DNA of 64,000 bases from Bacteroidales bacterium (GTDB taxonomy: Bacteria > Bacteroidota > Bacteroidia > Bacteroidales > ML635J-15). The translations under genes were made by a program, and so were the position numbers. Shown here piece after piece: positions 1 to 64,000 of the stretch. How positions within the stretch are numbered: the first letter of the stretch is position 1; every line of letters begins with the position of its first letter. The stretch spans positions 42,906 to 106,905 of the forward strand of contig JAFGVU010000195.1 of assembly GCA_016937855.1 (NCBI GenBank), written 5' to 3'. The notes beneath the pieces are model-generated. The model saw only the letters and a program-made list of their open reading frames with translations. It was not told where the DNA came from and did not search any database.

Positions 1-187
1 TGAACCCATCGTGAAGAAAATCTTTTGCTTCGTCAACGCTCGATGCATACCTCATACACGTTCCCAGCATTTTACCGTATGTAGCTTTATAAAGCAGATG
101 TTGACTGTTTCTGTCTCCTCTGATACATCCATCTACAATCATTTTTACATCGTCCCGGTTGCTAAGGTCCATATTATCAGTTTTCAT
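1..187 (-). CDS. RNA polymerase ECF-type sigma-70 factor, N-terminal part (truncated by window edge)
   Basis: Reverse strand from ATG at 187 reads MKTDNMDLSNRDDVKMIVDGCIRGDRNSQHLLYKATYGKMLGTCMRYASSVDEAKDFLHDGF, typical sigma-70 region 2 start; open to window edge; absent from the ORF track because it has no stop in the window. Confidence 0.8.
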   Translation of the reverse strand, partial: MKTDNMDLSNRDDVKMIVDGCIRGDRNSQHLLYKATYGKMLGTCMRYASSVDEAKDFLHDGF

Positions 188-354
188 GTGTATGACGATA
201 GTTTTTTATAATAGTTGTCTGATTTGCTTAAAAATTTTACTAAAATAGCATTTTATTTTTTATCAAAAAAATATTGTAAAATATTGATTTATATTATTTT
301 AATTCTAAAAGGCTTTTTATATATTTGCCAATGTAAAAAAAAAATACTAAAGCA

Positions 355-765
355 ATGAATTTAACTCACATTGAACACATCGGAATAGCTGTAAAGTCAA
401 TTGATGAAGCCAGAAAATATTATGAAGATGTTTTGGGATTAACTTGTTACGCCGTTGAAGAAGTTGCCGACCAAAAGGTAAAAACTGCCTTTTTTAAAAT
501 TGGTCAGACAAAAATTGAGCTTTTAGAATCAACAGATCCCGAAGGACCGGTCGGAAAATTTATTGAGAAAAAAGGAGAGGGCATACATCATATTGCTTTT
601 GCTGTAGATGGTATTGAGAATGCTTTGCAGGAACTCAACGAAAAAGAGGTTAAACTTATTGATCAAACTCCACGAAAAGGAGCCGAAGGTCTTGATATTG
701 GGTTTTTACATCCAAAATCAACATTTGGTGTTTTAACCGAATTATGCGAAGATAAAAACAAATAG
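355..765 (+). CDS. mce: methylmalonyl-CoA epimerase
   Basis: ORF 136 aa; VOC-fold family sequence HIEHIGIAVKSIDEARKYYEDVLGL...GIHHIAFAVD; next to decarboxylase subunits. Confidence 0.93.
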   Translation: MNLTHIEHIGIAVKSIDEARKYYEDVLGLTCYAVEEVADQKVKTAFFKIGQTKIELLESTDPEGPVGKFIEKKGEGIHHIAFAVDGIENALQELNEKEVKLIDQTPRKGAEGLDIGFLHPKSTFGVLTELCEDKNK

Positions 766-806
766 AATAAAACAATTTTAGCAAATAACACTAGAACAAT
801 CTTAAA

Positions 807-2366
807 ATGGCAATTGAAGAAAAAATTAAAAAGCTTGTAGAGATGCGTGCCGAAGCTCGTCTTGGTGGAGGAGAAAAACGTATCGATGCCCAACATGCAA
901 AAGGGAAACTTACCGCTCGTGAAAGAATCGACTTATTACTTGACGAAGGGAGTTTTGAGGAACTAGACATGTTCGTTACTCATCGTGCAACAGATTTTGG
1001 TTTAGATAAAACTGTTTTTCTGGGCGATGGCGTTGTTACTGGTTATGGAACTGTTGACGGTCGATTGATTTACGTTTTCTCACAAGATTTTACTGTTTTG
1101 GGCGGTTCGCTTTCCGAGACTAATGCAAAAAAAATCTGCAAGGTGATGGATATGGCCATGAAAGCAGGTGCGCCTGTTATTGGGCTTAACGATTCTGGGG
1201 GTGCAAGAATTCAGGAAGGCGTTTTAAGTTTGTCGGGTTATGCTGATATTTTTCAAAGAAATATCGAAGCCTCTGGTGTTATTCCTCAACTTTCGGCTAT
1301 ACTTGGTCCTTGTGCAGGTGGTGCCGTTTATTCTCCCGCACTCACCGACTTTATCCTTATGACAGAAGGAATAAGCTATATGTTTGTTACCGGACCTAAA
1401 GTTACTAAAACGGTAACAGGAGAAGATATTACAGTTGAAAATCTTGGTGGTCCAATGATTCATGCATCAAAATCTGGTGTCGCTCATTTTGTATCTGAAA
1501 GCGAACAAGAAGCAATTGCCACTTTACGCAGAATCATTTCTTATGTCCCTCAAAATTTTATGGAAACAACTCCATTAGTCGAGTGTAATGATCCTATAGA
1601 TAGAATTGATGATGTTTTAAATAATATTATTCCAGACAACCCAAATAAACCTTACAATGTTCTTGATATAATTAATACACTTGTTGATAATGGTGAGTTT
1701 GAAGAAGTGCATAAGTATTATGCAAAAAACATTGTTGTAGGGTTTGCCAGATTTAACGGACAATCAGTTGGGATTGTTGCTAATCAACCTAATTTCTTAG
1801 CTGGAGTTTTAGATATTGATGCTTCTAAAAAAGCTGCCAGATTTGTGAGATTCTGCGATTGTTTTAACATTCCTTTAGTAACATTGGTTGACGTACCGGG
1901 ATTTTTGCCTGGGAGTACTCAAGAATATGGTGGGATAATATCAAATGGGGCTAAATTAATGTTTGCTTATGGTGAAGCAACTGTACCCAAAGTTACTATA
2001 ACTTTGCGTAAATCTTATGGCGGAGCACACGATGTAATGAGCTGTAAACAATTAAAAGGCGACTTTAATTATGCTTGGCCATCCGCCGAAATTGCTGTAA
2101 TGGGTGCTCAAGGGGCAATTGAGGTTCTTGATTTTAAAGAATTGTCTGCAATTGAAGACCCCGAAAAAAGAGCCGAGTATGTTGCAGAAAAAGAGGTCGA
2201 GTACCGAGAAAAATTTGCAAATCCTTACCAAGCAGCAAAATATGGTTTTATCGACGATGTGATTGAACCTCGCAATACTCGCTTCCGTATCATTAGAGCT
2301 TTGGCTGCTCTAGCAACAAAACGTGATAAAATGCCTGCAAAGAAACATACTAATATTCCACTATAA
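807..2366 (+). CDS. mmdA: methylmalonyl-CoA decarboxylase / propionyl-CoA carboxylase carboxyltransferase (alpha) subunit
   Basis: ORF 519 aa; [43 protein letters not shown] carboxyltransferase motifs. Confidence 0.95.
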
Positions 2367-2377
2367 AAATCTAAGTT

Positions 2378-2743
2378 ATGCTAGCAATATTAAGTGCAAT
2401 TTCTTTTGATGTTTCCAAGATTGACTCTAACGTAATAACAATTTTTATTATCGGTTTTAGCGTTGTTTTTGGAGCATTAATTGGAATTTATGCCTTTTTC
2501 TATTTCCTTCCAAAAATCTTTAACTTTAATAGTGATAAAAATAAAGTTAAGAAATCAAAAAAGGAGGTTGTGATTGAAGATAAATCTGTTGGTGACGAAA
2601 ATTCAGAAATATTTGCGGCCATAGCAATGGCACTTCACTTGCATTTTGAAGATATGCACGATGAGGAATCGATGGTACTTACAATGGATATTCAGGAGAG
2701 ACTGACTTCCCCGTGGAGCTCAAAAATTATTAATATAAATTAA
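2378..2743 (+). CDS. OadG-like gamma subunit of sodium-pumping decarboxylase
   Basis: Small one-TM protein between carboxyltransferase and BCCP; C-terminal SPWSSKI typical of OadG-related proteins. Confidence 0.75.
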   Translation: MLAILSAISFDVSKIDSNVITIFIIGFSVVFGALIGIYAFFYFLPKIFNFNSDKNKVKKSKKEVVIEDKSVGDENSEIFAAIAMALHLHFEDMHDEESMVLTMDIQERLTSPWSSKIININ

Positions 2744-2762
2744 TTTAACACATTCTTAATAA

Positions 2763-3191
2763 ATGAAAAACTTCAAGTTCAAGATTAATTCTAATGAGTA
2801 TGAGGTTGCAATTGAAGAAATAGTCGAAAACATTGCTCATATTCAGGTTAATGGATCAAAATACCAAGTAGAGTTGGAGAAAAAAGCCGACAAACCTACG
2901 CCAATTGTAAGAAAACCTCGACCACAAGCTGTAAAAAACGACCCTGTGGAGCCAAAAGCTGCCACAGCCTCAGGTAATGTTAGAGCAATAAACTCTCCTT
3001 TACCCGGAAATATTTTAGACGTAAAAGTTAGTGCTGGCGATAAAGTTACTAAAGGAACAATAGTTTTGATAATGGAAGCTATGAAAATGGAAAACAATAT
3101 TGTATCCGAATTCGATGGTGTTGTTTCTGCTGTTAAAGTAAAAGCAGGACAATCAGTGCTCCAAAATGAGATTTTAATTGAGATTGAGTAA
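2763..3191 (+). CDS. biotin carboxyl carrier subunit
   Basis: Biotinylation motif EAMKMENN; proline/alanine linker; operon context. Confidence 0.93.
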   Translation: MKNFKFKINSNEYEVAIEEIVENIAHIQVNGSKYQVELEKKADKPTPIVRKPRPQAVKNDPVEPKAATASGNVRAINSPLPGNILDVKVSAGDKVTKGTIVLIMEAMKMENNIVSEFDGVVSAVKVKAGQSVLQNEILIEIE

Positions 3192-3207
3192 AGCAAAGAC
3201 CACTAAA

Positions 3208-4851
3208 ATGAAAAACAAAATATTATTATTTCTTACATTTATATTTTTTGCAATTATTAGCTTTGCGGGAAATCTTACGAAAGATGACTTAACTAAAGGG
3301 AAATGGATGACAAAAGCCGACGGTTTTTATCCAACTCCTATTATGCCCGATGCCGATGATAATGTAAAAACTGTAAGCAGATTCAAGACGATAATTTTCC
3401 ATGAGGATGGAACGTTTTCGATGGATTCTGCAAAACACGAATATCCAGGAAAGTATTATATCGATGGAGACAAAGTTAAACTTGTTTTTGAGGCAACGCA
3501 AGTTATACATTACAGTAGAAATACAGATCCTAACACTTCTGACAGAGGTTATGTTACAACACCAGAAATAATTGAGCTTAGTCCTCGAACTGCAAAAATT
3601 GTTGATGGAAAACTAGTTGTGGATAATGATGTGCAATATGAAAACAGATCGGCAGCAATGCACGGACTCCTTAAGTTTTGGGAGTTTACAGGGTTTGCAA
3701 ATGCTACTTTTGGACACTTAATAATGCTAATAGTTGGATTGGTTTTTATTTTTCTTGCTATTAGATATAATTATGAACCTCTTTTACTAATTCCAATTGG
3801 TGTAGGTATTATTATTGGAAACATACCCATGTTTCAGGCTGTGGACTTTAACTTAAAGTTAGGAATTTACGAACCTGGATCTGTAATGCATATTCTTTAC
3901 GGTGGTGTTGTGCAAGGATGGTTTCCTCCTTTAATTTTTCTTGGAATTGGAGCGATGACAGATTTTTCATCATTAATTTCAAATCCACGTTTAATGCTAC
4001 TCGGTGCAGCAGCTCAATTTGGGGTTTTTGCTACATTTTTACTCGCTTTAATGGTGGGATTTCATCCAGCCGAAGCAGGTGCAATAGGTATTATTGGTGG
4101 TGCAGATGGTCCAACAGCAATATTTATATCATCCAAGCTCGCAAACGGTCTAAATATTATTGGTTTTGATGCGCTCGGGGCGCCAATTTATGTCAAAAAT
4201 TTAATTGGGCCAATTGCTATTGCTGCATATTCGTACATGGCGCTTGTCCCTGTTATTCAGCCGCCAATTGTTAATCTTTTAACTACAAAAAAAGAAAGAC
4301 TAATACGAATGAATGCCCCCAGACAGGTTTCGAAAATCGAAAAGATTATATTCCCAATTGTAGGATTGCTGCTTACGGCATATCTTTCACCGACAGCTTT
4401 GCCGCTCTTAGGAATGCTTTTCTTTGGAAATATCCTAAAAGAAAGTGGTGTAACACGTAGATTGGCAGAAACAGCTGCAAATCCATTAATTGATACAATT
4501 ACGATACTTCTTGGGTTAACTGTAGGAGCTTCGACACAAGCCGATGTATTCTTAACTTACGATTCTGTAATGATTTTTATTATGGGGGCGCTTTCATTTA
4601 TCTTGGCAACTGCTGCTGGAGTAATGGCCGCTAAAATAATGAATTGGTTATCACCAAAATCAAATCCTGTAAATCCGATAATAGGTTGTGCAGGAGTATC
4701 GGCAGTGCCCGATAGTGCAAGGGTGGCACAAGAGCTTGGTCATAAAGCTGACCATAACAATTATTTACTGATGCATGCTATGGCTCCTAACGTTTCTGGG
4801 GTTATTGGCTCTGCTGTTGCAGCAGGTATTATTTTAAGTTTCTTACTTTAG
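3208..4851 (+). CDS. sodium ion-translocating decarboxylase beta subunit with N-terminal signal peptide and extracytoplasmic domain
   Basis: ORF track starts at 3178, but MKNKILLFLTFIFFAIISFAGN at 3208 is the likelier start; C-terminal ~380 aa OadB-like (IGIIGGADGPTAIFISSKLA, NPIIGCAGVSAVPDSARVAQ). Confidence 0.92.
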   Translation: MKNKILLFLTFIFFAIISFAGNLTKDDLTKGKWMTKADGFYPTPIMPDADDNVKTVSRFKTIIFHEDGTFSMDSAKHEYPGKYYIDGDKVKLVFEATQVIHYSRNTDPNTSDRGYVTTPEIIELSPRTAKIVDGKLVVDNDVQYENRSAAMHGLLKFWEFTGFANATFGHLIMLIVGLVFIFLAIRYNYEPLLLIPIGVGIIIGNIPMFQAVDFNLKLGIYEPGSVMHILYGGVVQGWFPPLIFLGIGAMTDFSSLISNPRLMLLGAAAQFGVFATFLLALMVGFHPAEAGAIGIIGGADGPTAIFISSKLANGLNIIGFDALGAPIYVKNLIGPIAIAAYSYMALVPVIQPPIVNLLTTKKERLIRMNAPRQVSKIEKIIFPIVGLLLTAYLSPTALPLLGMLFFGNILKESGVTRRLAETAANPLIDTITILLGLTVGASTQADVFLTYDSVMIFIMGALSFILATAAGVMAAKIMNWLSPKSNPVNPIIGCAGVSAVPDSARVAQELGHKADHNNYLLMHAMAPNVSGVIGSAVAAGIILSFLL

Positions 4852-4870
4852 AACTAATATAACTTTAACT

Positions 4871-4896
4871 AATGCTCCTTTTGGAGCATTTTTTTT
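4871..4896 (+). terminator. intrinsic terminator of decarboxylase operon
   Basis: AATGCTCC-tttt-GGAGCATT followed by T-run. Confidence 0.85.
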
Positions 4897-4911
4897 GTAA
4901 AAGATTTGCCT

Positions 4912-5637
4912 ATGAAAGCTATGATTTTTGCAGCAGGGCTTGGCACCAGACTTGCTCCATTAACCGACACAATGCCAAAAGCTATGGTTCCAATTGCCGG
5001 AAAACCTATGTTGCAACTTCAAATCGAAAAACTAATAAAATCAGGAGTTAAGTATATTGTTATTAATGTGCATCATTTTGCCGAGCAGATAATTGAATTT
5101 ATTAATAAACAAGATTTTGAAGCAGAGATTGTAATCTCAGATGAGTCGGACCTATTGCTAAATACCGGTGGAGGCCTGAAAAATGTAAAGAAATATTTTA
5201 AGCCCGGCGACGACTTTTTGTTACATAATGTCGATATATATTCTGATATCAATCTAATTGATATTTATAAGTATCACAAGACGACCCCCAATCTTGTTAC
5301 AATGGCCGTCAAACATCGAAAAAGTACAAATTATTTACTATTTGATGACGATAGACGTTTATGCGGTTGGAAAAGCTATAAAACAGATTCAGAGATCATC
5401 TCTATCAATAAAGATAGCTATGACGAAATGGCTTTTAGTGGGATTTACATGTTTAATTACCAAATATTTGATTTGTTCGAAAAGGAAGGTGCCTTTACAA
5501 TTATCCCCGAATTACTCCGCATAGCAATAATGCACCACATCGGAGGATGGGTGCATGATAATAATTTTATACTCGATTTAGGAAAACCTGAGGCTATAGC
5601 TCAATGTGAGAATTATCTAAAATCTGTTAAAACCTAA
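4912..5637 (+). CDS. nucleotidyltransferase (sugar-phosphate / MurNAc-1-P uridylyltransferase-like)
   Basis: MKAMIFAAGLGTRLAPLTDTMPKAMVPIAGKPML NTP_transferase motif. Confidence 0.88.
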   Translation: MKAMIFAAGLGTRLAPLTDTMPKAMVPIAGKPMLQLQIEKLIKSGVKYIVINVHHFAEQIIEFINKQDFEAEIVISDESDLLLNTGGGLKNVKKYFKPGDDFLLHNVDIYSDINLIDIYKYHKTTPNLVTMAVKHRKSTNYLLFDDDRRLCGWKSYKTDSEIISINKDSYDEMAFSGIYMFNYQIFDLFEKEGAFTIIPELLRIAIMHHIGGWVHDNNFILDLGKPEAIAQCENYLKSVKT

Positions 5638-6032
5638 AAATATGCTTCAAGTTTTTGAACTAAAGCTGCTTTGTCGTGATATCCTATAATTCTTGCAATT
5701 TCTTTCCCGTCTTTAAAAACAATCATCGCAGGAATACCTGTTATCTGATATTTTTGAGATAAGTTTTTGTTTTGGTCAGTGTTAACCTTAGAAATAACAA
5801 TCTTTTTTTGATATTCGTTAGCTACTTCTTCTAAAACCGGTTGCATCATTTTACACGGACGACACCAGTCTGCATAAAAATCGACTAAAACCAATCCCGA
5901 TTTAATTCCATTTTCGAAATTAGCTTCATTTAATAATACAATTTTGGAATCAGCTGTTTGTGCTTTTAACTGAGGGATTGCAATAAATCCAAATAGCAAC
6001 ATTGTTGACAATACTAAAACAATTTTTTTCAT
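5634..6032 (-). CDS. secreted thioredoxin-family protein
   Basis: Signal peptide plus VDFYADWCRPCKMMQPVLEE with WCRPC active site. Confidence 0.93.
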   Translation of the reverse strand: MKKIVLVLSTMLLFGFIAIPQLKAQTADSKIVLLNEANFENGIKSGLVLVDFYADWCRPCKMMQPVLEEVANEYQKKIVISKVNTDQNKNLSQKYQITGIPAMIVFKDGKEIARIIGYHDKAALVQKLEAYF

Positions 6033-6055
6033 ACCTGCTTTTTTATTAATTAAAC

Positions 6056-6970
6056 TTAAAATACTTTAAAATTAATATGTTCAATGATCATTTTTTTATC
6101 CTCGGGGCTAAACCAAACAGCATCTTTATATCTTCTAAACCATGTTAATTGTCTTCGTGCATAATGACGTGTGTTTCGTTTGATCAATTCAACAGTTTTC
6201 TCAAAACTTTGTTCACCTTTGGACTCAAAAAAATCAAAGAACTCTTTGTAACCGATTGTTTTAAGAGCCACCAAACCTTTATATTTAAGTAAACTACGTG
6301 CTTCATTTTCTAACCCCTCATCCAACATTTGGTCAACTCTTAAATTTATTCGTTCATAAAGCAGGTCTCTATCTAAATCTATGCCAATTTTTATGATATT
6401 AAAACTTCGTTCTGTATTTTTATTTTTCCTGTAATCCGAAAAAGGCTTTCCTGTTGCTCTATAAATCTCAATTGCACGCATTATTCGTTGTGGATTCTTA
6501 AGGTCCACAACTTTGTAATATTCAGGGTCGATTTTTTGTAATTCAAATCGTATAGCTTCAAGTCCTTTCTCCTCGAAAAGCTTTGTTACTTCATTTCTTA
6601 TTTTGGGGTCATGATCGGGCATTTCGTCAACTCCGTTACATATTGCGTCAATGTACAAACCCGAGCCTCCAACCATAAATGCAATGTCATTCTTTTGGAA
6701 ATATTTGTCAAGGCTTTTTATTGTGTCTGATTCAAATTGACTTATGCTGTAATGATCTTGAATAGAAATACTGTTGATAAAGTGATGCTTTACTTTTGAA
6801 AGATGTAAAGAATCCGGTTTTGCAACACCAACTCCAAGTTCTTTATAAAATTGTCGAGAATCGCATGAGAAAATTTCGGCATTATAGTTTATTGCCAATT
6901 CTATACTAAGATTTGTTTTACCAACTCCGGTAGGTCCGAACAAAATTACAAGATGTTTCGATTTTGTCAT
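6056..6970 (-). CDS. miaA: tRNA dimethylallyltransferase
   Basis: LFGPTGVGKTNLSIELA, CDSRQFYKELGVGVAKP, NPQRIMRAIEIYRATGKP. Confidence 0.96.
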   Translation of the reverse strand: MTKSKHLVILFGPTGVGKTNLSIELAINYNAEIFSCDSRQFYKELGVGVAKPDSLHLSKVKHHFINSISIQDHYSISQFESDTIKSLDKYFQKNDIAFMVGGSGLYIDAICNGVDEMPDHDPKIRNEVTKLFEEKGLEAIRFELQKIDPEYYKVVDLKNPQRIMRAIEIYRATGKPFSDYRKNKNTERSFNIIKIGIDLDRDLLYERINLRVDQMLDEGLENEARSLLKYKGLVALKTIGYKEFFDFFESKGEQSFEKTVELIKRNTRHYARRQLTWFRRYKDAVWFSPEDKKMIIEHINFKVF

Positions 6971-7491
6971 TAAATATCGTAGTCGTCTATGTTGTCGAAA
7001 CCAAATTCTTCAGGATTATCAAAAAAATCTTCGGGGTCTTCGTCATCAAAATCATCAGGAATACTATCATCAATAAACACTTGTTTAGGTGATTTTCCAT
7101 GTGAGAGTGTGCAAATAGGAAACTCCAGATTATTGTCGTCGTCAGATTTTGATCTTATATTAACTATTTCGATAAAGAAAAATCTTACCGAAAAAAAGTC
7201 GAAAATGTAGATGTAACGCTGTCCTTTATGGGGTTCAAAATGTGAAAGCTTTGTGTCTTTCATTAGTAAAACATCAGCCTGAAACTCTTCGTCTATTTTA
7301 CTTTCAGCTATCTCCTGAACCTTATCCCAATCTTTGTTAGACAAATAAAATGTGCTCATCATTGTTGAGTCAAAGTCACAAGCTGTTTGTATAGCTTTAT
7401 GGAGTTCTTCAAAACTATCATCAGAGAATATCTCGATATCTCTGACAAAGTCGTCGCTTTCGCCTGATATAAGTCTGAATTTAATTATCAT
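6970..7491 (-). CDS. plasmid pRiA4b ORF-3-like family protein
   Basis: RLISGESDDFVRDIEIFSDDSFEELHKAIQTACDFD...YIYDFG-like core and acidic C-terminus. Confidence 0.7.
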   Translation of the reverse strand: MIIKFRLISGESDDFVRDIEIFSDDSFEELHKAIQTACDFDSTMMSTFYLSNKDWDKVQEIAESKIDEEFQADVLLMKDTKLSHFEPHKGQRYIYIFDFFSVRFFFIEIVNIRSKSDDDNNLEFPICTLSHGKSPKQVFIDDSIPDDFDDEDPEDFFDNPEEFGFDNIDDYDI

Positions 7492-8521
7492 ACTGCAAAT
7501 TTAATAAAAATTTTATTGTGTCTATATTATCAGCATAATCTGTTAAACTTGGTTTTTGTGTTTGCCCCGGTAAAATCGAGTTTTTTATTTTAGTGTCTTT
7601 GCAAACAATACATTGTATCTCATTTTTATGCATTGCAATAAAATTAGATATGGCATCTAAGTTTTCGTAAGATCTATAGTTTAATACCGAAATAGGAGAG
7701 TGCAATGCTTCTTTTTCTACTAATAAACAATTTCCAAAGTTTATATGTATTGTTCTATTCATTGCCAACATAGTATATTGATAATTAAAATTATTGGCAT
7801 ATTTGTGATTATCTATTAAATCGGCATATTTTTGAAAAGCTTTACCCATATCATTAAAATCATAATCCATAGGAACAAAAAAAGAAGAAACGTTTCTACA
7901 TCCCAATCCAAAATATCGAAATACATCGTCGGCAATCAATTCTAAATCATCATTTGTTTCAGTCCCGGTCAGAATCGCAATAGAGTTGCGATTATGTCTT
8001 AGTATTTTAGGGTATGACCCAAAATAATATTCAAAATATCTGTTTGTATTATTATTTCCGGTAGCAATTACTGCATTGAAATCTTCAAGTTTCTGGTCGG
8101 AAATCAGAATTTTATCCAATTCTGTTGTGATTTCATTATTAATGGTATTAATTACCCATTTGAAGAGGATATTGTCTTTTGAAGAAAGTTTTATCCTAAT
8201 TTTTGCTCCACAAATAAATCCACAAATTAAGTCATGCAAACCAACTAATGGGATGTTGCCCGCAGATATAATACCAAGTTTTATGTTTTCTAAGCCGTTA
8301 ACAGGAATGTTGTATGCGTCAACCCAATTGTTTATGTTTTGTTTTTTTAGTAAATCGCTCCACTCTGTCAAAGCAAATCGAACATTTTGCTCTGTAAACC
8401 ATGGATTGTTTACCCTAATATTATTAAATCCGGGGAATTCGGATGTTTTCTCTTCGAGGCAAACTCTGTTAAATAATTCTCCTAGGTCTGATAATATCTG
8501 TACTCTTTCTGATAATTTCAT
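7481..8521 (-). CDS. acyl-CoA reductase (LuxC-like)
   Basis: LuxC-like order of motifs (NIPLVGLHDLICGFICGAKIRIKLSSKD, FRYFGLGCRNVSSFFVP); start taken at MKLSERV. Confidence 0.8.
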   Translation of the reverse strand: MKLSERVQILSDLGELFNRVCLEEKTSEFPGFNNIRVNNPWFTEQNVRFALTEWSDLLKKQNINNWVDAYNIPVNGLENIKLGIISAGNIPLVGLHDLICGFICGAKIRIKLSSKDNILFKWVINTINNEITTELDKILISDQKLEDFNAVIATGNNNTNRYFEYYFGSYPKILRHNRNSIAILTGTETNDDLELIADDVFRYFGLGCRNVSSFFVPMDYDFNDMGKAFQKYADLIDNHKYANNFNYQYTMLAMNRTIHINFGNCLLVEKEALHSPISVLNYRSYENLDAISNFIAMHKNEIQCIVCKDTKIKNSILPGQTQKPSLTDYADNIDTIKFLLNLQYDN

Positions 8522-8522
8522 T

Positions 8523-9146
8523 CTAATAACCCATTTCGTTCCAAGCTTCGTCAAATGCTTGATTTATTTCATTCATATTGTCGGGGTTGATAGAATACAT
8601 AATTATAAAGTAAATCAATAATATTGCTCCAAGAGCAAGTCCTATGATTGCACAAATTCTACCTGCATTAAGATTTCCTAGTGAAGATTGCTTGTATAGA
8701 CTAGGGTTTGCTGCGTAAGCTTTTTTAGCTTTTCCTGCCAAGATTAAAGCTATAATCGCCAAAATTGGTCCCAAAAAGGGTCCGCAGCAACATAAACTTA
8801 AAATGGAAAGAATCCCAAGAGTTAGAACTCCAGCCGAATTAGGAATATTAATTTTAAAGTTGTTTTGATGTGCATGATTAGGTTGTTGATAATTATTTTG
8901 AGCTTGGTAGCTTTGTTGCTGATTAAACTGCTGTTGGTTTTGCTGTGGAAACTCCGTTTGTTGGTTTGCAGTATATTGATTGCTATGATTATTAGAGTTT
9001 GGGTCAAAACCTCGGTTTGGGTTCTGATCCTGATAAGTTTCCTGTCCAGGGATAGGAGGGATTTGGTTTATTTCAGGGATACTTGCATGAGAATTGTCCT
9101 TCTCGTTAAAATCATTTTGTTTTAAATTTTTATTATCATTTTCCAT
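8523..9146 (-). CDS. DUF4190-type membrane protein with N/Q-rich N-terminal region
   Basis: GVLTLGILSILSLCCCGPFLGPILAIIALILAGKAKKAY hairpin membrane domain; N/Q-rich first ~95 aa. Confidence 0.7.
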   Translation of the reverse strand: MENDNKNLKQNDFNEKDNSHASIPEINQIPPIPGQETYQDQNPNRGFDPNSNNHSNQYTANQQTEFPQQNQQQFNQQQSYQAQNNYQQPNHAHQNNFKINIPNSAGVLTLGILSILSLCCCGPFLGPILAIIALILAGKAKKAYAANPSLYKQSSLGNLNAGRICAIIGLALGAILLIYFIIMYSINPDNMNEINQAFDEAWNEMGY

Positions 9147-9156
9147 AACTTTCTTT

Positions 9157-9447
9157 TTAATGGTTTATTAGAATATATACATAATTCAAAGATATAATAA
9201 TTGCATTAAATATGAAAAAATATTTTAAAATTTTGGCACCATTACGAAAATCAAATTTTAAGTGCAGTAAAAGATAAATTATCATAAAAACTAAAGGGAT
9301 AAGAGCAGGGTAGTTTAAAATGCTTTCTACTACATGTCCTCTCAGTAGTTCAATGATAGATCTTTGCATGCCACATCCCGGGCAGGGTAATCCTGTGGTT
9401 TCTTTAACAGGACAAGGCAACATGTGTCTTTCGAGCCAATCTAACAT
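9157..9447 (-). CDS. DUF2752 family protein
   Basis: CPVKETTGLPCPGCGMQRSIIELLRG motif plus TM helices. Confidence 0.85.
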   Translation of the reverse strand: MLDWLERHMLPCPVKETTGLPCPGCGMQRSIIELLRGHVVESILNYPALIPLVFMIIYLLLHLKFDFRNGAKILKYFFIFNAIIISLNYVYILINH

Positions 9448-9578
9448 GCACCAAAAATAGTAAAAATTTGAACTTATAAAATGTGTTTCTGTTAGAATCG
9501 TCGTAATAAAAATATTCGAAATAATTGGAAGCTATTTTATTTTAGATTATTTTAGATTTTTATTTAATATTTATAGTT

Positions 9579-11432
9579 TTGAAAATAAATTGGATTATTC
9601 TTTTTATTTTAGCATCAATTACAAGCTTTGGTAAAACTGATTTGCGAAAAAAATCATTGTCTGAGTATTATATCTCCAATGCTGAGGCAATAAAATCTAT
9701 TTCAAAAGAAGACGCTTTAAAAACAATTGATTCTGGGATAATTTATCTATCTAATTTAAAAAATGATAGTCAAATTGGAGATTTATACTTTTACAAAGCC
9801 CGAATTTACGATTTTTATTATGAGTATGATTCTTCGTTCATATTTTATAAAAAAGCTGCCCCTTTTCTTATTAAATCATCAAACAAAATTGATGCTGCAA
9901 AATCGTACATAAATATTGGATATGAACATTATTATAGAGGAGAGTATGAACTTGCATTGTTCTCTTATAATTTAGCCGAAATTCTATTAGAAAATCAAGA
10001 AGATATTCTGCTAAAGAGTAAAGTATATAACAACAAGGGGCTTCTTAAAAAATCAATTGGGGAGTATTATGAAGCCATACTTGATTTTCAACTTGTTATC
10101 GATTTGTTGGAAAATACAGAGCATGAGTTGAATTTAGCAAATGCTTTCAATAATATTGGTATAATATATTGGGAGCAGAAAAACTATCAACTTGGGATAA
10201 ATTATTTCGAAAAAGCTTTGAAACTTTATTATAAAAACAACTCGACTCCCGATATTGCCTCGACGTATGTAAATATTGGTTTGATTTTTAGTAGTAAGTC
10301 CGATACAACAAAAGCTATTTATTATTATGATCAGGCTATTGATTTGTATTCGCAAATAAATAACTATCAGGAGATGGGACTTGCAATGATTAATAAAGCG
10401 GTTTTGTTGGATAAAAACAAGCGTTTTGAAGAAGCTGAGATGCTTTTTTTAAAATCACTAGAATTTTTTGATAAAGAAAAATATAATTTAGGCGTTTTTA
10501 TCGTAAAATGTAACCTTAGCCAGTTTTATTCGGAGAAAGGAGACAAAAACAAAGCAATAAATTATGCTTTACAAGCAATAAGTATGACTGAAATTGACAA
10601 GCCACTCAATTATCTGTCAGAAACTTACCTAGTTTTAGCATCGACTTTTACAGAATTACGAGATTTCCAAAAGGCAAATGAGTATTTATTTAATTATGTG
10701 CAAATCAAAGATACTGCTTTTAATATTGAAATAAACAAAGAAATTGCAGAATTGCAAACGAAATACGAAACTGATAAGAAAGATTTACAATTGGATATAT
10801 ATAGCAAACAAATAAAAATAAATGAGTTAGAAATAGAACAGAGCCGGAACTATACTCTTATCGCAATTTTTATTATCATTCTAGTACTTATTTCTACCTT
10901 TATTTTTGCAATTCTTTATTTGCAAAAAAGAAGATCTTATATGTCTTTAGTAGAGCAAAATTTTAAATTAGCAAAATCAGATATCGAAAAGGAAAAAAAG
11001 CTACTTGAAATAAAAGAACCTGAACCTAAACTTTCTTCTCAAATAAATCCAGAAACTAATATTAACGACAGTCAAAAACTAGAGTTATTAGATAGTCTGT
11101 CTAGGATAATGGAAGTCGAAAAAATATTTATGAATTCACAACTTACAATAAATGAGTTGGCAAAACTATTGAAAACAAATCGCAATTACCTATCCCAAAT
11201 AATTAATGAGAATTACAATATAAATTTTAATAATTATTTAAACGAGTTTAGGGTAAGAGAAGCTAGAAAATTATTAATAAGTGAAAAATTCGACAACTAC
11301 ACAATAGAGGGCATTGGTCAAACTGTTGGATTCTTTAATAGGGCTAGTTTTAACACTGCCTTTAAAAAACATACAGGTGTAACTCCCTCGTTTTTTAGAA
11401 ATAACTACTTCACAATAAGTAAACTGTCTTAA
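9579..11432 (+). CDS. TPR-repeat, single-TM, AraC-type HTH transcriptional regulator
   Basis: TPR repeats, TM segment YTLIAIFIIILVLISTFIFAILYL, C-terminal AraC HTH LAKLLKTNRNYLSQIINENY...GFFNRASFNTAFKKHTGVTPSFFR. Confidence 0.88.
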   Translation: MKINWIILFILASITSFGKTDLRKKSLSEYYISNAEAIKSISKEDALKTIDSGIIYLSNLKNDSQIGDLYFYKARIYDFYYEYDSSFIFYKKAAPFLIKSSNKIDAAKSYINIGYEHYYRGEYELALFSYNLAEILLENQEDILLKSKVYNNKGLLKKSIGEYYEAILDFQLVIDLLENTEHELNLANAFNNIGIIYWEQKNYQLGINYFEKALKLYYKNNSTPDIASTYVNIGLIFSSKSDTTKAIYYYDQAIDLYSQINNYQEMGLAMINKAVLLDKNKRFEEAEMLFLKSLEFFDKEKYNLGVFIVKCNLSQFYSEKGDKNKAINYALQAISMTEIDKPLNYLSETYLVLASTFTELRDFQKANEYLFNYVQIKDTAFNIEINKEIAELQTKYETDKKDLQLDIYSKQIKINELEIEQSRNYTLIAIFIIILVLISTFIFAILYLQKRRSYMSLVEQNFKLAKSDIEKEKKLLEIKEPEPKLSSQINPETNINDSQKLELLDSLSRIMEVEKIFMNSQLTINELAKLLKTNRNYLSQIINENYNINFNNYLNEFRVREARKLLISEKFDNYTIEGIGQTVGFFNRASFNTAFKKHTGVTPSFFRNNYFTISKLS

Positions 11433-11653
11433 ATCAATTAATTGAGTTTACAACTAAATAATTAGTAAAATAAAGCCTCATTTTTAAGCAATTTAACTCT
11501 ATTTGCATTTTTTTATAAGTAATTGATATTCAGCAGTTTGCCATTTTGACTTGTAAAGATTGTTCATTCTTTACATACTATGTTTTTTTTTAGTGTATTT
11601 GGGTCGTAATTTTGGAAAAGATTAACAAAATTATCAATTAAAAAAATGTAGTC

Positions 11654-14600
11654 ATGAAAAAGAAATTTACAATCATCTCAGTTTTACTTCTAATTAACAG
11701 TCTTGTTTTTTCACAAGATAACAATGAAAATTATCAAGCCTTGCCAATTCCTTATGAGAATAGCGCAGGATTAAGTTATGGACAAGTTGTTTCGATAGAT
11801 GGTAATTATGCTGCAATCGGATGCCCTGGATACGATAGTAATAGTGGTAAAGTCGAATTATTAGAGTATTCCGGTTCTTCGTGGGAAGTCGTTGCAGTAC
11901 TAACATCCTCAAATGTAAATCCAGATGACAATTTTGGCTCAAGTGTTTGCATCAATCAAGACATAGTAATAATTGGTGCATACAATAACGATGAGTTAGG
12001 TACAAATGTAGGAATGGCCTATATATTTGAAAAGCCAAGTAGTGGATGGACAGATATGACAGAAACAGTTAAGCTATTTCCTTCCGATGGTGATAATTCG
12101 GATCTTTTCGGGGTTTCAGTAGCTGTAAACAACGACATTGCGTACGTTGGAGCATCAGGTTGGGACGGTGATTTTTCATCCGAAGGTGCAATTTATGTTT
12201 TTCAAAAAACATCAACAACTTGGGAAGATTTTGAAGAAATAGCAATGCTTAATTTGTCCGACCCCTCAAATATAGATCAACTTGGCAAAAGCATATCTGT
12301 ATATGATGATATTTTAGTAGCAGGCGTTTCGTATGATGATGAAAATGGGACAAACTCAGGAGCAGCTTATATATTTGAAAAACCTGTTTCAGGATGGGCA
12401 AATGCCACAGAAACAGCCAAACTTACAGCAACCGACTGTTCGGAGTTTAATTATTTTGGTAACAGTGTATCTGTTTACGGAAATACTGTTGTTGTTGGCA
12501 CAAGTGCTAGTAAAGGTGGATATATATTTGAAAAACCTATTACAGGATGGATAGATGCAACCCAGGATGCAAAATTAACTCAGAGCATTCCTGAACAATA
12601 TGACGGATTTGGCAAATTTGTTTCTATCGATGACCAAACCATAATTATAGGTGCTCCCTATAGTGATTATGATGGCATAATAAATAGTGGTTCAGCATAT
12701 ATTTATTCTAAACCAAGCACAGGTTGGGTAGATGCAGTTGAAAATGCTGTAATTTATTGTTCAAATTCTGAAGAAGATTTCTTGTTAGGAAGTGCTTTAG
12801 ATATTAGTGGCGACATAATTGTTGTAGGCATACCTCTTTATAGTGTGGCTTACGCAAATCAGGGTGGCGTTTGTCTTTATCATAAACCTGTTTCTGGTTG
12901 GGTTAATAATAGCTCTGAAGACTATTTCTTAACTCCTTTACCATATTTGCATAATGCAGCGGAAAATGCCGGATATAGTGTTTCCATTTCCGGAGATTAT
13001 GCTGTAATGGGAGCTTATGGATATAACGACAATTCAGGATTAGCATACGTATTGTACTATGATGGTTCAAACTGGAATAATATTGCACAACTTTCTCCAT
13101 CAGATGCAGAAAATGATGCACACTTTGGATATTCTGTGGCAATACACGATGATGTAATTGTAGTTGGGGCATATCAGAGTTATGATTCGCAATTAGGTAG
13201 TGGATCAATTTATGTTTTCGAAAAACCTATTGATGGGTGGTCTGATATGACAGAAACAGCAAAGCTAACAGCATCGGTTGAATCTGGAAGACACTTAGGA
13301 TATGCTATAGCTTTTGATGGAAATACTATTGTTGCAGGAGCACCTTTTGACAATATTGATGGCGTAATAACTATGGCAGGTAGTGTTTATGTTTTTGAAA
13401 AACCTGAAGATGGTTGGGCCACAGGACATGAAAATGCCATTTTACAAGCATCAGACCCCGAAGCATCTGACTATTTTGGTAGCTCAGTGGCTGTCGAAAA
13501 TGATATAATTGTTGTTGGACATTATATCGATAACGAAAACGGTAATAGCTCTGGCTCTATATATGTGTATGAAAAATCTGGCGAAAATTGGATAAATGCA
13601 ACTGAAACAACAAAATTTTCTTCAAGCAACTCGGAGGCAAATTGCTACTTCGGATATTCAGTCGATATTAGTAACCAAATAATTGTTGCGGGTTCTTTTC
13701 CTCAATTATCAAGCATTGCCGGATTTGCATCTGTATTTCAAAAAGATGAAGGTAATTGGGTAGAGTTGGCTAATTTATCAAATTCTGATGCTACAAGCAG
13801 CGACAATTTTGGAATTGATGTTTCAATCGATAACGATATTATAGTTGTTGGCGCAAACAATAATAGTAGTAGTGGAGCTTCTTACCTTTTTAAGCAAGCA
13901 TCAACAGGATGGACAAACATGACAGAAACAATAAAACTTACCGCTTCGGATGCAACAGAAAATGATTACTTTGGAATAAATACAGATATTCAAAACGGTA
14001 AAATTATTATTGGAGCAAACGGATTAGATTCTAATGGTAGTGAATCCGGTGGAGCATATTTATTCTTATTGCCTTATGTTTTAGAAGAACCCGAAAGTAT
14101 TAGTAATGTATGTGGAAATGAAGTTGTGTCTTTTGATATTTCTGCTGTTGCCACCGGATACCAATGGCAAATTAGCGACGAAGATGGAATAGTATTTTCC
14201 GATATAAATGATGATGAGGTATTTACTGGATATGATTCAGAATCTTTGGTAGTTAATCTCAATTCTAATTTAGATAATCTTTATGTAAGATGTAATGTTT
14301 TTGGTGGCGATGAATTTATTTCTGTTGGTCCATATCAAATTTTATTAGAAAATGAATTGCCCGAATTAGAAGTACAAAACATAGAAATATTTACAGATGA
14401 ATCTGGCTTTGCATATCTTAACTCTAGCGACTTAGTTGTTTTAGCATCAGATAATTGTATGATTGAGGATACAATTTTAAGTCAATCTGTATTTAACTGC
14501 GATGAAAACTCTGTTTTTGTTGATGTTGCCGTAATTGATATTTCAGGAAATTCTTATGTGCAAGTGTCTAATGTAACTGTTACAGACACAATCAAGCCCG

Positions 14601-15109
14601 AAATAAATTGTGCAGAATCTATAAATGTTGTTGCAGACCAAGGACAACAATATTACACTGTACAAGGAACCGAAATAGATCCTACCAACGCAGCCGACAA
14701 CTGTGGAGTGGAAAGCATTTTAAACGATTTTAATAATTTGTCATCCTTAGCAAATGTCCAAATTCCTGATGGAAATACAACTATTATTTGGACTGCAACA
14801 GACAATTCAGGCAATCAAAACACCTGTACCCTTAATATATTTGTTGACCAATATGTTGGATTTAACGATTTAACTAATCCTAATACTATTGCATACCCAA
14901 ATCCATTTAACAATTATCTAAACTTAGAAAATCAAACTAATTCTAAAAATGTAAACTTTGAAATATGCGATGCATTGGGACAAATTCTTATTGCTGGCAA
15001 AGTTGATCATTTAAGCCGCATCGACACTAGTGAATTACCTTTCGGAGCATACATTTTAAAAATTAAAAACGAGAAAAATACTAGCATTATTAAAATTATT
15101 AAAGAGTAA
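11654..15109 (+). CDS. T9SS-sorted multidomain secreted protein with beta-propeller (FG-GAP-like) repeats and HYR-like domain
   Basis: Signal peptide; ~65-aa repeats (YFGxSVxIxxDxIVVGA...GxxYVFEKPxxGW); C-terminal T9SS sorting domain AYPNPFNNYLNLE...IIKIIKE. Confidence 0.88.
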   Translation: MKKKFTIISVLLLINSLVFSQDNNENYQALPIPYENSAGLSYGQVVSIDGNYAAIGCPGYDSNSGKVELLEYSGSSWEVVAVLTSSNVNPDDNFGSSVCINQDIVIIGAYNNDELGTNVGMAYIFEKPSSGWTDMTETVKLFPSDGDNSDLFGVSVAVNNDIAYVGASGWDGDFSSEGAIYVFQKTSTTWEDFEEIAMLNLSDPSNIDQLGKSISVYDDILVAGVSYDDENGTNSGAAYIFEKPVSGWANATETAKLTATDCSEFNYFGNSVSVYGNTVVVGTSASKGGYIFEKPITGWIDATQDAKLTQSIPEQYDGFGKFVSIDDQTIIIGAPYSDYDGIINSGSAYIYSKPSTGWVDAVENAVIYCSNSEEDFLLGSALDISGDIIVVGIPLYSVAYANQGGVCLYHKPVSGWVNNSSEDYFLTPLPYLHNAAENAGYSVSISGDYAVMGAYGYNDNSGLAYVLYYDGSNWNNIAQLSPSDAENDAHFGYSVAIHDDVIVVGAYQSYDSQLGSGSIYVFEKPIDGWSDMTETAKLTASVESGRHLGYAIAFDGNTIVAGAPFDNIDGVITMAGSVYVFEKPEDGWATGHENAILQASDPEASDYFGSSVAVENDIIVVGHYIDNENGNSSGSIYVYEKSGENWINATETTKFSSSNSEANCYFGYSVDISNQIIVAGSFPQLSSIAGFASVFQKDEGNWVELANLSNSDATSSDNFGIDVSIDNDIIVVGANNNSSSGASYLFKQASTGWTNMTETIKLTASDATENDYFGINTDIQNGKIIIGANGLDSNGSESGGAYLFLLPYVLEEPESISNVCGNEVVSFDISAVATGYQWQISDEDGIVFSDINDDEVFTGYDSESLVVNLNSNLDNLYVRCNVFGGDEFISVGPYQILLENELPELEVQNIEIFTDESGFAYLNSSDLVVLASDNCMIEDTILSQSVFNCDENSVFVDVAVIDISGNSYVQVSNVTVTDTIKPEINCAESINVVADQGQQYYTVQGTEIDPTNAADNCGVESILNDFNNLSSLANVQIPDGNTTIIWTATDNSGNQNTCTLNIFVDQYVGFNDLTNPNTIAYPNPFNNYLNLENQTNSKNVNFEICDALGQILIAGKVDHLSRIDTSELPFGAYILKIKNEKNTSIIKIIKE

Positions 15110-15174
15110 ATTCAAGTTGCGACATCATAAATATTGTAAACAAAACAAGTAAATATAAATCTTAAAAATAAAAA

Positions 15175-17697
15175 ATGATGAAAACGATTGATGAAAATTT
15201 TAGCAGAAATCATAGTTATGTAAGAATAAGATTAAGTAGTTTATTATCCTTTTATAAAAAGAAAATAGATACAATCCTAGGGTTATTTTTAGTGATAAGT
15301 ATAATGGCAATCAGTTCAACCATTACCGCTCAAGAATATTCGTTTGAATATAACCTAATAAACAACGGACTTGCAGAAATTAGTGTTGGAGAGCATTCGA
15401 ACTTTGAATTTGCAGACCTTGATGCCGATGGCGATTTAGATTTATATGTAGGTTTGGATGATGCCCATATAAAGAAATATATTAACGATGGAGATGCGAG
15501 TTTTACACCTTCAACAAATCTGCAAGCAGATGGATTAGATATTAATGCAGCTGGTTCTAATGTTAACCCTTCATTTGCTGATATGGATAATGATGGAGAT
15601 TTAGATTTGTTTATACCTAATAATTCTAGAATAGAAATGTTTATAAATGATGGAGAAGGAAATTTTTCGACAGTAGGCAACATTCAGGCAGATGGAACTG
15701 ATATATATTTGGAAGGCAACTCCTCTTTAGCTTGGGAGGATATTGGTAATGATGGAGACTTAGATTTGTTTGTAGGAGATTTTTTGGGAAATGTTAAAGT
15801 GTATCTAAATAATGGCAGTGCCGAATTTGTTGAAGCTTCTAATTTGCAAGCAGATGGTACAGAAATAGATTATAATGATGAAATAGGAATTTCATTTGCT
15901 GATATAGACAATGATTCTGATAATGATTTGTATATTTGTAATATCTCAGGATATATAGATGTATTTTCAAATAATGGCTCGGGGATTTTTTCATTTTCAG
16001 AAACTTTATCGGCAGATGGTACACAAATAGTTGCTGGCTGGTCTGCCATACCACAATTTGCCGATTTGGACGATGATGGTGATTTGGATTTATATTTTCG
16101 GGATAATAGTAATTTTATTCAGATATTTCTAAATGATGGATACGGCGTATTCACAACTTCTGGAAATGTTCAAGCTATTAACCCTGAAATAGATTTAGGC
16201 TCGTATTCGAGCCCTGTATTTGCAGACTTTGACACGGATGGTGATTTAGATTTGTATGCAGGCTGCGATGCTGGCTACATAAAAGTGTTTTCTAACGATG
16301 GCAATGCTAATTTCTCATTTGAGTCTAATCTTCAAGCAGATGGAACAGAGATTAACTTTGGCGAAAGATCTGTCCCTGTTTTAGCCGACTTAGATTTAGA
16401 TAGCGATTTAGATTTTTACATTGGCAATGAGGATGGGAATGTTGAGATTTTTTATAATGATGGAAGTGGCGTTTTTTCTTCGGGGGGCAAACTTCAAGCC
16501 GATGGTTCTGATATTGATGTTGGCTTTAACTCAAGTCCCGAATTTGCAGATCTTGATAATGATGGAGACCTAGACTTATATGTTGGTGAAAGATATGGTA
16601 GCATAAAATGCTTCATCAATGATGGTCTAGGAGTTTTTACCGCATCAACAAATCTATATGCCGATGGTGAAGAACTAAATATTGGTTCCTACTCAAATCC
16701 AACTTTCGCCGACATTGATAATGATAACGATTTAGATTTATTGGTTGGCGAAGTTATTGGTGACATAAATATATTCGCTAACGATGGCAATGGTAATTTT
16801 GAGTCAATTGGCACTCTTGAGGCAGATGGCAATGAGATTAATTGTCTTTATGGTAAGGTTGTCTTTGCAAATGTTTTTAACTCGTGTTCTAAAGAGTTAT
16901 TTCTAGGTAATAAGTACGGAACTATACAGTATTTTAGTTTTGTTGATACAACAGCCCCTGATGTTCCAATAATTGCAGAAGTAACTGCAGAGTGTTCAAT
17001 TATTGTAAATCCTCCAACCGCTAACGATAATTGTGGCATAGAGATAACCGGAACAACAACCGATCCAACAGAATATAGCGAACAGGGAACATATACAATT
17101 AATTGGAGCTTTGTGGATGATGCTGGTAATACTTCAACTCAAACACAAAATATTATTCTACAAGATGTTACTCAACCAACAATTACTTGTACTGAAAATC
17201 AAACAATATATGCTAATGAATTAGATAACTACATTGTACAGGGAACAGAATTTGATCCGGGTTCAATTTTTGATAATTGTGAAATTGCCAACATAGTTAA
17301 TGACTTTAATAGTTCTGAAACCTTAGAAAATGTGCAACTTGAAGTTGGCACGCATAGTATAATGTGGACAATTACTGATGAAGCAGGAAACTCCAATACA
17401 TGTACTTCACAAATAATTGTTGAAGATTTTGTCGGAATAGATTCCCATCAATCCAATACTATATCAGTATTTCCTAATCCTGCAAACAAAATTGTATATT
17501 TCAGTTTTAAAGATAATTATTCGATTGATATTTTAAATGTTAGGATGTTTGACATTACAGGTAAAGAAGTTTATTACAAAAAAAGCACAGAGTCGAACAT
17601 ATTTTCATTAGATATTTCATCTTTTAAAAACGGGATATATATTGTATCTATTGAATCAGAAAACCAAATTAGTTACACTAAAATTGTTAAACAATAA
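15175..17697 (+). CDS. T9SS-sorted VCBS/FG-GAP repeat protein with HYR-like domain
   Basis: ~54-aa repeats FADLDNDGDLDLYVG...FxNDGxGxFxxxxNLQADGTEI; C-terminal VFPNPANKIVYF...SYTKIVKQ. Confidence 0.9.
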   Translation: MMKTIDENFSRNHSYVRIRLSSLLSFYKKKIDTILGLFLVISIMAISSTITAQEYSFEYNLINNGLAEISVGEHSNFEFADLDADGDLDLYVGLDDAHIKKYINDGDASFTPSTNLQADGLDINAAGSNVNPSFADMDNDGDLDLFIPNNSRIEMFINDGEGNFSTVGNIQADGTDIYLEGNSSLAWEDIGNDGDLDLFVGDFLGNVKVYLNNGSAEFVEASNLQADGTEIDYNDEIGISFADIDNDSDNDLYICNISGYIDVFSNNGSGIFSFSETLSADGTQIVAGWSAIPQFADLDDDGDLDLYFRDNSNFIQIFLNDGYGVFTTSGNVQAINPEIDLGSYSSPVFADFDTDGDLDLYAGCDAGYIKVFSNDGNANFSFESNLQADGTEINFGERSVPVLADLDLDSDLDFYIGNEDGNVEIFYNDGSGVFSSGGKLQADGSDIDVGFNSSPEFADLDNDGDLDLYVGERYGSIKCFINDGLGVFTASTNLYADGEELNIGSYSNPTFADIDNDNDLDLLVGEVIGDINIFANDGNGNFESIGTLEADGNEINCLYGKVVFANVFNSCSKELFLGNKYGTIQYFSFVDTTAPDVPIIAEVTAECSIIVNPPTANDNCGIEITGTTTDPTEYSEQGTYTINWSFVDDAGNTSTQTQNIILQDVTQPTITCTENQTIYANELDNYIVQGTEFDPGSIFDNCEIANIVNDFNSSETLENVQLEVGTHSIMWTITDEAGNSNTCTSQIIVEDFVGIDSHQSNTISVFPNPANKIVYFSFKDNYSIDILNVRMFDITGKEVYYKKSTESNIFSLDISSFKNGIYIVSIESENQISYTKIVKQ

Positions 17698-17702
17698 AAC
17701 TT

Positions 17703-18230
17703 ATGAAAACACTAATATCTATATGTCTAATTTTTCTGGGCTTACCTGTTTTTACTCAGACAAATACTGTATTAAAAAAACAAATGTTTTGCACTGCGAT
17801 ACAAAACTTAAGTACTTCACCATATTATGTGGTAATAAATGTAAAAAACCATAAAACAGGAAGCTTCGAGGAGCTTTGCATAGACACTCATTCTTTATCT
17901 AAACTTATAAATATTAACAAATACGACTGTGATAAAAATTCTGATTTGCAATTTGAATTTGATGAAAAAACTTTGGATGATTTGTACACTCGCATCTACA
18001 CTCGAGAAGAGCTGAAGCTATATGAAGATTCAATAAAAAATCTGGACTTATGGCCTGATATAAAAACAGGGAAAACCATTAGTAAAGTTTTTAAGCAAAC
18101 TGAATTTAAACAACAAATTATGTTTGCACATATTTTATTCAACAATGGATTTATGGTGTCGCGTTCTTGTTTAGCCGGGAATATTATTAATTTTATTACC
18201 TATGAAAATGATATAAAACCGCATTTTTAA
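17703..18230 (+). CDS. secreted hypothetical protein
   Basis: 175 aa ORF with signal peptide, directly downstream of 15175 gene. Confidence 0.6.
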   Translation: MKTLISICLIFLGLPVFTQTNTVLKKQMFCTAIQNLSTSPYYVVINVKNHKTGSFEELCIDTHSLSKLININKYDCDKNSDLQFEFDEKTLDDLYTRIYTREELKLYEDSIKNLDLWPDIKTGKTISKVFKQTEFKQQIMFAHILFNNGFMVSRSCLAGNIINFITYENDIKPHF

Positions 18231-18313
18231 GTCAATAAATTATTCTTTTTATAATAATACTATTTTAATTATAAGTGAGTGTTAGTTTAGTTTTAAATAA
18301 TAAATTATACGAT

Positions 18314-18802
18314 ATGAAATTAAAATTACTAAGGTTATATTTAGTCTTTCTATTCGGACTAGGACTGACAGGACTACAAGCACAAGAAAGCGTTAACGGC
18401 ACAGGCGGTAATGCTTCGGGCAGCGGAGGCTCAGTAAGTTATTCAGTTGGACAGGTTGGGTATCAAACTCATTCCGGAACAAGCGGCTCAATAGCCGAAG
18501 GAATTCAACAACCTTATGAAATTTCGGTAGCATCGGAATTAGAAGAAGCCAAAGGCATAAATCTTTCAGTTTCGGCTTATCCTAACCCAACAACCGATTT
18601 CCTAAATTTGAAAGTTGAGAATTTTGACAACACAAATTTGTCGTATCAGCTTTTCGACATAAACGGAAAACTTTTTGAAAGCAAAAAAATCACAGGCGAC
18701 CAAACAAGCATTGTTATGAGTAATCTTGTGTCAGCAACGTATTTTGTAAAAGTAACCGAAAGCAACAAAGAAGTAAAAACGTTTAAAATCATTAAAAATT
18801 AA
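18314..18802 (+). CDS. short T9SS type A sorting domain protein
   Basis: Signal peptide, glycine/serine-rich GTGGNASGSGGSVSYSVGQVGYQT, then AYPNPTTDFLNLKV...FKIIKN. Confidence 0.85.
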   Translation: MKLKLLRLYLVFLFGLGLTGLQAQESVNGTGGNASGSGGSVSYSVGQVGYQTHSGTSGSIAEGIQQPYEISVASELEEAKGINLSVSAYPNPTTDFLNLKVENFDNTNLSYQLFDINGKLFESKKITGDQTSIVMSNLVSATYFVKVTESNKEVKTFKIIKN

Positions 18803-18814
18803 GGAGGAATAAAT

Positions 18815-19921
18815 ATGAAAAAGTTATTTACAATTTTAGTAGCCGTATTATTAACGGCAACAGTGTGGGCACAAGCACCACAAAAAATGAGTTATCAGGC
18901 AGTAATTCGTAACAGCAGTGATGTTTTAGTTACTAATACCCAAGTTGGAATGGAAATAAACATCCGCCAAGGTTCACAAACTGGAACCATTGTTTATACC
19001 GAAACGCAAACCCCAACAAGTAATGCCAATGGCTTGGTAAGTATTGAAATAGGTGGCGGTGCAGGTTTTAACACCATCGATTGGGCAAACGATACTTATT
19101 ATATCGAAACCAAAACCGACCCAACAGGAGGAACAACATACACTATAACAGGCACAAGCCAATTATTAAGTGTGCCTTATGCTTTGCATGCAAAAAGTGC
19201 TGAAAGTGTTTCAGGAACAATAACAGAAACCGACCCTATATATGTGTCAAGTCAGGCAGCGAACATTACAGAAAATGATATTTTTAACTTAAGTAATTTA
19301 TCAGGAGAAAATACTGGAGATCAGAATTTGAATTTTTTAGTTACAAAACTTGCTTTAGCTGATTCTATTGCTCAGTTGCGCAGCGAAATACAAATAGTGG
19401 CAACATATTCTGTTGGTGACTATGCACAAGGAGGTGTTGTTTTTTTCGTTGATGAAACGGGACAGCATGGATTAGTTTGTTCTAAAGAAAACCAAAACGG
19501 TGGTAGCGGTATTCGTTGGTATGCAGGTACAAATGGTGTAACACAGGCACTAGGTGATGGATTATATGCAGGCGAAGCAAATACAGCAATAATTATTGCA
19601 GCGCAAATAGCTATTGGAGATGATTATGCAACTTATGCTGCTCGGATATGCAATGAGTTGCTTGTTACCGAGGGGGATATAACATATGGCGATTGGTATT
19701 TGCCCTCTAAATATGAGCTAAATTTAATATATGAAAATAAATCGATCATTGAAGCAACTTCGCTGGCAAATGGTGGACAATCTTTTATAGAAGGATATTA
19801 TTGGTCTTCTACTGAATTTGAATACGATCTTTCGAAGGTTCAGAAATTTGATAGTACTGGTAATCAAGTTAGTGGGTTTAAAAATAGTCTATGCTATGTT
19901 AGAAGTATTCGCTCTTTTTAA
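18815..19921 (+). CDS. secreted protein with conserved N-terminal module and DUF1566-like C-terminal domain
   Basis: PQKMSYQAVIRNSSDVLVTNTQVGM...LLSVPYALHAKSAESV; C-terminus YGDWYLPSKYELNLIYEN...GYYWSSTEF...VRSIRSF. Confidence 0.8.
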   Translation: MKKLFTILVAVLLTATVWAQAPQKMSYQAVIRNSSDVLVTNTQVGMEINIRQGSQTGTIVYTETQTPTSNANGLVSIEIGGGAGFNTIDWANDTYYIETKTDPTGGTTYTITGTSQLLSVPYALHAKSAESVSGTITETDPIYVSSQAANITENDIFNLSNLSGENTGDQNLNFLVTKLALADSIAQLRSEIQIVATYSVGDYAQGGVVFFVDETGQHGLVCSKENQNGGSGIRWYAGTNGVTQALGDGLYAGEANTAIIIAAQIAIGDDYATYAARICNELLVTEGDITYGDWYLPSKYELNLIYENKSIIEATSLANGGQSFIEGYYWSSTEFEYDLSKVQKFDSTGNQVSGFKNSLCYVRSIRSF

Positions 19922-20591
19922 AATTGGATAATTATCAATGGAATTTGTTCTTTTTAATCTTTTTTAATGTAAACTTATTCTATGACAAGTCAAAAAGTGA
20001 AACGTATTATTACATTTACTAAAACTTAATCAGTACAAGTCGAAGCATAACAAAAGTTTTATTTCAGCAGATGTCCTATATAGTTATGATAAATCAATAA
20101 TGTTATTGAATTTAATATTTTTATATTTAGTCTTGTATATATAGATAAATTCAAAATACGAAATGTGTAAATATTATTTCTCACAAAGAAAATACATATG
20201 AATATTTGTATTTTTAAACTTTGACTAAACATTTAACATACGCCTTAACAACTGTTTTATTGCTTATTAAATTTCGATGGAAATTTAGCAACATCAAAAC
20301 TATTGCCAAGAAGAGTTAATATCTTTTGAGAATCCCATCAAAAAGTATTAAACTAAAGTTGTTGTAAATATCTTGTAATAATGGATTTGTCGTATCTCTG
20401 TATTGTTTGGGTTGGAAATTTGGTGAGTTTTATTAGTTATAAAACATAAGGGTAGCTAATATTTTTTATAAATATTTATTGTTTGTGTTTTTGTCAGTTA
20501 ACAGAAATTCTTTAACCTTTTTTCATGTTTTTCTTTTGATTTGATGTAATTTTTATATATTTACATTTCGTTACATTTAATTTATTAAAGC

Positions 20592-23500
20592 ATGAGCAAG
20601 TTTTACAAATTTACACTGCTAAGTCTATTTGTTTTGTCTTATACTATTATGTATTCACAAAATGGTTCGGTTAAAGGTGTTGTTAAAGATGAATCGGGTG
20701 AGCCTCTTTATGGTACAAATGTTGTCGTTAAAGGTAAAAGCATTGGCGTTATTACCGATTTTGACGGAAAGTTTCTGGTAAATGATGTTCCTGCTGGAAA
20801 TCAGATTATTGAGTTTTCGTTTATTGGAATGAAAACGAAGGAATTTCCGGTTGTTATTGAGTCTGGTAAAGCAACAACACTTGATGTTGTTATGATCGAA
20901 GATGCTGTAGTTTTGGAGGATGTCGTTGTTATTGGATATGGACGTCGTCAAAAACGAGACGTTACCGGTGCAATTACCTCAATTAGCTCCGACGATTTGG
21001 GCGATGCTGTTCTTCCAAGTTTAGAAACCAGTATGCAAGGTCGTGCTGCCGGTGTTCAGGTAACGACTTCTAATGGGATGGCAGGTTCCTCAATAAATGT
21101 TAAAGTTCGTGGAACAAACTCCATTTCAGCAGGCTCGCAGCCATTGTATGTAATTGACGGAATTCCTGTGTCAAATGGCGATTTTTCCGCAAATAATACA
21201 GGTTCAGGTTTTAATGCCTTGTCTGATTTAAATCCAAACGATATCGAATCAATTCAGATTTTAAAAGATGCTGCTGCTGCCTCCATTTATGGATCTAGAG
21301 GTGCAAACGGTGTTGTTTTGATTACAACTAAAAAAGGAAAAGCCGGTAAAACAAAGTTTAATATTAATTACTATTCGGGCTTTACCGAGGCTGCTAATAG
21401 ATTAGACCTTTTATCGGCAGAAGAACATCTTGCATTACGTGATTCTGCTCGAACAAGACGAGGGCTAGAGCCTGAGAATCCAAGTGCTGTAATTTATACA
21501 CCTTCAAATGGCGCATCAATTACACGTGAGCAAGCTGATAGTATTGCAGCACTCGGGGGAACTGATTGGATCGATCAAGTGTTGCGTCGTGGATTTGTTC
21601 AGGAATTAAATGCATCTGCTCAGGGGGGTAACGAAAAAACTATTTTCTATATGGGTATGACTTATCGTGACGAAGAAGGTTTTGTTATTGGAAACTCTTA
21701 TGACAGATTAAGTGGTAGAATAAATGTCGAAAACAAAGCAACTGATAAATTAAGCCTTGGGACAAACATGTCGGTCTCATACAGTAAAAATAAACGAGTA
21801 CCCACAGGTGATGCCGGCGGATTAGGTATTGCGCAACAAAAACTCCCATATTTGCCGGTTTATAATCAAAACGGAGACTATTACGACCCATACAATAATC
21901 CGTTATGGCAGTTGGAAAACTGGAATTTTCAGGCTAACACCTTTAGATCTATATCAGGTTTGTTCCTTAATTATGAAATTACTGATAATTTCTCTTTCCG
22001 ATCAGAATTTGGTGTCGATTTTATGAATTTGTCCGAAGATGAGTTCCGTTTTAGGAATACACAGGACACAGGCTCTGTTTCTTCAGCGTGGGACAGACGC
22101 ACAAATGTTTTTAATTATACAACTAATAATTATTTTACCTACAACTCAAAAATTGGAGAAAATCAGGAGGCAGATTTTACTCTTGGGCATTCATATCAGC
22201 GTTCAAATACCAGTGGAGTAGGACTAAATGGGTGGAATTTTCCTAATGATAATCTTACAAGTCCCGGCTCTGCCGATCCAAGCGATATGACAGGATACAG
22301 CTACTCAACAGCTTTTGCTTTCGATTCGTACTTCTTTCGTGTAAACTACAAACTAAATAACAAATATTTAGCTGGATTTAGCATTAGAACTGATGGATCA
22401 TCAAGGTTTGGGCAAGAAAATAGATATGGTACATTCCCTGCCGTATCGGTTGGGTGGATAATGAGTGACGAAGATTTTATTAAGGATATCGAATCTATAA
22501 GCTTTCTAAAGGTAAGAGCAAGTTATGGTTTGACAGGAAATGCAAATATAGACGATTATGCACATTTAGGATTTTACTCTCCTGTTGGAGGATATAATGG
22601 AGCTGCTGCAATTGTGCCATCAACTCTATTAAATCCTTATCTTAGTTGGGAAAAATCAATTATGCTCGATTTAAATATCGATTACGGATTTTTCAATAAT
22701 CGAATTAGTGGGAGTTTAACATATTATAATAAAAAGAGCTCCGATTTATTGTTGCAGGTTACTCTTCCTTCATCTTCAGGGTATTCTAAAATTTGGCAAA
22801 ATATTGGTGCTCTAACTAATAATGGTGTCGAATTCGATTTAAATACACACAATATTCAGGGCGATTTTAAATGGTCAACTAATTTTAATATTGCATTTAA
22901 CCAAAATGTTGTAACTGATGTTGGAGGCTTACCTCCGGATGCTTTCGATAATAAAGCGGGTGGAGATGCAAGAGTAATTTTAGACTATCCGGTTGGTATT
23001 GCTTACCTTGTTGAGTGGGCAGGAGTTCAACAACAAGATGGCGAAATTGCTCTTTGGAATGTTGATGGAACACCGGTTTTAGATACTGAAGGTAATCAAC
23101 AAACTGCTTTTGTGCCTGCTGGTACGGAGCTGTATTTTGATATAAACGGTAATCTTATGACTTATGCAAACCCAACAGGCGATTTTTATGGTGATAACCG
23201 TAAACCTTCAGGAAGTCCATTCCCAAAAGTTGTTGGAGGTATTACAAATACATTTTCTTACAAAGGGTTTGATCTTAGTTTCTTGTTTATTTATCAATAT
23301 GGGAACACAATTTATGACGATCAGGCAAAACGGATGATTGGCGATTATACTTCAATAGCACAACGTCCAGATATTCTTGATGCATATTCTGAAAATAATA
23401 TCGACACAGACGTTCCGGGTTTAAATGAGTATTCAACTTATGTTAATTCGACCAGATTCTTATATGATGCATCTTTCCTGCGACTTAAAAACTTATCGCT

Positions 23501-23729
23501 GGGATATAGTTTTAGTAAGCAAGTTTGTGACAAAATGCATCTTGGAAGTTTAAGAATCTATATCTCAGGAAATAATTTGTGGACTTTAACAAATTATCCC
23601 GGTTGGGATCCGGAAGTTATTCGCAATACTAGTGCATCTGACCCCGATTCAAATGTGTCGTTTGCAGCTCCTTCGTTTGCTACTCCTCAAGCTAGAACTA
23701 TTATTGGAGGTATTCAAGTTTCATTTTAA
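20592..23729 (+). CDS. SusC/RagA family TonB-linked outer membrane protein
   Basis: CarboxypepD_reg-like N-terminus, VVVIGYGRRQKRDVTGAI, plug DAAAASIYGSRGANGVVLITTKKGKAG. Confidence 0.96.
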   Translation: MSKFYKFTLLSLFVLSYTIMYSQNGSVKGVVKDESGEPLYGTNVVVKGKSIGVITDFDGKFLVNDVPAGNQIIEFSFIGMKTKEFPVVIESGKATTLDVVMIEDAVVLEDVVVIGYGRRQKRDVTGAITSISSDDLGDAVLPSLETSMQGRAAGVQVTTSNGMAGSSINVKVRGTNSISAGSQPLYVIDGIPVSNGDFSANNTGSGFNALSDLNPNDIESIQILKDAAAASIYGSRGANGVVLITTKKGKAGKTKFNINYYSGFTEAANRLDLLSAEEHLALRDSARTRRGLEPENPSAVIYTPSNGASITREQADSIAALGGTDWIDQVLRRGFVQELNASAQGGNEKTIFYMGMTYRDEEGFVIGNSYDRLSGRINVENKATDKLSLGTNMSVSYSKNKRVPTGDAGGLGIAQQKLPYLPVYNQNGDYYDPYNNPLWQLENWNFQANTFRSISGLFLNYEITDNFSFRSEFGVDFMNLSEDEFRFRNTQDTGSVSSAWDRRTNVFNYTTNNYFTYNSKIGENQEADFTLGHSYQRSNTSGVGLNGWNFPNDNLTSPGSADPSDMTGYSYSTAFAFDSYFFRVNYKLNNKYLAGFSIRTDGSSRFGQENRYGTFPAVSVGWIMSDEDFIKDIESISFLKVRASYGLTGNANIDDYAHLGFYSPVGGYNGAAAIVPSTLLNPYLSWEKSIMLDLNIDYGFFNNRISGSLTYYNKKSSDLLLQVTLPSSSGYSKIWQNIGALTNNGVEFDLNTHNIQGDFKWSTNFNIAFNQNVVTDVGGLPPDAFDNKAGGDARVILDYPVGIAYLVEWAGVQQQDGEIALWNVDGTPVLDTEGNQQTAFVPAGTELYFDINGNLMTYANPTGDFYGDNRKPSGSPFPKVVGGITNTFSYKGFDLSFLFIYQYGNTIYDDQAKRMIGDYTSIAQRPDILDAYSENNIDTDVPGLNEYSTYVNSTRFLYDASFLRLKNLSLGYSFSKQVCDKMHLGSLRIYISGNNLWTLTNYPGWDPEVIRNTSASDPDSNVSFAAPSFATPQARTIIGGIQVSF

Positions 23730-23740
23730 AACATAAAAAC

Positions 23741-25168
23741 ATGAAAAATTTAATTATAAAGTCTATCATTATTATTGTAAGCGCATTTTTCGCCTTTTCG
23801 ATTTTTACTTCATGCGAAAAATTACTCGAAACAGATTTAAATGATCGTATTCCAAATGACATGGCTATAAACAGTACTCGTGATTTACAATTGGTTCTTA
23901 ATGGAGCTTACGATGCTTTGCAATCGGGGTCAGTGTTGGGCGGAAACCCTGTGATTTATGCCGAATTGCTTTCTGATGAGACAAAAATTGGTAATGAGCA
24001 AAAACTTAACAGATTTGGGAAGTATGAAATATACACAATGACAACTTCTCCTCAAATAACCGAGATAGCCTCTTTTTGGAGCTCTGCATATTCTGCTATT
24101 AATAGAGCAAATAATGTTATATATGCTATTGATAATGAGTTAGTGGATGATGCTGATTTTGAAAAATATAAAGATCAATTAAAAGGTGAGGCTCTGTTTA
24201 TTCGCGCTGTTTGTCATTTTGAACTTGTAAGATTTTTTGCAAAACCATATAACGTAAACACTCCGGGAACCAATAGCCAAATTGGAGTTCCTTATCGAAA
24301 ATCTCCATCTATCTCTCCCGATAGTCTTAGTCTTGCAAGAGCTAGTGTTGAGGATGTTTACACAAACATAATTTTAGATTTGCAAGAATCTAAAACATTA
24401 CTCGAAAACGCAGGAGCAATGACATCCACAAGTTTTGCATCTGCTATGTCATCAACAGCAATGTTAGCAAGAGTTTGCTTTTTTAAAGGTGATTATAACT
24501 TGGCCTCAGAATACTCAAATGAAGTAATTTCAGATTCCTATTACGAATTGTCCGAGAATGTTAGCGATATTTTTAATTTGTCAGGTAATGAGTATAATCC
24601 CGAAGTGATTTTTCAAATTGTAAACATAAGTACCGACAATAGTAATAGCTTAATAGATGCTTACAGTAGGGCTAAAAATCCTTTGTTCCAAACTAATGCC
24701 GATATATATAATCTCTACGAGGAAAACGATACTCGTAGAAATTTAATTACAAAATATTTTGTAATTTACTACATAAAAAAATATGATGAATCGGTTGTTG
24801 AAGGTGAATCACAGCCATTAAACAGAGTTTATTTAAGATTGGCAGAAATGCATCTTATTAGAGCAGAATCAAATTTGATTGCAGGTGGACCAAATAATTC
24901 TGTTTATGCCTTTGATTCGTACAACGCACTTCGTCAGAGAGCATTTGACGAGAATTATGTACCCGAAACTGTCGCATTGGGTAATTTGCTTGATAGCGTT
25001 AGGTTAGAGCGAAGGAGGGAACTATGTTTTGAAGGCGACAGATATCACAACCTCAAAAGACTTCAATTACCGCTTCGAGATGATGTCGAATGGAATGCCG
25101 ATGCACCTATTTTTAAAATTCCTGCCGACGAAGTATCCGGCAATAGTTTGATGGAGCAGAATCCGTAA
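23741..25168 (+). CDS. SusD/RagB family lipoprotein
   Basis: Lipobox FTSCEK; DRYHNLKR...LMEQNP C-terminus; directly follows SusC. Confidence 0.94.
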   Translation: MKNLIIKSIIIIVSAFFAFSIFTSCEKLLETDLNDRIPNDMAINSTRDLQLVLNGAYDALQSGSVLGGNPVIYAELLSDETKIGNEQKLNRFGKYEIYTMTTSPQITEIASFWSSAYSAINRANNVIYAIDNELVDDADFEKYKDQLKGEALFIRAVCHFELVRFFAKPYNVNTPGTNSQIGVPYRKSPSISPDSLSLARASVEDVYTNIILDLQESKTLLENAGAMTSTSFASAMSSTAMLARVCFFKGDYNLASEYSNEVISDSYYELSENVSDIFNLSGNEYNPEVIFQIVNISTDNSNSLIDAYSRAKNPLFQTNADIYNLYEENDTRRNLITKYFVIYYIKKYDESVVEGESQPLNRVYLRLAEMHLIRAESNLIAGGPNNSVYAFDSYNALRQRAFDENYVPETVALGNLLDSVRLERRRELCFEGDRYHNLKRLQLPLRDDVEWNADAPIFKIPADEVSGNSLMEQNP

Positions 25169-25172
25169 GATT

Positions 25173-25979
25173 ATGACCAATGTAGATATTATTGAGCAGG
25201 TAAAAACTGCTTTGGAAGCTTTTGCAACTGAGCATAACAGATTGTCGGGACAGCGATTTTTTAAAGAAGAGGTTTGCTTGATTGGTGTTAAATCTTCGGA
25301 TGCGAGAAATGTAGCAAAAACTTGCTACGACTTGGTTAAAGATTTTGAAAAAGAGCAGCTTTTTAACGTTTGTGAGGAGTTATGGGACACAAATTGTATG
25401 GAACTTTGTTTTGTTGCCTGTAACTGGTCGTTAAGACGAAAAAAAGAATTTATTGAAGCTGATTTTGAAGTATTTGAAAAATGGGTGAGCTCTTTCATTA
25501 CTAATTGGGCAACTTGTGATACATTTTGCAATCATAATGTTGGCGAATTTGTTATGAAATTCCCAAATTACGTTGAGAACTTAAAAATATGGGCTAAATC
25601 TCATAATAGATGGGTGAAAAGAGCCGCTGCAGTTTCTCTCATAATTCCTGCACGTAAAGGATTGTTCCACACGGAGATATATCAAATTGCAGATATACTT
25701 TTGCTCGATTCTGATGATATGGTTCAAAAAGGTTACGGCTGGATGTTAAAATCTGCTTCTCAGTATGATCAGAAAGCAGTTTTTGACTATGTGTGTTCTA
25801 AAAAATCGGTAATGCCTCGAACTGCTCTAAGATATGCAATTGAGAAGATGCCAGAGGATATGCGAAAGATTGCGATGCAAAAAAAATTCAACAAAAAAGA
25901 CTGCCAACTGACAGTCTTTTTTTGTTTGAAGAACAAAGGTTATTTCTCCTTTGATAAGTTCGAAAGATTTACCCACTGA
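25173..25979 (+). CDS. DNA alkylation repair protein (AlkD/AlkC-like HEAT)
   Basis: ARNVAKTCYDLVKDF...WATCDTFCNHNVGEF...NRWVKRAAAVSLIIPARKG. Confidence 0.88.
   Translation: MTNVDIIEQVKTALEAFATEHNRLSGQRFFKEEVCLIGVKSSDARNVAKTCYDLVKDFEKEQLFNVCEELWDTNCMELCFVACNWSLRRKKEFIEADFEVFEKWVSSFITNWATCDTFCNHNVGEFVMKFPNYVENLKIWAKSHNRWVKRAAAVSLIIPARKGLFHTEIYQIADILLLDSDDMVQKGYGWMLKSASQYDQKAVFDYVCSKKSVMPRTALRYAIEKMPEDMRKIAMQKKFNKKDCQLTVFFCLKNKGYFSFDKFERFTH
25893..25923 (+). terminator. hairpin with T-run embedded in 3' end of alkD-like ORF
   Basis: AAAAAAGACTG-ccaactga-CAGTCTTTTTTT. Confidence 0.75.
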
Positions 25980-26014
25980 TCATCATACAACACACTTCGC
26001 CAGAGAGCTTTTGG

Positions 26015-27634
26015 CTAAAACTGTGGACACGAAATAGATCTGTACTGCTTTGTATTAACTCTGTAATTCTTAGGATATTTTACATTATAATCGAATGAAA
26101 ACTTCTTAGATTCGGCCGGTTTTAACTTTGTTGTCCAGGTGATTTTTCCTGTCACAGGATTATATTCAGCTCCTGATAGTTCTCCAATACTAACTTCAAT
26201 TTCACTTTCACGACTTATAGGAGCCTGATCAATAATTTTTAATTCTACTTCAACTTTTCGATTATTTTTAACTAAAATGTCGTAAGCAAAACTCTCTTTT
26301 CTGCTGTTTCCTAATAAGCTCTTTTTTGTAAACTCCTCGATTCTGTTACGCTTAATCGAAATTTGTTTGTCTCTTCCGAATGATAGTTCAAGTGTGTCGT
26401 TAAGAGTATTTGTGTTCAGGTGAGAAACTCCTAAATAAGTGTCCCCAAAATAAACATTCATATCACCGTCAATTAAACTCAAATCTTCCCATCCTGTAAT
26501 TTTACCTATTAAATAAACGTGTGATTCATATTTAGGAACAGCATAATAGCTAAAATCTGCATCAAGGGTGTATTTTGTAACATCAATTGTGTAAGGTTTT
26601 CCGTTGTCCGGGATATTATATTTCTTCTCAATAGGGAATTCGACACTTATCTCAGATACTGTTACAGTACTGTATGCAATATTCTCGTCCATCACCTGAT
26701 ATTGTGCAGCCTCAAATTGACGATACTCATTTTTTATTGCATTATTGTAAATTCCGGCTTTTGAGTTATCTCCGGTAAAACCTAAATCCCAGGTAGAAAT
26801 AGTAGGAGCCGAAGCGCCTTGTAAAGGATCGCCGGTAGATAAAATCATGTCAACCGATTGCCATGGAATGCCTGTATTATTAAAAACTTTAGCCTTATAT
26901 CTCATCTCTACAGGTTCGCCAATTTCTTTGGCTTTTAAGTCATAAGCTGGAGCCCAGCCGCATTTGCCCGAAATGTAACTAATGTCGAAACCTGCTGTAA
27001 TTGAAGATTCAGATTCATACTCAATTACAATCTTTTTAAATTGCATATTGTTTTTTATGATTATATCAGACTTTCGTTTATCAATATTGTTTATTAAATC
27101 GTTTTCGATTTGAATGGATTTGTTTAATTCTGTAACTTTGTCAGAAACAGCCAAATTCCTCTCCCTATAATAAGTTGAAGCAGTTTTTAAATCAGGAATA
27201 TTTACCCCTGAATTAGCTCCTCCAATAGAAATATTATTTCTCAAATAATCCATTTCCGATTCGTAAGAGTTCTTTTGATTTGTCAAATTTGTAATCTTTT
27301 GTTGAATCAACTTTATCGAATCGTTCATTCTTTTTATTTCCGGAAACTCTTTTTCTGCATCTTGATAATAGTCAACTACTGAGAGCGATAGTATTTCAAC
27401 TGAATGTTTGTTCGATATCTGCACACTATTTGCAACAGCATGCGGACTAATACACTTGATCTCAAATTCACCACGACCTTTTTCTAATTTAATGCTGGAT
27501 GTCGCTTTAACTTCTGCACCATAAAGATATACGGTCACTTTTTCGATCTTAGCATTTGTGCTATTTGCATTTTGACTAATGCATAACATTGGCAAAAAAG
27601 ACAATGCCAAACTAAAAAAAACTAGCTTTTTCAT
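26015..27634 (-). CDS. DUF4139 / MuiA-like domain-containing protein
   Basis: KIEKVTVYLYGAEVKATSSIKLEKG...YISGKCGWAPAYDLKAK...VFNNTGIPWQSVDMILSTGDP. Confidence 0.85.
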   Translation of the reverse strand: MKKLVFFSLALSFLPMLCISQNANSTNAKIEKVTVYLYGAEVKATSSIKLEKGRGEFEIKCISPHAVANSVQISNKHSVEILSLSVVDYYQDAEKEFPEIKRMNDSIKLIQQKITNLTNQKNSYESEMDYLRNNISIGGANSGVNIPDLKTASTYYRERNLAVSDKVTELNKSIQIENDLINNIDKRKSDIIIKNNMQFKKIVIEYESESSITAGFDISYISGKCGWAPAYDLKAKEIGEPVEMRYKAKVFNNTGIPWQSVDMILSTGDPLQGASAPTISTWDLGFTGDNSKAGIYNNAIKNEYRQFEAAQYQVMDENIAYSTVTVSEISVEFPIEKKYNIPDNGKPYTIDVTKYTLDADFSYYAVPKYESHVYLIGKITGWEDLSLIDGDMNVYFGDTYLGVSHLNTNTLNDTLELSFGRDKQISIKRNRIEEFTKKSLLGNSRKESFAYDILVKNNRKVEVELKIIDQAPISRESEIEVSIGELSGAEYNPVTGKITWTTKLKPAESKKFSFDYNVKYPKNYRVNTKQYRSISCPQF

Positions 27635-27715
27635 AATTATGATTTTTGATTTTAATAGCAAAGTTAATAAATTTACAGAAATTCATCTGTTTTAGAAAAC
27701 ATTTCTAAAAGATTA

Positions 27716-28663
27716 TTACTCTACTAGACCTAAGCCTTTTTTGTTGAGTTTGTTTTCTGACTTTAACTCAGAATAGATTTTGTCGAGAATACCATTAATA
27801 AATACGCTGCTTTTTTCTGTGCTATAAAACTTAGCGATATCAAGATACTCGTTGATAGTAACTTTAACAGGCATATCGGGAAACTCAGTCATTTCACATA
27901 AACCTAAATGTAAAATAACCCTGTCGGTAAAAGCAATACGCTCAAGTTCCCATTTCTTCAATGTGTCTAGAATAGTTTTATCGTATTTTATCGTATTTAG
28001 AGCAGTTTTTATGATTAGTTTTTTAGCAAAATCTTCGTCTTCCTCATTTTTAAAGACATCTTTTATCGAATATTTAACATCTGCTTTGTCTTTAAGTTTT
28101 TTAATGCCTTGAACAATATTGCTTAACAAAAACTCGAGGTCGTCATTCCAGTAAATACTCTTTTCTTCAAGAATTTCGTCTAATTCTTCGTTGCCGGTGA
28201 TTGTTTTTGATATTATTTTTTCAATTAATTGAATGTCTTCTTTTAGTGTTGATTCCATAGAAGACATATATTCTAAATAATAATCAGATTCGCTAATTTG
28301 TGTCCATAAAGTTTTGATAAATCTCTGTTGGTCACTCCAATCAAAATCATTATTACTGTAGAATTTGTTTATTATTGTATTATTGCGAAATAACTCAAAA
28401 ACTTTGTTGTCGATAAATTTTGTGTTAGGATTTAAGTCTGAGTGAGTTGCAATTTGCTTTTTCTTATTATTCTCAATTCTCGTAACGGCAAAATCACAAA
28501 CAGCTAAGAGTAAGCAGTGCAAATAAACGTATAATTCATGTGATTTTTCAATATTGAATCTTAGATTGTTCCATATCTTTTCGGCTGAAACTTCCCCGCT
28601 ATCCTGCAAAAAGGCGTAATATGTTTGCATTGCCTTTATTCTTACTAGTCGTCGGCTAATCAT
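27716..28663 (-). CDS. nusB: transcription antitermination protein NusB
   Basis: MISRRLVRIKAMQTYYAF...C-terminal NusB core AFTDRVILHLGLCEMTEFPDMPVKVTINEYLDIAKFYSTEKSSVFINGILDKI. Confidence 0.9.
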   Translation of the reverse strand: MISRRLVRIKAMQTYYAFLQDSGEVSAEKIWNNLRFNIEKSHELYVYLHCLLLAVCDFAVTRIENNKKKQIATHSDLNPNTKFIDNKVFELFRNNTIINKFYSNNDFDWSDQQRFIKTLWTQISESDYYLEYMSSMESTLKEDIQLIEKIISKTITGNEELDEILEEKSIYWNDDLEFLLSNIVQGIKKLKDKADVKYSIKDVFKNEEDEDFAKKLIIKTALNTIKYDKTILDTLKKWELERIAFTDRVILHLGLCEMTEFPDMPVKVTINEYLDIAKFYSTEKSSVFINGILDKIYSELKSENKLNKKGLGLVE

Positions 28664-28813
28664 GTATAAGTACTTTTTTTTTAATGCTGCAAATGTAATA
28701 TAAATTCGCTGTTCAATTAACAAAATTTATATTATTTATAAAAAAATGCGAATAATATGATTTTTGTTAGAAAATTTTTCTGTAAATTTGTAGAGAACAA
28801 TAAAAATTATTGT

Positions 28814-29146
28814 ATGGAAGGCACTGAAAAAAGGAGAGAAGAGATTTATGCTGTTTCAGTAAGAGCAGGGAAAAGAACTTACTTTTTTGATGTTAAGGAA
28901 ACTCGACAAGGGGATTATTATTTAACAATCACTGAGAGTAAAAAAGTTTTTGATAAAGACGGAAACTCTAGGTTTGAAAAACACAAAGTCTTTTTATATA
29001 AGGAGGACTTTGATAAATTTCAAGAGGGTTATCAAGAGGTTGTTGATTATATCAAAAGCGAAAAACCTGATTATTTTGAAAGAGTTGAGCAGGACAGATT
29101 GGAGTCTGAAGATGAGTCTGATAATCTAAATCCTGATCAAGAATAA
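28814..29146 (+). CDS. DUF3276 (PUR-domain-like) protein
   Basis: EIYAVSVRAGKRTYFFDVKETRQGDYYLTITESKK; start at MEGTEKRRE. Confidence 0.88.
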   Translation: MEGTEKRREEIYAVSVRAGKRTYFFDVKETRQGDYYLTITESKKVFDKDGNSRFEKHKVFLYKEDFDKFQEGYQEVVDYIKSEKPDYFERVEQDRLESEDESDNLNPDQE

Positions 29147-29156
29147 TTTTCATTAG

Positions 29157-29609
29157 TTAGTATATCAGGTCAATAATTTGTTTTAAATATTTGGCATCAA
29201 TAGTGTCAAATGAATTTTTTTTGTCACTATCCACATCTAAAACACCAACTATTTTTTTATCATGATAGATTGGGACGACAATTTCGGATTTACTTAAAGA
29301 ATTACATGCAATGTGTCCTTCAAAACTGTGAACATCTGCAACAATAACGATTTCCTTGCGATTTATTGCAGCCCAGCAGACTCCTGTATCTTTTTTTAAT
29401 CTAAGACAAGCAAGAGGCCCCTGATATTGAGTGACTTCTAATTCTCCTTCATCTGTTAAAAAATAAAAACCTGTCCAGAAAAAAAGTGGGAATTTGTGGT
29501 GTAAAACTGCACAAATCGTCGCCATTCGACTCAAAGGATTTTCTACAGGCAAAATCAACGCTTTAATCTGCTTTAAAACCCTAATATATTTTTCTTCTTT
29601 CTTATCCAT
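29157..29609 (-). CDS. msrC: GAF-domain free methionine-R-sulfoxide reductase
   Basis: FWTGFYFL, QGPLACLRLKKDTGVCWAA, ADVHSFEGHIACNSLSKSEIVVPI, GVLDVDS; cysteine positions retained. Confidence 0.87.
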   Translation of the reverse strand: MDKKEEKYIRVLKQIKALILPVENPLSRMATICAVLHHKFPLFFWTGFYFLTDEGELEVTQYQGPLACLRLKKDTGVCWAAINRKEIVIVADVHSFEGHIACNSLSKSEIVVPIYHDKKIVGVLDVDSDKKNSFDTIDAKYLKQIIDLIY

Positions 29610-29784
29610 ACTATTTGCTATTTGTTCTATTTTTATTTCAGACTACCCCTTTATTTATTTGTTTATGTTACTTCTCTTTATCAATCGAGTTTCTCGAAAT
29701 TGTCTTTTGTCCAGCGCGCCTCTAAATCTCTGTAGGGAGGCCTGCGCACTCATCAACTTTCAAATTTTTGAGTTTTTCGAAAAT

Positions 29785-30873
29785 TTACCTGTTTTTTCCA
29801 TCCTTTTTCCTTTTTCCGAACAATTTTTTCAACCAACATTTCTTATTTTCAGCCTCAATCTGTGCAATACTATCAGTTTTTTGTTGTTCGATTTGTTTAA
29901 AACTTGTGTAAGGTGAGCGTTCTCCATAAAGATATATTCTTGGGAATAGGGCATTTTTATTTATTCCCATACCGCCATAAGCAAAACTCAAAGTGTTTTT
30001 ACAAACGCTCCGCGCTAAGCTTTCCTGAGTTGTTTCAGTGATTCCGTCATTACGATTAACACGGTATCCATCCTGAACAGTTTCCATTTTGGAGCTATAG
30101 TTTTTAGAAATCTTTAAAATACTTTGCATAAAAGAATCGATATATGCAATCCATAAGCCTTTTAGTAAACTTACCGAAGTATTGTAATTTACAATATTAA
30201 AGCTGTCGGGGATGCTTGATTCATAATGATAAAAAAATCCGGGAGGAATAATCTCTTTATCAGCAAACCATATTTCAGTAGTGATGTTATTATTATAATT
30301 TGTCATTTGAAAACTCGTAAAAAGAGTATCTGTGTCGTTGTTTGGGCACCATTTTGTTTTTAAAATGATATTTCTTACTGTTTCGTGAGCTCTGGTATTA
30401 CTTAATTCAAAATCTTGGCGGTAGTATTCGCCTGTAACAAAAAAATTTGGTGATTTTTCATTATCCGGATTGTATTTAATCAGCACCATGATTTCCCCAT
30501 TTTTATTGTTGTGTGATGATATTGTTTGATAATTAGATTTCGTCACATAGCCGGAAGCTTCAATCTTACCAAGCTCTTCAATGTCTTCTTTCATAACAAA
30601 CCATCGATACTCTTCACTTTTCTTTTCAAAATAGTCAGATGCGTAATAAACTTTTGCTTCATTAAATAACACTGCCATACTTATTGCACGATGCTCTGCT
30701 ATTTCTTTTGCCAGAACTGTATCTTGCATTCTTGGGTCAGATATACCAATAGCAAAAATGGTGTTTTTTGATGTATATGGCAAATCCTCAGCCCAATCTG
30801 GCAATCTGTAATATTGGGCATTTGCCGCTAAAGTGAGTAAACAAAATGCAAAAAATATGATTATTTGTTTCAT
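29785..30873 (-). CDS. secreted hypothetical protein (LPP20-like)
   Basis: Signal peptide from MKQIIIFFAFCLLTLAANAQ at 30873. Confidence 0.55.
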   Translation of the reverse strand: MKQIIIFFAFCLLTLAANAQYYRLPDWAEDLPYTSKNTIFAIGISDPRMQDTVLAKEIAEHRAISMAVLFNEAKVYYASDYFEKKSEEYRWFVMKEDIEELGKIEASGYVTKSNYQTISSHNNKNGEIMVLIKYNPDNEKSPNFFVTGEYYRQDFELSNTRAHETVRNIILKTKWCPNNDTDTLFTSFQMTNYNNNITTEIWFADKEIIPPGFFYHYESSIPDSFNIVNYNTSVSLLKGLWIAYIDSFMQSILKISKNYSSKMETVQDGYRVNRNDGITETTQESLARSVCKNTLSFAYGGMGINKNALFPRIYLYGERSPYTSFKQIEQQKTDSIAQIEAENKKCWLKKLFGKRKKDGKNR

Positions 30874-30906
30874 AGATTTTATCTTTGTAGTCTTAAATTT
30901 AAAATA

Positions 30907-32208
30907 ATGCCTAAAATTGCAAAAAAAATCAATATAATCACACTGGGATGCTCGAAAAATGTTGTTGATTCCGAACAATTTGCTAAACAAGCAGCTATTG
31001 CAGGGTTTGATGTGGTTCATAATTCTGACGATACTAATTTTAATATTGCTGTTGTAAACACCTGCGGTTTCATTAATGATGCCAAAGAGGAGTCAATTAA
31101 TATGATTTTTCAGTTAGTTAATTTAAAGAATAGTGGCAAACTTGAAAAGATTATTGTTTTTGGTTGCCTGGCTCAGAGATATATGAACGAATTGAGGGCT
31201 GATATTCCAGAAGTTGATGTTTTTTTTGGAAATTATAATGCCGAGGATCTGCTTAAACTGCTTAATTCTGATTTTGAAGAACCCAATAAATATGACAGAC
31301 TTTTTGAATCTGCCAATCACTATGCATTCTTAAAAATTGCTGAAGGATGTAATCGAAATTGTGCATTTTGTGCAATTCCGCTAATAAAAGGGAAATATAT
31401 TTCAAGACCATTAAATGATGTGGTAGAAGAAGCTAAAGTTCTAGTTAAAAGTGGGGTAAAAGAGTTGATTTTAATTGCGCAGGATTTGAGTTATTATGGA
31501 TATGATATTGATAAAAAATTTCATTTACCAGAATTAGTCGAACAACTATCAAAAATTGAAGGATTGGAATGGATTCGACTACACTATCTATATCCATACT
31601 TATTTCCCGACGAGCTATTAGATATTATTGCGGAGAATCCAAAAGTTTGTAATTATATCGACATTCCGCTGCAGCATATTTCCGACAATGTATTAAAAGC
31701 AATGAACAGAGGTGGTACAAAGCAACAGACATTAGATCTGTTGAGAAAAATGAAAAATAAACTTCCTGATGCAACTTACCGCACTACAATGTTAGTTGGT
31801 CATCCAATGGAAACTGAGGCTGATTTTAATGAGCTTGTAGAGTTTGTGAAAGATTTTAAATTTGATAAACTTGGGGTTTTTACTTACTCTGAAGAGGAGG
31901 GAACTTCCGCTTCAATAAAATATCCTGATAGCATTACCGAAGATATAAAAGCAGAAAGAGAACAGGTTCTTATGGATTTGCAGCGCGACATCTCTCTGCC
32001 TTTAAATTCTGCTAAGGTAAACCAGGTTTTAAAAGTTATTGTCGATAGAATGGAAGATGATAATTACGTTGGTCGCTCGCAATACGACTCGGTAGAGGTT
32101 GATGGAGAAGTTCTTTTTGCATCAGACACAGACTTAAATCCAGGCGATTTTTGTGATGTGCTAATTACAGGCTTTGATGAGTATGATTTGTTTGGCAAAA
32201 AAATATAA
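30907..32208 (+). CDS. rimO: ribosomal protein S12 methylthiotransferase RimO
   Basis: INIITLGCSKNVVDSEQ; radical SAM EGCNRNCAFCAIP; C-terminal TRAM-like domain. Confidence 0.95.
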   Translation: MPKIAKKINIITLGCSKNVVDSEQFAKQAAIAGFDVVHNSDDTNFNIAVVNTCGFINDAKEESINMIFQLVNLKNSGKLEKIIVFGCLAQRYMNELRADIPEVDVFFGNYNAEDLLKLLNSDFEEPNKYDRLFESANHYAFLKIAEGCNRNCAFCAIPLIKGKYISRPLNDVVEEAKVLVKSGVKELILIAQDLSYYGYDIDKKFHLPELVEQLSKIEGLEWIRLHYLYPYLFPDELLDIIAENPKVCNYIDIPLQHISDNVLKAMNRGGTKQQTLDLLRKMKNKLPDATYRTTMLVGHPMETEADFNELVEFVKDFKFDKLGVFTYSEEEGTSASIKYPDSITEDIKAEREQVLMDLQRDISLPLNSAKVNQVLKVIVDRMEDDNYVGRSQYDSVEVDGEVLFASDTDLNPGDFCDVLITGFDEYDLFGKKI

Positions 32209-32216
32209 ACTTTTTA

Positions 32217-32247
32217 TTGCGGATAATAATAAAACATATTATCTTTG
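32217..32247 (+). promoter_or_regulatory. candidate Bacteroidota-type promoter of tRNA-Arg
   Basis: TTG (32217-32219) and TATCTTTG (32240-32247), 20 bp apart, just upstream of tRNA. Confidence 0.5.
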
Positions 32248-32259
32248 CAATCCCAAAAC

Positions 32260-32333
32260 GGACTAGTAGCTCAATTGGATAGAGCACCTGACTACGGATC
32301 AGGAGGTTGAGGGTTCGACTCCTTCCTAGTTCA
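32260..32333 (+). tRNA. tRNA-Arg (anticodon ACG)
   Basis: Acceptor GGACTAG/CTAGTTC, anticodon stem CCTGA/TCAGG with loop CTACGGA, T-loop GGGTTCGACTCC. Confidence 0.95.
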
Positions 32334-32353
32334 CGAAAAACCTGTTGTCAACA

Positions 32354-32749
32354 TTATTGATGTTTTGATAACAGGTTTTTGACTTTTATCAGCTTATTAT
32401 GGTTTAACGCTACGCATTTTTTTGATACTTGAAGGCTCTTAATAGAACTGTGGTAAATTGCTAAAACCTCTACTGTGGTAGGTTTAATACGATAAAGAAT
32501 CATGTATTTGCCTAAGATAATATTGCGATATATCTTTGTTTTTGTAGGTAGAAATTTATTTTCGGTATAGAATTCATATAGTGTAGATAATTCTTGAACT
32601 CTTTTCTCTATTTCGGCATCTAGCTTCATTGCCAGTGATACACCAAATTCTCTTGCACCATATTCAACAACATTATCCTGCGATGCCACAAAATAATTCG
32701 ACAGAATTACTCGCTTTATTTTTGTTCTTTTAATAACTTTTCCCGCCAT
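32354..32749 (-). CDS. RelE/ParE-type toxin of type II TA system
   Basis: YGAREFGVSLAMKLDAEIEKRVQELS...IYRNIILGKYMILYRIKPTTVEVLAIYHSSI. Confidence 0.8.
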   Translation of the reverse strand: MAGKVIKRTKIKRVILSNYFVASQDNVVEYGAREFGVSLAMKLDAEIEKRVQELSTLYEFYTENKFLPTKTKIYRNIILGKYMILYRIKPTTVEVLAIYHSSIKSLQVSKKCVALNHNKLIKVKNLLSKHQ

Positions 32750-32898
32750 TCTTTTCTGTTCTTTTTGTATTGGGACATACTTATAAACGGTCCTTTTTCA
32801 GCTTCTTTTACCATGTTTTTAAAGTCATCAATTGTTATTTCGGGATTTTGATCAGCAGGTTTTGTCCATTCTATTTTCTTTTTTACGGTTTTAGTTGA
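32716..32898 (-). CDS. putative antitoxin partnering the RelE/ParE-type toxin
   Basis: Small ORF from MSTKTVKKK overlapping toxin start by 34 nt. Confidence 0.6.
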   Translation of the reverse strand, partial: STKTVKKKIEWTKPADQNPEITIDDFKNMVKEAEKGPFISMSQYKKNRKEWREKLLKEQK

Positions 32899-33051
32899 CA
32901 TAATTGTAATGTTTACTTTTAATAACGACAAAATTAACAAAAAGTTTGATTAATCGGAAAAATGTTATGCTAATAATCATGGCAAACTAAGACTTTTTGC
33001 AGTGTTGAAATTCAGGTCCAGTATCTCTTAATTTTTACTCAAATAAAATAA

Positions 33052-33080
33052 AAAAGCGTATCTTTTACGGATACGCTTTT
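33052..33080 (-). terminator. intrinsic terminator downstream of ftcD
   Basis: AAAAGCGTATC-ttttacg-GATACGCTTTT. Confidence 0.8.
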
Positions 33081-33102
33081 AAAGGTTTAATGCTATTTTG
33101 GA

Positions 33103-34794
33103 TTAAATTTTAGACTCAACAAGCTTTAATACTTCTTTTTCAATTGCGATCGCTTTCTTTTCGATTTCAGCACCTTCTTTAATAACTTTTTCCACAAAAT
33201 CTTTATCGTTATAACTTCCGGTATTGATTTTTACATTCAGGAATGCGCCTTGAACACCTGCACGAGCTGCAAGAGCGCCAACGCCGGCATCACTAATTGA
33301 GGCTTCTAGTCCGGTTTTTGCCATTTCGAGCATAACCTCCATGCTGTCGCAACAAAGTTTCATAGTTTTTAAAGGAATTTCGATTGCATATTTTGTTGCA
33401 TCCTGAATAGCTTGGGTACGAATAGCTTTTTCCTCGTCGTTAGCTTTAGGTAAACCAAATGCTTCCATAATTTTATTAAAAGCATTAGTGTCTTCATCAA
33501 CCATTTTTAATAATTCATCGTGATAGGCTTTACCTTTTTCTGCCCAGTCGCTATATTCAATCCATTTTTCGGTATGACGATGTTTATGAGCCGTTAGGTT
33601 TGCAACCATTGTTCCTAAAGCAGCACCGAGAGAACCCATATATGCAGCAATAGAACCTCCGCCCGGAGCAGGAGCTTCAGATGCAGTAGTATGACAAAAT
33701 TCGACAAGATTCATATCAACAAGTTTTTTCTTGCTGTCATCTTCCATCATATACTCTATAATATTTTTCTTTGGGTCGAAAGGTTTTAGTTCATCCAGGC
33801 CAAGCGATTTAACAGCGATTTTGATAATTTCGGAGTCTGCAATTCCTGTTGATCGACCTTGCTTTTTAAGGAAATATTTTCCTGCATCCAAAATAGATTT
33901 CAGTGGCATTACTCCAACGAGTTCAGAACCCGTTACTCTTAAGCCTGCAGCTGTTGCACGCTCGCAAACAGTATCAAATGCAACATGAACAGGTGTAACA
34001 CTAATATCGGTTAGATTCATCGATATTTGAGCAACTCCATACTCTTCGATATACCAGCCAATTGCTTTTACACATTTGAGCAAACCTGGTTCATAAACCT
34101 TGTTTCCTTTTTCGTCGAGGACAATTTTTCCGGTAACAGGATGTCCTTCGCGCTTAACGCGTCCACGTTCACGAACATCAAAAGCAATTGAGTTTGCTTT
34201 ATTAGTTGAAGTTGTATTTAGGTTAATATTATATGCCACAAGGAAATTTCTAGCTCCAACTGCTGTAGCGCCTGTTCGCATTGTATGAGAATCCCAAACA
34301 TTTGAGCCAAAATCGGGTTTCCATTCGTCAGTTGTGATTCTTTTTGCTAAAGCTTCGTATTCGCCTGATCTACAACTAGCCAGATTTCTTCTTTTAGGAG
34401 TAAGCGCTGCATTTTCGTAACAAAATATTGGAATATTAAGTTCAGTTCCGATTCTTTGAGCAAGTTTGTGAGCATATTTAACAGTTTCTTCCATCGTAAT
34501 GTTAGAAACCGGAATAAGAGGACACACATCGGTAGCACCAAATCGTGGGTGTGCTCCTTTGTGTTTACTCATATCAATAAGCTCTGATGCTTTTTTAACA
34601 GCGAGAAATGCTGCTTCGATAACCTCGTTGGGTTCTCCAACAAAAGTTACAACTGTGCGGTTTGTAGCTGCACCCGGATCAACATCGAGTAGTTTTATGC
34701 CGTCAACACTCTCAATAACATTTGTTATCTGTTTGATTATGGACATATCGCGTCCTTCGCTAAAATTCGGAACACATTCGATAATTTGCTTCAT
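33103..34794 (-). CDS. ftcD: bifunctional glutamate formimidoyltransferase / formimidotetrahydrofolate cyclodeaminase
   Basis: IIECVPNFSEGRD, HKGAHPRFGATDVCPLIPV; C-terminal TTASEAPAPGGGSIAAYMGSLGAAL. Confidence 0.95.
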   Translation of the reverse strand: MKQIIECVPNFSEGRDMSIIKQITNVIESVDGIKLLDVDPGAATNRTVVTFVGEPNEVIEAAFLAVKKASELIDMSKHKGAHPRFGATDVCPLIPVSNITMEETVKYAHKLAQRIGTELNIPIFCYENAALTPKRRNLASCRSGEYEALAKRITTDEWKPDFGSNVWDSHTMRTGATAVGARNFLVAYNINLNTTSTNKANSIAFDVRERGRVKREGHPVTGKIVLDEKGNKVYEPGLLKCVKAIGWYIEEYGVAQISMNLTDISVTPVHVAFDTVCERATAAGLRVTGSELVGVMPLKSILDAGKYFLKKQGRSTGIADSEIIKIAVKSLGLDELKPFDPKKNIIEYMMEDDSKKKLVDMNLVEFCHTTASEAPAPGGGSIAAYMGSLGAALGTMVANLTAHKHRHTEKWIEYSDWAEKGKAYHDELLKMVDEDTNAFNKIMEAFGLPKANDEEKAIRTQAIQDATKYAIEIPLKTMKLCCDSMEVMLEMAKTGLEASISDAGVGALAARAGVQGAFLNVKINTGSYNDKDFVEKVIKEGAEIEKKAIAIEKEVLKLVESKI

Positions 34795-35096
34795 CTTGTT
34801 ATTATTTTTAATTATGATACAAAATAAAGAAGAAATTAAAACACTTACTAATTATTTGTCAAAATTTATACTGTTGTGTAGCATTTAAACCAAAATGAAA
34901 CGATATTCATGAGTAATTAAAAAACATATATCGTGTTAAAACTGCTAAAAAATCAAGTATGATTTGAGTATGAATAACAAAAATAAAAAAAACACCATAA
35001 TTCATGTTAAACAGAGACCAAAACAGCCAAATAATACACAATATGCGCAACATTCAGGTCATCTGCCGTATTTAGAGATATATCATCAAAAAAAAC

Positions 35097-35127
35097 TTGT
35101 CAAACCTCTCAAAATTTGTTAATTTTG
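35097..35127 (+). promoter_or_regulatory. candidate promoter of second TA module
   Basis: TTG 35097-35099 and TAATTTTG 35120-35127. Confidence 0.4.
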
Positions 35128-35145
35128 TAATAAATAATTAAAACT

Positions 35146-35346
35146 ATGGCAACAATTTTAATAGACATTAAAGATAATGCAGAATTAAAACTCTTGTCCG
35201 AGATGTTAAAAAAAATGCGTATTTCAATAAAAATTTTAACACAGGAAGAGAGAGAAAATTTAGGACTACTTAAACTAATGAAAGATGCTGACAGGACAAA
35301 AAAAGTTAGTAGAGAAAAAGTAATGTCTAAATTAGGACGTAAATGA
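35146..35346 (+). CDS. putative antitoxin
   Basis: 66 aa ORF overlapping downstream RelE/ParE-like ORF by 4 nt. Confidence 0.65.
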   Translation: MATILIDIKDNAELKLLSEMLKKMRISIKILTQEERENLGLLKLMKDADRTKKVSREKVMSKLGRK

Positions 35347-35609
35347 AAGCAGAATTTTTAGCACGATTTTATAAAGACTTAGATAAGATAAAACTACAAT
35401 CAGTTAAAGATGACGTTTCAGATGCTATTGACAATGTCGAATTAGCAACCAAAATAAGCGAAATAAACAACATTAAAAAGCTTGCCGGATATTCCTTTTC
35501 ATATCGAATTCGAATAGGAGATTATCGTATCGGAGTTTTTATTGAAAACGATATTGTTGAGTTTGCAAGAATTGCTCATCGTAAAGACTTATACAAGAAT
35601 TTTCCATAA
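35343..35609 (+). CDS. RelE/ParE-family toxin
   Basis: FLARFYKDLDKI...IKKLAGYSFSYRIRIGDYRIGVFIENDIVEFARIAHRKDLY. Confidence 0.85.
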   Translation: MKAEFLARFYKDLDKIKLQSVKDDVSDAIDNVELATKISEINNIKKLAGYSFSYRIRIGDYRIGVFIENDIVEFARIAHRKDLYKNFP

Positions 35610-35699
35610 TAGTAAAATAGTTGTTTCTGACGGCACGAACAATTAGAAGTAATCTTGCAAAAGTATCACAATAAGGATTATTCCGTTGTGAAAACATTC

Positions 35700-35725
35700 A
35701 AGGCGGGGCAACTCGCCTTTTTTTT
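35700..35725 (+). terminator. intrinsic terminator
   Basis: AGGCG-gggcaact-CGCCT then T-run. Confidence 0.7.
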
Positions 35726-35824
35726 ATGCTCCACCACTCATCCACCCACTACAAAAATCAGATTATTCTCCGGGTTGTGCCAGTTTTATGAAATGAACTA
35801 TTATATTTGTAAAAAAAGTGATTG

Positions 35825-37900
35825 ATGCATAAGGTAAGAACAATATTCGCAGTTATATTATTATTGTTGAGTTCTGTTTATGGGCAAGCTGTTGTGCTTA
35901 CTAAACCGCAGAGTTCTAAGGTTTTTTCCTTCTCCGGCGACAATCAAACCCAAACAACCGGCAGCGTTTCACAACCAATCAGAGTGTTAGTTTCCGATAT
36001 CAATGGTAATCCAATTAGAGATCATGCGGTTTTATTTACGGTTATCATAACTCCAGAAAATGCGCAGGGATATTTACTAGATAAAAAAATAGTTTGTACC
36101 GACTCGACCGGAATTGCTATAAATTATCTAAAAGTTGGTGATATGCCTGGCGATTACGAAATACTGGTGTCATCGAACGAAGATTGTGAGGCCGATAAAA
36201 TTATTTATACCATAAAAGCCCGAAAACAAACATGGGTAATCTTTCTGATTATTGGACTATTGGGAGGACTAGCATTGTTCCTCTATGGCATGGACATACT
36301 TAGCAAAGGAATGCAAGCCGCAGCCGGAAGTAAAATGCGAAATATTATTAGCAAGTTTACGCACAATAGATTCTCAGCACTTTTTGCAGGAGTTGCCTTA
36401 ACTGTCATGGTGCAAAGTAGCTCTGCTGCAACCGTGTTGCTTGTTGGTTTTGTTGAGGCCGGGCTGATGGGATTTGCACAAACATTAGGAATGCTTTTAG
36501 GGGCCGGAATAGGAACAACTATTACTGCACAACTAATTGCTCTAAAAATCACAGACTACGCCCTTTTAATCGTAACTGTAGGTTTTTTTATCATGCTGAT
36601 TTCAAAATCCATAAAAGCAAAAAATATCGGAAAAGCAATTCTGGGTTTTGGAGTCCTTTTCTTTGGTATGTACATCATGTCCGAAGCTATGATTCCTCTG
36701 AGATCTTACGACTCCTTTATAGAGTTATTGATAAAACTAGAAAATCCTATTGTGGGTATTTTAGTGGGATTTGCATTTACTGCCCTTATTCAAAGCAGTG
36801 CAGCATTTATCGGAATTATGATTACAATTGCGTCACAAGGTTTTCTAAGCTTGGATGCGTGTATTCCACTTATACTTGGTACTAATGTGGGCACCGGAAT
36901 GACTGCAATTTTATCTAGTATAAACTCCGGTCGCGAAGCAAAGCGTGTTGCTTTTGCTCATACTTTCTTTAAGATAATTGGCGTTCTTATTTTTGTTTGG
37001 TGGATACCAGAGTTTGCAGAACTAATAAAGTCAATCTCACCTAGTGTTGCAACTGGAACCGAAACAATAGACACAATGAGCGCAAATGTGCCTCGACAGA
37101 TTGCTAATGCTCATACAGTTTTTAGTATTGTCTTAACTATATTAATTTTGCCTTTTATAAATGTCTTTGCTAAGATTATTACTAAAATAATTCCGGATAA
37201 CCAGATAAAATCTCAAACAGAGTTTAAATTGAAATATATTAATTCGACCATAAGTGCTTCGCCAGCAATCTCTTTAAGTCTTGCAAAAAAAGAAACCGAA
37301 AGAATGAGTGGCAAAGTAAAGAAACTGCTTGGTATGTCACTATTGCCATTTTTTGATAAAGATAATTCATATCTTGAAAAATGGCAAAAATTAGAAAATG
37401 AAGCCGATTTTTTGAAAGAAAATATTAATAATTATCTCATAAGCATTAGTGTTCAAAATACTGATAAAGAGAGTTTTAACGATGCTTTTCAGATAATGTA
37501 TGTTGCAAAAGAACTCGAAATGATTGCTGATATTGTAAATACAAACATGCGTCGTCAAGCAGAAAAATGGTTAAACTCGGAATCTAAATTTACAGATGAA
37601 GGTAGGGCTGAGCTGGAAACCATTCTTGAAAAAGCTCTTAAACAAATATCTCGCTCGATGGAGGTTTTCCAAGAATTTAATCTTGAAAAAGCTCAACATA
37701 TCAAGCAGAAGTTTAAGAAATATGCCAGTTTAGCCGAAGAATATGAAATGCAACATTACGAAAGGCTGGTAAGTCAGAATGTAATATCTAAAAGTAGTTC
37801 GGAAGTGCACCTGGAGTTATTGGGACTTTTAAAAGCCGTTAATCGACATGCTACCAATATTTCACGAATAATGCTAAATTGGGATAAATCTAAGTCATAA
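35825..37900 (+). CDS. Na/Pi cotransporter family protein with N-terminal Ig-like domain and PhoU-like C-terminus
   Basis: GGLALFLYGMDILSKGMQAAAGSKMR, VMVQSSSAATVLLVGFV, ALIQSSAAFIGIMI. Confidence 0.92.
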   Translation: MHKVRTIFAVILLLLSSVYGQAVVLTKPQSSKVFSFSGDNQTQTTGSVSQPIRVLVSDINGNPIRDHAVLFTVIITPENAQGYLLDKKIVCTDSTGIAINYLKVGDMPGDYEILVSSNEDCEADKIIYTIKARKQTWVIFLIIGLLGGLALFLYGMDILSKGMQAAAGSKMRNIISKFTHNRFSALFAGVALTVMVQSSSAATVLLVGFVEAGLMGFAQTLGMLLGAGIGTTITAQLIALKITDYALLIVTVGFFIMLISKSIKAKNIGKAILGFGVLFFGMYIMSEAMIPLRSYDSFIELLIKLENPIVGILVGFAFTALIQSSAAFIGIMITIASQGFLSLDACIPLILGTNVGTGMTAILSSINSGREAKRVAFAHTFFKIIGVLIFVWWIPEFAELIKSISPSVATGTETIDTMSANVPRQIANAHTVFSIVLTILILPFINVFAKIITKIIPDNQIKSQTEFKLKYINSTISASPAISLSLAKKETERMSGKVKKLLGMSLLPFFDKDNSYLEKWQKLENEADFLKENINNYLISISVQNTDKESFNDAFQIMYVAKELEMIADIVNTNMRRQAEKWLNSESKFTDEGRAELETILEKALKQISRSMEVFQEFNLEKAQHIKQKFKKYASLAEEYEMQHYERLVSQNVISKSSSEVHLELLGLLKAVNRHATNISRIMLNWDKSKS

Positions 37901-37944
37901 AAAAAGCCCGGATACCCCGAGCTTTGCTATCTTTTTTATGCAGA

Positions 37945-39240
37945 TTATCTCGAAACCAGATTTACTGTAGAATTCGATCCTAAATATGTATTCATTTGGT
38001 TATGTAAATCCTCGACAGGTTTAAGGCTATTGAGAATATTTATAAACTCACGTCTTTCTTCAACAAAATTATCTATTCTATCCTGATAAAATTTTTGAAG
38101 CTCTTTTAGAATCTCCATTGCAGAAATTTGATCTTGAAGAATCGAGGCATCTTTTTCGGCTTCTTCGACCCAGCCTAAAACTTTTCGTGGTAAATCAACC
38201 GGGCCAAAAATATTACTAGGATCATAAAGTGCAAAAACATCTTCGGGAGCCGAAGGAATTGATGTGCCCCAGTTAACATAATTCTTAATCACACTTTTAA
38301 AAATATTGTTAGTAAAAGTAATTTGAGTATTATAAAGATGGTTATTGATTTCGGTAACATTTGCAACGCAGATATCATAATTGTCTTTCCACAAATTAGC
38401 CATTTTTTTGAGATCGTTTATGTGCTGCATCGACAAATCAGACGGTAACCCGATAAGAGTTACTTCACACTCAAAGTTTTTATCTTTTTCTTTAGCTCTT
38501 TTAATATTTTCTTTGAGATCATCAATGCTGCCTTTTAGGTTGCTAAAATGCATTTCTGCTGACGAAAAATTCCTTTCTAAAAGTGCCTTTTCAATCTGAT
38601 CATAAAAGCCTTGAATTCTATCGAGATTGTTGCGAACAGAGAAATCTTCGACACCTTTTGCTTTAATGTTGTTTGAAGAAAACCAAACGCCTTCTTCTTG
38701 CTCAATCACAAAATAGAATGTAGCAGTTCCCTGATTTGTTTCATCCTGCTCGGTGAGACCTCCGGGAGTACGTCTGACATAATGCCAGTCTGTAGTTGAG
38801 TTTACCTTAAAAAATACTTTGGAATAATTCCCTGCTTTAAACTCAACTTCAGCAGCACGTTTAATGTTACCATCAGATTTAGGTGTGATTACAACTTCGG
38901 GACCCGAGCTAAAATCAGCGTTTTCTGCTGTAAGTGTCCAATCTCCATGAAACTGTCCTCCATTTATTTCGAAAGACATTCCGTTTTCTCCCTGAGATGT
39001 AACAACTGTATTTTTACCAACATTTGCGTAAGTGTTGGGATCTGAGCAATAATCGCGCTTTCCTCCTTTTAAAACAGCTTCAATTTGAACTCTTTCACCT
39101 GATCTGACTGATATTTCAGCTCCATCTTGATACTCGACTCCGTTAACTTTAAGAACAACAAATGGAGTTCGCGGGGGAATAGATGCAAAAACAATTGATG
39201 CTAAACTAATTGTAATGGCAATTAAAATTATCCTTCTCAT
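37945..39240 (-). CDS. secreted hypothetical protein
   Basis: 431 aa ORF, signal peptide; no recognised family. Confidence 0.6.
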   Translation of the reverse strand: MRRIILIAITISLASIVFASIPPRTPFVVLKVNGVEYQDGAEISVRSGERVQIEAVLKGGKRDYCSDPNTYANVGKNTVVTSQGENGMSFEINGGQFHGDWTLTAENADFSSGPEVVITPKSDGNIKRAAEVEFKAGNYSKVFFKVNSTTDWHYVRRTPGGLTEQDETNQGTATFYFVIEQEEGVWFSSNNIKAKGVEDFSVRNNLDRIQGFYDQIEKALLERNFSSAEMHFSNLKGSIDDLKENIKRAKEKDKNFECEVTLIGLPSDLSMQHINDLKKMANLWKDNYDICVANVTEINNHLYNTQITFTNNIFKSVIKNYVNWGTSIPSAPEDVFALYDPSNIFGPVDLPRKVLGWVEEAEKDASILQDQISAMEILKELQKFYQDRIDNFVEERREFINILNSLKPVEDLHNQMNTYLGSNSTVNLVSR

Positions 39241-39252
39241 AATTATTTAGTT

Positions 39253-39993
39253 TTAGTTATTGTATGGGTTAAGTGAACTTCCAAAAACTTCTTTAAGAAT
39301 GTCTGTAACTCTGGCAATAGGATCTTTTCTGATTTTTAGCTCTTCTTTAGCAACCATAAGATATAAACCATCAAGAGCTTTGTTGGTAACATACGCATTC
39401 AAATCAGTATTTACCTGTTCTCCTCCTGTTAATAGTGTAACCTTATTGTATTTTTCAACCAGCGGCGTCCAATACTTTGCTAGCATTATTTTTTCAGTTG
39501 CTTCAACAACAACAGGGTGAAACTTTTGATAAAGCTTGTCCGAAGTGGTTTTCTTTAAATACTCTGTTGCAGCATTATCACCACCTTTTAAGATGCTGAT
39601 TGCATCACTAATTGTCATTTGGGTTATTGCCTCCTTAAATACAGCAGTAGCTCCTCTGGCAGCTTGTTCGGCAGCTCTGTTTAGTTTTTCTTCAAACTGA
39701 ATAACTTGATTACCTAATCCAACACTTTCACAAACCTCTTTTACTTTAATTGCCTCCTCAGGAAAAGGAATTTTAATTTCGGCATTCTTGTAAAAACCGT
39801 TCGTTACACCAACAAGATTTACGGCATTTTCAATTCCAACTTCTAGGGCGTTTTTTAACCCTTTTGCCACTTGCTGCTGCGAAAGTCCCTGACTTGTGCC
39901 AGATGCTGTGTCAAGAGTTTCGAGGCTTTGCATAAGGATGTCACAACTGTAAAACATCACAAGACTTAATAAAATAACGAGTAATTTCTTCAT
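39253..39993 (-). CDS. DUF4197 lipoprotein
   Basis: Lipobox MFYSCD; GLKNALEVGIENAVNLVG...ISDAISILKGGDNAATEYLKKTTSDKL. Confidence 0.88.
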   Translation of the reverse strand: MKKLLVILLSLVMFYSCDILMQSLETLDTASGTSQGLSQQQVAKGLKNALEVGIENAVNLVGVTNGFYKNAEIKIPFPEEAIKVKEVCESVGLGNQVIQFEEKLNRAAEQAARGATAVFKEAITQMTISDAISILKGGDNAATEYLKKTTSDKLYQKFHPVVVEATEKIMLAKYWTPLVEKYNKVTLLTGGEQVNTDLNAYVTNKALDGLYLMVAKEELKIRKDPIARVTDILKEVFGSSLNPYNN

Positions 39994-40108
39994 AGGTTTA
40001 ATTTTAATTATTTAACAAATTTACATATTTTTATTCCACAAATTTGCTTATTCTCTATTTTTTTTTAATTTTGTAAGCATATCAAATATTCAACCAAATT
40101 TTTTAACC

Positions 40109-40534
40109 ATGAAAGAAAAAATCGATTTTATTTATCTCAGCAAATTTCAATTTAACGATATTTTAAACTCAGGTGAAAATATCAAAGGGCAAGCAATCTT
40201 AACCAAAAAGTATTTTTTTATCTTACCTGATAAAATCACCGATGCTATAGGAATGTCCAAAAGAGACAATTATAATCCTGAATACTTTTTAAAAGCAAAA
40301 GATGATTTTAGTTTGATAGACCCGATAGAGTTCGACTCAGAAATGATATCTTCTTTACCAGAATGTTTTGTAATTCCATGGTCTAACTTCGAGAAATTTG
40401 AAGTCAATGTAGGGTTTTTTATCTTTGGCGGTTTAAAGATGAAGAAAAAAGGGCTCAGAATAACATCTGCATATATTGGTAACTCAAAGATAAGAAAGGA
40501 AGTAAAAGAGTTTTATAATTCATTAAATAAATAG
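40109..40534 (+). CDS. hypothetical protein, paralogue of the next gene
   Basis: 141 aa ORF; shares FxxND...SGE...G...TKKYxF pattern with 40540 ORF. Confidence 0.6.
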   Translation: MKEKIDFIYLSKFQFNDILNSGENIKGQAILTKKYFFILPDKITDAIGMSKRDNYNPEYFLKAKDDFSLIDPIEFDSEMISSLPECFVIPWSNFEKFEVNVGFFIFGGLKMKKKGLRITSAYIGNSKIRKEVKEFYNSLNK

Positions 40535-40539
40535 AAATC

Positions 40540-40938
40540 ATGGAAATAAATAAGGATTATTTTATTGTTCCTAGCTTTGTTCAAAATGATTTTGAGTCTG
40601 GTGAAATATTGCGGGGGAGGTTATTATGTACAAAGAAATATGTTTTTGTTATAATCTCGGGAGAGACACGAAATGGCTATGAAGATGATATTAAAATCGA
40701 AAACATGCTTAATATCGCTGATATGATAGATGTTGTTGATTTTGAAGTTGGAATTATGGAGTTGTTGTTTGAAAAAGATATTATTAGAATTGACAGTTTA
40801 GATAGTTTCTCAATTCATGCAGGATTTTTATTAGGAAATATCTCCTACAAAAAGCCGAATGGATTTCAATCTGTGATAGAAATAAAAGGACGAGAAATTC
40901 GGAAATCATTGAAGGCTTTTTATCAAGATTGTTTGTAA
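40540..40938 (+). CDS. hypothetical protein, paralogue of the previous gene
   Basis: 132 aa ORF with matching start and order of segments. Confidence 0.6.
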   Translation: MEINKDYFIVPSFVQNDFESGEILRGRLLCTKKYVFVIISGETRNGYEDDIKIENMLNIADMIDVVDFEVGIMELLFEKDIIRIDSLDSFSIHAGFLLGNISYKKPNGFQSVIEIKGREIRKSLKAFYQDCL

Positions 40939-40950
40939 GGAATTTTTGGT

Positions 40951-41700
40951 TTACATATTGCTTATCAACTCTAAAACTTCATTCTTTTTGCGTCGGGATA
41001 CCGGCACTATTTTATCATCTGTCATAACAATATATCCGCCTTCGAGCCTCACAAAAGTCTTAATGTATTTAATATTAATTAAGTGAGAGTTGTGAGTTCT
41101 TAAAAAACCTGAGTCGGAGAGGAGTTGTTCGTATTCCTTAAGTGTCTTTGAAACTAAAACTTTTTTCCCATTAGTTAGAAAAATGTTGGTGTAATAATTA
41201 TCAGACTGACAGCGGATAATTTCGTCAGGAGAAACAATGTGATACTCTTCGTTGGTAGGTAAAACAATTTTATTTGGAGAGTTCTTTTTTTCTTTAATAT
41301 TTTCAATTAAGGCAGTGTGTCTCAATTGATTGGCCGGCATTTTAGCAGATTTTTTAAATTTAGCTAGTGCTGCTTTTAAGTCTTCAGGATTTACCGGTTT
41401 TAAAATGTAATCTAAAGCACTCCATTTTATAGCTTTAATAGCATATTGGTCATGAGCAGTAACAAAAATAATCCCGAAATCAATTTGATCAAAAGCTTCG
41501 AGCACAGTAAATCCTGAGCCATCCTGCATTTGTATGTCTAAAAATATAATGTCGGGATTTAAAACTTTAATAAGGTCAATGGCTCTTTTTGAAGATTCTG
41601 CGTATCCTACAACTTCTACATCTTTACAATTGTCAGTCAATATTTTTTGCAATAACTTAAATGATACTGCTTCGTCCTCTACAATAACTGCTCTAATCAT
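40951..41700 (-). CDS. LytTR-family response regulator
   Basis: REC domain (IIFLDIQMQDGSG) and LytTR domain (IIRCQSDNYYTNIFLTNGKKVLVSKTLKEYEQLL). Confidence 0.95.
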   Translation of the reverse strand: MIRAVIVEDEAVSFKLLQKILTDNCKDVEVVGYAESSKRAIDLIKVLNPDIIFLDIQMQDGSGFTVLEAFDQIDFGIIFVTAHDQYAIKAIKWSALDYILKPVNPEDLKAALAKFKKSAKMPANQLRHTALIENIKEKKNSPNKIVLPTNEEYHIVSPDEIIRCQSDNYYTNIFLTNGKKVLVSKTLKEYEQLLSDSGFLRTHNSHLINIKYIKTFVRLEGGYIVMTDDKIVPVSRRKKNEVLELISNM

Positions 41701-41742
41701 TTTATGGTTTTATTGTCGTTAATACCTGATATGCAAATTTAA

Positions 41743-42084
41743 CTAATTTATTTTAACTTTTAATTCTTTTTTGAGAAAATCAAATTCCTTTGACATTAAA
41801 TCGAGAATTTCAATTATTTCTTTCTTCTTATATATTTCTAAATTTTCTATTGAACCTGCATAATCAGCCATTATTTCAAAGAATACAGATCGAGCCGAAC
41901 CTTTAATTGAGTGTGCATTTAGCTTTAATAATTCTTGATTTGTCTGAGCTAAAGCTTCATTTATTTTGGTTATGTACTTTTCGTAATTATCAAAAAAAGT
42001 TTTCACTAGAACTATTACAAAATCTTCGTCACCCCCAATAATTTGGAGAAGTTTTTCTTTATTAAAGTGTTGTAAATCATTCAT
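41743..42084 (-). CDS. stand-alone histidine phosphotransfer (HPt) protein
   Basis: LNAHSIKGSARSVFF HPt motif. Confidence 0.85.
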   Translation of the reverse strand: MNDLQHFNKEKLLQIIGGDEDFVIVLVKTFFDNYEKYITKINEALAQTNQELLKLNAHSIKGSARSVFFEIMADYAGSIENLEIYKKKEIIEILDLMSKEFDFLKKELKVKIN

Positions 42085-42225
42085 ATTTTTAAATTATTTA
42101 GCTGGGTTAAAATAACAATATATATTTCTTTTCCTAAAAACAAGCCCCATGCGATTTATTTTAAATCGTAAGACAAAAATCAAACACATAAAGATGATAG
42201 ACCTAAATAGTTCCATATTTTTAAA

Positions 42226-45200
42226 TTATATTTTTCCTAAATATTTTTCCACAACTTTTTGAATAATTGAAATACTAGCAGGTTTAGTAATAAAATCATT
42301 CATTCCGGCTTTAATACATTTCTCTTTTTCGTCGGATAGAGTACCAGCTGATATTGCTATTATTGGCACTACTTTTCCGTTTTCCATTTTTCTAATTTCT
42401 TCGGCCACTTGGTATCCACTAATTTGTGGCATGTGAATATCAAGGAATATCAAGTCGGGATTACTTTCTTGAAACATATCAATACCTTCTTGTCCACCTG
42501 TGGCTTCAATTATAATAGCGTTTTTTATTAATGTTTGAATAATATGTTTAGTCAAAAGCATATTGGTCTCATTGTCTTCTACTATTAATACTTTTAGAGT
42601 TTCGGCGTTAGCCACATATTCTTTATCATTTGCATTTTTTCCCAACTGAGCTTCAATTTCGTTAATTGGAGTTTTAACAACAAAGTCATTATCTTTAACT
42701 TCTAAATCTAAATTAAAATAAAACTCACTACCTTTGTCTTTGATTGAAACAAATTCGAGTTTACTTTCCATTGTATTAAGAATCCTGTTAACAATTGTTA
42801 AACCAAGTCCTGAGCCTCCGTATTTTTTTGTTATTGATGCATCAGCTTGAGTAAAAGAATCGAGGATATTCGCTTGAAGTTCAATAGGAATACCAATTCC
42901 TGAATCTTTAATTGTAATTTTGAATGTGTTTTTAGATTTTGTAATTATTTTAATAACCTCAATATCAATTTCTACAAATCCATTCTCAGTAAATTTGATT
43001 GCATTGCTTAACAAATTGAGAAATATCTGACGCATTCTTAATTCATCAGAAAAAACCATAATTGGTGCATCATTCTTATAGTTACAAATGAGTTTGAGTT
43101 GTTTTTCATCTGCTGGTAGTTTAACAATATCAAAGATGTTAGAAATCAAATCTTTTAGATTTACCCATTCTTTGTTTAACTCGAGTTTTCCGGCTTCGAT
43201 TTTTGAGAAGTCCAAAATGTCGTTAATCAAAGCCAAAAGGGCATTTGCTGAATTATTAATAGTTTTTGCAAACTTATTTTGATTTTCGTTTAGCTTTGTA
43301 TTTATAAGCAGCTCTGTAAATCCAATTACACCGTTTAAAGGAGTTCGTATTTCATGACTCATGTTAGCAAGAAATTCGCTTTTAGCAGCATTTGCTTTTT
43401 GTGCATCTTTTACCGATTGCTGCAATTTACTAATAAGCGCTTTTCTTTCAATTGCAGCAGCAAGAGTTCCTGCAAATGATTGTATAATGGAGAACTCATC
43501 GTTAGACCATACTTTGTGCTCCTTGCAGTCATCAAATCCCACAAATCCCCAGAATTTGTTTTCGACAAAAAGAGGCATTACAAGCACCGAAAGTATGTCC
43601 TGCGATTCGAGAATTCGTTTAGTTTCTGTATCTTGCATTTCGGAGACAATAGACATAAATGGTCGATTGTTTTCTAGCGGTGTAATAAAGTCATGAATTA
43701 GTTCAAAAGGAATATTCATTAACTCAGGATTGTCTATCTGAGGCTCTGATACTCCCGAATTCCATTCAATTCGCTGACTGCTGGTTTTAAGGGGATTTCC
43801 CGCATCGTCAAAATTATTTTGAAAAATATAAACTCTGTCAACATTTGTAGCCTCTCCTAAAAGTCTGACAACTGTTTTTGAAGCATCAAGAACTTCGGTT
43901 GTTTTTAATAGCTCATCTGTCGATCGCGCAACCGCAAGTAACAATTTTTCTTTTAGTTTTAGTCTCTGTTTAGACTCTAAATCTTCGGAAACATCTTTTG
44001 CAAATACTAATACGGCATCGCTATTTTCCCAAACAATCTTTACTGTACTAAATTCAACTTGCTTAACTTTCCCATTTTTGCAAACTATACCGGCTGTATC
44101 AAAATTTCTAGGATTTTCATTGGCCTTTAAAGATAACAAAGCCTTCTTCATCTGATCTTGATTCTTATATTCGACCAATCTAGTAACACTTAAAGTCGAT
44201 ATTTCATTGAAAGAATAGCCAAATAAATTTTCGGCCATATTGTTAATATAAACAATTTTAGCATTTTTAAAAATAGCAATTGCTAAACCGGCATTTTCAA
44301 TTAACTCGCGATATTTTATTTCGGAATTTCTTAAATCCTGAATAAAACTCTTCCTTTCCATATACAGTGCAATATAATATGTGTATAGGTCGAGTAGATT
44401 CAAGTTGCGCAACTCAGTATTCTTTTTAAAGATTAATGTAAAATATCCTAGTAGTTTCTGATTATTAGAAATTCGGACAATTACAGTATTACCAATATTA
44501 AAACTTTTAATAAGTCGCTCCAAAGGTTTTTTAAATGTTTTTAATGAAGTGAAATCTGTTAGGTTTTCAGTTGAATAGACTTTTTGATTAACCAATATAT
44601 TTTCTAATTCCTGATTCTTTGTCCATTCTTTATCAACCAAATCGATACCAAGACTAGAACATGCATGCACAATTCGTTCGTTAATTCCGGCGATTGATAT
44701 TGTCCTTACATCCATTTGGTCATTTTTGTAAATATTGAATGCACAATACTCTGCGCCCGAAACTTTTCTTATGTTTTCGGTAATCTTATCATAAAAATTG
44801 TCGCCACTACCTTTAATAAGTATTTCGGAATTTTGAATCATTTCCAGCAGCATGTCTTTTTCGTTGACCTCTCTGGTAATGTCGGTATGAGAACCAGCCA
44901 TCCTGACAATTTTGCCATTTTCGCCTCTAATTCCTTCACCTTTTGCTCGTATCCATAAATAATGTCCAGATTTGTGTTTTGCTCTAAAATCTATGCTATA
45001 ATACTGAACTTTGCCCACGAGATAATCGTCAAGGTAGGTTTGTACTTTTGGAATATCATCAGCATGGATAATAGAAAAGAATGACTCGATTTTGTTTTCA
45101 ATTTCATGTGGCTCATATCCTAACATGGTTTTCCATTTGTCAGATAAAAACAATGAATTATTTGATAGATCCCAGTCCCAAATGCCATCATTACTTCCGT

Positions 45201-47157
45201 TAACAGCTAATTGGAACTGTTCTTTAGTTTTACGTAAGGATTCTTCAACTTTTATTTTTACAATGGTTTTCGAGATTATTTCTGTAATAATCTGAAGAGT
45301 ATGAATCTCTTCATCTGACCAGACTCTGTAATCTTCAAAATTATCCAAACCAATAAACCCTAGAACTTTCGACTTGCTATTTAAGGACAAACTTAATAAA
45401 GTTTTAATCCCTTGATTTAAATATGACGTTTTCTCGTTTTGGGCTTCTTTTGGTAATTTGATTACATCCGGGATATAGACATAGTGCTTTTTTGCAATTT
45501 CTTTTCTCCACCACGGAAAGCTCTCTTGCCTAAATGCCTCAACGTCGGGGTATAATTCGAATTCTGATTTCTTTATATACAGATATTTACTTTTTAACAG
45601 CCCTTCATTGTTATTAATTAAATATATAATTACTCGATCTGTTTCGTATGCCTTTCCACATTTCTCAACAGCTTTAACAAGTAATTTTTCGATATTGTTA
45701 TAATCTGCATCAATAAAGTCGCTAGTAATTTCGCTTATAAGTTTTTGATTTTTTAATTGTTTACTAAGTGTGTCTTCATGTTTAATCTTTTCCGTAATAT
45801 CTCTAAATATACCTCTTGTGCCAACTAAAATATCGTTTTGCGTTTTACAATTGATATTACCTTCGACATGTACTTTTTTTCCGGATTTTGTTTTAAAAAC
45901 AGTCCTAATATTGTTCTCGCAATTTCCGTCTTTAATATTGCTAAAAATCTGCTGACAATGTATTAAACTATCTCCATCAATTATATCCCAAATTTTTATG
46001 TTTTTCAAATCGTTGTATTGATACCCCAAGGTTTTTATCCAGGCATTGTTTACAAATATTATATTTCCTTCAGTATCCACACTCTGAATTAAATCTGTAG
46101 CATTATCAACAATATCTTTATAGCTTTCATCTTTTTCCTGCAATGCCTGCTCAATATTAAGACTATCGGTAACATCAGAAATAATAAAGACTAATCCTAT
46201 TTTACCATTTATTAGATTGTTAAGTTCAACACCATTAATATTATAGGTCTTATTGCGCAAATTATCCTTAAATATAAAACTCTTACTGTTTTTACTTAGT
46301 TTATATTGAAACCAAAATGGCAAAACAATATCTGCTTGCGAACCAATATCAGCATCCGACAATCCCAATTTATCGATAGCTTTTTCGTTTATGTCAGCAA
46401 TCAGATTGTTATTATCAATTATAACAACGCTACTATCGATGTTCTCAAATAATGCCTCACTTAAGATGTCTGATGATTGTAAAACATTGGAACCCGATAA
46501 TCCAAAATATATAAGCAAACTACTAAACAGAAAAGAAAAAGGGATCGGGTCTAAATTGTAAGGAATAAATCCCATGAGATAAATGATAAACAAAAGAAAT
46601 GGAAATGAGCATGATAATATAAGCACATAAAACTGTTTTTTTGAATCGCTTCTAGATGATGCAACAATTAGTGCGATAATCCCAATAATCAAACTTAAAC
46701 TAGTATAAATTTGATTTATCCAGTAAAATACTCCTTTATTTAGTATTAAAGTTGGAAAAAATCCCGATTCATTGAGTTCGAACTGTTTGATAAAAAGATT
46801 GTGAGCAGAATTCGTAAATACAGAAATAGTTATAAAAATAGGAATCAGGTAAACTAAAGGAAAAAGCTTAGATTTGAATCCCTTGCGATATCCGGTAAAC
46901 TTAAGAACAAAAAGCAGGAAGAATATTGGAACAAATGGAATGCCAAGATATTCGAGTCTGTAAAAAACTTTCATCAGCTCGAAATTAGTTGTCGAAATCT
47001 CTAAACAATAAAACAAAATATAAGTTGCTGATGCTAAATTAAACAGCACAAAGTAATACATGTGTTTGCTTTTTCTGTTTTTAATTGAGAAGATCAAAAA
47101 CAATAACATTGCTATAAATGCAGCATAAACGGGAATTGCATAGAGATTAAATACCAT
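42226..47157 (-). CDS. hybrid sensor histidine kinase with 7TM N-terminus, multiple PAS/GAF domains and C-terminal receiver
   Basis: N-terminal 7TM; PAS/GAF repeats; HisKA KSEFLANMSHEIRTPLNGVIGF; HATPase GIGIPIELQ...GGSGLGLTI; REC IFLDIHMPQISGY. Confidence 0.93.
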   Translation of the reverse strand: MVFNLYAIPVYAAFIAMLLFLIFSIKNRKSKHMYYFVLFNLASATYILFYCLEISTTNFELMKVFYRLEYLGIPFVPIFFLLFVLKFTGYRKGFKSKLFPLVYLIPIFITISVFTNSAHNLFIKQFELNESGFFPTLILNKGVFYWINQIYTSLSLIIGIIALIVASSRSDSKKQFYVLILSCSFPFLLFIIYLMGFIPYNLDPIPFSFLFSSLLIYFGLSGSNVLQSSDILSEALFENIDSSVVIIDNNNLIADINEKAIDKLGLSDADIGSQADIVLPFWFQYKLSKNSKSFIFKDNLRNKTYNINGVELNNLINGKIGLVFIISDVTDSLNIEQALQEKDESYKDIVDNATDLIQSVDTEGNIIFVNNAWIKTLGYQYNDLKNIKIWDIIDGDSLIHCQQIFSNIKDGNCENNIRTVFKTKSGKKVHVEGNINCKTQNDILVGTRGIFRDITEKIKHEDTLSKQLKNQKLISEITSDFIDADYNNIEKLLVKAVEKCGKAYETDRVIIYLINNNEGLLKSKYLYIKKSEFELYPDVEAFRQESFPWWRKEIAKKHYVYIPDVIKLPKEAQNEKTSYLNQGIKTLLSLSLNSKSKVLGFIGLDNFEDYRVWSDEEIHTLQIITEIISKTIVKIKVEESLRKTKEQFQLAVNGSNDGIWDWDLSNNSLFLSDKWKTMLGYEPHEIENKIESFFSIIHADDIPKVQTYLDDYLVGKVQYYSIDFRAKHKSGHYLWIRAKGEGIRGENGKIVRMAGSHTDITREVNEKDMLLEMIQNSEILIKGSGDNFYDKITENIRKVSGAEYCAFNIYKNDQMDVRTISIAGINERIVHACSSLGIDLVDKEWTKNQELENILVNQKVYSTENLTDFTSLKTFKKPLERLIKSFNIGNTVIVRISNNQKLLGYFTLIFKKNTELRNLNLLDLYTYYIALYMERKSFIQDLRNSEIKYRELIENAGLAIAIFKNAKIVYINNMAENLFGYSFNEISTLSVTRLVEYKNQDQMKKALLSLKANENPRNFDTAGIVCKNGKVKQVEFSTVKIVWENSDAVLVFAKDVSEDLESKQRLKLKEKLLLAVARSTDELLKTTEVLDASKTVVRLLGEATNVDRVYIFQNNFDDAGNPLKTSSQRIEWNSGVSEPQIDNPELMNIPFELIHDFITPLENNRPFMSIVSEMQDTETKRILESQDILSVLVMPLFVENKFWGFVGFDDCKEHKVWSNDEFSIIQSFAGTLAAAIERKALISKLQQSVKDAQKANAAKSEFLANMSHEIRTPLNGVIGFTELLINTKLNENQNKFAKTINNSANALLALINDILDFSKIEAGKLELNKEWVNLKDLISNIFDIVKLPADEKQLKLICNYKNDAPIMVFSDELRMRQIFLNLLSNAIKFTENGFVEIDIEVIKIITKSKNTFKITIKDSGIGIPIELQANILDSFTQADASITKKYGGSGLGLTIVNRILNTMESKLEFVSIKDKGSEFYFNLDLEVKDNDFVVKTPINEIEAQLGKNANDKEYVANAETLKVLIVEDNETNMLLTKHIIQTLIKNAIIIEATGGQEGIDMFQESNPDLIFLDIHMPQISGYQVAEEIRKMENGKVVPIIAISAGTLSDEKEKCIKAGMNDFITKPASISIIQKVVEKYLGKI

Positions 47158-47261
47158 TAGGAGCCGTATTAGTTCACATTTGTTGTCGATATTAAAATAC
47201 GTATTTATTTTTAAAATGTTGCTCTTATTTTAGATATTTTTAGAAGATGTTAGAAATCAAG

Positions 47262-48191
47262 TTAGTTGTAGATTGTAAAAAATTCCATTGCGAGAGCCAG
47301 TGAGCAGTGTAAAACTATTCCTATTCCAATATTTTTCTGGTTTATTACAATTATCCCAAGTAAATATGCACCAAAAAATGAACTAATTGTTTCGGGCAAT
47401 GGTTTTCCAAAATGAATTGCTGCATACAAACAGGCAACAGGTAAAATCGCACGGGGTCCCAATAATTTAACAAACCCAAAAATCATTATTCCTCGAAAAA
47501 ACAATTCGATCATTGCAAAATCAAACATGTATGCAAACTCAAAAATTGAGGCTGCTAACCAATGGGGAATAGAGACTTCGTTTGCAAATGCTTTATGCGA
47601 GGTGCGTTCCAAGATCGGATAATATTCCGAAACGGAATCAAATCTACTTCCAATAAAAGCAATTATTACTGCAATAATGCTCAATTGCGAAGCTATTTTT
47701 AGATTAAAATTCTTAAAACTAAAGCCGTAAAATGGAATTTCTTTATTCCTGTCAAATATTAGATAAATTAAAACAAGTGGTAGTAATAATGTAAAAATAC
47801 CACTCAAATTATTTGCTGTATAATAGTAAAATCGTTTTGCAGGATAAGGCATGCTGAATTGAATGCCATTATAACCAAAATAGCCAATGTATAAACTAAC
47901 GGTAGCAATTGCAATAAAACTCTTTAACCAAAACTCTAGATTTAAAATAACTTTTGTGGTTTTGTGGGTTTTTAAGATAATTATCACACCAAAATATGCT
48001 ATCGAGAAGGCAATAAAATTGATTATATAAATGTAATTACTAAAAACGTATTTGTCAGCAAATTTGGAATATAATCCAAACTGATATTCGAGAAAAATAA
48101 TAAAAGCTGTAAATGTTAAAACTTTTGAATAAAGTTTAAAATCGAAGTCATCCTTGATAAATGACAATGTAGAGGTAATTATTTTTTTCAC
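47262..48191 (-). CDS. CPBP-family intramembrane metalloprotease-like protein
   Basis: ELFFRGIMIFGF...AIHFGKPLPETISSFFGAYLLGIIV in multi-TM protein. Confidence 0.7.
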   Translation of the reverse strand: MKKIITSTLSFIKDDFDFKLYSKVLTFTAFIIFLEYQFGLYSKFADKYVFSNYIYIINFIAFSIAYFGVIIILKTHKTTKVILNLEFWLKSFIAIATVSLYIGYFGYNGIQFSMPYPAKRFYYYTANNLSGIFTLLLPLVLIYLIFDRNKEIPFYGFSFKNFNLKIASQLSIIAVIIAFIGSRFDSVSEYYPILERTSHKAFANEVSIPHWLAASIFEFAYMFDFAMIELFFRGIMIFGFVKLLGPRAILPVACLYAAIHFGKPLPETISSFFGAYLLGIIVINQKNIGIGIVLHCSLALAMEFFTIYN

Positions 48192-48197
48192 GATATA

Positions 48198-49640
48198 CTA
48201 TTCTGTTTCAGCAATTTTGTTAAAAAAATCTTCGAAGATTCTTCTCATACCCCAGTTATTGCACGAGTAATTATTTGCGATAAAACAAAAGACAATTTCT
48301 TCGCCTTTTGCATTTAGAATGTATCCACCATAAGCCCTTACTCTTGTCATGCTACCACTTTTTGCATGTAAGCGATTTTGAGCTTTTGTTCCTATGCAAT
48401 ATCTCGATAGTGTTCCACTTGTTCCGGCAACAGGCAAGGTAGAATAAAACGAATCTCCAACAGCTGAATTTTGACGCATGTATTTTAACCATTGTGTCAT
48501 TTGTTTTGCTGTTAAGGAATTAAAGTGGCTCAAACCACATGCATCCTCTATGTTTAAACCGTCGATTTCGATAGATTTTGATGATAGATGATTTTTAACA
48601 GCATCTGCGTATGTTTTATTTTGCTTTTTTGAAATGTGAAACGATAGCATTTCAGCATATAAATTAAAACTCTTTAAGTTGGTAACTGTTGCAATCTCAA
48701 GTAAAGTCGGAGAGTATTCGGTATAAATAATTTTACGTTCAATTTCCTTATCAAATTTAAAGATACTACTTGTATTTCCATTAATTTCTATACCCGAAAC
48801 ACTTAACTGTTTTCTGAAAACATTTGCGAGATATAGCTCAGGTTCAGGCATTGATCCTTTAATTGAAAAATCAGCTTTTTTCCATGGTAATGTGCCTCTT
48901 ATCTCTCTTTGGTTTTTAGTGTCTCCAAAAAATATGAAAGATTCATCCCAAGTAGTTGAAGATGATAAAACTTCATTTTTGAATTCGAGATTAAGGTCAT
49001 CAGGTTCTATTTTTGTAATTGTTGTAGGGCTTCCATCAGTATTGCCGGTTTTAAAATGAACAAAGTATAAATTATCCATATAACACAGCGAAGAGCCTTG
49101 GTTTCCATAATAATTTGCAAGGTCTTCCCATATCCATGTGTCAGGGATGTTTATTTTATTAAAATATGAAGCATCTGCGATAATATTGCCATCGATTTTT
49201 GTTATGCCGGCTTCTTTTATTTTATTAACCCAGTTAACTATCATATCCCCATTTGCATTGTATGTTGAAGTAAAGTTTGATGACCCTAATGCCGGATCAC
49301 CATAACCTATGATATACAAATCGCCTTTTAATGTTCCATCGATTTCGATATTACCCGAATAAGCAATCTCGGTTTTAAACTTGTAATCTGTTCCAAACAA
49401 CTCTAAGGCAATACTTGTAGGTAGTATTTTAAAAACAGAGGCAGGAACCAAGCTTAATTCAGAATTGTGATTAAATATCACTTCTCCGGTGGTTAAGTTT
49501 TCGGCGTAAATACCTAAACCTGCATTTTTAAGTTCTGGCATACTTGTTAAATCGCCTAGCAATTTGCTATATGATTTTTCTTGAGCAGAAACCGAACCCA
49601 ATGCAAAAACTAAACATAGTGTTAGTAATATATTTTTCAT
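48198..49640 (-). CDS. dacB: D-alanyl-D-alanine carboxypeptidase/endopeptidase (PBP4, S13)
   Basis: LVPASVFKILPTSIALE (SxxK), DACGLSHFNSL, LHAKSGSMTRVRAYGGYI. Confidence 0.92.
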   Translation of the reverse strand: MKNILLTLCLVFALGSVSAQEKSYSKLLGDLTSMPELKNAGLGIYAENLTTGEVIFNHNSELSLVPASVFKILPTSIALELFGTDYKFKTEIAYSGNIEIDGTLKGDLYIIGYGDPALGSSNFTSTYNANGDMIVNWVNKIKEAGITKIDGNIIADASYFNKINIPDTWIWEDLANYYGNQGSSLCYMDNLYFVHFKTGNTDGSPTTITKIEPDDLNLEFKNEVLSSSTTWDESFIFFGDTKNQREIRGTLPWKKADFSIKGSMPEPELYLANVFRKQLSVSGIEINGNTSSIFKFDKEIERKIIYTEYSPTLLEIATVTNLKSFNLYAEMLSFHISKKQNKTYADAVKNHLSSKSIEIDGLNIEDACGLSHFNSLTAKQMTQWLKYMRQNSAVGDSFYSTLPVAGTSGTLSRYCIGTKAQNRLHAKSGSMTRVRAYGGYILNAKGEEIVFCFIANNYSCNNWGMRRIFEDFFNKIAETE

Positions 49641-49795
49641 ATTGTTAGTTTATTTTTTCTGTTCAAAAATACAAAAAAAGCTTAATTGCCTGACAAAATT
49701 TGAGGTTTTAACGAAAACTCACAATCCATTCATAAAAATTCTCTAGTTTTACACGTATTATTTATCTTTGTGAAATCAGATTTAAAAAGATTTTT

Positions 49796-50836
49796 ATGAA
49801 AGTAAACGGACAGCATTTTCGAGCAATTTGGATGGAAAAAGAAATTGTTTGCATGATTGAACAAAATAAATTGCCATTTGAGTTTGAGGTTCATAGATGT
49901 AAAACACTTGACGAGACTTGTTTTGCAATTAAAACCATGATTACACGAGGAGCAGGATCTATTGGAGCTGCAGGCGGATATGGAATGCTTCAGACAATTT
50001 ATTCTTCTGACCAAAACAATTTGTTGAATAATTTGCACAAAGCAAAACAAAAAATAGACTCAACCCGACCAACGGCAGTAAACTTATCGTATGCAACTAA
50101 TAGAGTTTTGCAAGCTGCAAAAGTATCACGAGATTTTGCTATTAGCGAGGCTTTTGCAGTTGGCGACGAGTGTGCAGAACATGGAAGACTAATTGGTGTA
50201 CACGGAAACGAATTAATAAAAAATGGAGCAAATATTGAGACACATTGTAATGCAGGTTGGCTGGCGTTAGTTGATTACGGTTCGGCACTTGCTCCAATTT
50301 ACGAAGCATTTAATTCCGGGAAAAATATTTTTGTTTATGTGGATGAAACCCGTCCGCGTTCGCAAGGTGCACGATTAACTGCTTGGGAGCTAAACCAACA
50401 TGGCGTTCCACATGCAATTATTCCCGATAATGCCGGTGCACACTATATGTCGCAAAAGAAAATAGATTTGATGATTGTTGGGGCAGATAGAATTGCAGCA
50501 AATGGAGATACCGCAAATAAAATTGGAACTCTAGAAAAAGCTATCGCTGCTAAGTATTATAACATACCATTTTATGTTGCTGCTCCAACTAGTACAATTG
50601 ACTTAAACACTTCAGATGGAAACCTTATACAAATAGAAGAAAGAGGAGAGGAGGAAGTTACTTTTTTTACCGGATTGAATAACAATAGTGAACTAACCGA
50701 AATTCAAATTGCCAGTCCCGGTTCAAAAGCTTTGAATCCTGCTTTTGATGTTACTCCGGCAAATTTGATTACTGGTATAATTACCGAAAAAGGAATCATC
50801 AAACCAAGTTTGGAATCAATTAAAAAACTTTTTTAA
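49796..50836 (+). CDS. mtnA: methylthioribose-1-phosphate isomerase
   Basis: TRGAGSIGAAGGYGM, ETHCNAGWLA, VDETRPRSQGARLTAWEL, VGADRIAANGDTANKIGT. Confidence 0.94.
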   Translation: MKVNGQHFRAIWMEKEIVCMIEQNKLPFEFEVHRCKTLDETCFAIKTMITRGAGSIGAAGGYGMLQTIYSSDQNNLLNNLHKAKQKIDSTRPTAVNLSYATNRVLQAAKVSRDFAISEAFAVGDECAEHGRLIGVHGNELIKNGANIETHCNAGWLALVDYGSALAPIYEAFNSGKNIFVYVDETRPRSQGARLTAWELNQHGVPHAIIPDNAGAHYMSQKKIDLMIVGADRIAANGDTANKIGTLEKAIAAKYYNIPFYVAAPTSTIDLNTSDGNLIQIEERGEEEVTFFTGLNNNSELTEIQIASPGSKALNPAFDVTPANLITGIITEKGIIKPSLESIKKLF

Positions 50837-51472
50837 ATGAATAATATATTTAAGACAGAGCGAAAAGCCGTTGCAAAAACTATGCGACGACTGTATAAAC
50901 AAAATTTAACAACTTCTAGTGGCGGAAATGTTAGTGCCAGAAATAAAGATGGTTATGTTTTTATCACTGCAAGTCAAACCGATAAATCATGTATAAAATG
51001 GCAGGAAATTATTGTTTTTGACGCGAACCACAATAACCTAACTCCTGAGCTTAGACCAAGTATGGAGTATAATATGCATTTGGAAATATACACGCAGCGT
51101 AATGATGTTTTTGCAATAGTCCATTCTCATCCAATTTATGCATCAACTTTTGCAGTTACTGATATCAACTTAAAGAGTTCGCTAACAGGCGAAGCTCGAT
51201 TTGTGCTTGGCGAAGTCGCGATTACAGATTACAAGCTAATGGGAACAACTGATTTGGCAATAGTTTGTGCAAACTCTCTAAGAAATTCAGATGTTGCGAT
51301 TATGAAAAATCATGGAGCAATTTGTGTGGGAAAAAACTTATTCGAAGCCTTTGACAGAATGGAAGTTCTAGAATTTACTGCTCAGTTAAACTTTAATGCC
51401 ATTATGCTAAAGAAGTGTAATTGTCTGAATGATAGCGAGTTAGAGCAAATCGATAAGCTAAAGGTTCAGTAG
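50837..51472 (+). CDS. class II aldolase/adducin family protein
   Basis: GGNVSARNKDGYVFITASQTDK...AIVHSHPIYASTFA...MKNHGAICVGKNLFEAFDRMEVLE. Confidence 0.92.
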   Translation: MNNIFKTERKAVAKTMRRLYKQNLTTSSGGNVSARNKDGYVFITASQTDKSCIKWQEIIVFDANHNNLTPELRPSMEYNMHLEIYTQRNDVFAIVHSHPIYASTFAVTDINLKSSLTGEARFVLGEVAITDYKLMGTTDLAIVCANSLRNSDVAIMKNHGAICVGKNLFEAFDRMEVLEFTAQLNFNAIMLKKCNCLNDSELEQIDKLKVQ

Positions 51473-51508
51473 CCCTAAAATAGAAAATATCACTAATGTT
51501 GAATTATT

Positions 51509-52354
51509 TTACAATCTTACAAATTCATAATTCATGTTTTCGGAATCGACATTTAGAATCAGATATCCTGCATTGTCATAACCATCTTTTAATGCATCGA
51601 GGATAAGATATTTTGTAGAGCCAAAAGTTTGTTCGTCCTGCAAATGATCGTGTCCGTTTATTACTAAATCAACATTATATCTTGCAAACAAATCGAGCAA
51701 ATAGACAACTTCTTCAACTAAAGGATTTGCGCTAGTTGTACGCCTGCTTCTGAGATTATTAACATGGCTCAAAATCGTAATATTTCGACAATTCTGAGAT
51801 TCATTTTTAAGTAGGTCTTCAAGCCAATCAATTTGTGATTTTCCAAAAGTACCTCCTCCACTGTCCAGACAAATATATAGGTCTTTTGCGCTATTTGTTT
51901 GTACGGTAAAATAATAAGTTGACGACCCAAAATATTCATAAAAAGTTTTCCAACCGTCAAAATACAAATCGTGATTTCCAATCATGAGGAAAAGTGGCTT
52001 TACTATATCCTGTATAGAATCTCGAAAAATATCATAATCTTCCTTTTTACCGCTTACAATATCTCCGATTATAGCAAAAGCAACGAAATCTTCAGAATTA
52101 AATTTCGACTTTACAATCGAAAAATTCTTAGTCCCTCCAATATGAACATCAGAAGCCAAAATAATTCTATAATTATCAGCGTTAATAGTTATATTCTCGA
52201 ATGAATTGTTTGAATTCCACTGAACTGATTGCGCAAATCGTTCCTCGACTCTATCGGTAGAACGTATTAGTCCGCTAAAATCGACATCATAAGAACAGGA
52301 AAATGCAGCATAAACTAACAATATCGCTAATATGTATTTTATTCTATCTCCCAT
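51509..52354 (-). CDS. metallophosphoesterase lipoprotein
   Basis: Lipobox AAFSCS; ASDVHIGG, GDIVSG, GNHD, VINGHDH motifs. Confidence 0.88.
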   Translation of the reverse strand: MGDRIKYILAILLVYAAFSCSYDVDFSGLIRSTDRVEERFAQSVQWNSNNSFENITINADNYRIILASDVHIGGTKNFSIVKSKFNSEDFVAFAIIGDIVSGKKEDYDIFRDSIQDIVKPLFLMIGNHDLYFDGWKTFYEYFGSSTYYFTVQTNSAKDLYICLDSGGGTFGKSQIDWLEDLLKNESQNCRNITILSHVNNLRSRRTTSANPLVEEVVYLLDLFARYNVDLVINGHDHLQDEQTFGSTKYLILDALKDGYDNAGYLILNVDSENMNYEFVRL

Positions 52355-53064
52355 ATTACTCCTGTTCTAAAAAACATTCCAAAATAATTAACTCTAATAT
52401 TATTAAATCCTGCAGTTTGATAGTTGTAGTCGATAAATAAATTTAATCCTGCATCTTCAAATTTATAATACACACCGATATTAAAAAATGGGTTAGTTTC
52501 CTGCTCAATAATAAACCAATCAAAATTTGTAATAGACACATATCCACCTATCGGATGTTGATTACTTGTTATATAATAACGAAGCATATACATTAGATTT
52601 GGAGACTCCCACAATACTGTATTTTCAGTGTTTGATAGATAATCAGCTGTTCCGTTTCTGAATTTGTATGCTCTAAAATTGTTTCCTAGTCTAAATTCCC
52701 AATTTTTAATACGATAACTAATTTGCAAAGCAAAGTTCTGCTCTGTAATAAGCTGAGTTGAGGGTCGAAACAGATACACAAATCCAATCTTATAATTTGA
52801 TGATTTGATGCAATTTTCATAATTCAATGATGTCTTGATTGCATTAAAAGCTCTAACATCTCTATTAGTTATGTTGATGTCAATTGCATAATCTGCCGAA
52901 AATACTTTATACTTTGCATTTGCATAAACCCCTGATGACAAAAATAATGGGTTCTCCAAAGGATTTGTTCCTCCGCCAATAAAAGCTCCTGCTTTAAATT
53001 GTGAAAATGCACAAAAGCAGTTTATAATAAAAAATATGAATATTAGTATTAGTTTGTTTTTCAT
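52339..53064 (-). CDS. outer-membrane/secreted hypothetical protein
   Basis: Signal peptide MKNKLILIFIFFIINCFCAFSQ; alternating aromatic/beta pattern; overlaps metallophosphoesterase gene. Confidence 0.6.
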   Translation of the reverse strand: MKNKLILIFIFFIINCFCAFSQFKAGAFIGGGTNPLENPLFLSSGVYANAKYKVFSADYAIDINITNRDVRAFNAIKTSLNYENCIKSSNYKIGFVYLFRPSTQLITEQNFALQISYRIKNWEFRLGNNFRAYKFRNGTADYLSNTENTVLWESPNLMYMLRYYITSNQHPIGGYVSITNFDWFIIEQETNPFFNIGVYYKFEDAGLNLFIDYNYQTAGFNNIRVNYFGMFFRTGVIWEIE

Positions 53065-53193
53065 GTTATGTATTAGTATTAACAAAAATAAGTAATAAAA
53101 ATGAATTCGCAAATAACATTGGTGATGAAATTCTGCAATATGTTAATTTCTCGATTAGCGGATCTATATTTTAAGTGTTATCCGTATTTGGAT

Positions 53194-53398
53194 TTAACCA
53201 GCATTATGCATTAGAACCGTAACGAAGTGAAGCTCAGCGCAGCTAAAATCTATTACGACAGTAAATCCCTTTGAAATCAACTGTTTTACTGTGCCTCCCT
53301 CAATAACCGTATTGGTAAGTACGCTTATCTTACGAAACACTTGATTTCTGTGGGATTTACTGCCTCATCACGAAATCCTAACACATAATGCGGGTTAA
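53194..53398. repeat. MITE/REPIN-like palindromic element, copy 1
   Basis: Terminal inverted repeats TTAACCaGCATTATGcaTTAG / reverse complement of right end TTAACCcGCATTATGtgTTAG; inner inverted arms ACAGTAAATCCCtttGAAATCAA / TTGATTTCtgtGGGATTTACTG. Confidence 0.8.
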
Positions 53399-53466
53399 AA
53401 GATTGGAGCATTAATAATTCATGAATTATACAGGCGATGTTTTCCTAAATTTCCTAAATTTGTCTG

Positions 53467-54129
53467 ATGGCAATTTATCAACTCATACCAGAACTTGTTT
53501 TTCCTCCCGTCGAGGAGGCAGAACCTGATGGTTTATTGGCAGTAGGAGGAGATTTGTCACCCGAAAGAGTATTGTTGGCACTAAGTCTCGGGATTTTTCC
53601 ATGGTTCAACGAAAGTGATTACATATTATGGTGGTCGCCCGATCCACGATTTGTTATTTTTCCCGAAAAAGCAAAAATATCTAAGTCAACCAGACGCTCG
53701 GCAAAAAAATTCAAGTCTGCAATTAATAAGGATTTTTATAAAGTTATTTCTGCTTGTGCAAATACCGAGCGTCAAAATCAAGATGGAACGTGGATTACAG
53801 ATGGTATGAAAAACACATATAATATCTTACACAAATATGGATATGCCTACTCATTTGAAACATATCGGGATGATAAACTTGTTGGTGGGCTTTATGGAGT
53901 TTTTTTAGGCAAAATATTTATAGGTGAGTCGATGTTTTCTTTACAAACCGATGCATCAAAAGTTGCCTTTCTATCTTTGATAGATTATTGTTTAAAAAAC
54001 GACATTAGAATAATTGATTGCCAGTTTCACACAAATCATCTCGCAAGTTTGGGAGGCGAAAACATAAGTCGTAAAGAATATTCCGAATATTTATCTAAAT
54101 TTGTAGAATCACCTTTTGCAACAAAATGA
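53467..54129 (+). CDS. aat: leucyl/phenylalanyl-tRNA-protein transferase
   Basis: FPPVEEAEPDGLLAVGGDLSPERVLLALSLGIFPWFNE...WWSPDPRFV. Confidence 0.95.
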   Translation: MAIYQLIPELVFPPVEEAEPDGLLAVGGDLSPERVLLALSLGIFPWFNESDYILWWSPDPRFVIFPEKAKISKSTRRSAKKFKSAINKDFYKVISACANTERQNQDGTWITDGMKNTYNILHKYGYAYSFETYRDDKLVGGLYGVFLGKIFIGESMFSLQTDASKVAFLSLIDYCLKNDIRIIDCQFHTNHLASLGGENISRKEYSEYLSKFVESPFATK

Positions 54130-55451
54130 TTAAAGAAGTTTATCAAATACTGGAAAAAGCACAAATAACCAAACGCACACGTATTTTATGCGCTGTAAGC
54201 GGAGGAATAGATTCTACCGTGATGTTACACGTTATGCATGAATTAGACATGGATTGTGTTGTTGCACATTGTAATTTTCATTTAAGAGGTGACGATTCGA
54301 ATTTGGACGAAAAGTTTGTTAAGAGTTTAGCTGATAGATTTGAATATAAATTTGTTACTCAAGATTTTGATACAGAAAAGTACGCAAAGCAAAACGGAAT
54401 TTCTATCCAAATGGCAGCAAGAGATTTAAGATACGCCTTTTTTTATGATTCTGCCGAGAAAAACAATTGCGACTATATCGCGCTTGCACATAATGCAGAC
54501 GATCAGGTCGAGACCGTGCTGACAAATCTTATCCGTGGTACTGGTGTTAGAGGTCTTACCGGTATGAGCTTTGTGAAAAACAATCTACTTCGTCCGTTAT
54601 TATGGGTTTCGCGTGATGAAATTGAACTATTTGCTAATGAAAACTATATTGATTATCGTACAGATATTACAAATGCTCAAACCAAGTATTCGCGCAATAA
54701 ATTAAGACATAAAGTAATCCCATTGTTAGAAGAAATAAACCCCGCTGCTAAAATAAATATATTAAACTCGGTCAAGTACTTGTCTGATACAGAGCTTATT
54801 ATGCAAGAATTTGTTAATGCTGTTTATAATAAGTGTATTTTTTTTAAAGAAGACTTGATTATTGTTGAGTTACCCGAATTGTCAAAATTTCCTGCTGTCG
54901 AAACTATTTTATTTGAGATATTAATAAAACTAGAAATTCCAAAAGTGTTGGCTGTTGATGCAATAAATCTTCTAAATGCTCAATCAGGCCGTTTTTGTGA
55001 GTTTTTAAACATCAGGATTTTAAAAGATAGGGATGCCTTGATTATTGACAAAAAATATAGTCCTAAAAAAACCAATATTGTAATCGACGATTTAGATTCA
55101 TTATCAAAACTTGAAGAAATTGGATTCACAATAAAAGCGATAGATTATAAAAGTGGCTATCAAATAATCAAAGACTCACAAACAGCATGCATAGATTTAG
55201 ATAAAATAGTTTTCCCAATAACCCTTCGCAATTGGGAGGATGGCGATAAATTTAAACCACTAGGGATGGAAAACTTTAAAAAAATAAGTGATTTCTTGAC
55301 TGACGTGAAATTAAGTGTTTTCGAAAAAGAAAAGGTGCTTATTTTTGAATCAAATGGAAGTGTTTTTTGGGTTGCAGGATTACGAATTGACGATAGATTT
55401 AAGATTAGTAATAGTACTAAAAGAGTATTAGAGCTTAGTTCTGTACAATAA
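54126..55451 (+). CDS. tilS: tRNA(Ile)-lysidine synthase
   Basis: ILCAVSGGIDSTVMLHVM, ALAHNADDQVETVLTNLIRGTGVRGLTGM; overlaps aat by 4 nt. Confidence 0.95.
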   Translation: MIKEVYQILEKAQITKRTRILCAVSGGIDSTVMLHVMHELDMDCVVAHCNFHLRGDDSNLDEKFVKSLADRFEYKFVTQDFDTEKYAKQNGISIQMAARDLRYAFFYDSAEKNNCDYIALAHNADDQVETVLTNLIRGTGVRGLTGMSFVKNNLLRPLLWVSRDEIELFANENYIDYRTDITNAQTKYSRNKLRHKVIPLLEEINPAAKINILNSVKYLSDTELIMQEFVNAVYNKCIFFKEDLIIVELPELSKFPAVETILFEILIKLEIPKVLAVDAINLLNAQSGRFCEFLNIRILKDRDALIIDKKYSPKKTNIVIDDLDSLSKLEEIGFTIKAIDYKSGYQIIKDSQTACIDLDKIVFPITLRNWEDGDKFKPLGMENFKKISDFLTDVKLSVFEKEKVLIFESNGSVFWVAGLRIDDRFKISNSTKRVLELSSVQ

Positions 55452-57294
55452 TTTTATGTTCAGATTTATAGCCTTTATCTCCTGAAATATTAAGAATATA
55501 GGTTCCCTGTGAAAGCGCTTTTATACTGAAACTGAACTGGTTTATTCCGGGTTTTGCTTTGTCTCTGATAATTTCGTGAATTAGTTTTCCGTTAATATCG
55601 TACAATGTGAAAGTGCAAATCTGATATGTTGGGATATCAAAATTGACAATTATAAAATCGCTTACAGGGTTGGGATATACATTAGCCGGAGAGTAAAAAT
55701 TGTTATTATCAAATCCTTGATTGTTTTCTCCAAAGGATAGTTGACTAACCCAAGTTCGAGTTTTTCCTGCACTACCATAAGATCCTGTAAAATAAACAAT
55801 TTCAGGATTATTATATCGTTGTTGAATAGTTGTAAAATCGCCCCATCTTTCGGTATTTGAAGCGGTCATGTTCATTACACCAACCCCTGGTTTTAAAACT
55901 AAAATGTCGGAGTAGTTTCCATTATCATAAACAATACAAGCATTTCCCGGATAAAGTTCTTCTGAAGCATAGTTAAAACCAATTATTATCTTTTGATCAA
56001 CGCTATTTTTACCGACAAAAGCAATAGAAGGAAAAGCAATTCCAAGAGTATCAAAGCTTATCATATCGCTTTCAACAGTGCTTTCTCCATCCGGATCAGT
56101 AATTCTACCATATAAAATTCCGGCTCTACTATTGTTGTAATCTATTGAATTAAGCACAAAATGAATAATATCGTTTTCGATTAATGCGTCTTTAATAGTA
56201 TTGTAATTTGTTTTTAAAGCATGACCCGAAGGTTGTGGTGTTTCATGACTTAGCCCGTAAGAAATTTCTGTTTGTAGATATTTGCTTGTAATCTCAAAAT
56301 CTTCGCTATCGTATTTTCCTGAGAATTTTACTAGAAACAATGTGTCGTTTGATGGCCATTCTTGTGTTTCTATATCTTGATATGGACAATCTAAAGTTGA
56401 GACAAAATACATTTGAGGTCCATACATTGTTTTACCCGGTCTCACAGGTGCAACATTGTAATAATAAATAACCGAAGGTAAAGGCTGGTTAAATCCCGGA
56501 TCAACAACATGATATGCAAAACCAATATTTTCCTCTCCATTATATCCTGCAAATTTATCCATTTGTATAATCCTACATCCATAAAAGTCCCATGAATTAA
56601 AGCTTGTCATATCTGCAAAATTAGTTACAGTTATAAACAACTCCTCACTATTTACTGCAATAATTGGAAAATCAGACCATGTTTCATCGTCAAGAAAATT
56701 CCCCGATATCGTGTAAAAAAACCATTCATCCTCAGGATTATCAGATGACGAAAAGCATACTATTATATCGTTAGTTGAGTAGTTAAATCCACTAAGCATA
56801 ACAACCACAAACCTATCCTGATCGTAATCGTAAATAACTCTCGGATCATATTTGTCATGTGGCAAACCTAAGGATTCAGTAAATGAATCTAAACTTTGGG
56901 TTTGAATCAATCCAAGCGTGTCATTGTAGAAGCTAATTTTTGAATTTCGCATAGTTATCATATATCCTGAATTAGATACAGCAATAGTGTTGTCGTTAGG
57001 CACGCTGTATCCATCGTAAGCGTCCTGAAAACCTGCCATAATAAATGGGAGCTCAACTTCTTTTGAGGTGGAAAATTTCGATTCTCCATAATAATCATGT
57101 TCCTGTATCGAACCTTTTTCTGACTGAAAGTTAGCATTCAGATTTGGATTATTTATTAAAACAGGCATGTAGTCCGGTTTATCTGTCGAAGTCTTAGACT
57201 CTTTTTTTGCAAAGGATCTTTTTGTGGTAACGTTTATTTGCGAAAATAATGGTATAGATATAAATATTAATATACTTATAAGAATTGTTTTCAT
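55435..57294 (-). CDS. T9SS type A sorting domain secreted protein
   Basis: Signal peptide MKTILISILIFISIPLFSQ; C-terminal NVYPNPVSDFIIVNF...YKSEHKIIVQN. Confidence 0.85.
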   Translation of the reverse strand: MKTILISILIFISIPLFSQINVTTKRSFAKKESKTSTDKPDYMPVLINNPNLNANFQSEKGSIQEHDYYGESKFSTSKEVELPFIMAGFQDAYDGYSVPNDNTIAVSNSGYMITMRNSKISFYNDTLGLIQTQSLDSFTESLGLPHDKYDPRVIYDYDQDRFVVVMLSGFNYSTNDIIVCFSSSDNPEDEWFFYTISGNFLDDETWSDFPIIAVNSEELFITVTNFADMTSFNSWDFYGCRIIQMDKFAGYNGEENIGFAYHVVDPGFNQPLPSVIYYYNVAPVRPGKTMYGPQMYFVSTLDCPYQDIETQEWPSNDTLFLVKFSGKYDSEDFEITSKYLQTEISYGLSHETPQPSGHALKTNYNTIKDALIENDIIHFVLNSIDYNNSRAGILYGRITDPDGESTVESDMISFDTLGIAFPSIAFVGKNSVDQKIIIGFNYASEELYPGNACIVYDNGNYSDILVLKPGVGVMNMTASNTERWGDFTTIQQRYNNPEIVYFTGSYGSAGKTRTWVSQLSFGENNQGFDNNNFYSPANVYPNPVSDFIIVNFDIPTYQICTFTLYDINGKLIHEIIRDKAKPGINQFSFSIKALSQGTYILNISGDKGYKSEHKIIVQN

Positions 57295-57400
57295 TGCTTT
57301 TATGTTTTGCCATAAAATTACAATTTATTGATTGACTATCGGATAAAAATGGAATACAAGTGTATTAATTCATAAAACCTAAAGCCTTCATAATGAATTG

Positions 57401-57430
57401 CGAATTCCTAACGCATAATGCAGGTTTAAT
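57401..57430. repeat. terminal fragment of the MITE-like element (copy 3)
   Basis: gcgaattcctaacgcataatgcaggtttaa versus right end of copy 1 acgaaatcctaacacataatgcgggttaa. Confidence 0.6.
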
Positions 57431-57463
57431 TCGGAAACATTTTGCGGATTTAAGGTAAAACAA

Positions 57464-57490
57464 AAAAGACCCTGAGGTTTCAGAGTCTTT
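57464..57490 (-). terminator. probable terminator hairpin
   Basis: AAAGACcCTGAggtttCAGaGTCTTT downstream of 57527 CDS. Confidence 0.6.
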
Positions 57491-57526
57491 CCTTCGCTTT
57501 AAATAACAATTCTTTGCAAAGGACTA

Positions 57527-57886
57527 TTACTGTCTTTTACATGATGGTTTAAGAACTTTGCTTCTATCTGAGAACTCGGTATAATAACCGACTTGCTCAA
57601 TTTCTTCAATTATTTTGTCTTTGGAGATTATCTTTGAATCATACTTAAAAATCATGGTCTTGTTTTCAAAATCAACTTTGTAATAATTGATTCCTTTTAC
57701 ATCAGCAAAGTGGTTTTCTAGTCTGGTTTTACCATTCATACAGCGAAAATCGACTTTAACCTTAAAAACAGATTTTGCGTCTTGCGAAAATGCATTGACT
57801 GAAAAAGTAATGCCAATTAAAACGATTATTAAAAGCCGTAAACTTTTTTTCATAGTTTTGTTTGTTTGCTTTGCAAATATAAACAA
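57527..57886 (-). CDS. secreted HMA-like domain protein with degenerate metal site
   Basis: Signal peptide; VKVDFRCMNGKTRLENHFADVKGINYYKVDFENKTMIFKYD...IIEEIEQVGYYTEF. Confidence 0.65.
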   Translation of the reverse strand: MFIFAKQTNKTMKKSLRLLIIVLIGITFSVNAFSQDAKSVFKVKVDFRCMNGKTRLENHFADVKGINYYKVDFENKTMIFKYDSKIISKDKIIEEIEQVGYYTEFSDRSKVLKPSCKRQ

Positions 57887-57949
57887 ATATTTTTATTAAC
57901 AATAAATATTTTAAAAAAATGCTTTAGAACAAAACTTCTTATAAGAAAA

Positions 57950-58216
57950 CTATTTTTTACGTTTTTTTGGCCATACTTCAGGAACAGGATCGTGGCCGTG
58001 AGTCCCCCAGGGATTACATCTTAAAATTCGCCAAGTTGACAGGATTAGACCTTTTATCGGACCATGCATTTTTAAAGCCTGTATGGTGTAGGTTGAGCAT
58101 GTCGGATAATGCCTGCACGATGCCGGAAGCCACGGGCTAATTATCCATTGATAAAGCTTTACCAACAGAATAAAAGGCGAAATTAAAACTAGTTTTATTC
58201 CTTTTCTAATTTGCAT
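57950..58216 (-). CDS. yidD: membrane protein insertion efficiency factor YidD
   Basis: [59 protein letters not shown]. Confidence 0.97.
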
Positions 58217-58334
58217 ATTGCAAATGTATCTCTTTTTTGTAATTTATTCAGAATTATCCAACAATTATAAATCAAGCATTAATTATTTGTCAAAAAATTA
58301 CCTATATTTGTCTCAAGCTATTCAAATTTGCACA

Positions 58335-59945
58335 ATGGAAACTAGTATAAGAGGTTACTCATTAAAGGAAATTGTTCAGTCGAACGATTTTTACTCAGTT
58401 TATAATGCTGAGCATGCTATTCTAAAAGGTCAAGAGCTAAGAATAACTGTTCTGAGAAAGGAAATCGCTGATGATTCCAAAATCAGATCTGCTTTTAATC
58501 AAAGTATTTTCAAACTAGCCTTTGTTGAACATCCAAACATTGCTCGAAATATCGACATGCTCGAAGAAAATGATAAATTGGTTGTTCTTTCCGAAAAAGA
58601 AGATTATACTCATTTACAAGATTTTGTTTTCAAATATTCGGTTGACACTAAGTTAACAATTTGCGAAAAAGTTTTAAATGCTGTGATTTATCTTAATTCA
58701 AGAAACATTTACGTTACAGTTTTAAACCCGGATTGTGTGATGATAAATCACGAAAGACAACCAAAAATGATCAATGCAGGTCTTATTAATATTTTTATGA
58801 ATACTGATAATGAGGAAATTATTAATTCATTGAAGAATTATTTGTCTTTTTCAGCACCTGAAATAAAAGATAATCCTAAAAATATTGGTGAAAAATCTGA
58901 TGTTTACACTTGCTCACTATTTACAAAGTTCATTTTTGGAAATGGCGATTTAATAGATGATCACCATGATTTGAGCAATGTTCCAATCTATTTACATAAT
59001 ATTATATCAAAAGGGTTATCAGAAAATCCTAACATGAGATACAAAAATGTATCCGATTTTTTAAAGAATCTTGCTTCTGCTGTTTGCGCAAATACTCAAA
59101 TTAGTGGCTCATACATTTCAGATTCTGAAATACAACCGGAAATTAATGTTTCACACGATGTAATCAGTGGAATGCCGGAGATTGATGAAATAAAAACGAA
59201 TAAAATTGATTTTAATATCGAGGAAGAGGTAAATAATATTGATATTCCCGAAGCGCCTTTACCTCTTGTTGAGAAAGTTGCCGAAAGTGATAATAAGCCA
59301 AACGGAGCATCAAAGAGTATGAATTATTATGATGTTTTGGCTGCAATTGAGGCAGAAAAGAACGAGCAGATAAAACCTGAAATGCAAAAAAAATCGTCAC
59401 CAATAGCAGAACAGCAGGTGAGGAGTAGCTCCTACGTTCCAAAAGCTGATCCCGAAAGCAAAAGTGGTAAAATAGCAGCCAAGAAGGAAGAGAACAGAGC
59501 TCAGCAGCAGCAATCACAATCATACAATAAACCACCACAGCCAGAAGTAAATAATAGTTATCAAACACGTACACAGCAGCAATCGCAATCATATAACCAA
59601 CCACCTCAGCAAAGCAGCAATGTGAATTACCAAACACGATCGCAGCAGCAGCAAAATACATATTCACAACATCAGCCGCCAGCGGTTAGCGTTAATACTG
59701 CAGGAATTGTTGTATTAGGATTTTTGGGAATAGTGTTTTCTTTTGCACTGCCTCTTGTTGGATTTATTTTAGCAATTATCGGACTAAGCCAATTACCGAA
59801 GCAGAAGCAAAAGTTGTTAAAAGTTAAACGCGATTTTTCTCAATCAGAAAAAACAAACCGCGCGATTGGGACAATTTTTAGTATAATAGCCCTTTTAGTT
59901 TCTGTTATTCGGATGCTAATTTTTGTTGTAAATCTTGTGAGTTGA
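58335..59945 (+). CDS. pseudokinase-like domain, Q-rich linker and DUF4190-like membrane domain
   Basis: Protein-kinase-like layout lacking catalytic residues; Q/S/Y/P-rich tandem repeat; two-TM tail VNTAGIVVLGFLGIVFSFALPLVGFILAIIGLSQL. Confidence 0.7.
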   Translation: METSIRGYSLKEIVQSNDFYSVYNAEHAILKGQELRITVLRKEIADDSKIRSAFNQSIFKLAFVEHPNIARNIDMLEENDKLVVLSEKEDYTHLQDFVFKYSVDTKLTICEKVLNAVIYLNSRNIYVTVLNPDCVMINHERQPKMINAGLINIFMNTDNEEIINSLKNYLSFSAPEIKDNPKNIGEKSDVYTCSLFTKFIFGNGDLIDDHHDLSNVPIYLHNIISKGLSENPNMRYKNVSDFLKNLASAVCANTQISGSYISDSEIQPEINVSHDVISGMPEIDEIKTNKIDFNIEEEVNNIDIPEAPLPLVEKVAESDNKPNGASKSMNYYDVLAAIEAEKNEQIKPEMQKKSSPIAEQQVRSSSYVPKADPESKSGKIAAKKEENRAQQQQSQSYNKPPQPEVNNSYQTRTQQQSQSYNQPPQQSSNVNYQTRSQQQQNTYSQHQPPAVSVNTAGIVVLGFLGIVFSFALPLVGFILAIIGLSQLPKQKQKLLKVKRDFSQSEKTNRAIGTIFSIIALLVSVIRMLIFVVNLVS

Positions 59946-60002
59946 TAATTTGATAATACTGAATTCGTAATCAAAAAAGTACTACATTTGCAAAAAAAAA
60001 AT

Positions 60003-60089
60003 GGAGAGATGCCAGAGTGGTCGAATGGGGCGGTCTCGAAAACCGTTGTTCGCTTACGCGGACCCAGGGTTCGAATCCCTGTCTCTCCG
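60003..60089 (+). tRNA. tRNA-Ser (anticodon CGA), with encoded CCA at 60090-60092
   Basis: Acceptor GGAGAGA/TCTCTCC, anticodon loop CTCGAAA, long variable arm, T-loop GGGTTCGAATCCC. Confidence 0.96.
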
Positions 60090-60090
60090 C

Positions 60091-60313
60091 CAAAGTTAAA
60101 ACCCATTGCCTCAGCGATGGGTTTTTTGTTTGTGCAAATTCGCCAAAAACCTCGTTTTTGAAGTGCATTTGCACAAACAAAAAACCAGCGAACAAAGTTC
60201 GCGTAGGTTTTAACTTTGATTGCCCCCACCTTTGGGATCACAAATTTTGTTCACAAAATTTGTAATCCCAACACTAACTGCAATTTTTCAATTTTGTGCA
60301 GCAAAATTGAAAA
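60091..60313. repeat. cluster of nested and tandem inverted repeats 3' of tRNA-Ser
   Basis: CAAAGTTAAAACC/GGTTTTAACTTTG, GGTTTTTTGTTTGTGCAAAT/ATTTGCACAAACAAAAAACC, GCGAAC/GTTCGC, TTGGGATcACAAATTTTG/CAAAATTTGTaATCCCAA, TTTTCAATTTTG/CAAAATTGAAAA. Confidence 0.85.
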
Positions 60314-60319
60314 GAGCTG

Positions 60320-60489
60320 TTAACCCGCATTATGCATTAGCAAATCTATTACGCCAGCAAATTCCTTTGAAATCAAACGTTTTACTGTGTTTCTCTGTAA
60401 CGAAACATTTGATTTTCTTGCGATTTGCTGTCTCATCACCAAGTGGTGCGCTAAGGTAATTGAATTATCTTAAAGCATAATGCGGGTTT
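60320..60489. repeat. MITE/REPIN-like palindromic element, copy 2
   Basis: Ends TTAACCCGCATTATGCATTAG and reverse complement AAACCCGCATTATGCTTTAA; shares ATCTATTACGcCAGcAAATtCCTTTGAAATCAA with copy 1. Confidence 0.8.
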
Positions 60490-60495
60490 GTAACC

Positions 60496-62139
<1,644 letters not shown>

Positions 62140-62271
62140 TCATTATATTCTTGCTTAAACGATTTATTCATAATCTTTTTAGGGGGAAACTATATGCATT
62201 TTTATTCTTAGAGTAAGTTTGGACAAACATTAGGCTGATTTAGTTTTTTTTTAAGAGTAATATTTTTTAAT

Positions 62272-62344
62272 CGACTTTACATTGCCCGATTTATTTCGCA
62301 TCACGATAAAAGTTCTTGAAGGCAATGTAAAGTCTGGATTCTGC
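62272..62344. repeat. hipBA-flanking repeat, copy A
   Basis: CGACTTTACATTGCC...GAAGGCAATGTAAAGTCTGGATTCTG; about 75 bp, matches copy B. Confidence 0.8.
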
Positions 62345-62353
62345 AAGTTTTTA

Positions 62354-63439
62354 TTACATTTCTGTTTTTTGTAAACCCATTATTGCATCAAAAATGGTTT
62401 TGGTAGCAGTCGGTTTTATCCCATGTCTTTTCCCAAGTTCAACGATATCTTTCAATTCGGGATTTGCTTTTCCCAGAACCGTTGTTGAGTGAAAACCATT
62501 AAACCCATTGTTCGGACTAAGGTCATAAGCCGGAGACAGTCTCCATTTATCGTTCTTATAAATATAAGAAAAGTTCTTTGAATGGTCATCTTTATTGCCA
62601 ATTATGATGTTGAAAATCATAAGCCGAAACACTTTTTCGAGTTCTGCATAATCTTGCGTTATGAATTTTGTGAGTTTTAATAGGTCGTCATAATCCAGTG
62701 ATGGGATTCGATGATCGGCATACAAAATTCCCGATGCTGAGTGAATATGAAATCTTTGATTTTTATCACGATCGAATAGCTTAACGCCAAAATATTTTCC
62801 TGCAAACAGTTTTGTTTCCGACATTTCGATTCCTGATTTTTTAGCAAGCAGCGAACAATTGTATTCTATTTCACCAATATTTTCAGGGTCGTACGATGAT
62901 GGGAATTTTACCATCCAGTCTTCGCCTTCGAAATTTATTATTACTTTAGGCCTTGCGCCGCCAGATGATTCATTAAAATGATAAAGTGTTTCTACATCGG
63001 CTGAAGCTTTTGATTGTAGAATTTTGCTTGCTTCTTTGGCAAAATATTCCAGATCGAAATTGTTGGATTCTCCTTTTAAGATTACTTCCGGTTCGTAGCT
63101 TAAAGCTCCTAAACCATTTTTCCCGACAATACTAAGCCTGTCAAGCACTGATAAAATCGAGGGGTCAATTCCTCGTTCTCTCAAAAGTCTGTCAAGCAGC
63201 AAGTTTCCCCAGCCATCGGGTAAGCTATCATTAAAAACACCAAATAAACCATTAAATGGACTTGGCTTTGCTACAAATGTTTTTGGTTCTAAAGGCAGAT
63301 ATATTGGCGAAATCGAAAACCCATTTTCAAGCCATGTTTTGTCATATTCAAAAACAGTAAGATATTTGGAATTTAAAGCTAGTCGGCCAATCTTAAACCC
63401 GTTTAATTTTATAGATAATATATCGACAGTTTTAATCAT
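62354..63439 (-). CDS. hipA: HipA-family serine/threonine kinase toxin
   Basis: FGVFNDSLPDGWGNLLLDRLL, SSGGARPKVII, FNIIIGNKDDHSKNFSYIY, LSPAYDLSPN. Confidence 0.92.
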   Translation of the reverse strand: MIKTVDILSIKLNGFKIGRLALNSKYLTVFEYDKTWLENGFSISPIYLPLEPKTFVAKPSPFNGLFGVFNDSLPDGWGNLLLDRLLRERGIDPSILSVLDRLSIVGKNGLGALSYEPEVILKGESNNFDLEYFAKEASKILQSKASADVETLYHFNESSGGARPKVIINFEGEDWMVKFPSSYDPENIGEIEYNCSLLAKKSGIEMSETKLFAGKYFGVKLFDRDKNQRFHIHSASGILYADHRIPSLDYDDLLKLTKFITQDYAELEKVFRLMIFNIIIGNKDDHSKNFSYIYKNDKWRLSPAYDLSPNNGFNGFHSTTVLGKANPELKDIVELGKRHGIKPTATKTIFDAIMGLQKTEM

Positions 63440-63746
63440 TTTTACTTGCTCTTTTTCGAGTTTTATTCTTCAATTTTTTTTCTTTCAGAATATCATCAAT
63501 ACTTAACTGACTGTCTTTTTTTAATAAATTCAGAAATTCATCAGTAGCATCTAGCGTTATCGCCAGTTGAATTAGGTTTTTTAGGGAAATCTCGTAACTG
63601 TTCTCAAACCGTTTTAGCGAACCAAGACTAACTCCCGACTTACGGGCTAAATCCTCCTGAGTAATGTTTTCATGCAAACGAAGCTTACGCAGATTATTTG
63701 CAATTTGCTCAGCAATTTCGTAAGGGTTTAATAGTTTTGATATCAT
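63432..63746 (-). CDS. hipB: HipB-like XRE-family antitoxin
   Basis: HTH LRKLRLHENITQEDLARKSGVSLGSLKRFENSYEISLKNLIQLAITL; overlaps hipA. Confidence 0.88.
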   Translation of the reverse strand: MISKLLNPYEIAEQIANNLRKLRLHENITQEDLARKSGVSLGSLKRFENSYEISLKNLIQLAITLDATDEFLNLLKKDSQLSIDDILKEKKLKNKTRKRASKND

Positions 63747-63751
63747 ATAAA

Positions 63752-63808
63752 AGTTAAAATATTATCTATTAACATAAAGTAAACCTAATAAGAGATAAAA
63801 TATTATCT
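63752..63808. promoter_or_regulatory. paired candidate HipB operator boxes
   Basis: AGTTAAAATATTATCT (63752-63767) and AGATAAAATATTATCT (63793-63808), 41 bp apart, immediately upstream of hipB ATG. Confidence 0.5.
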
Positions 63809-63862
63809 GTACAAAGATATAAAAAATTTTGAATAATGTCAAATATTTTTCTTGTTTATTTA

Positions 63863-63939
63863 TCGACGTTTACATTGCCAGAATTATTGTGTGCTACGAT
63901 ATGGTTTTTTTGAAGGCAATGTAAAGTCTGGATTCTGGC
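63863..63939. repeat. hipBA-flanking repeat, copy B
   Basis: TCGACGTTTACATTGCC...GAAGGCAATGTAAAGTCTGGATTCTGGCA. Confidence 0.8.
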
Positions 63940-64000
63940 AGGATGTTTTTTTATCTTTCCATCGTCTGCTTTTTCTGCGGGCATGGAAACGTTAAAAAAG

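Follow-up and report, generated by a model that had tools for sequence, protein, structure and literature searches.

The window analyzed here is a stretch of 64,000 nucleotides from a member of the Bacteroidales, in which a tRNA-Ser gene is followed, from the last bases of its 3′ end onward, by a dense series of inverted repeats. The features of the locus are the following:

60003–60092, + strand: tRNA-Ser (anticodon CGA), the host gene (ARAGORN; Rfam RF00005, 55.3 bits)
60074–60090, + strand: 3′ tail of the tRNA, AATCCCTGTCTCTCCGC, the putative attachment core (from its sequence and from tail repeats in relatives)
60091–60103, + strand: P1, 5′ strand of the outer stem, beginning inside the CCA end (repeats, fold, own-partner pairing in the family)
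60102–60128, + strand: P2, hairpin and T-run, the putative intrinsic terminator of the tRNA (sequence, fold, equivalents in relatives)
60120–60186, + strand: P3, long hairpin with a 20-bp perfect outer repeat (inverted repeats, fold, equivalents in relatives)
60144–60160, + strand: inner hairpin of P3, with an unpaired AA on its 3′ side (fold)
60188–60202, + strand: P4, hairpin GCGAAC-AAA-GTTCGC (sequence, fold, equivalents in relatives)
60206–60218, + strand: P1′, 3′ strand of the outer stem (inverted repeats, fold)
60223–60269, + strand: family signature, a C-run and then GGGATCAC-hairpin-GTAATCC, the 3′ boundary of the unit (sequence, signature counts)
60234–60241 and 60262–60268, + strand: GGGATCAC and GTAATCC within the signature, with one C.A mismatch
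60285–60313, + strand: extra hairpin, common to the C109 copy of the same genome (alignment reaching 60317)

The original prediction had described a 13-bp perfect outer stem, the hairpin CCCATTGC, a 20-bp perfect repeat with a CAAAAAC-CTC-GTTTTTG hairpin in its loop, the P4 hairpin and two further hairpins, and all of them were found where it had placed them (60091–60103/60206–60218, 60102–60121, 60120–60139/60167–60186, 60188–60202, and 60232–60271 and 60285–60313, respectively). Folding, which it had proposed as a check, also bore it out: the minimum free energy (MFE) of 60085–60330 (246 nt) is −99.4 kcal/mol (z = −12.6), while 200 dinucleotide shuffles of the same segment gave −47.4 ± 4.1 kcal/mol and none of the 200 folded as well. 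In the predicted structure the P1 stem, flush with the 3′ end of the tRNA-Ser(CGA), encloses P2, P3, and P4, so that the unit reads, in order, tRNA 3′ end, P1, P2, bulged P3, P4, P1′, C-run, and GGGATCAC-hairpin-GTAATCC; in the window the signature hairpin, 3′ of the C-run, is GGGATCAC..GTAATCCC. Judged by its sequence, P2, a GC hairpin with GGTTTTTTG, reads as the ordinary intrinsic terminator of the tRNA, and an equivalent hairpin and T-run is present in relatives. The extra hairpin at 60285–60313 is not part of the core unit in other lineages.

A separate dispersed, MITE-like palindromic repeat occupies 60320–60490, just beyond the unit, with 18-bp arms (AACCCGCATTATGCATTA / TAAAGCATAATGCGGGTT) 131 nt apart and about two dozen partial matches in the genome. 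A 28-bp inverted repeat (86%) at 53259–53362 resembles its inner arms and is possibly another member. At the contig end, 62354–63746 holds a putative gene pair encoding a HipA-like and an HTH (HipB-like) protein.

The unit is not alone in its genome. A second copy of 60076–60317, 91% identical, is found at the end of contig C109, where it sits behind a mere 3′ fragment of a TGA-type tRNA-Ser (..CCCTCTTTCTCCGCC) and forms the end of an island carrying type I restriction genes, an HTH protein, and a BT4734/VapE-like protein. Recognizable copies occur in three congeners; others show the same architecture behind tRNA-Ser with unrelated sequence, and some have a plain terminator only, including one (L063) whose tRNA is identical, so presence behind tRNA-Ser among congeners is patchy. 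Of 295 genomes of the order, 43 contain the signature GGGATCAC-N-GTAATCC; the reversed control had two matches. A stricter version retrieved 120 stretches from public genomes, mostly of Bacteroidota (the few other matches look like chance), 54 of which have a tRNA 128–156 nt upstream. The hosts are nearly always tRNA-Ser: in an enlarged set of 87, the units lie behind 82 Ser, two His, two Pro, and one Arg tRNAs, and in Pedobacter nutrimenti, with 48 tRNA genes, a unit is present only at both tRNA-Ser(TGA) genes. Forty genomes each contained few distinct signature sites (control, 0), and an intact tRNA precedes 15 of 20 extra sites. The family turns out to be found across Bacteroidota, with the strict signature occurring in 3 of 348 genomes of an even phylum sample, which means either that the exact pattern undercounts or that the element is rare in the groups sampled. 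As the phylum-wide set was picked by the signature, the invariance of the latter is partly by construction, and many units share ancestry, so their counts are not of independent events; the pairing test, strand bias, tRNA linkage, and tail repeats beyond AATCCC, all presented below or above, were not built into the selecting pattern.

Several of these loci hold additional sequences. In the C109 island (L061, G000:C109:16000-35515) a 1121-aa reverse-transcriptase-like ORF adjoins a nitrilase-like ORF, both read from their translations and neither with a Pfam match; a 329-aa ORF beside the BT4734/VapE-like gene likewise has no Pfam match, and its homolog lies beside the unit of G015 (L059). Genes are found between copies of the 3′ motif at L202 (5574–7666, a BF3164-like lipoprotein and an NVEALA-like peptide), L217 (4287–5532, a HigB/HigA-like pair), L187 (563–1620, a 280-aa protein), and L242 (426–895, a VOC-like protein), all of these names being readings of the translations. 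Tandem arrays, repeating from the P3 apex to GTAATCC, occur in several lineages (L117, L122, L125, L142, L145, L147, and L152). Insertion-sequence-like DNA with ends GGATCAAGTCATAAACTTGTGGA is inserted in Pedobacter units at L373 (12050–12970) and L369 (11940–12930), and detached tRNA-Ser 5′ halves (the first ~38 nt) lie near intact tRNA-Ser genes at L059 (5919–5956) and L089 (133–171).

The original prediction had recognized no described family, and we could not find one either. At the gathering score, Rfam matched only the tRNA in the window and in the family units, and a permissive search added chance-level microRNA-type matches to the hairpins and nothing credible; plasmid and phage collections matched the tRNA itself only. 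The openly accessible full-text literature that was examined contains no description of the family, so these tRNA-Ser-linked folded units have apparently not been described or named before.

Evidence of mobility comes from the far end of the units, where 13 of 105 (~12%) carry an exact 16–17-nt repeat of their tRNA's own tail. Among cultured strains, Olivibacter domesticus (L194) is an example with a perfect or near-perfect repeat. The lengths of the tail matches are bimodal, and unrelated tails reach 12 nt in only two of ~2,960 comparisons. The repeats are spaced 147–175 bp apart at the 13 loci, with no gene between them. The copy in the window has no complete far repeat and shares AATCCC only, so we infer its mobility from the relatives and from the C109 copy. 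A far-end tail repeat is one property sought in a tRNA-targeted element; another, the accretion of several different elements behind the same tRNA, was seen at two loci. In G409 (L330), the order behind the tRNA-Ser(GCT) is unit, tail repeat, and remnant of a different unit; the complete unit is 90% identical to the one at the tRNA-Ser(GGA) of that genome, and the first part of the remnant resembles, at 84% over 45 nt, the unit that another genome has at its tRNA-Ser(GCT). At L197, two different units are stacked.

Comparison of Pedobacter loci showed movement or conversion between tRNA genes in addition to the patchy presence behind tRNA-Ser. At one locus with synteny on either side, the units of two Pedobacter genomes are 82.8% identical; G359_A has 95.1% identity with the unit of a different G353 locus, and G353_A has 94.5% identity with a third. 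Among three Pedobacter units compared at the yihY locus, homology ends sharply at the 3′ motif. We discarded a simple occupied/empty contrast at this locus: G359 and G363 have an island directly behind the tRNA, and they are not true empty sites because the island is bordered at its distal end by a unit or what is left of one (~16 kb downstream from the tRNA next to yihY in G363). Sites elsewhere that lack any unit match may be true empty sites.

Such arrangements raise the question of whether the unit is a terminal module of larger islands, that is, their tRNA-proximal end brought along, with lone units being leftovers after island loss. tRNA-Ser is a hot spot for islands here, units are found at island ends, preceded by 3′ fragments of tRNAs (as in the C109 island and the displaced units of G359 and G363), and in G330 the unit lies a few hundred bases past the end of an integrase gene. 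In those loci, nevertheless, the unit lies beyond the island and follows a tRNA fragment, as a chromosomal flank would, the Pedobacter islands bear a different, plain terminator at their own tRNA-proximal ends, and complete gene-free units run from repeat to repeat at the 13 loci mentioned above, all of which makes us regard this origin as improbable. The swaps between loci could owe something to gene conversion with identical tRNA genes as anchors, but this process makes neither exact tail repeats nor stacked unrelated units.

The units are alike in shape rather than in sequence, and on the sequences compared it is the fold that appears to be selected. The four-way junction is the MFE fold of 43 of 54 units, and the z-scores of the units lie mostly between −4 and −16. 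Because stems of variable length misalign, RNAalifold on a MAFFT alignment recovered only 15 pairs, and we relied instead on a swap test. The first 16 nt of a unit pair with their own distal strand in a mean run of 12.3 bp, whereas the mean run against the partners of other units is 6.0 bp; runs of at least 9 bp were reached with 83% of own partners and 7% of foreign ones. Close relatives exchange both arms of P3 jointly. Arms decaying without compensation would have spoken against the original prediction, and in the family the pairing with the own partner is kept instead.

The mismatches tolerated within the helices differ between strands: across the family there are 52 A.G against 3 C.T, 32 G.T against 9 A.C, and 11 G.G against 1 C.C. 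This asymmetry implies that the strand kept folded is the tRNA-sense single strand and not a symmetric cruciform, in which both strands would be equivalent. The three readings originally offered therefore fare differently: the attachment or recombination element is best supported, by the tail repeats, accretion, and movement; a cruciform-forming DNA element is disfavored by the mismatches; and a structured RNA is a less likely alternative, in favor of which it can be said that the sense strand is the one kept folded.

As a structured non-coding RNA, the unit would be transcribed by read-through past P2 and cleaved at the tRNA 3′ end to yield a four-way-junction RNA starting exactly at P1, with a cellular role, and gene conversion would spread it among tRNA-Ser genes. 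In addition to the sense-specific mismatches, the sense RNA is more stable than the antisense in 43 of 54 units, G(CUYG)C loops, GA/GA, and a bulged A on the 3′ side are frequent in P3, and P1 is flush with the tRNA end. A further point is the retention of the unit at several orthologous tRNA-Ser(TGA) genes in a Pedobacter clade, which also fits a module maintained by the host with gene conversion. On the other hand, a strong-looking terminator, P2, precedes P3, P4, and P1′, and the loops of P4 and of the 3′ motif are often C(GNA)G triloops, which are unusually stable in DNA (those of P2 are more often GNRA or GNNA). Such an RNA would also leave the exact tail repeats, the stacked unrelated units, and the patchy presence unaccounted for, and we consider it unlikely.

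The hairpins might also be no more than back-to-back terminators, P2 in the sense and P4 in the antisense direction, which share their A- and T-tracts and form an insulator homogenized by slippage and gene conversion. The layout X-hp2-X′-hp3-X-hp4-X′ holds throughout the family, and derivatives with deletions between X copies occur. Yet the complementarity of P1 and P3 reaches well past the A/T tracts, symmetric correction would not yield the excess of A.G over C.T, and an insulator of this kind would explain neither the tail repeats nor the conservation of GGGATCAC..GTAATCC as a signature, which leaves very little room for such an origin.

The units resemble several known systems in part. With tRNA-integrated ICEs, prophages, and CIME-like islands they share the tRNA 3′ end as attachment site, the restoration of that end, direct tail repeats, and mutual accretion; those elements, however, are kilobases long and carry genes, whereas the units have a gene-free, folded body of 147–175 bp between repeats. 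MITEs are also short, non-coding, present in few copies, and presumably moved in trans, but the units have no terminal inverted repeats at their ends (P1 is at the 5′ end and its partner ~50 nt inside the 3′ boundary) and no target duplication at random sites, being bound to tRNA 3′ ends with a repeat of the tRNA tail. Integron attC sites likewise vary in sequence, conserve structure, and fold as single strands with a strand bias, and cassette arrays likewise have tandem copies with occasional genes between them; in contrast to attC, no GTTRRRY/RYYYAAC-type core was noticed in the units read, and the units are anchored at tRNAs and usually occupy few sites per genome. An integron-like cassette reading of the Pedobacter ‘half units’ as the main explanation was dropped because the splits are insertion-sequence insertions or deletions between X repeats. 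REP elements, of 20–40 bp and GTAG- or CGTC-tagged, are also imperfect palindromic hairpins with mismatches and strand-specific folding (PMC3733652), but the signature of the units is GGGATCAC..GTAATCC and not GTAG or CGTC. Mobilization by a RAYT is unsupported, as four of the five Pedobacter genomes with units lack the Y1 transposase domain (PF01797) and the remaining one has only a partial match.

Taken together, we think it somewhat probable that 60091 to ~60270 is a copy of a Bacteroidota family of non-coding, non-autonomous integrative mini-elements of ~150–180 bp that reside at tRNA 3′ ends. Integration would proceed by site-specific recombination between the 3′ strand of the tRNA T-arm and acceptor and a matching core of the element; recombination at such a core would keep the 3′ end of the tRNA complete and provide it with P2, the terminator that the element carries. 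The enzyme responsible would be a recombinase acting in trans and might be the integrase of islands that share the same tRNA site, with the conserved single-strand fold as the substrate recognized, and the copy in the window would have kept the folded body and lost the far core repeat. Integrases are not regularly adjacent to the units in the 18 genomes inspected, where no recombinase was identified; as the unit itself contains no genes, it would be non-autonomous at most. Moreover, an integrase that recombines double-stranded DNA would not by itself require a conserved four-way junction, which counts against the mini-element. A more tentative proposal, which we hold to be rather doubtful, is that the element spreads via its folded sense strand, either as RNA from the tRNA-Ser transcript reinserted at tRNA tails, like a bacterial SINE, or as folded single-stranded DNA recombined in the manner of integrons, with occasional gene cargo (a toxin-antitoxin-like pair, a lipoprotein) between repeats.

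If integrative, the family adds a class of very small elements in which the fold, and not the sequence, is under selection, and it helps account for the hypervariable DNA behind tRNA-Ser genes. The C-run with GGGATCAC..GTAATCC provides a signature for locating islands and tRNA attachment sites. Finally, the family poses the question of which enzyme, a recombinase or a reverse transcriptase, moves a folded strand of ~180 nt.
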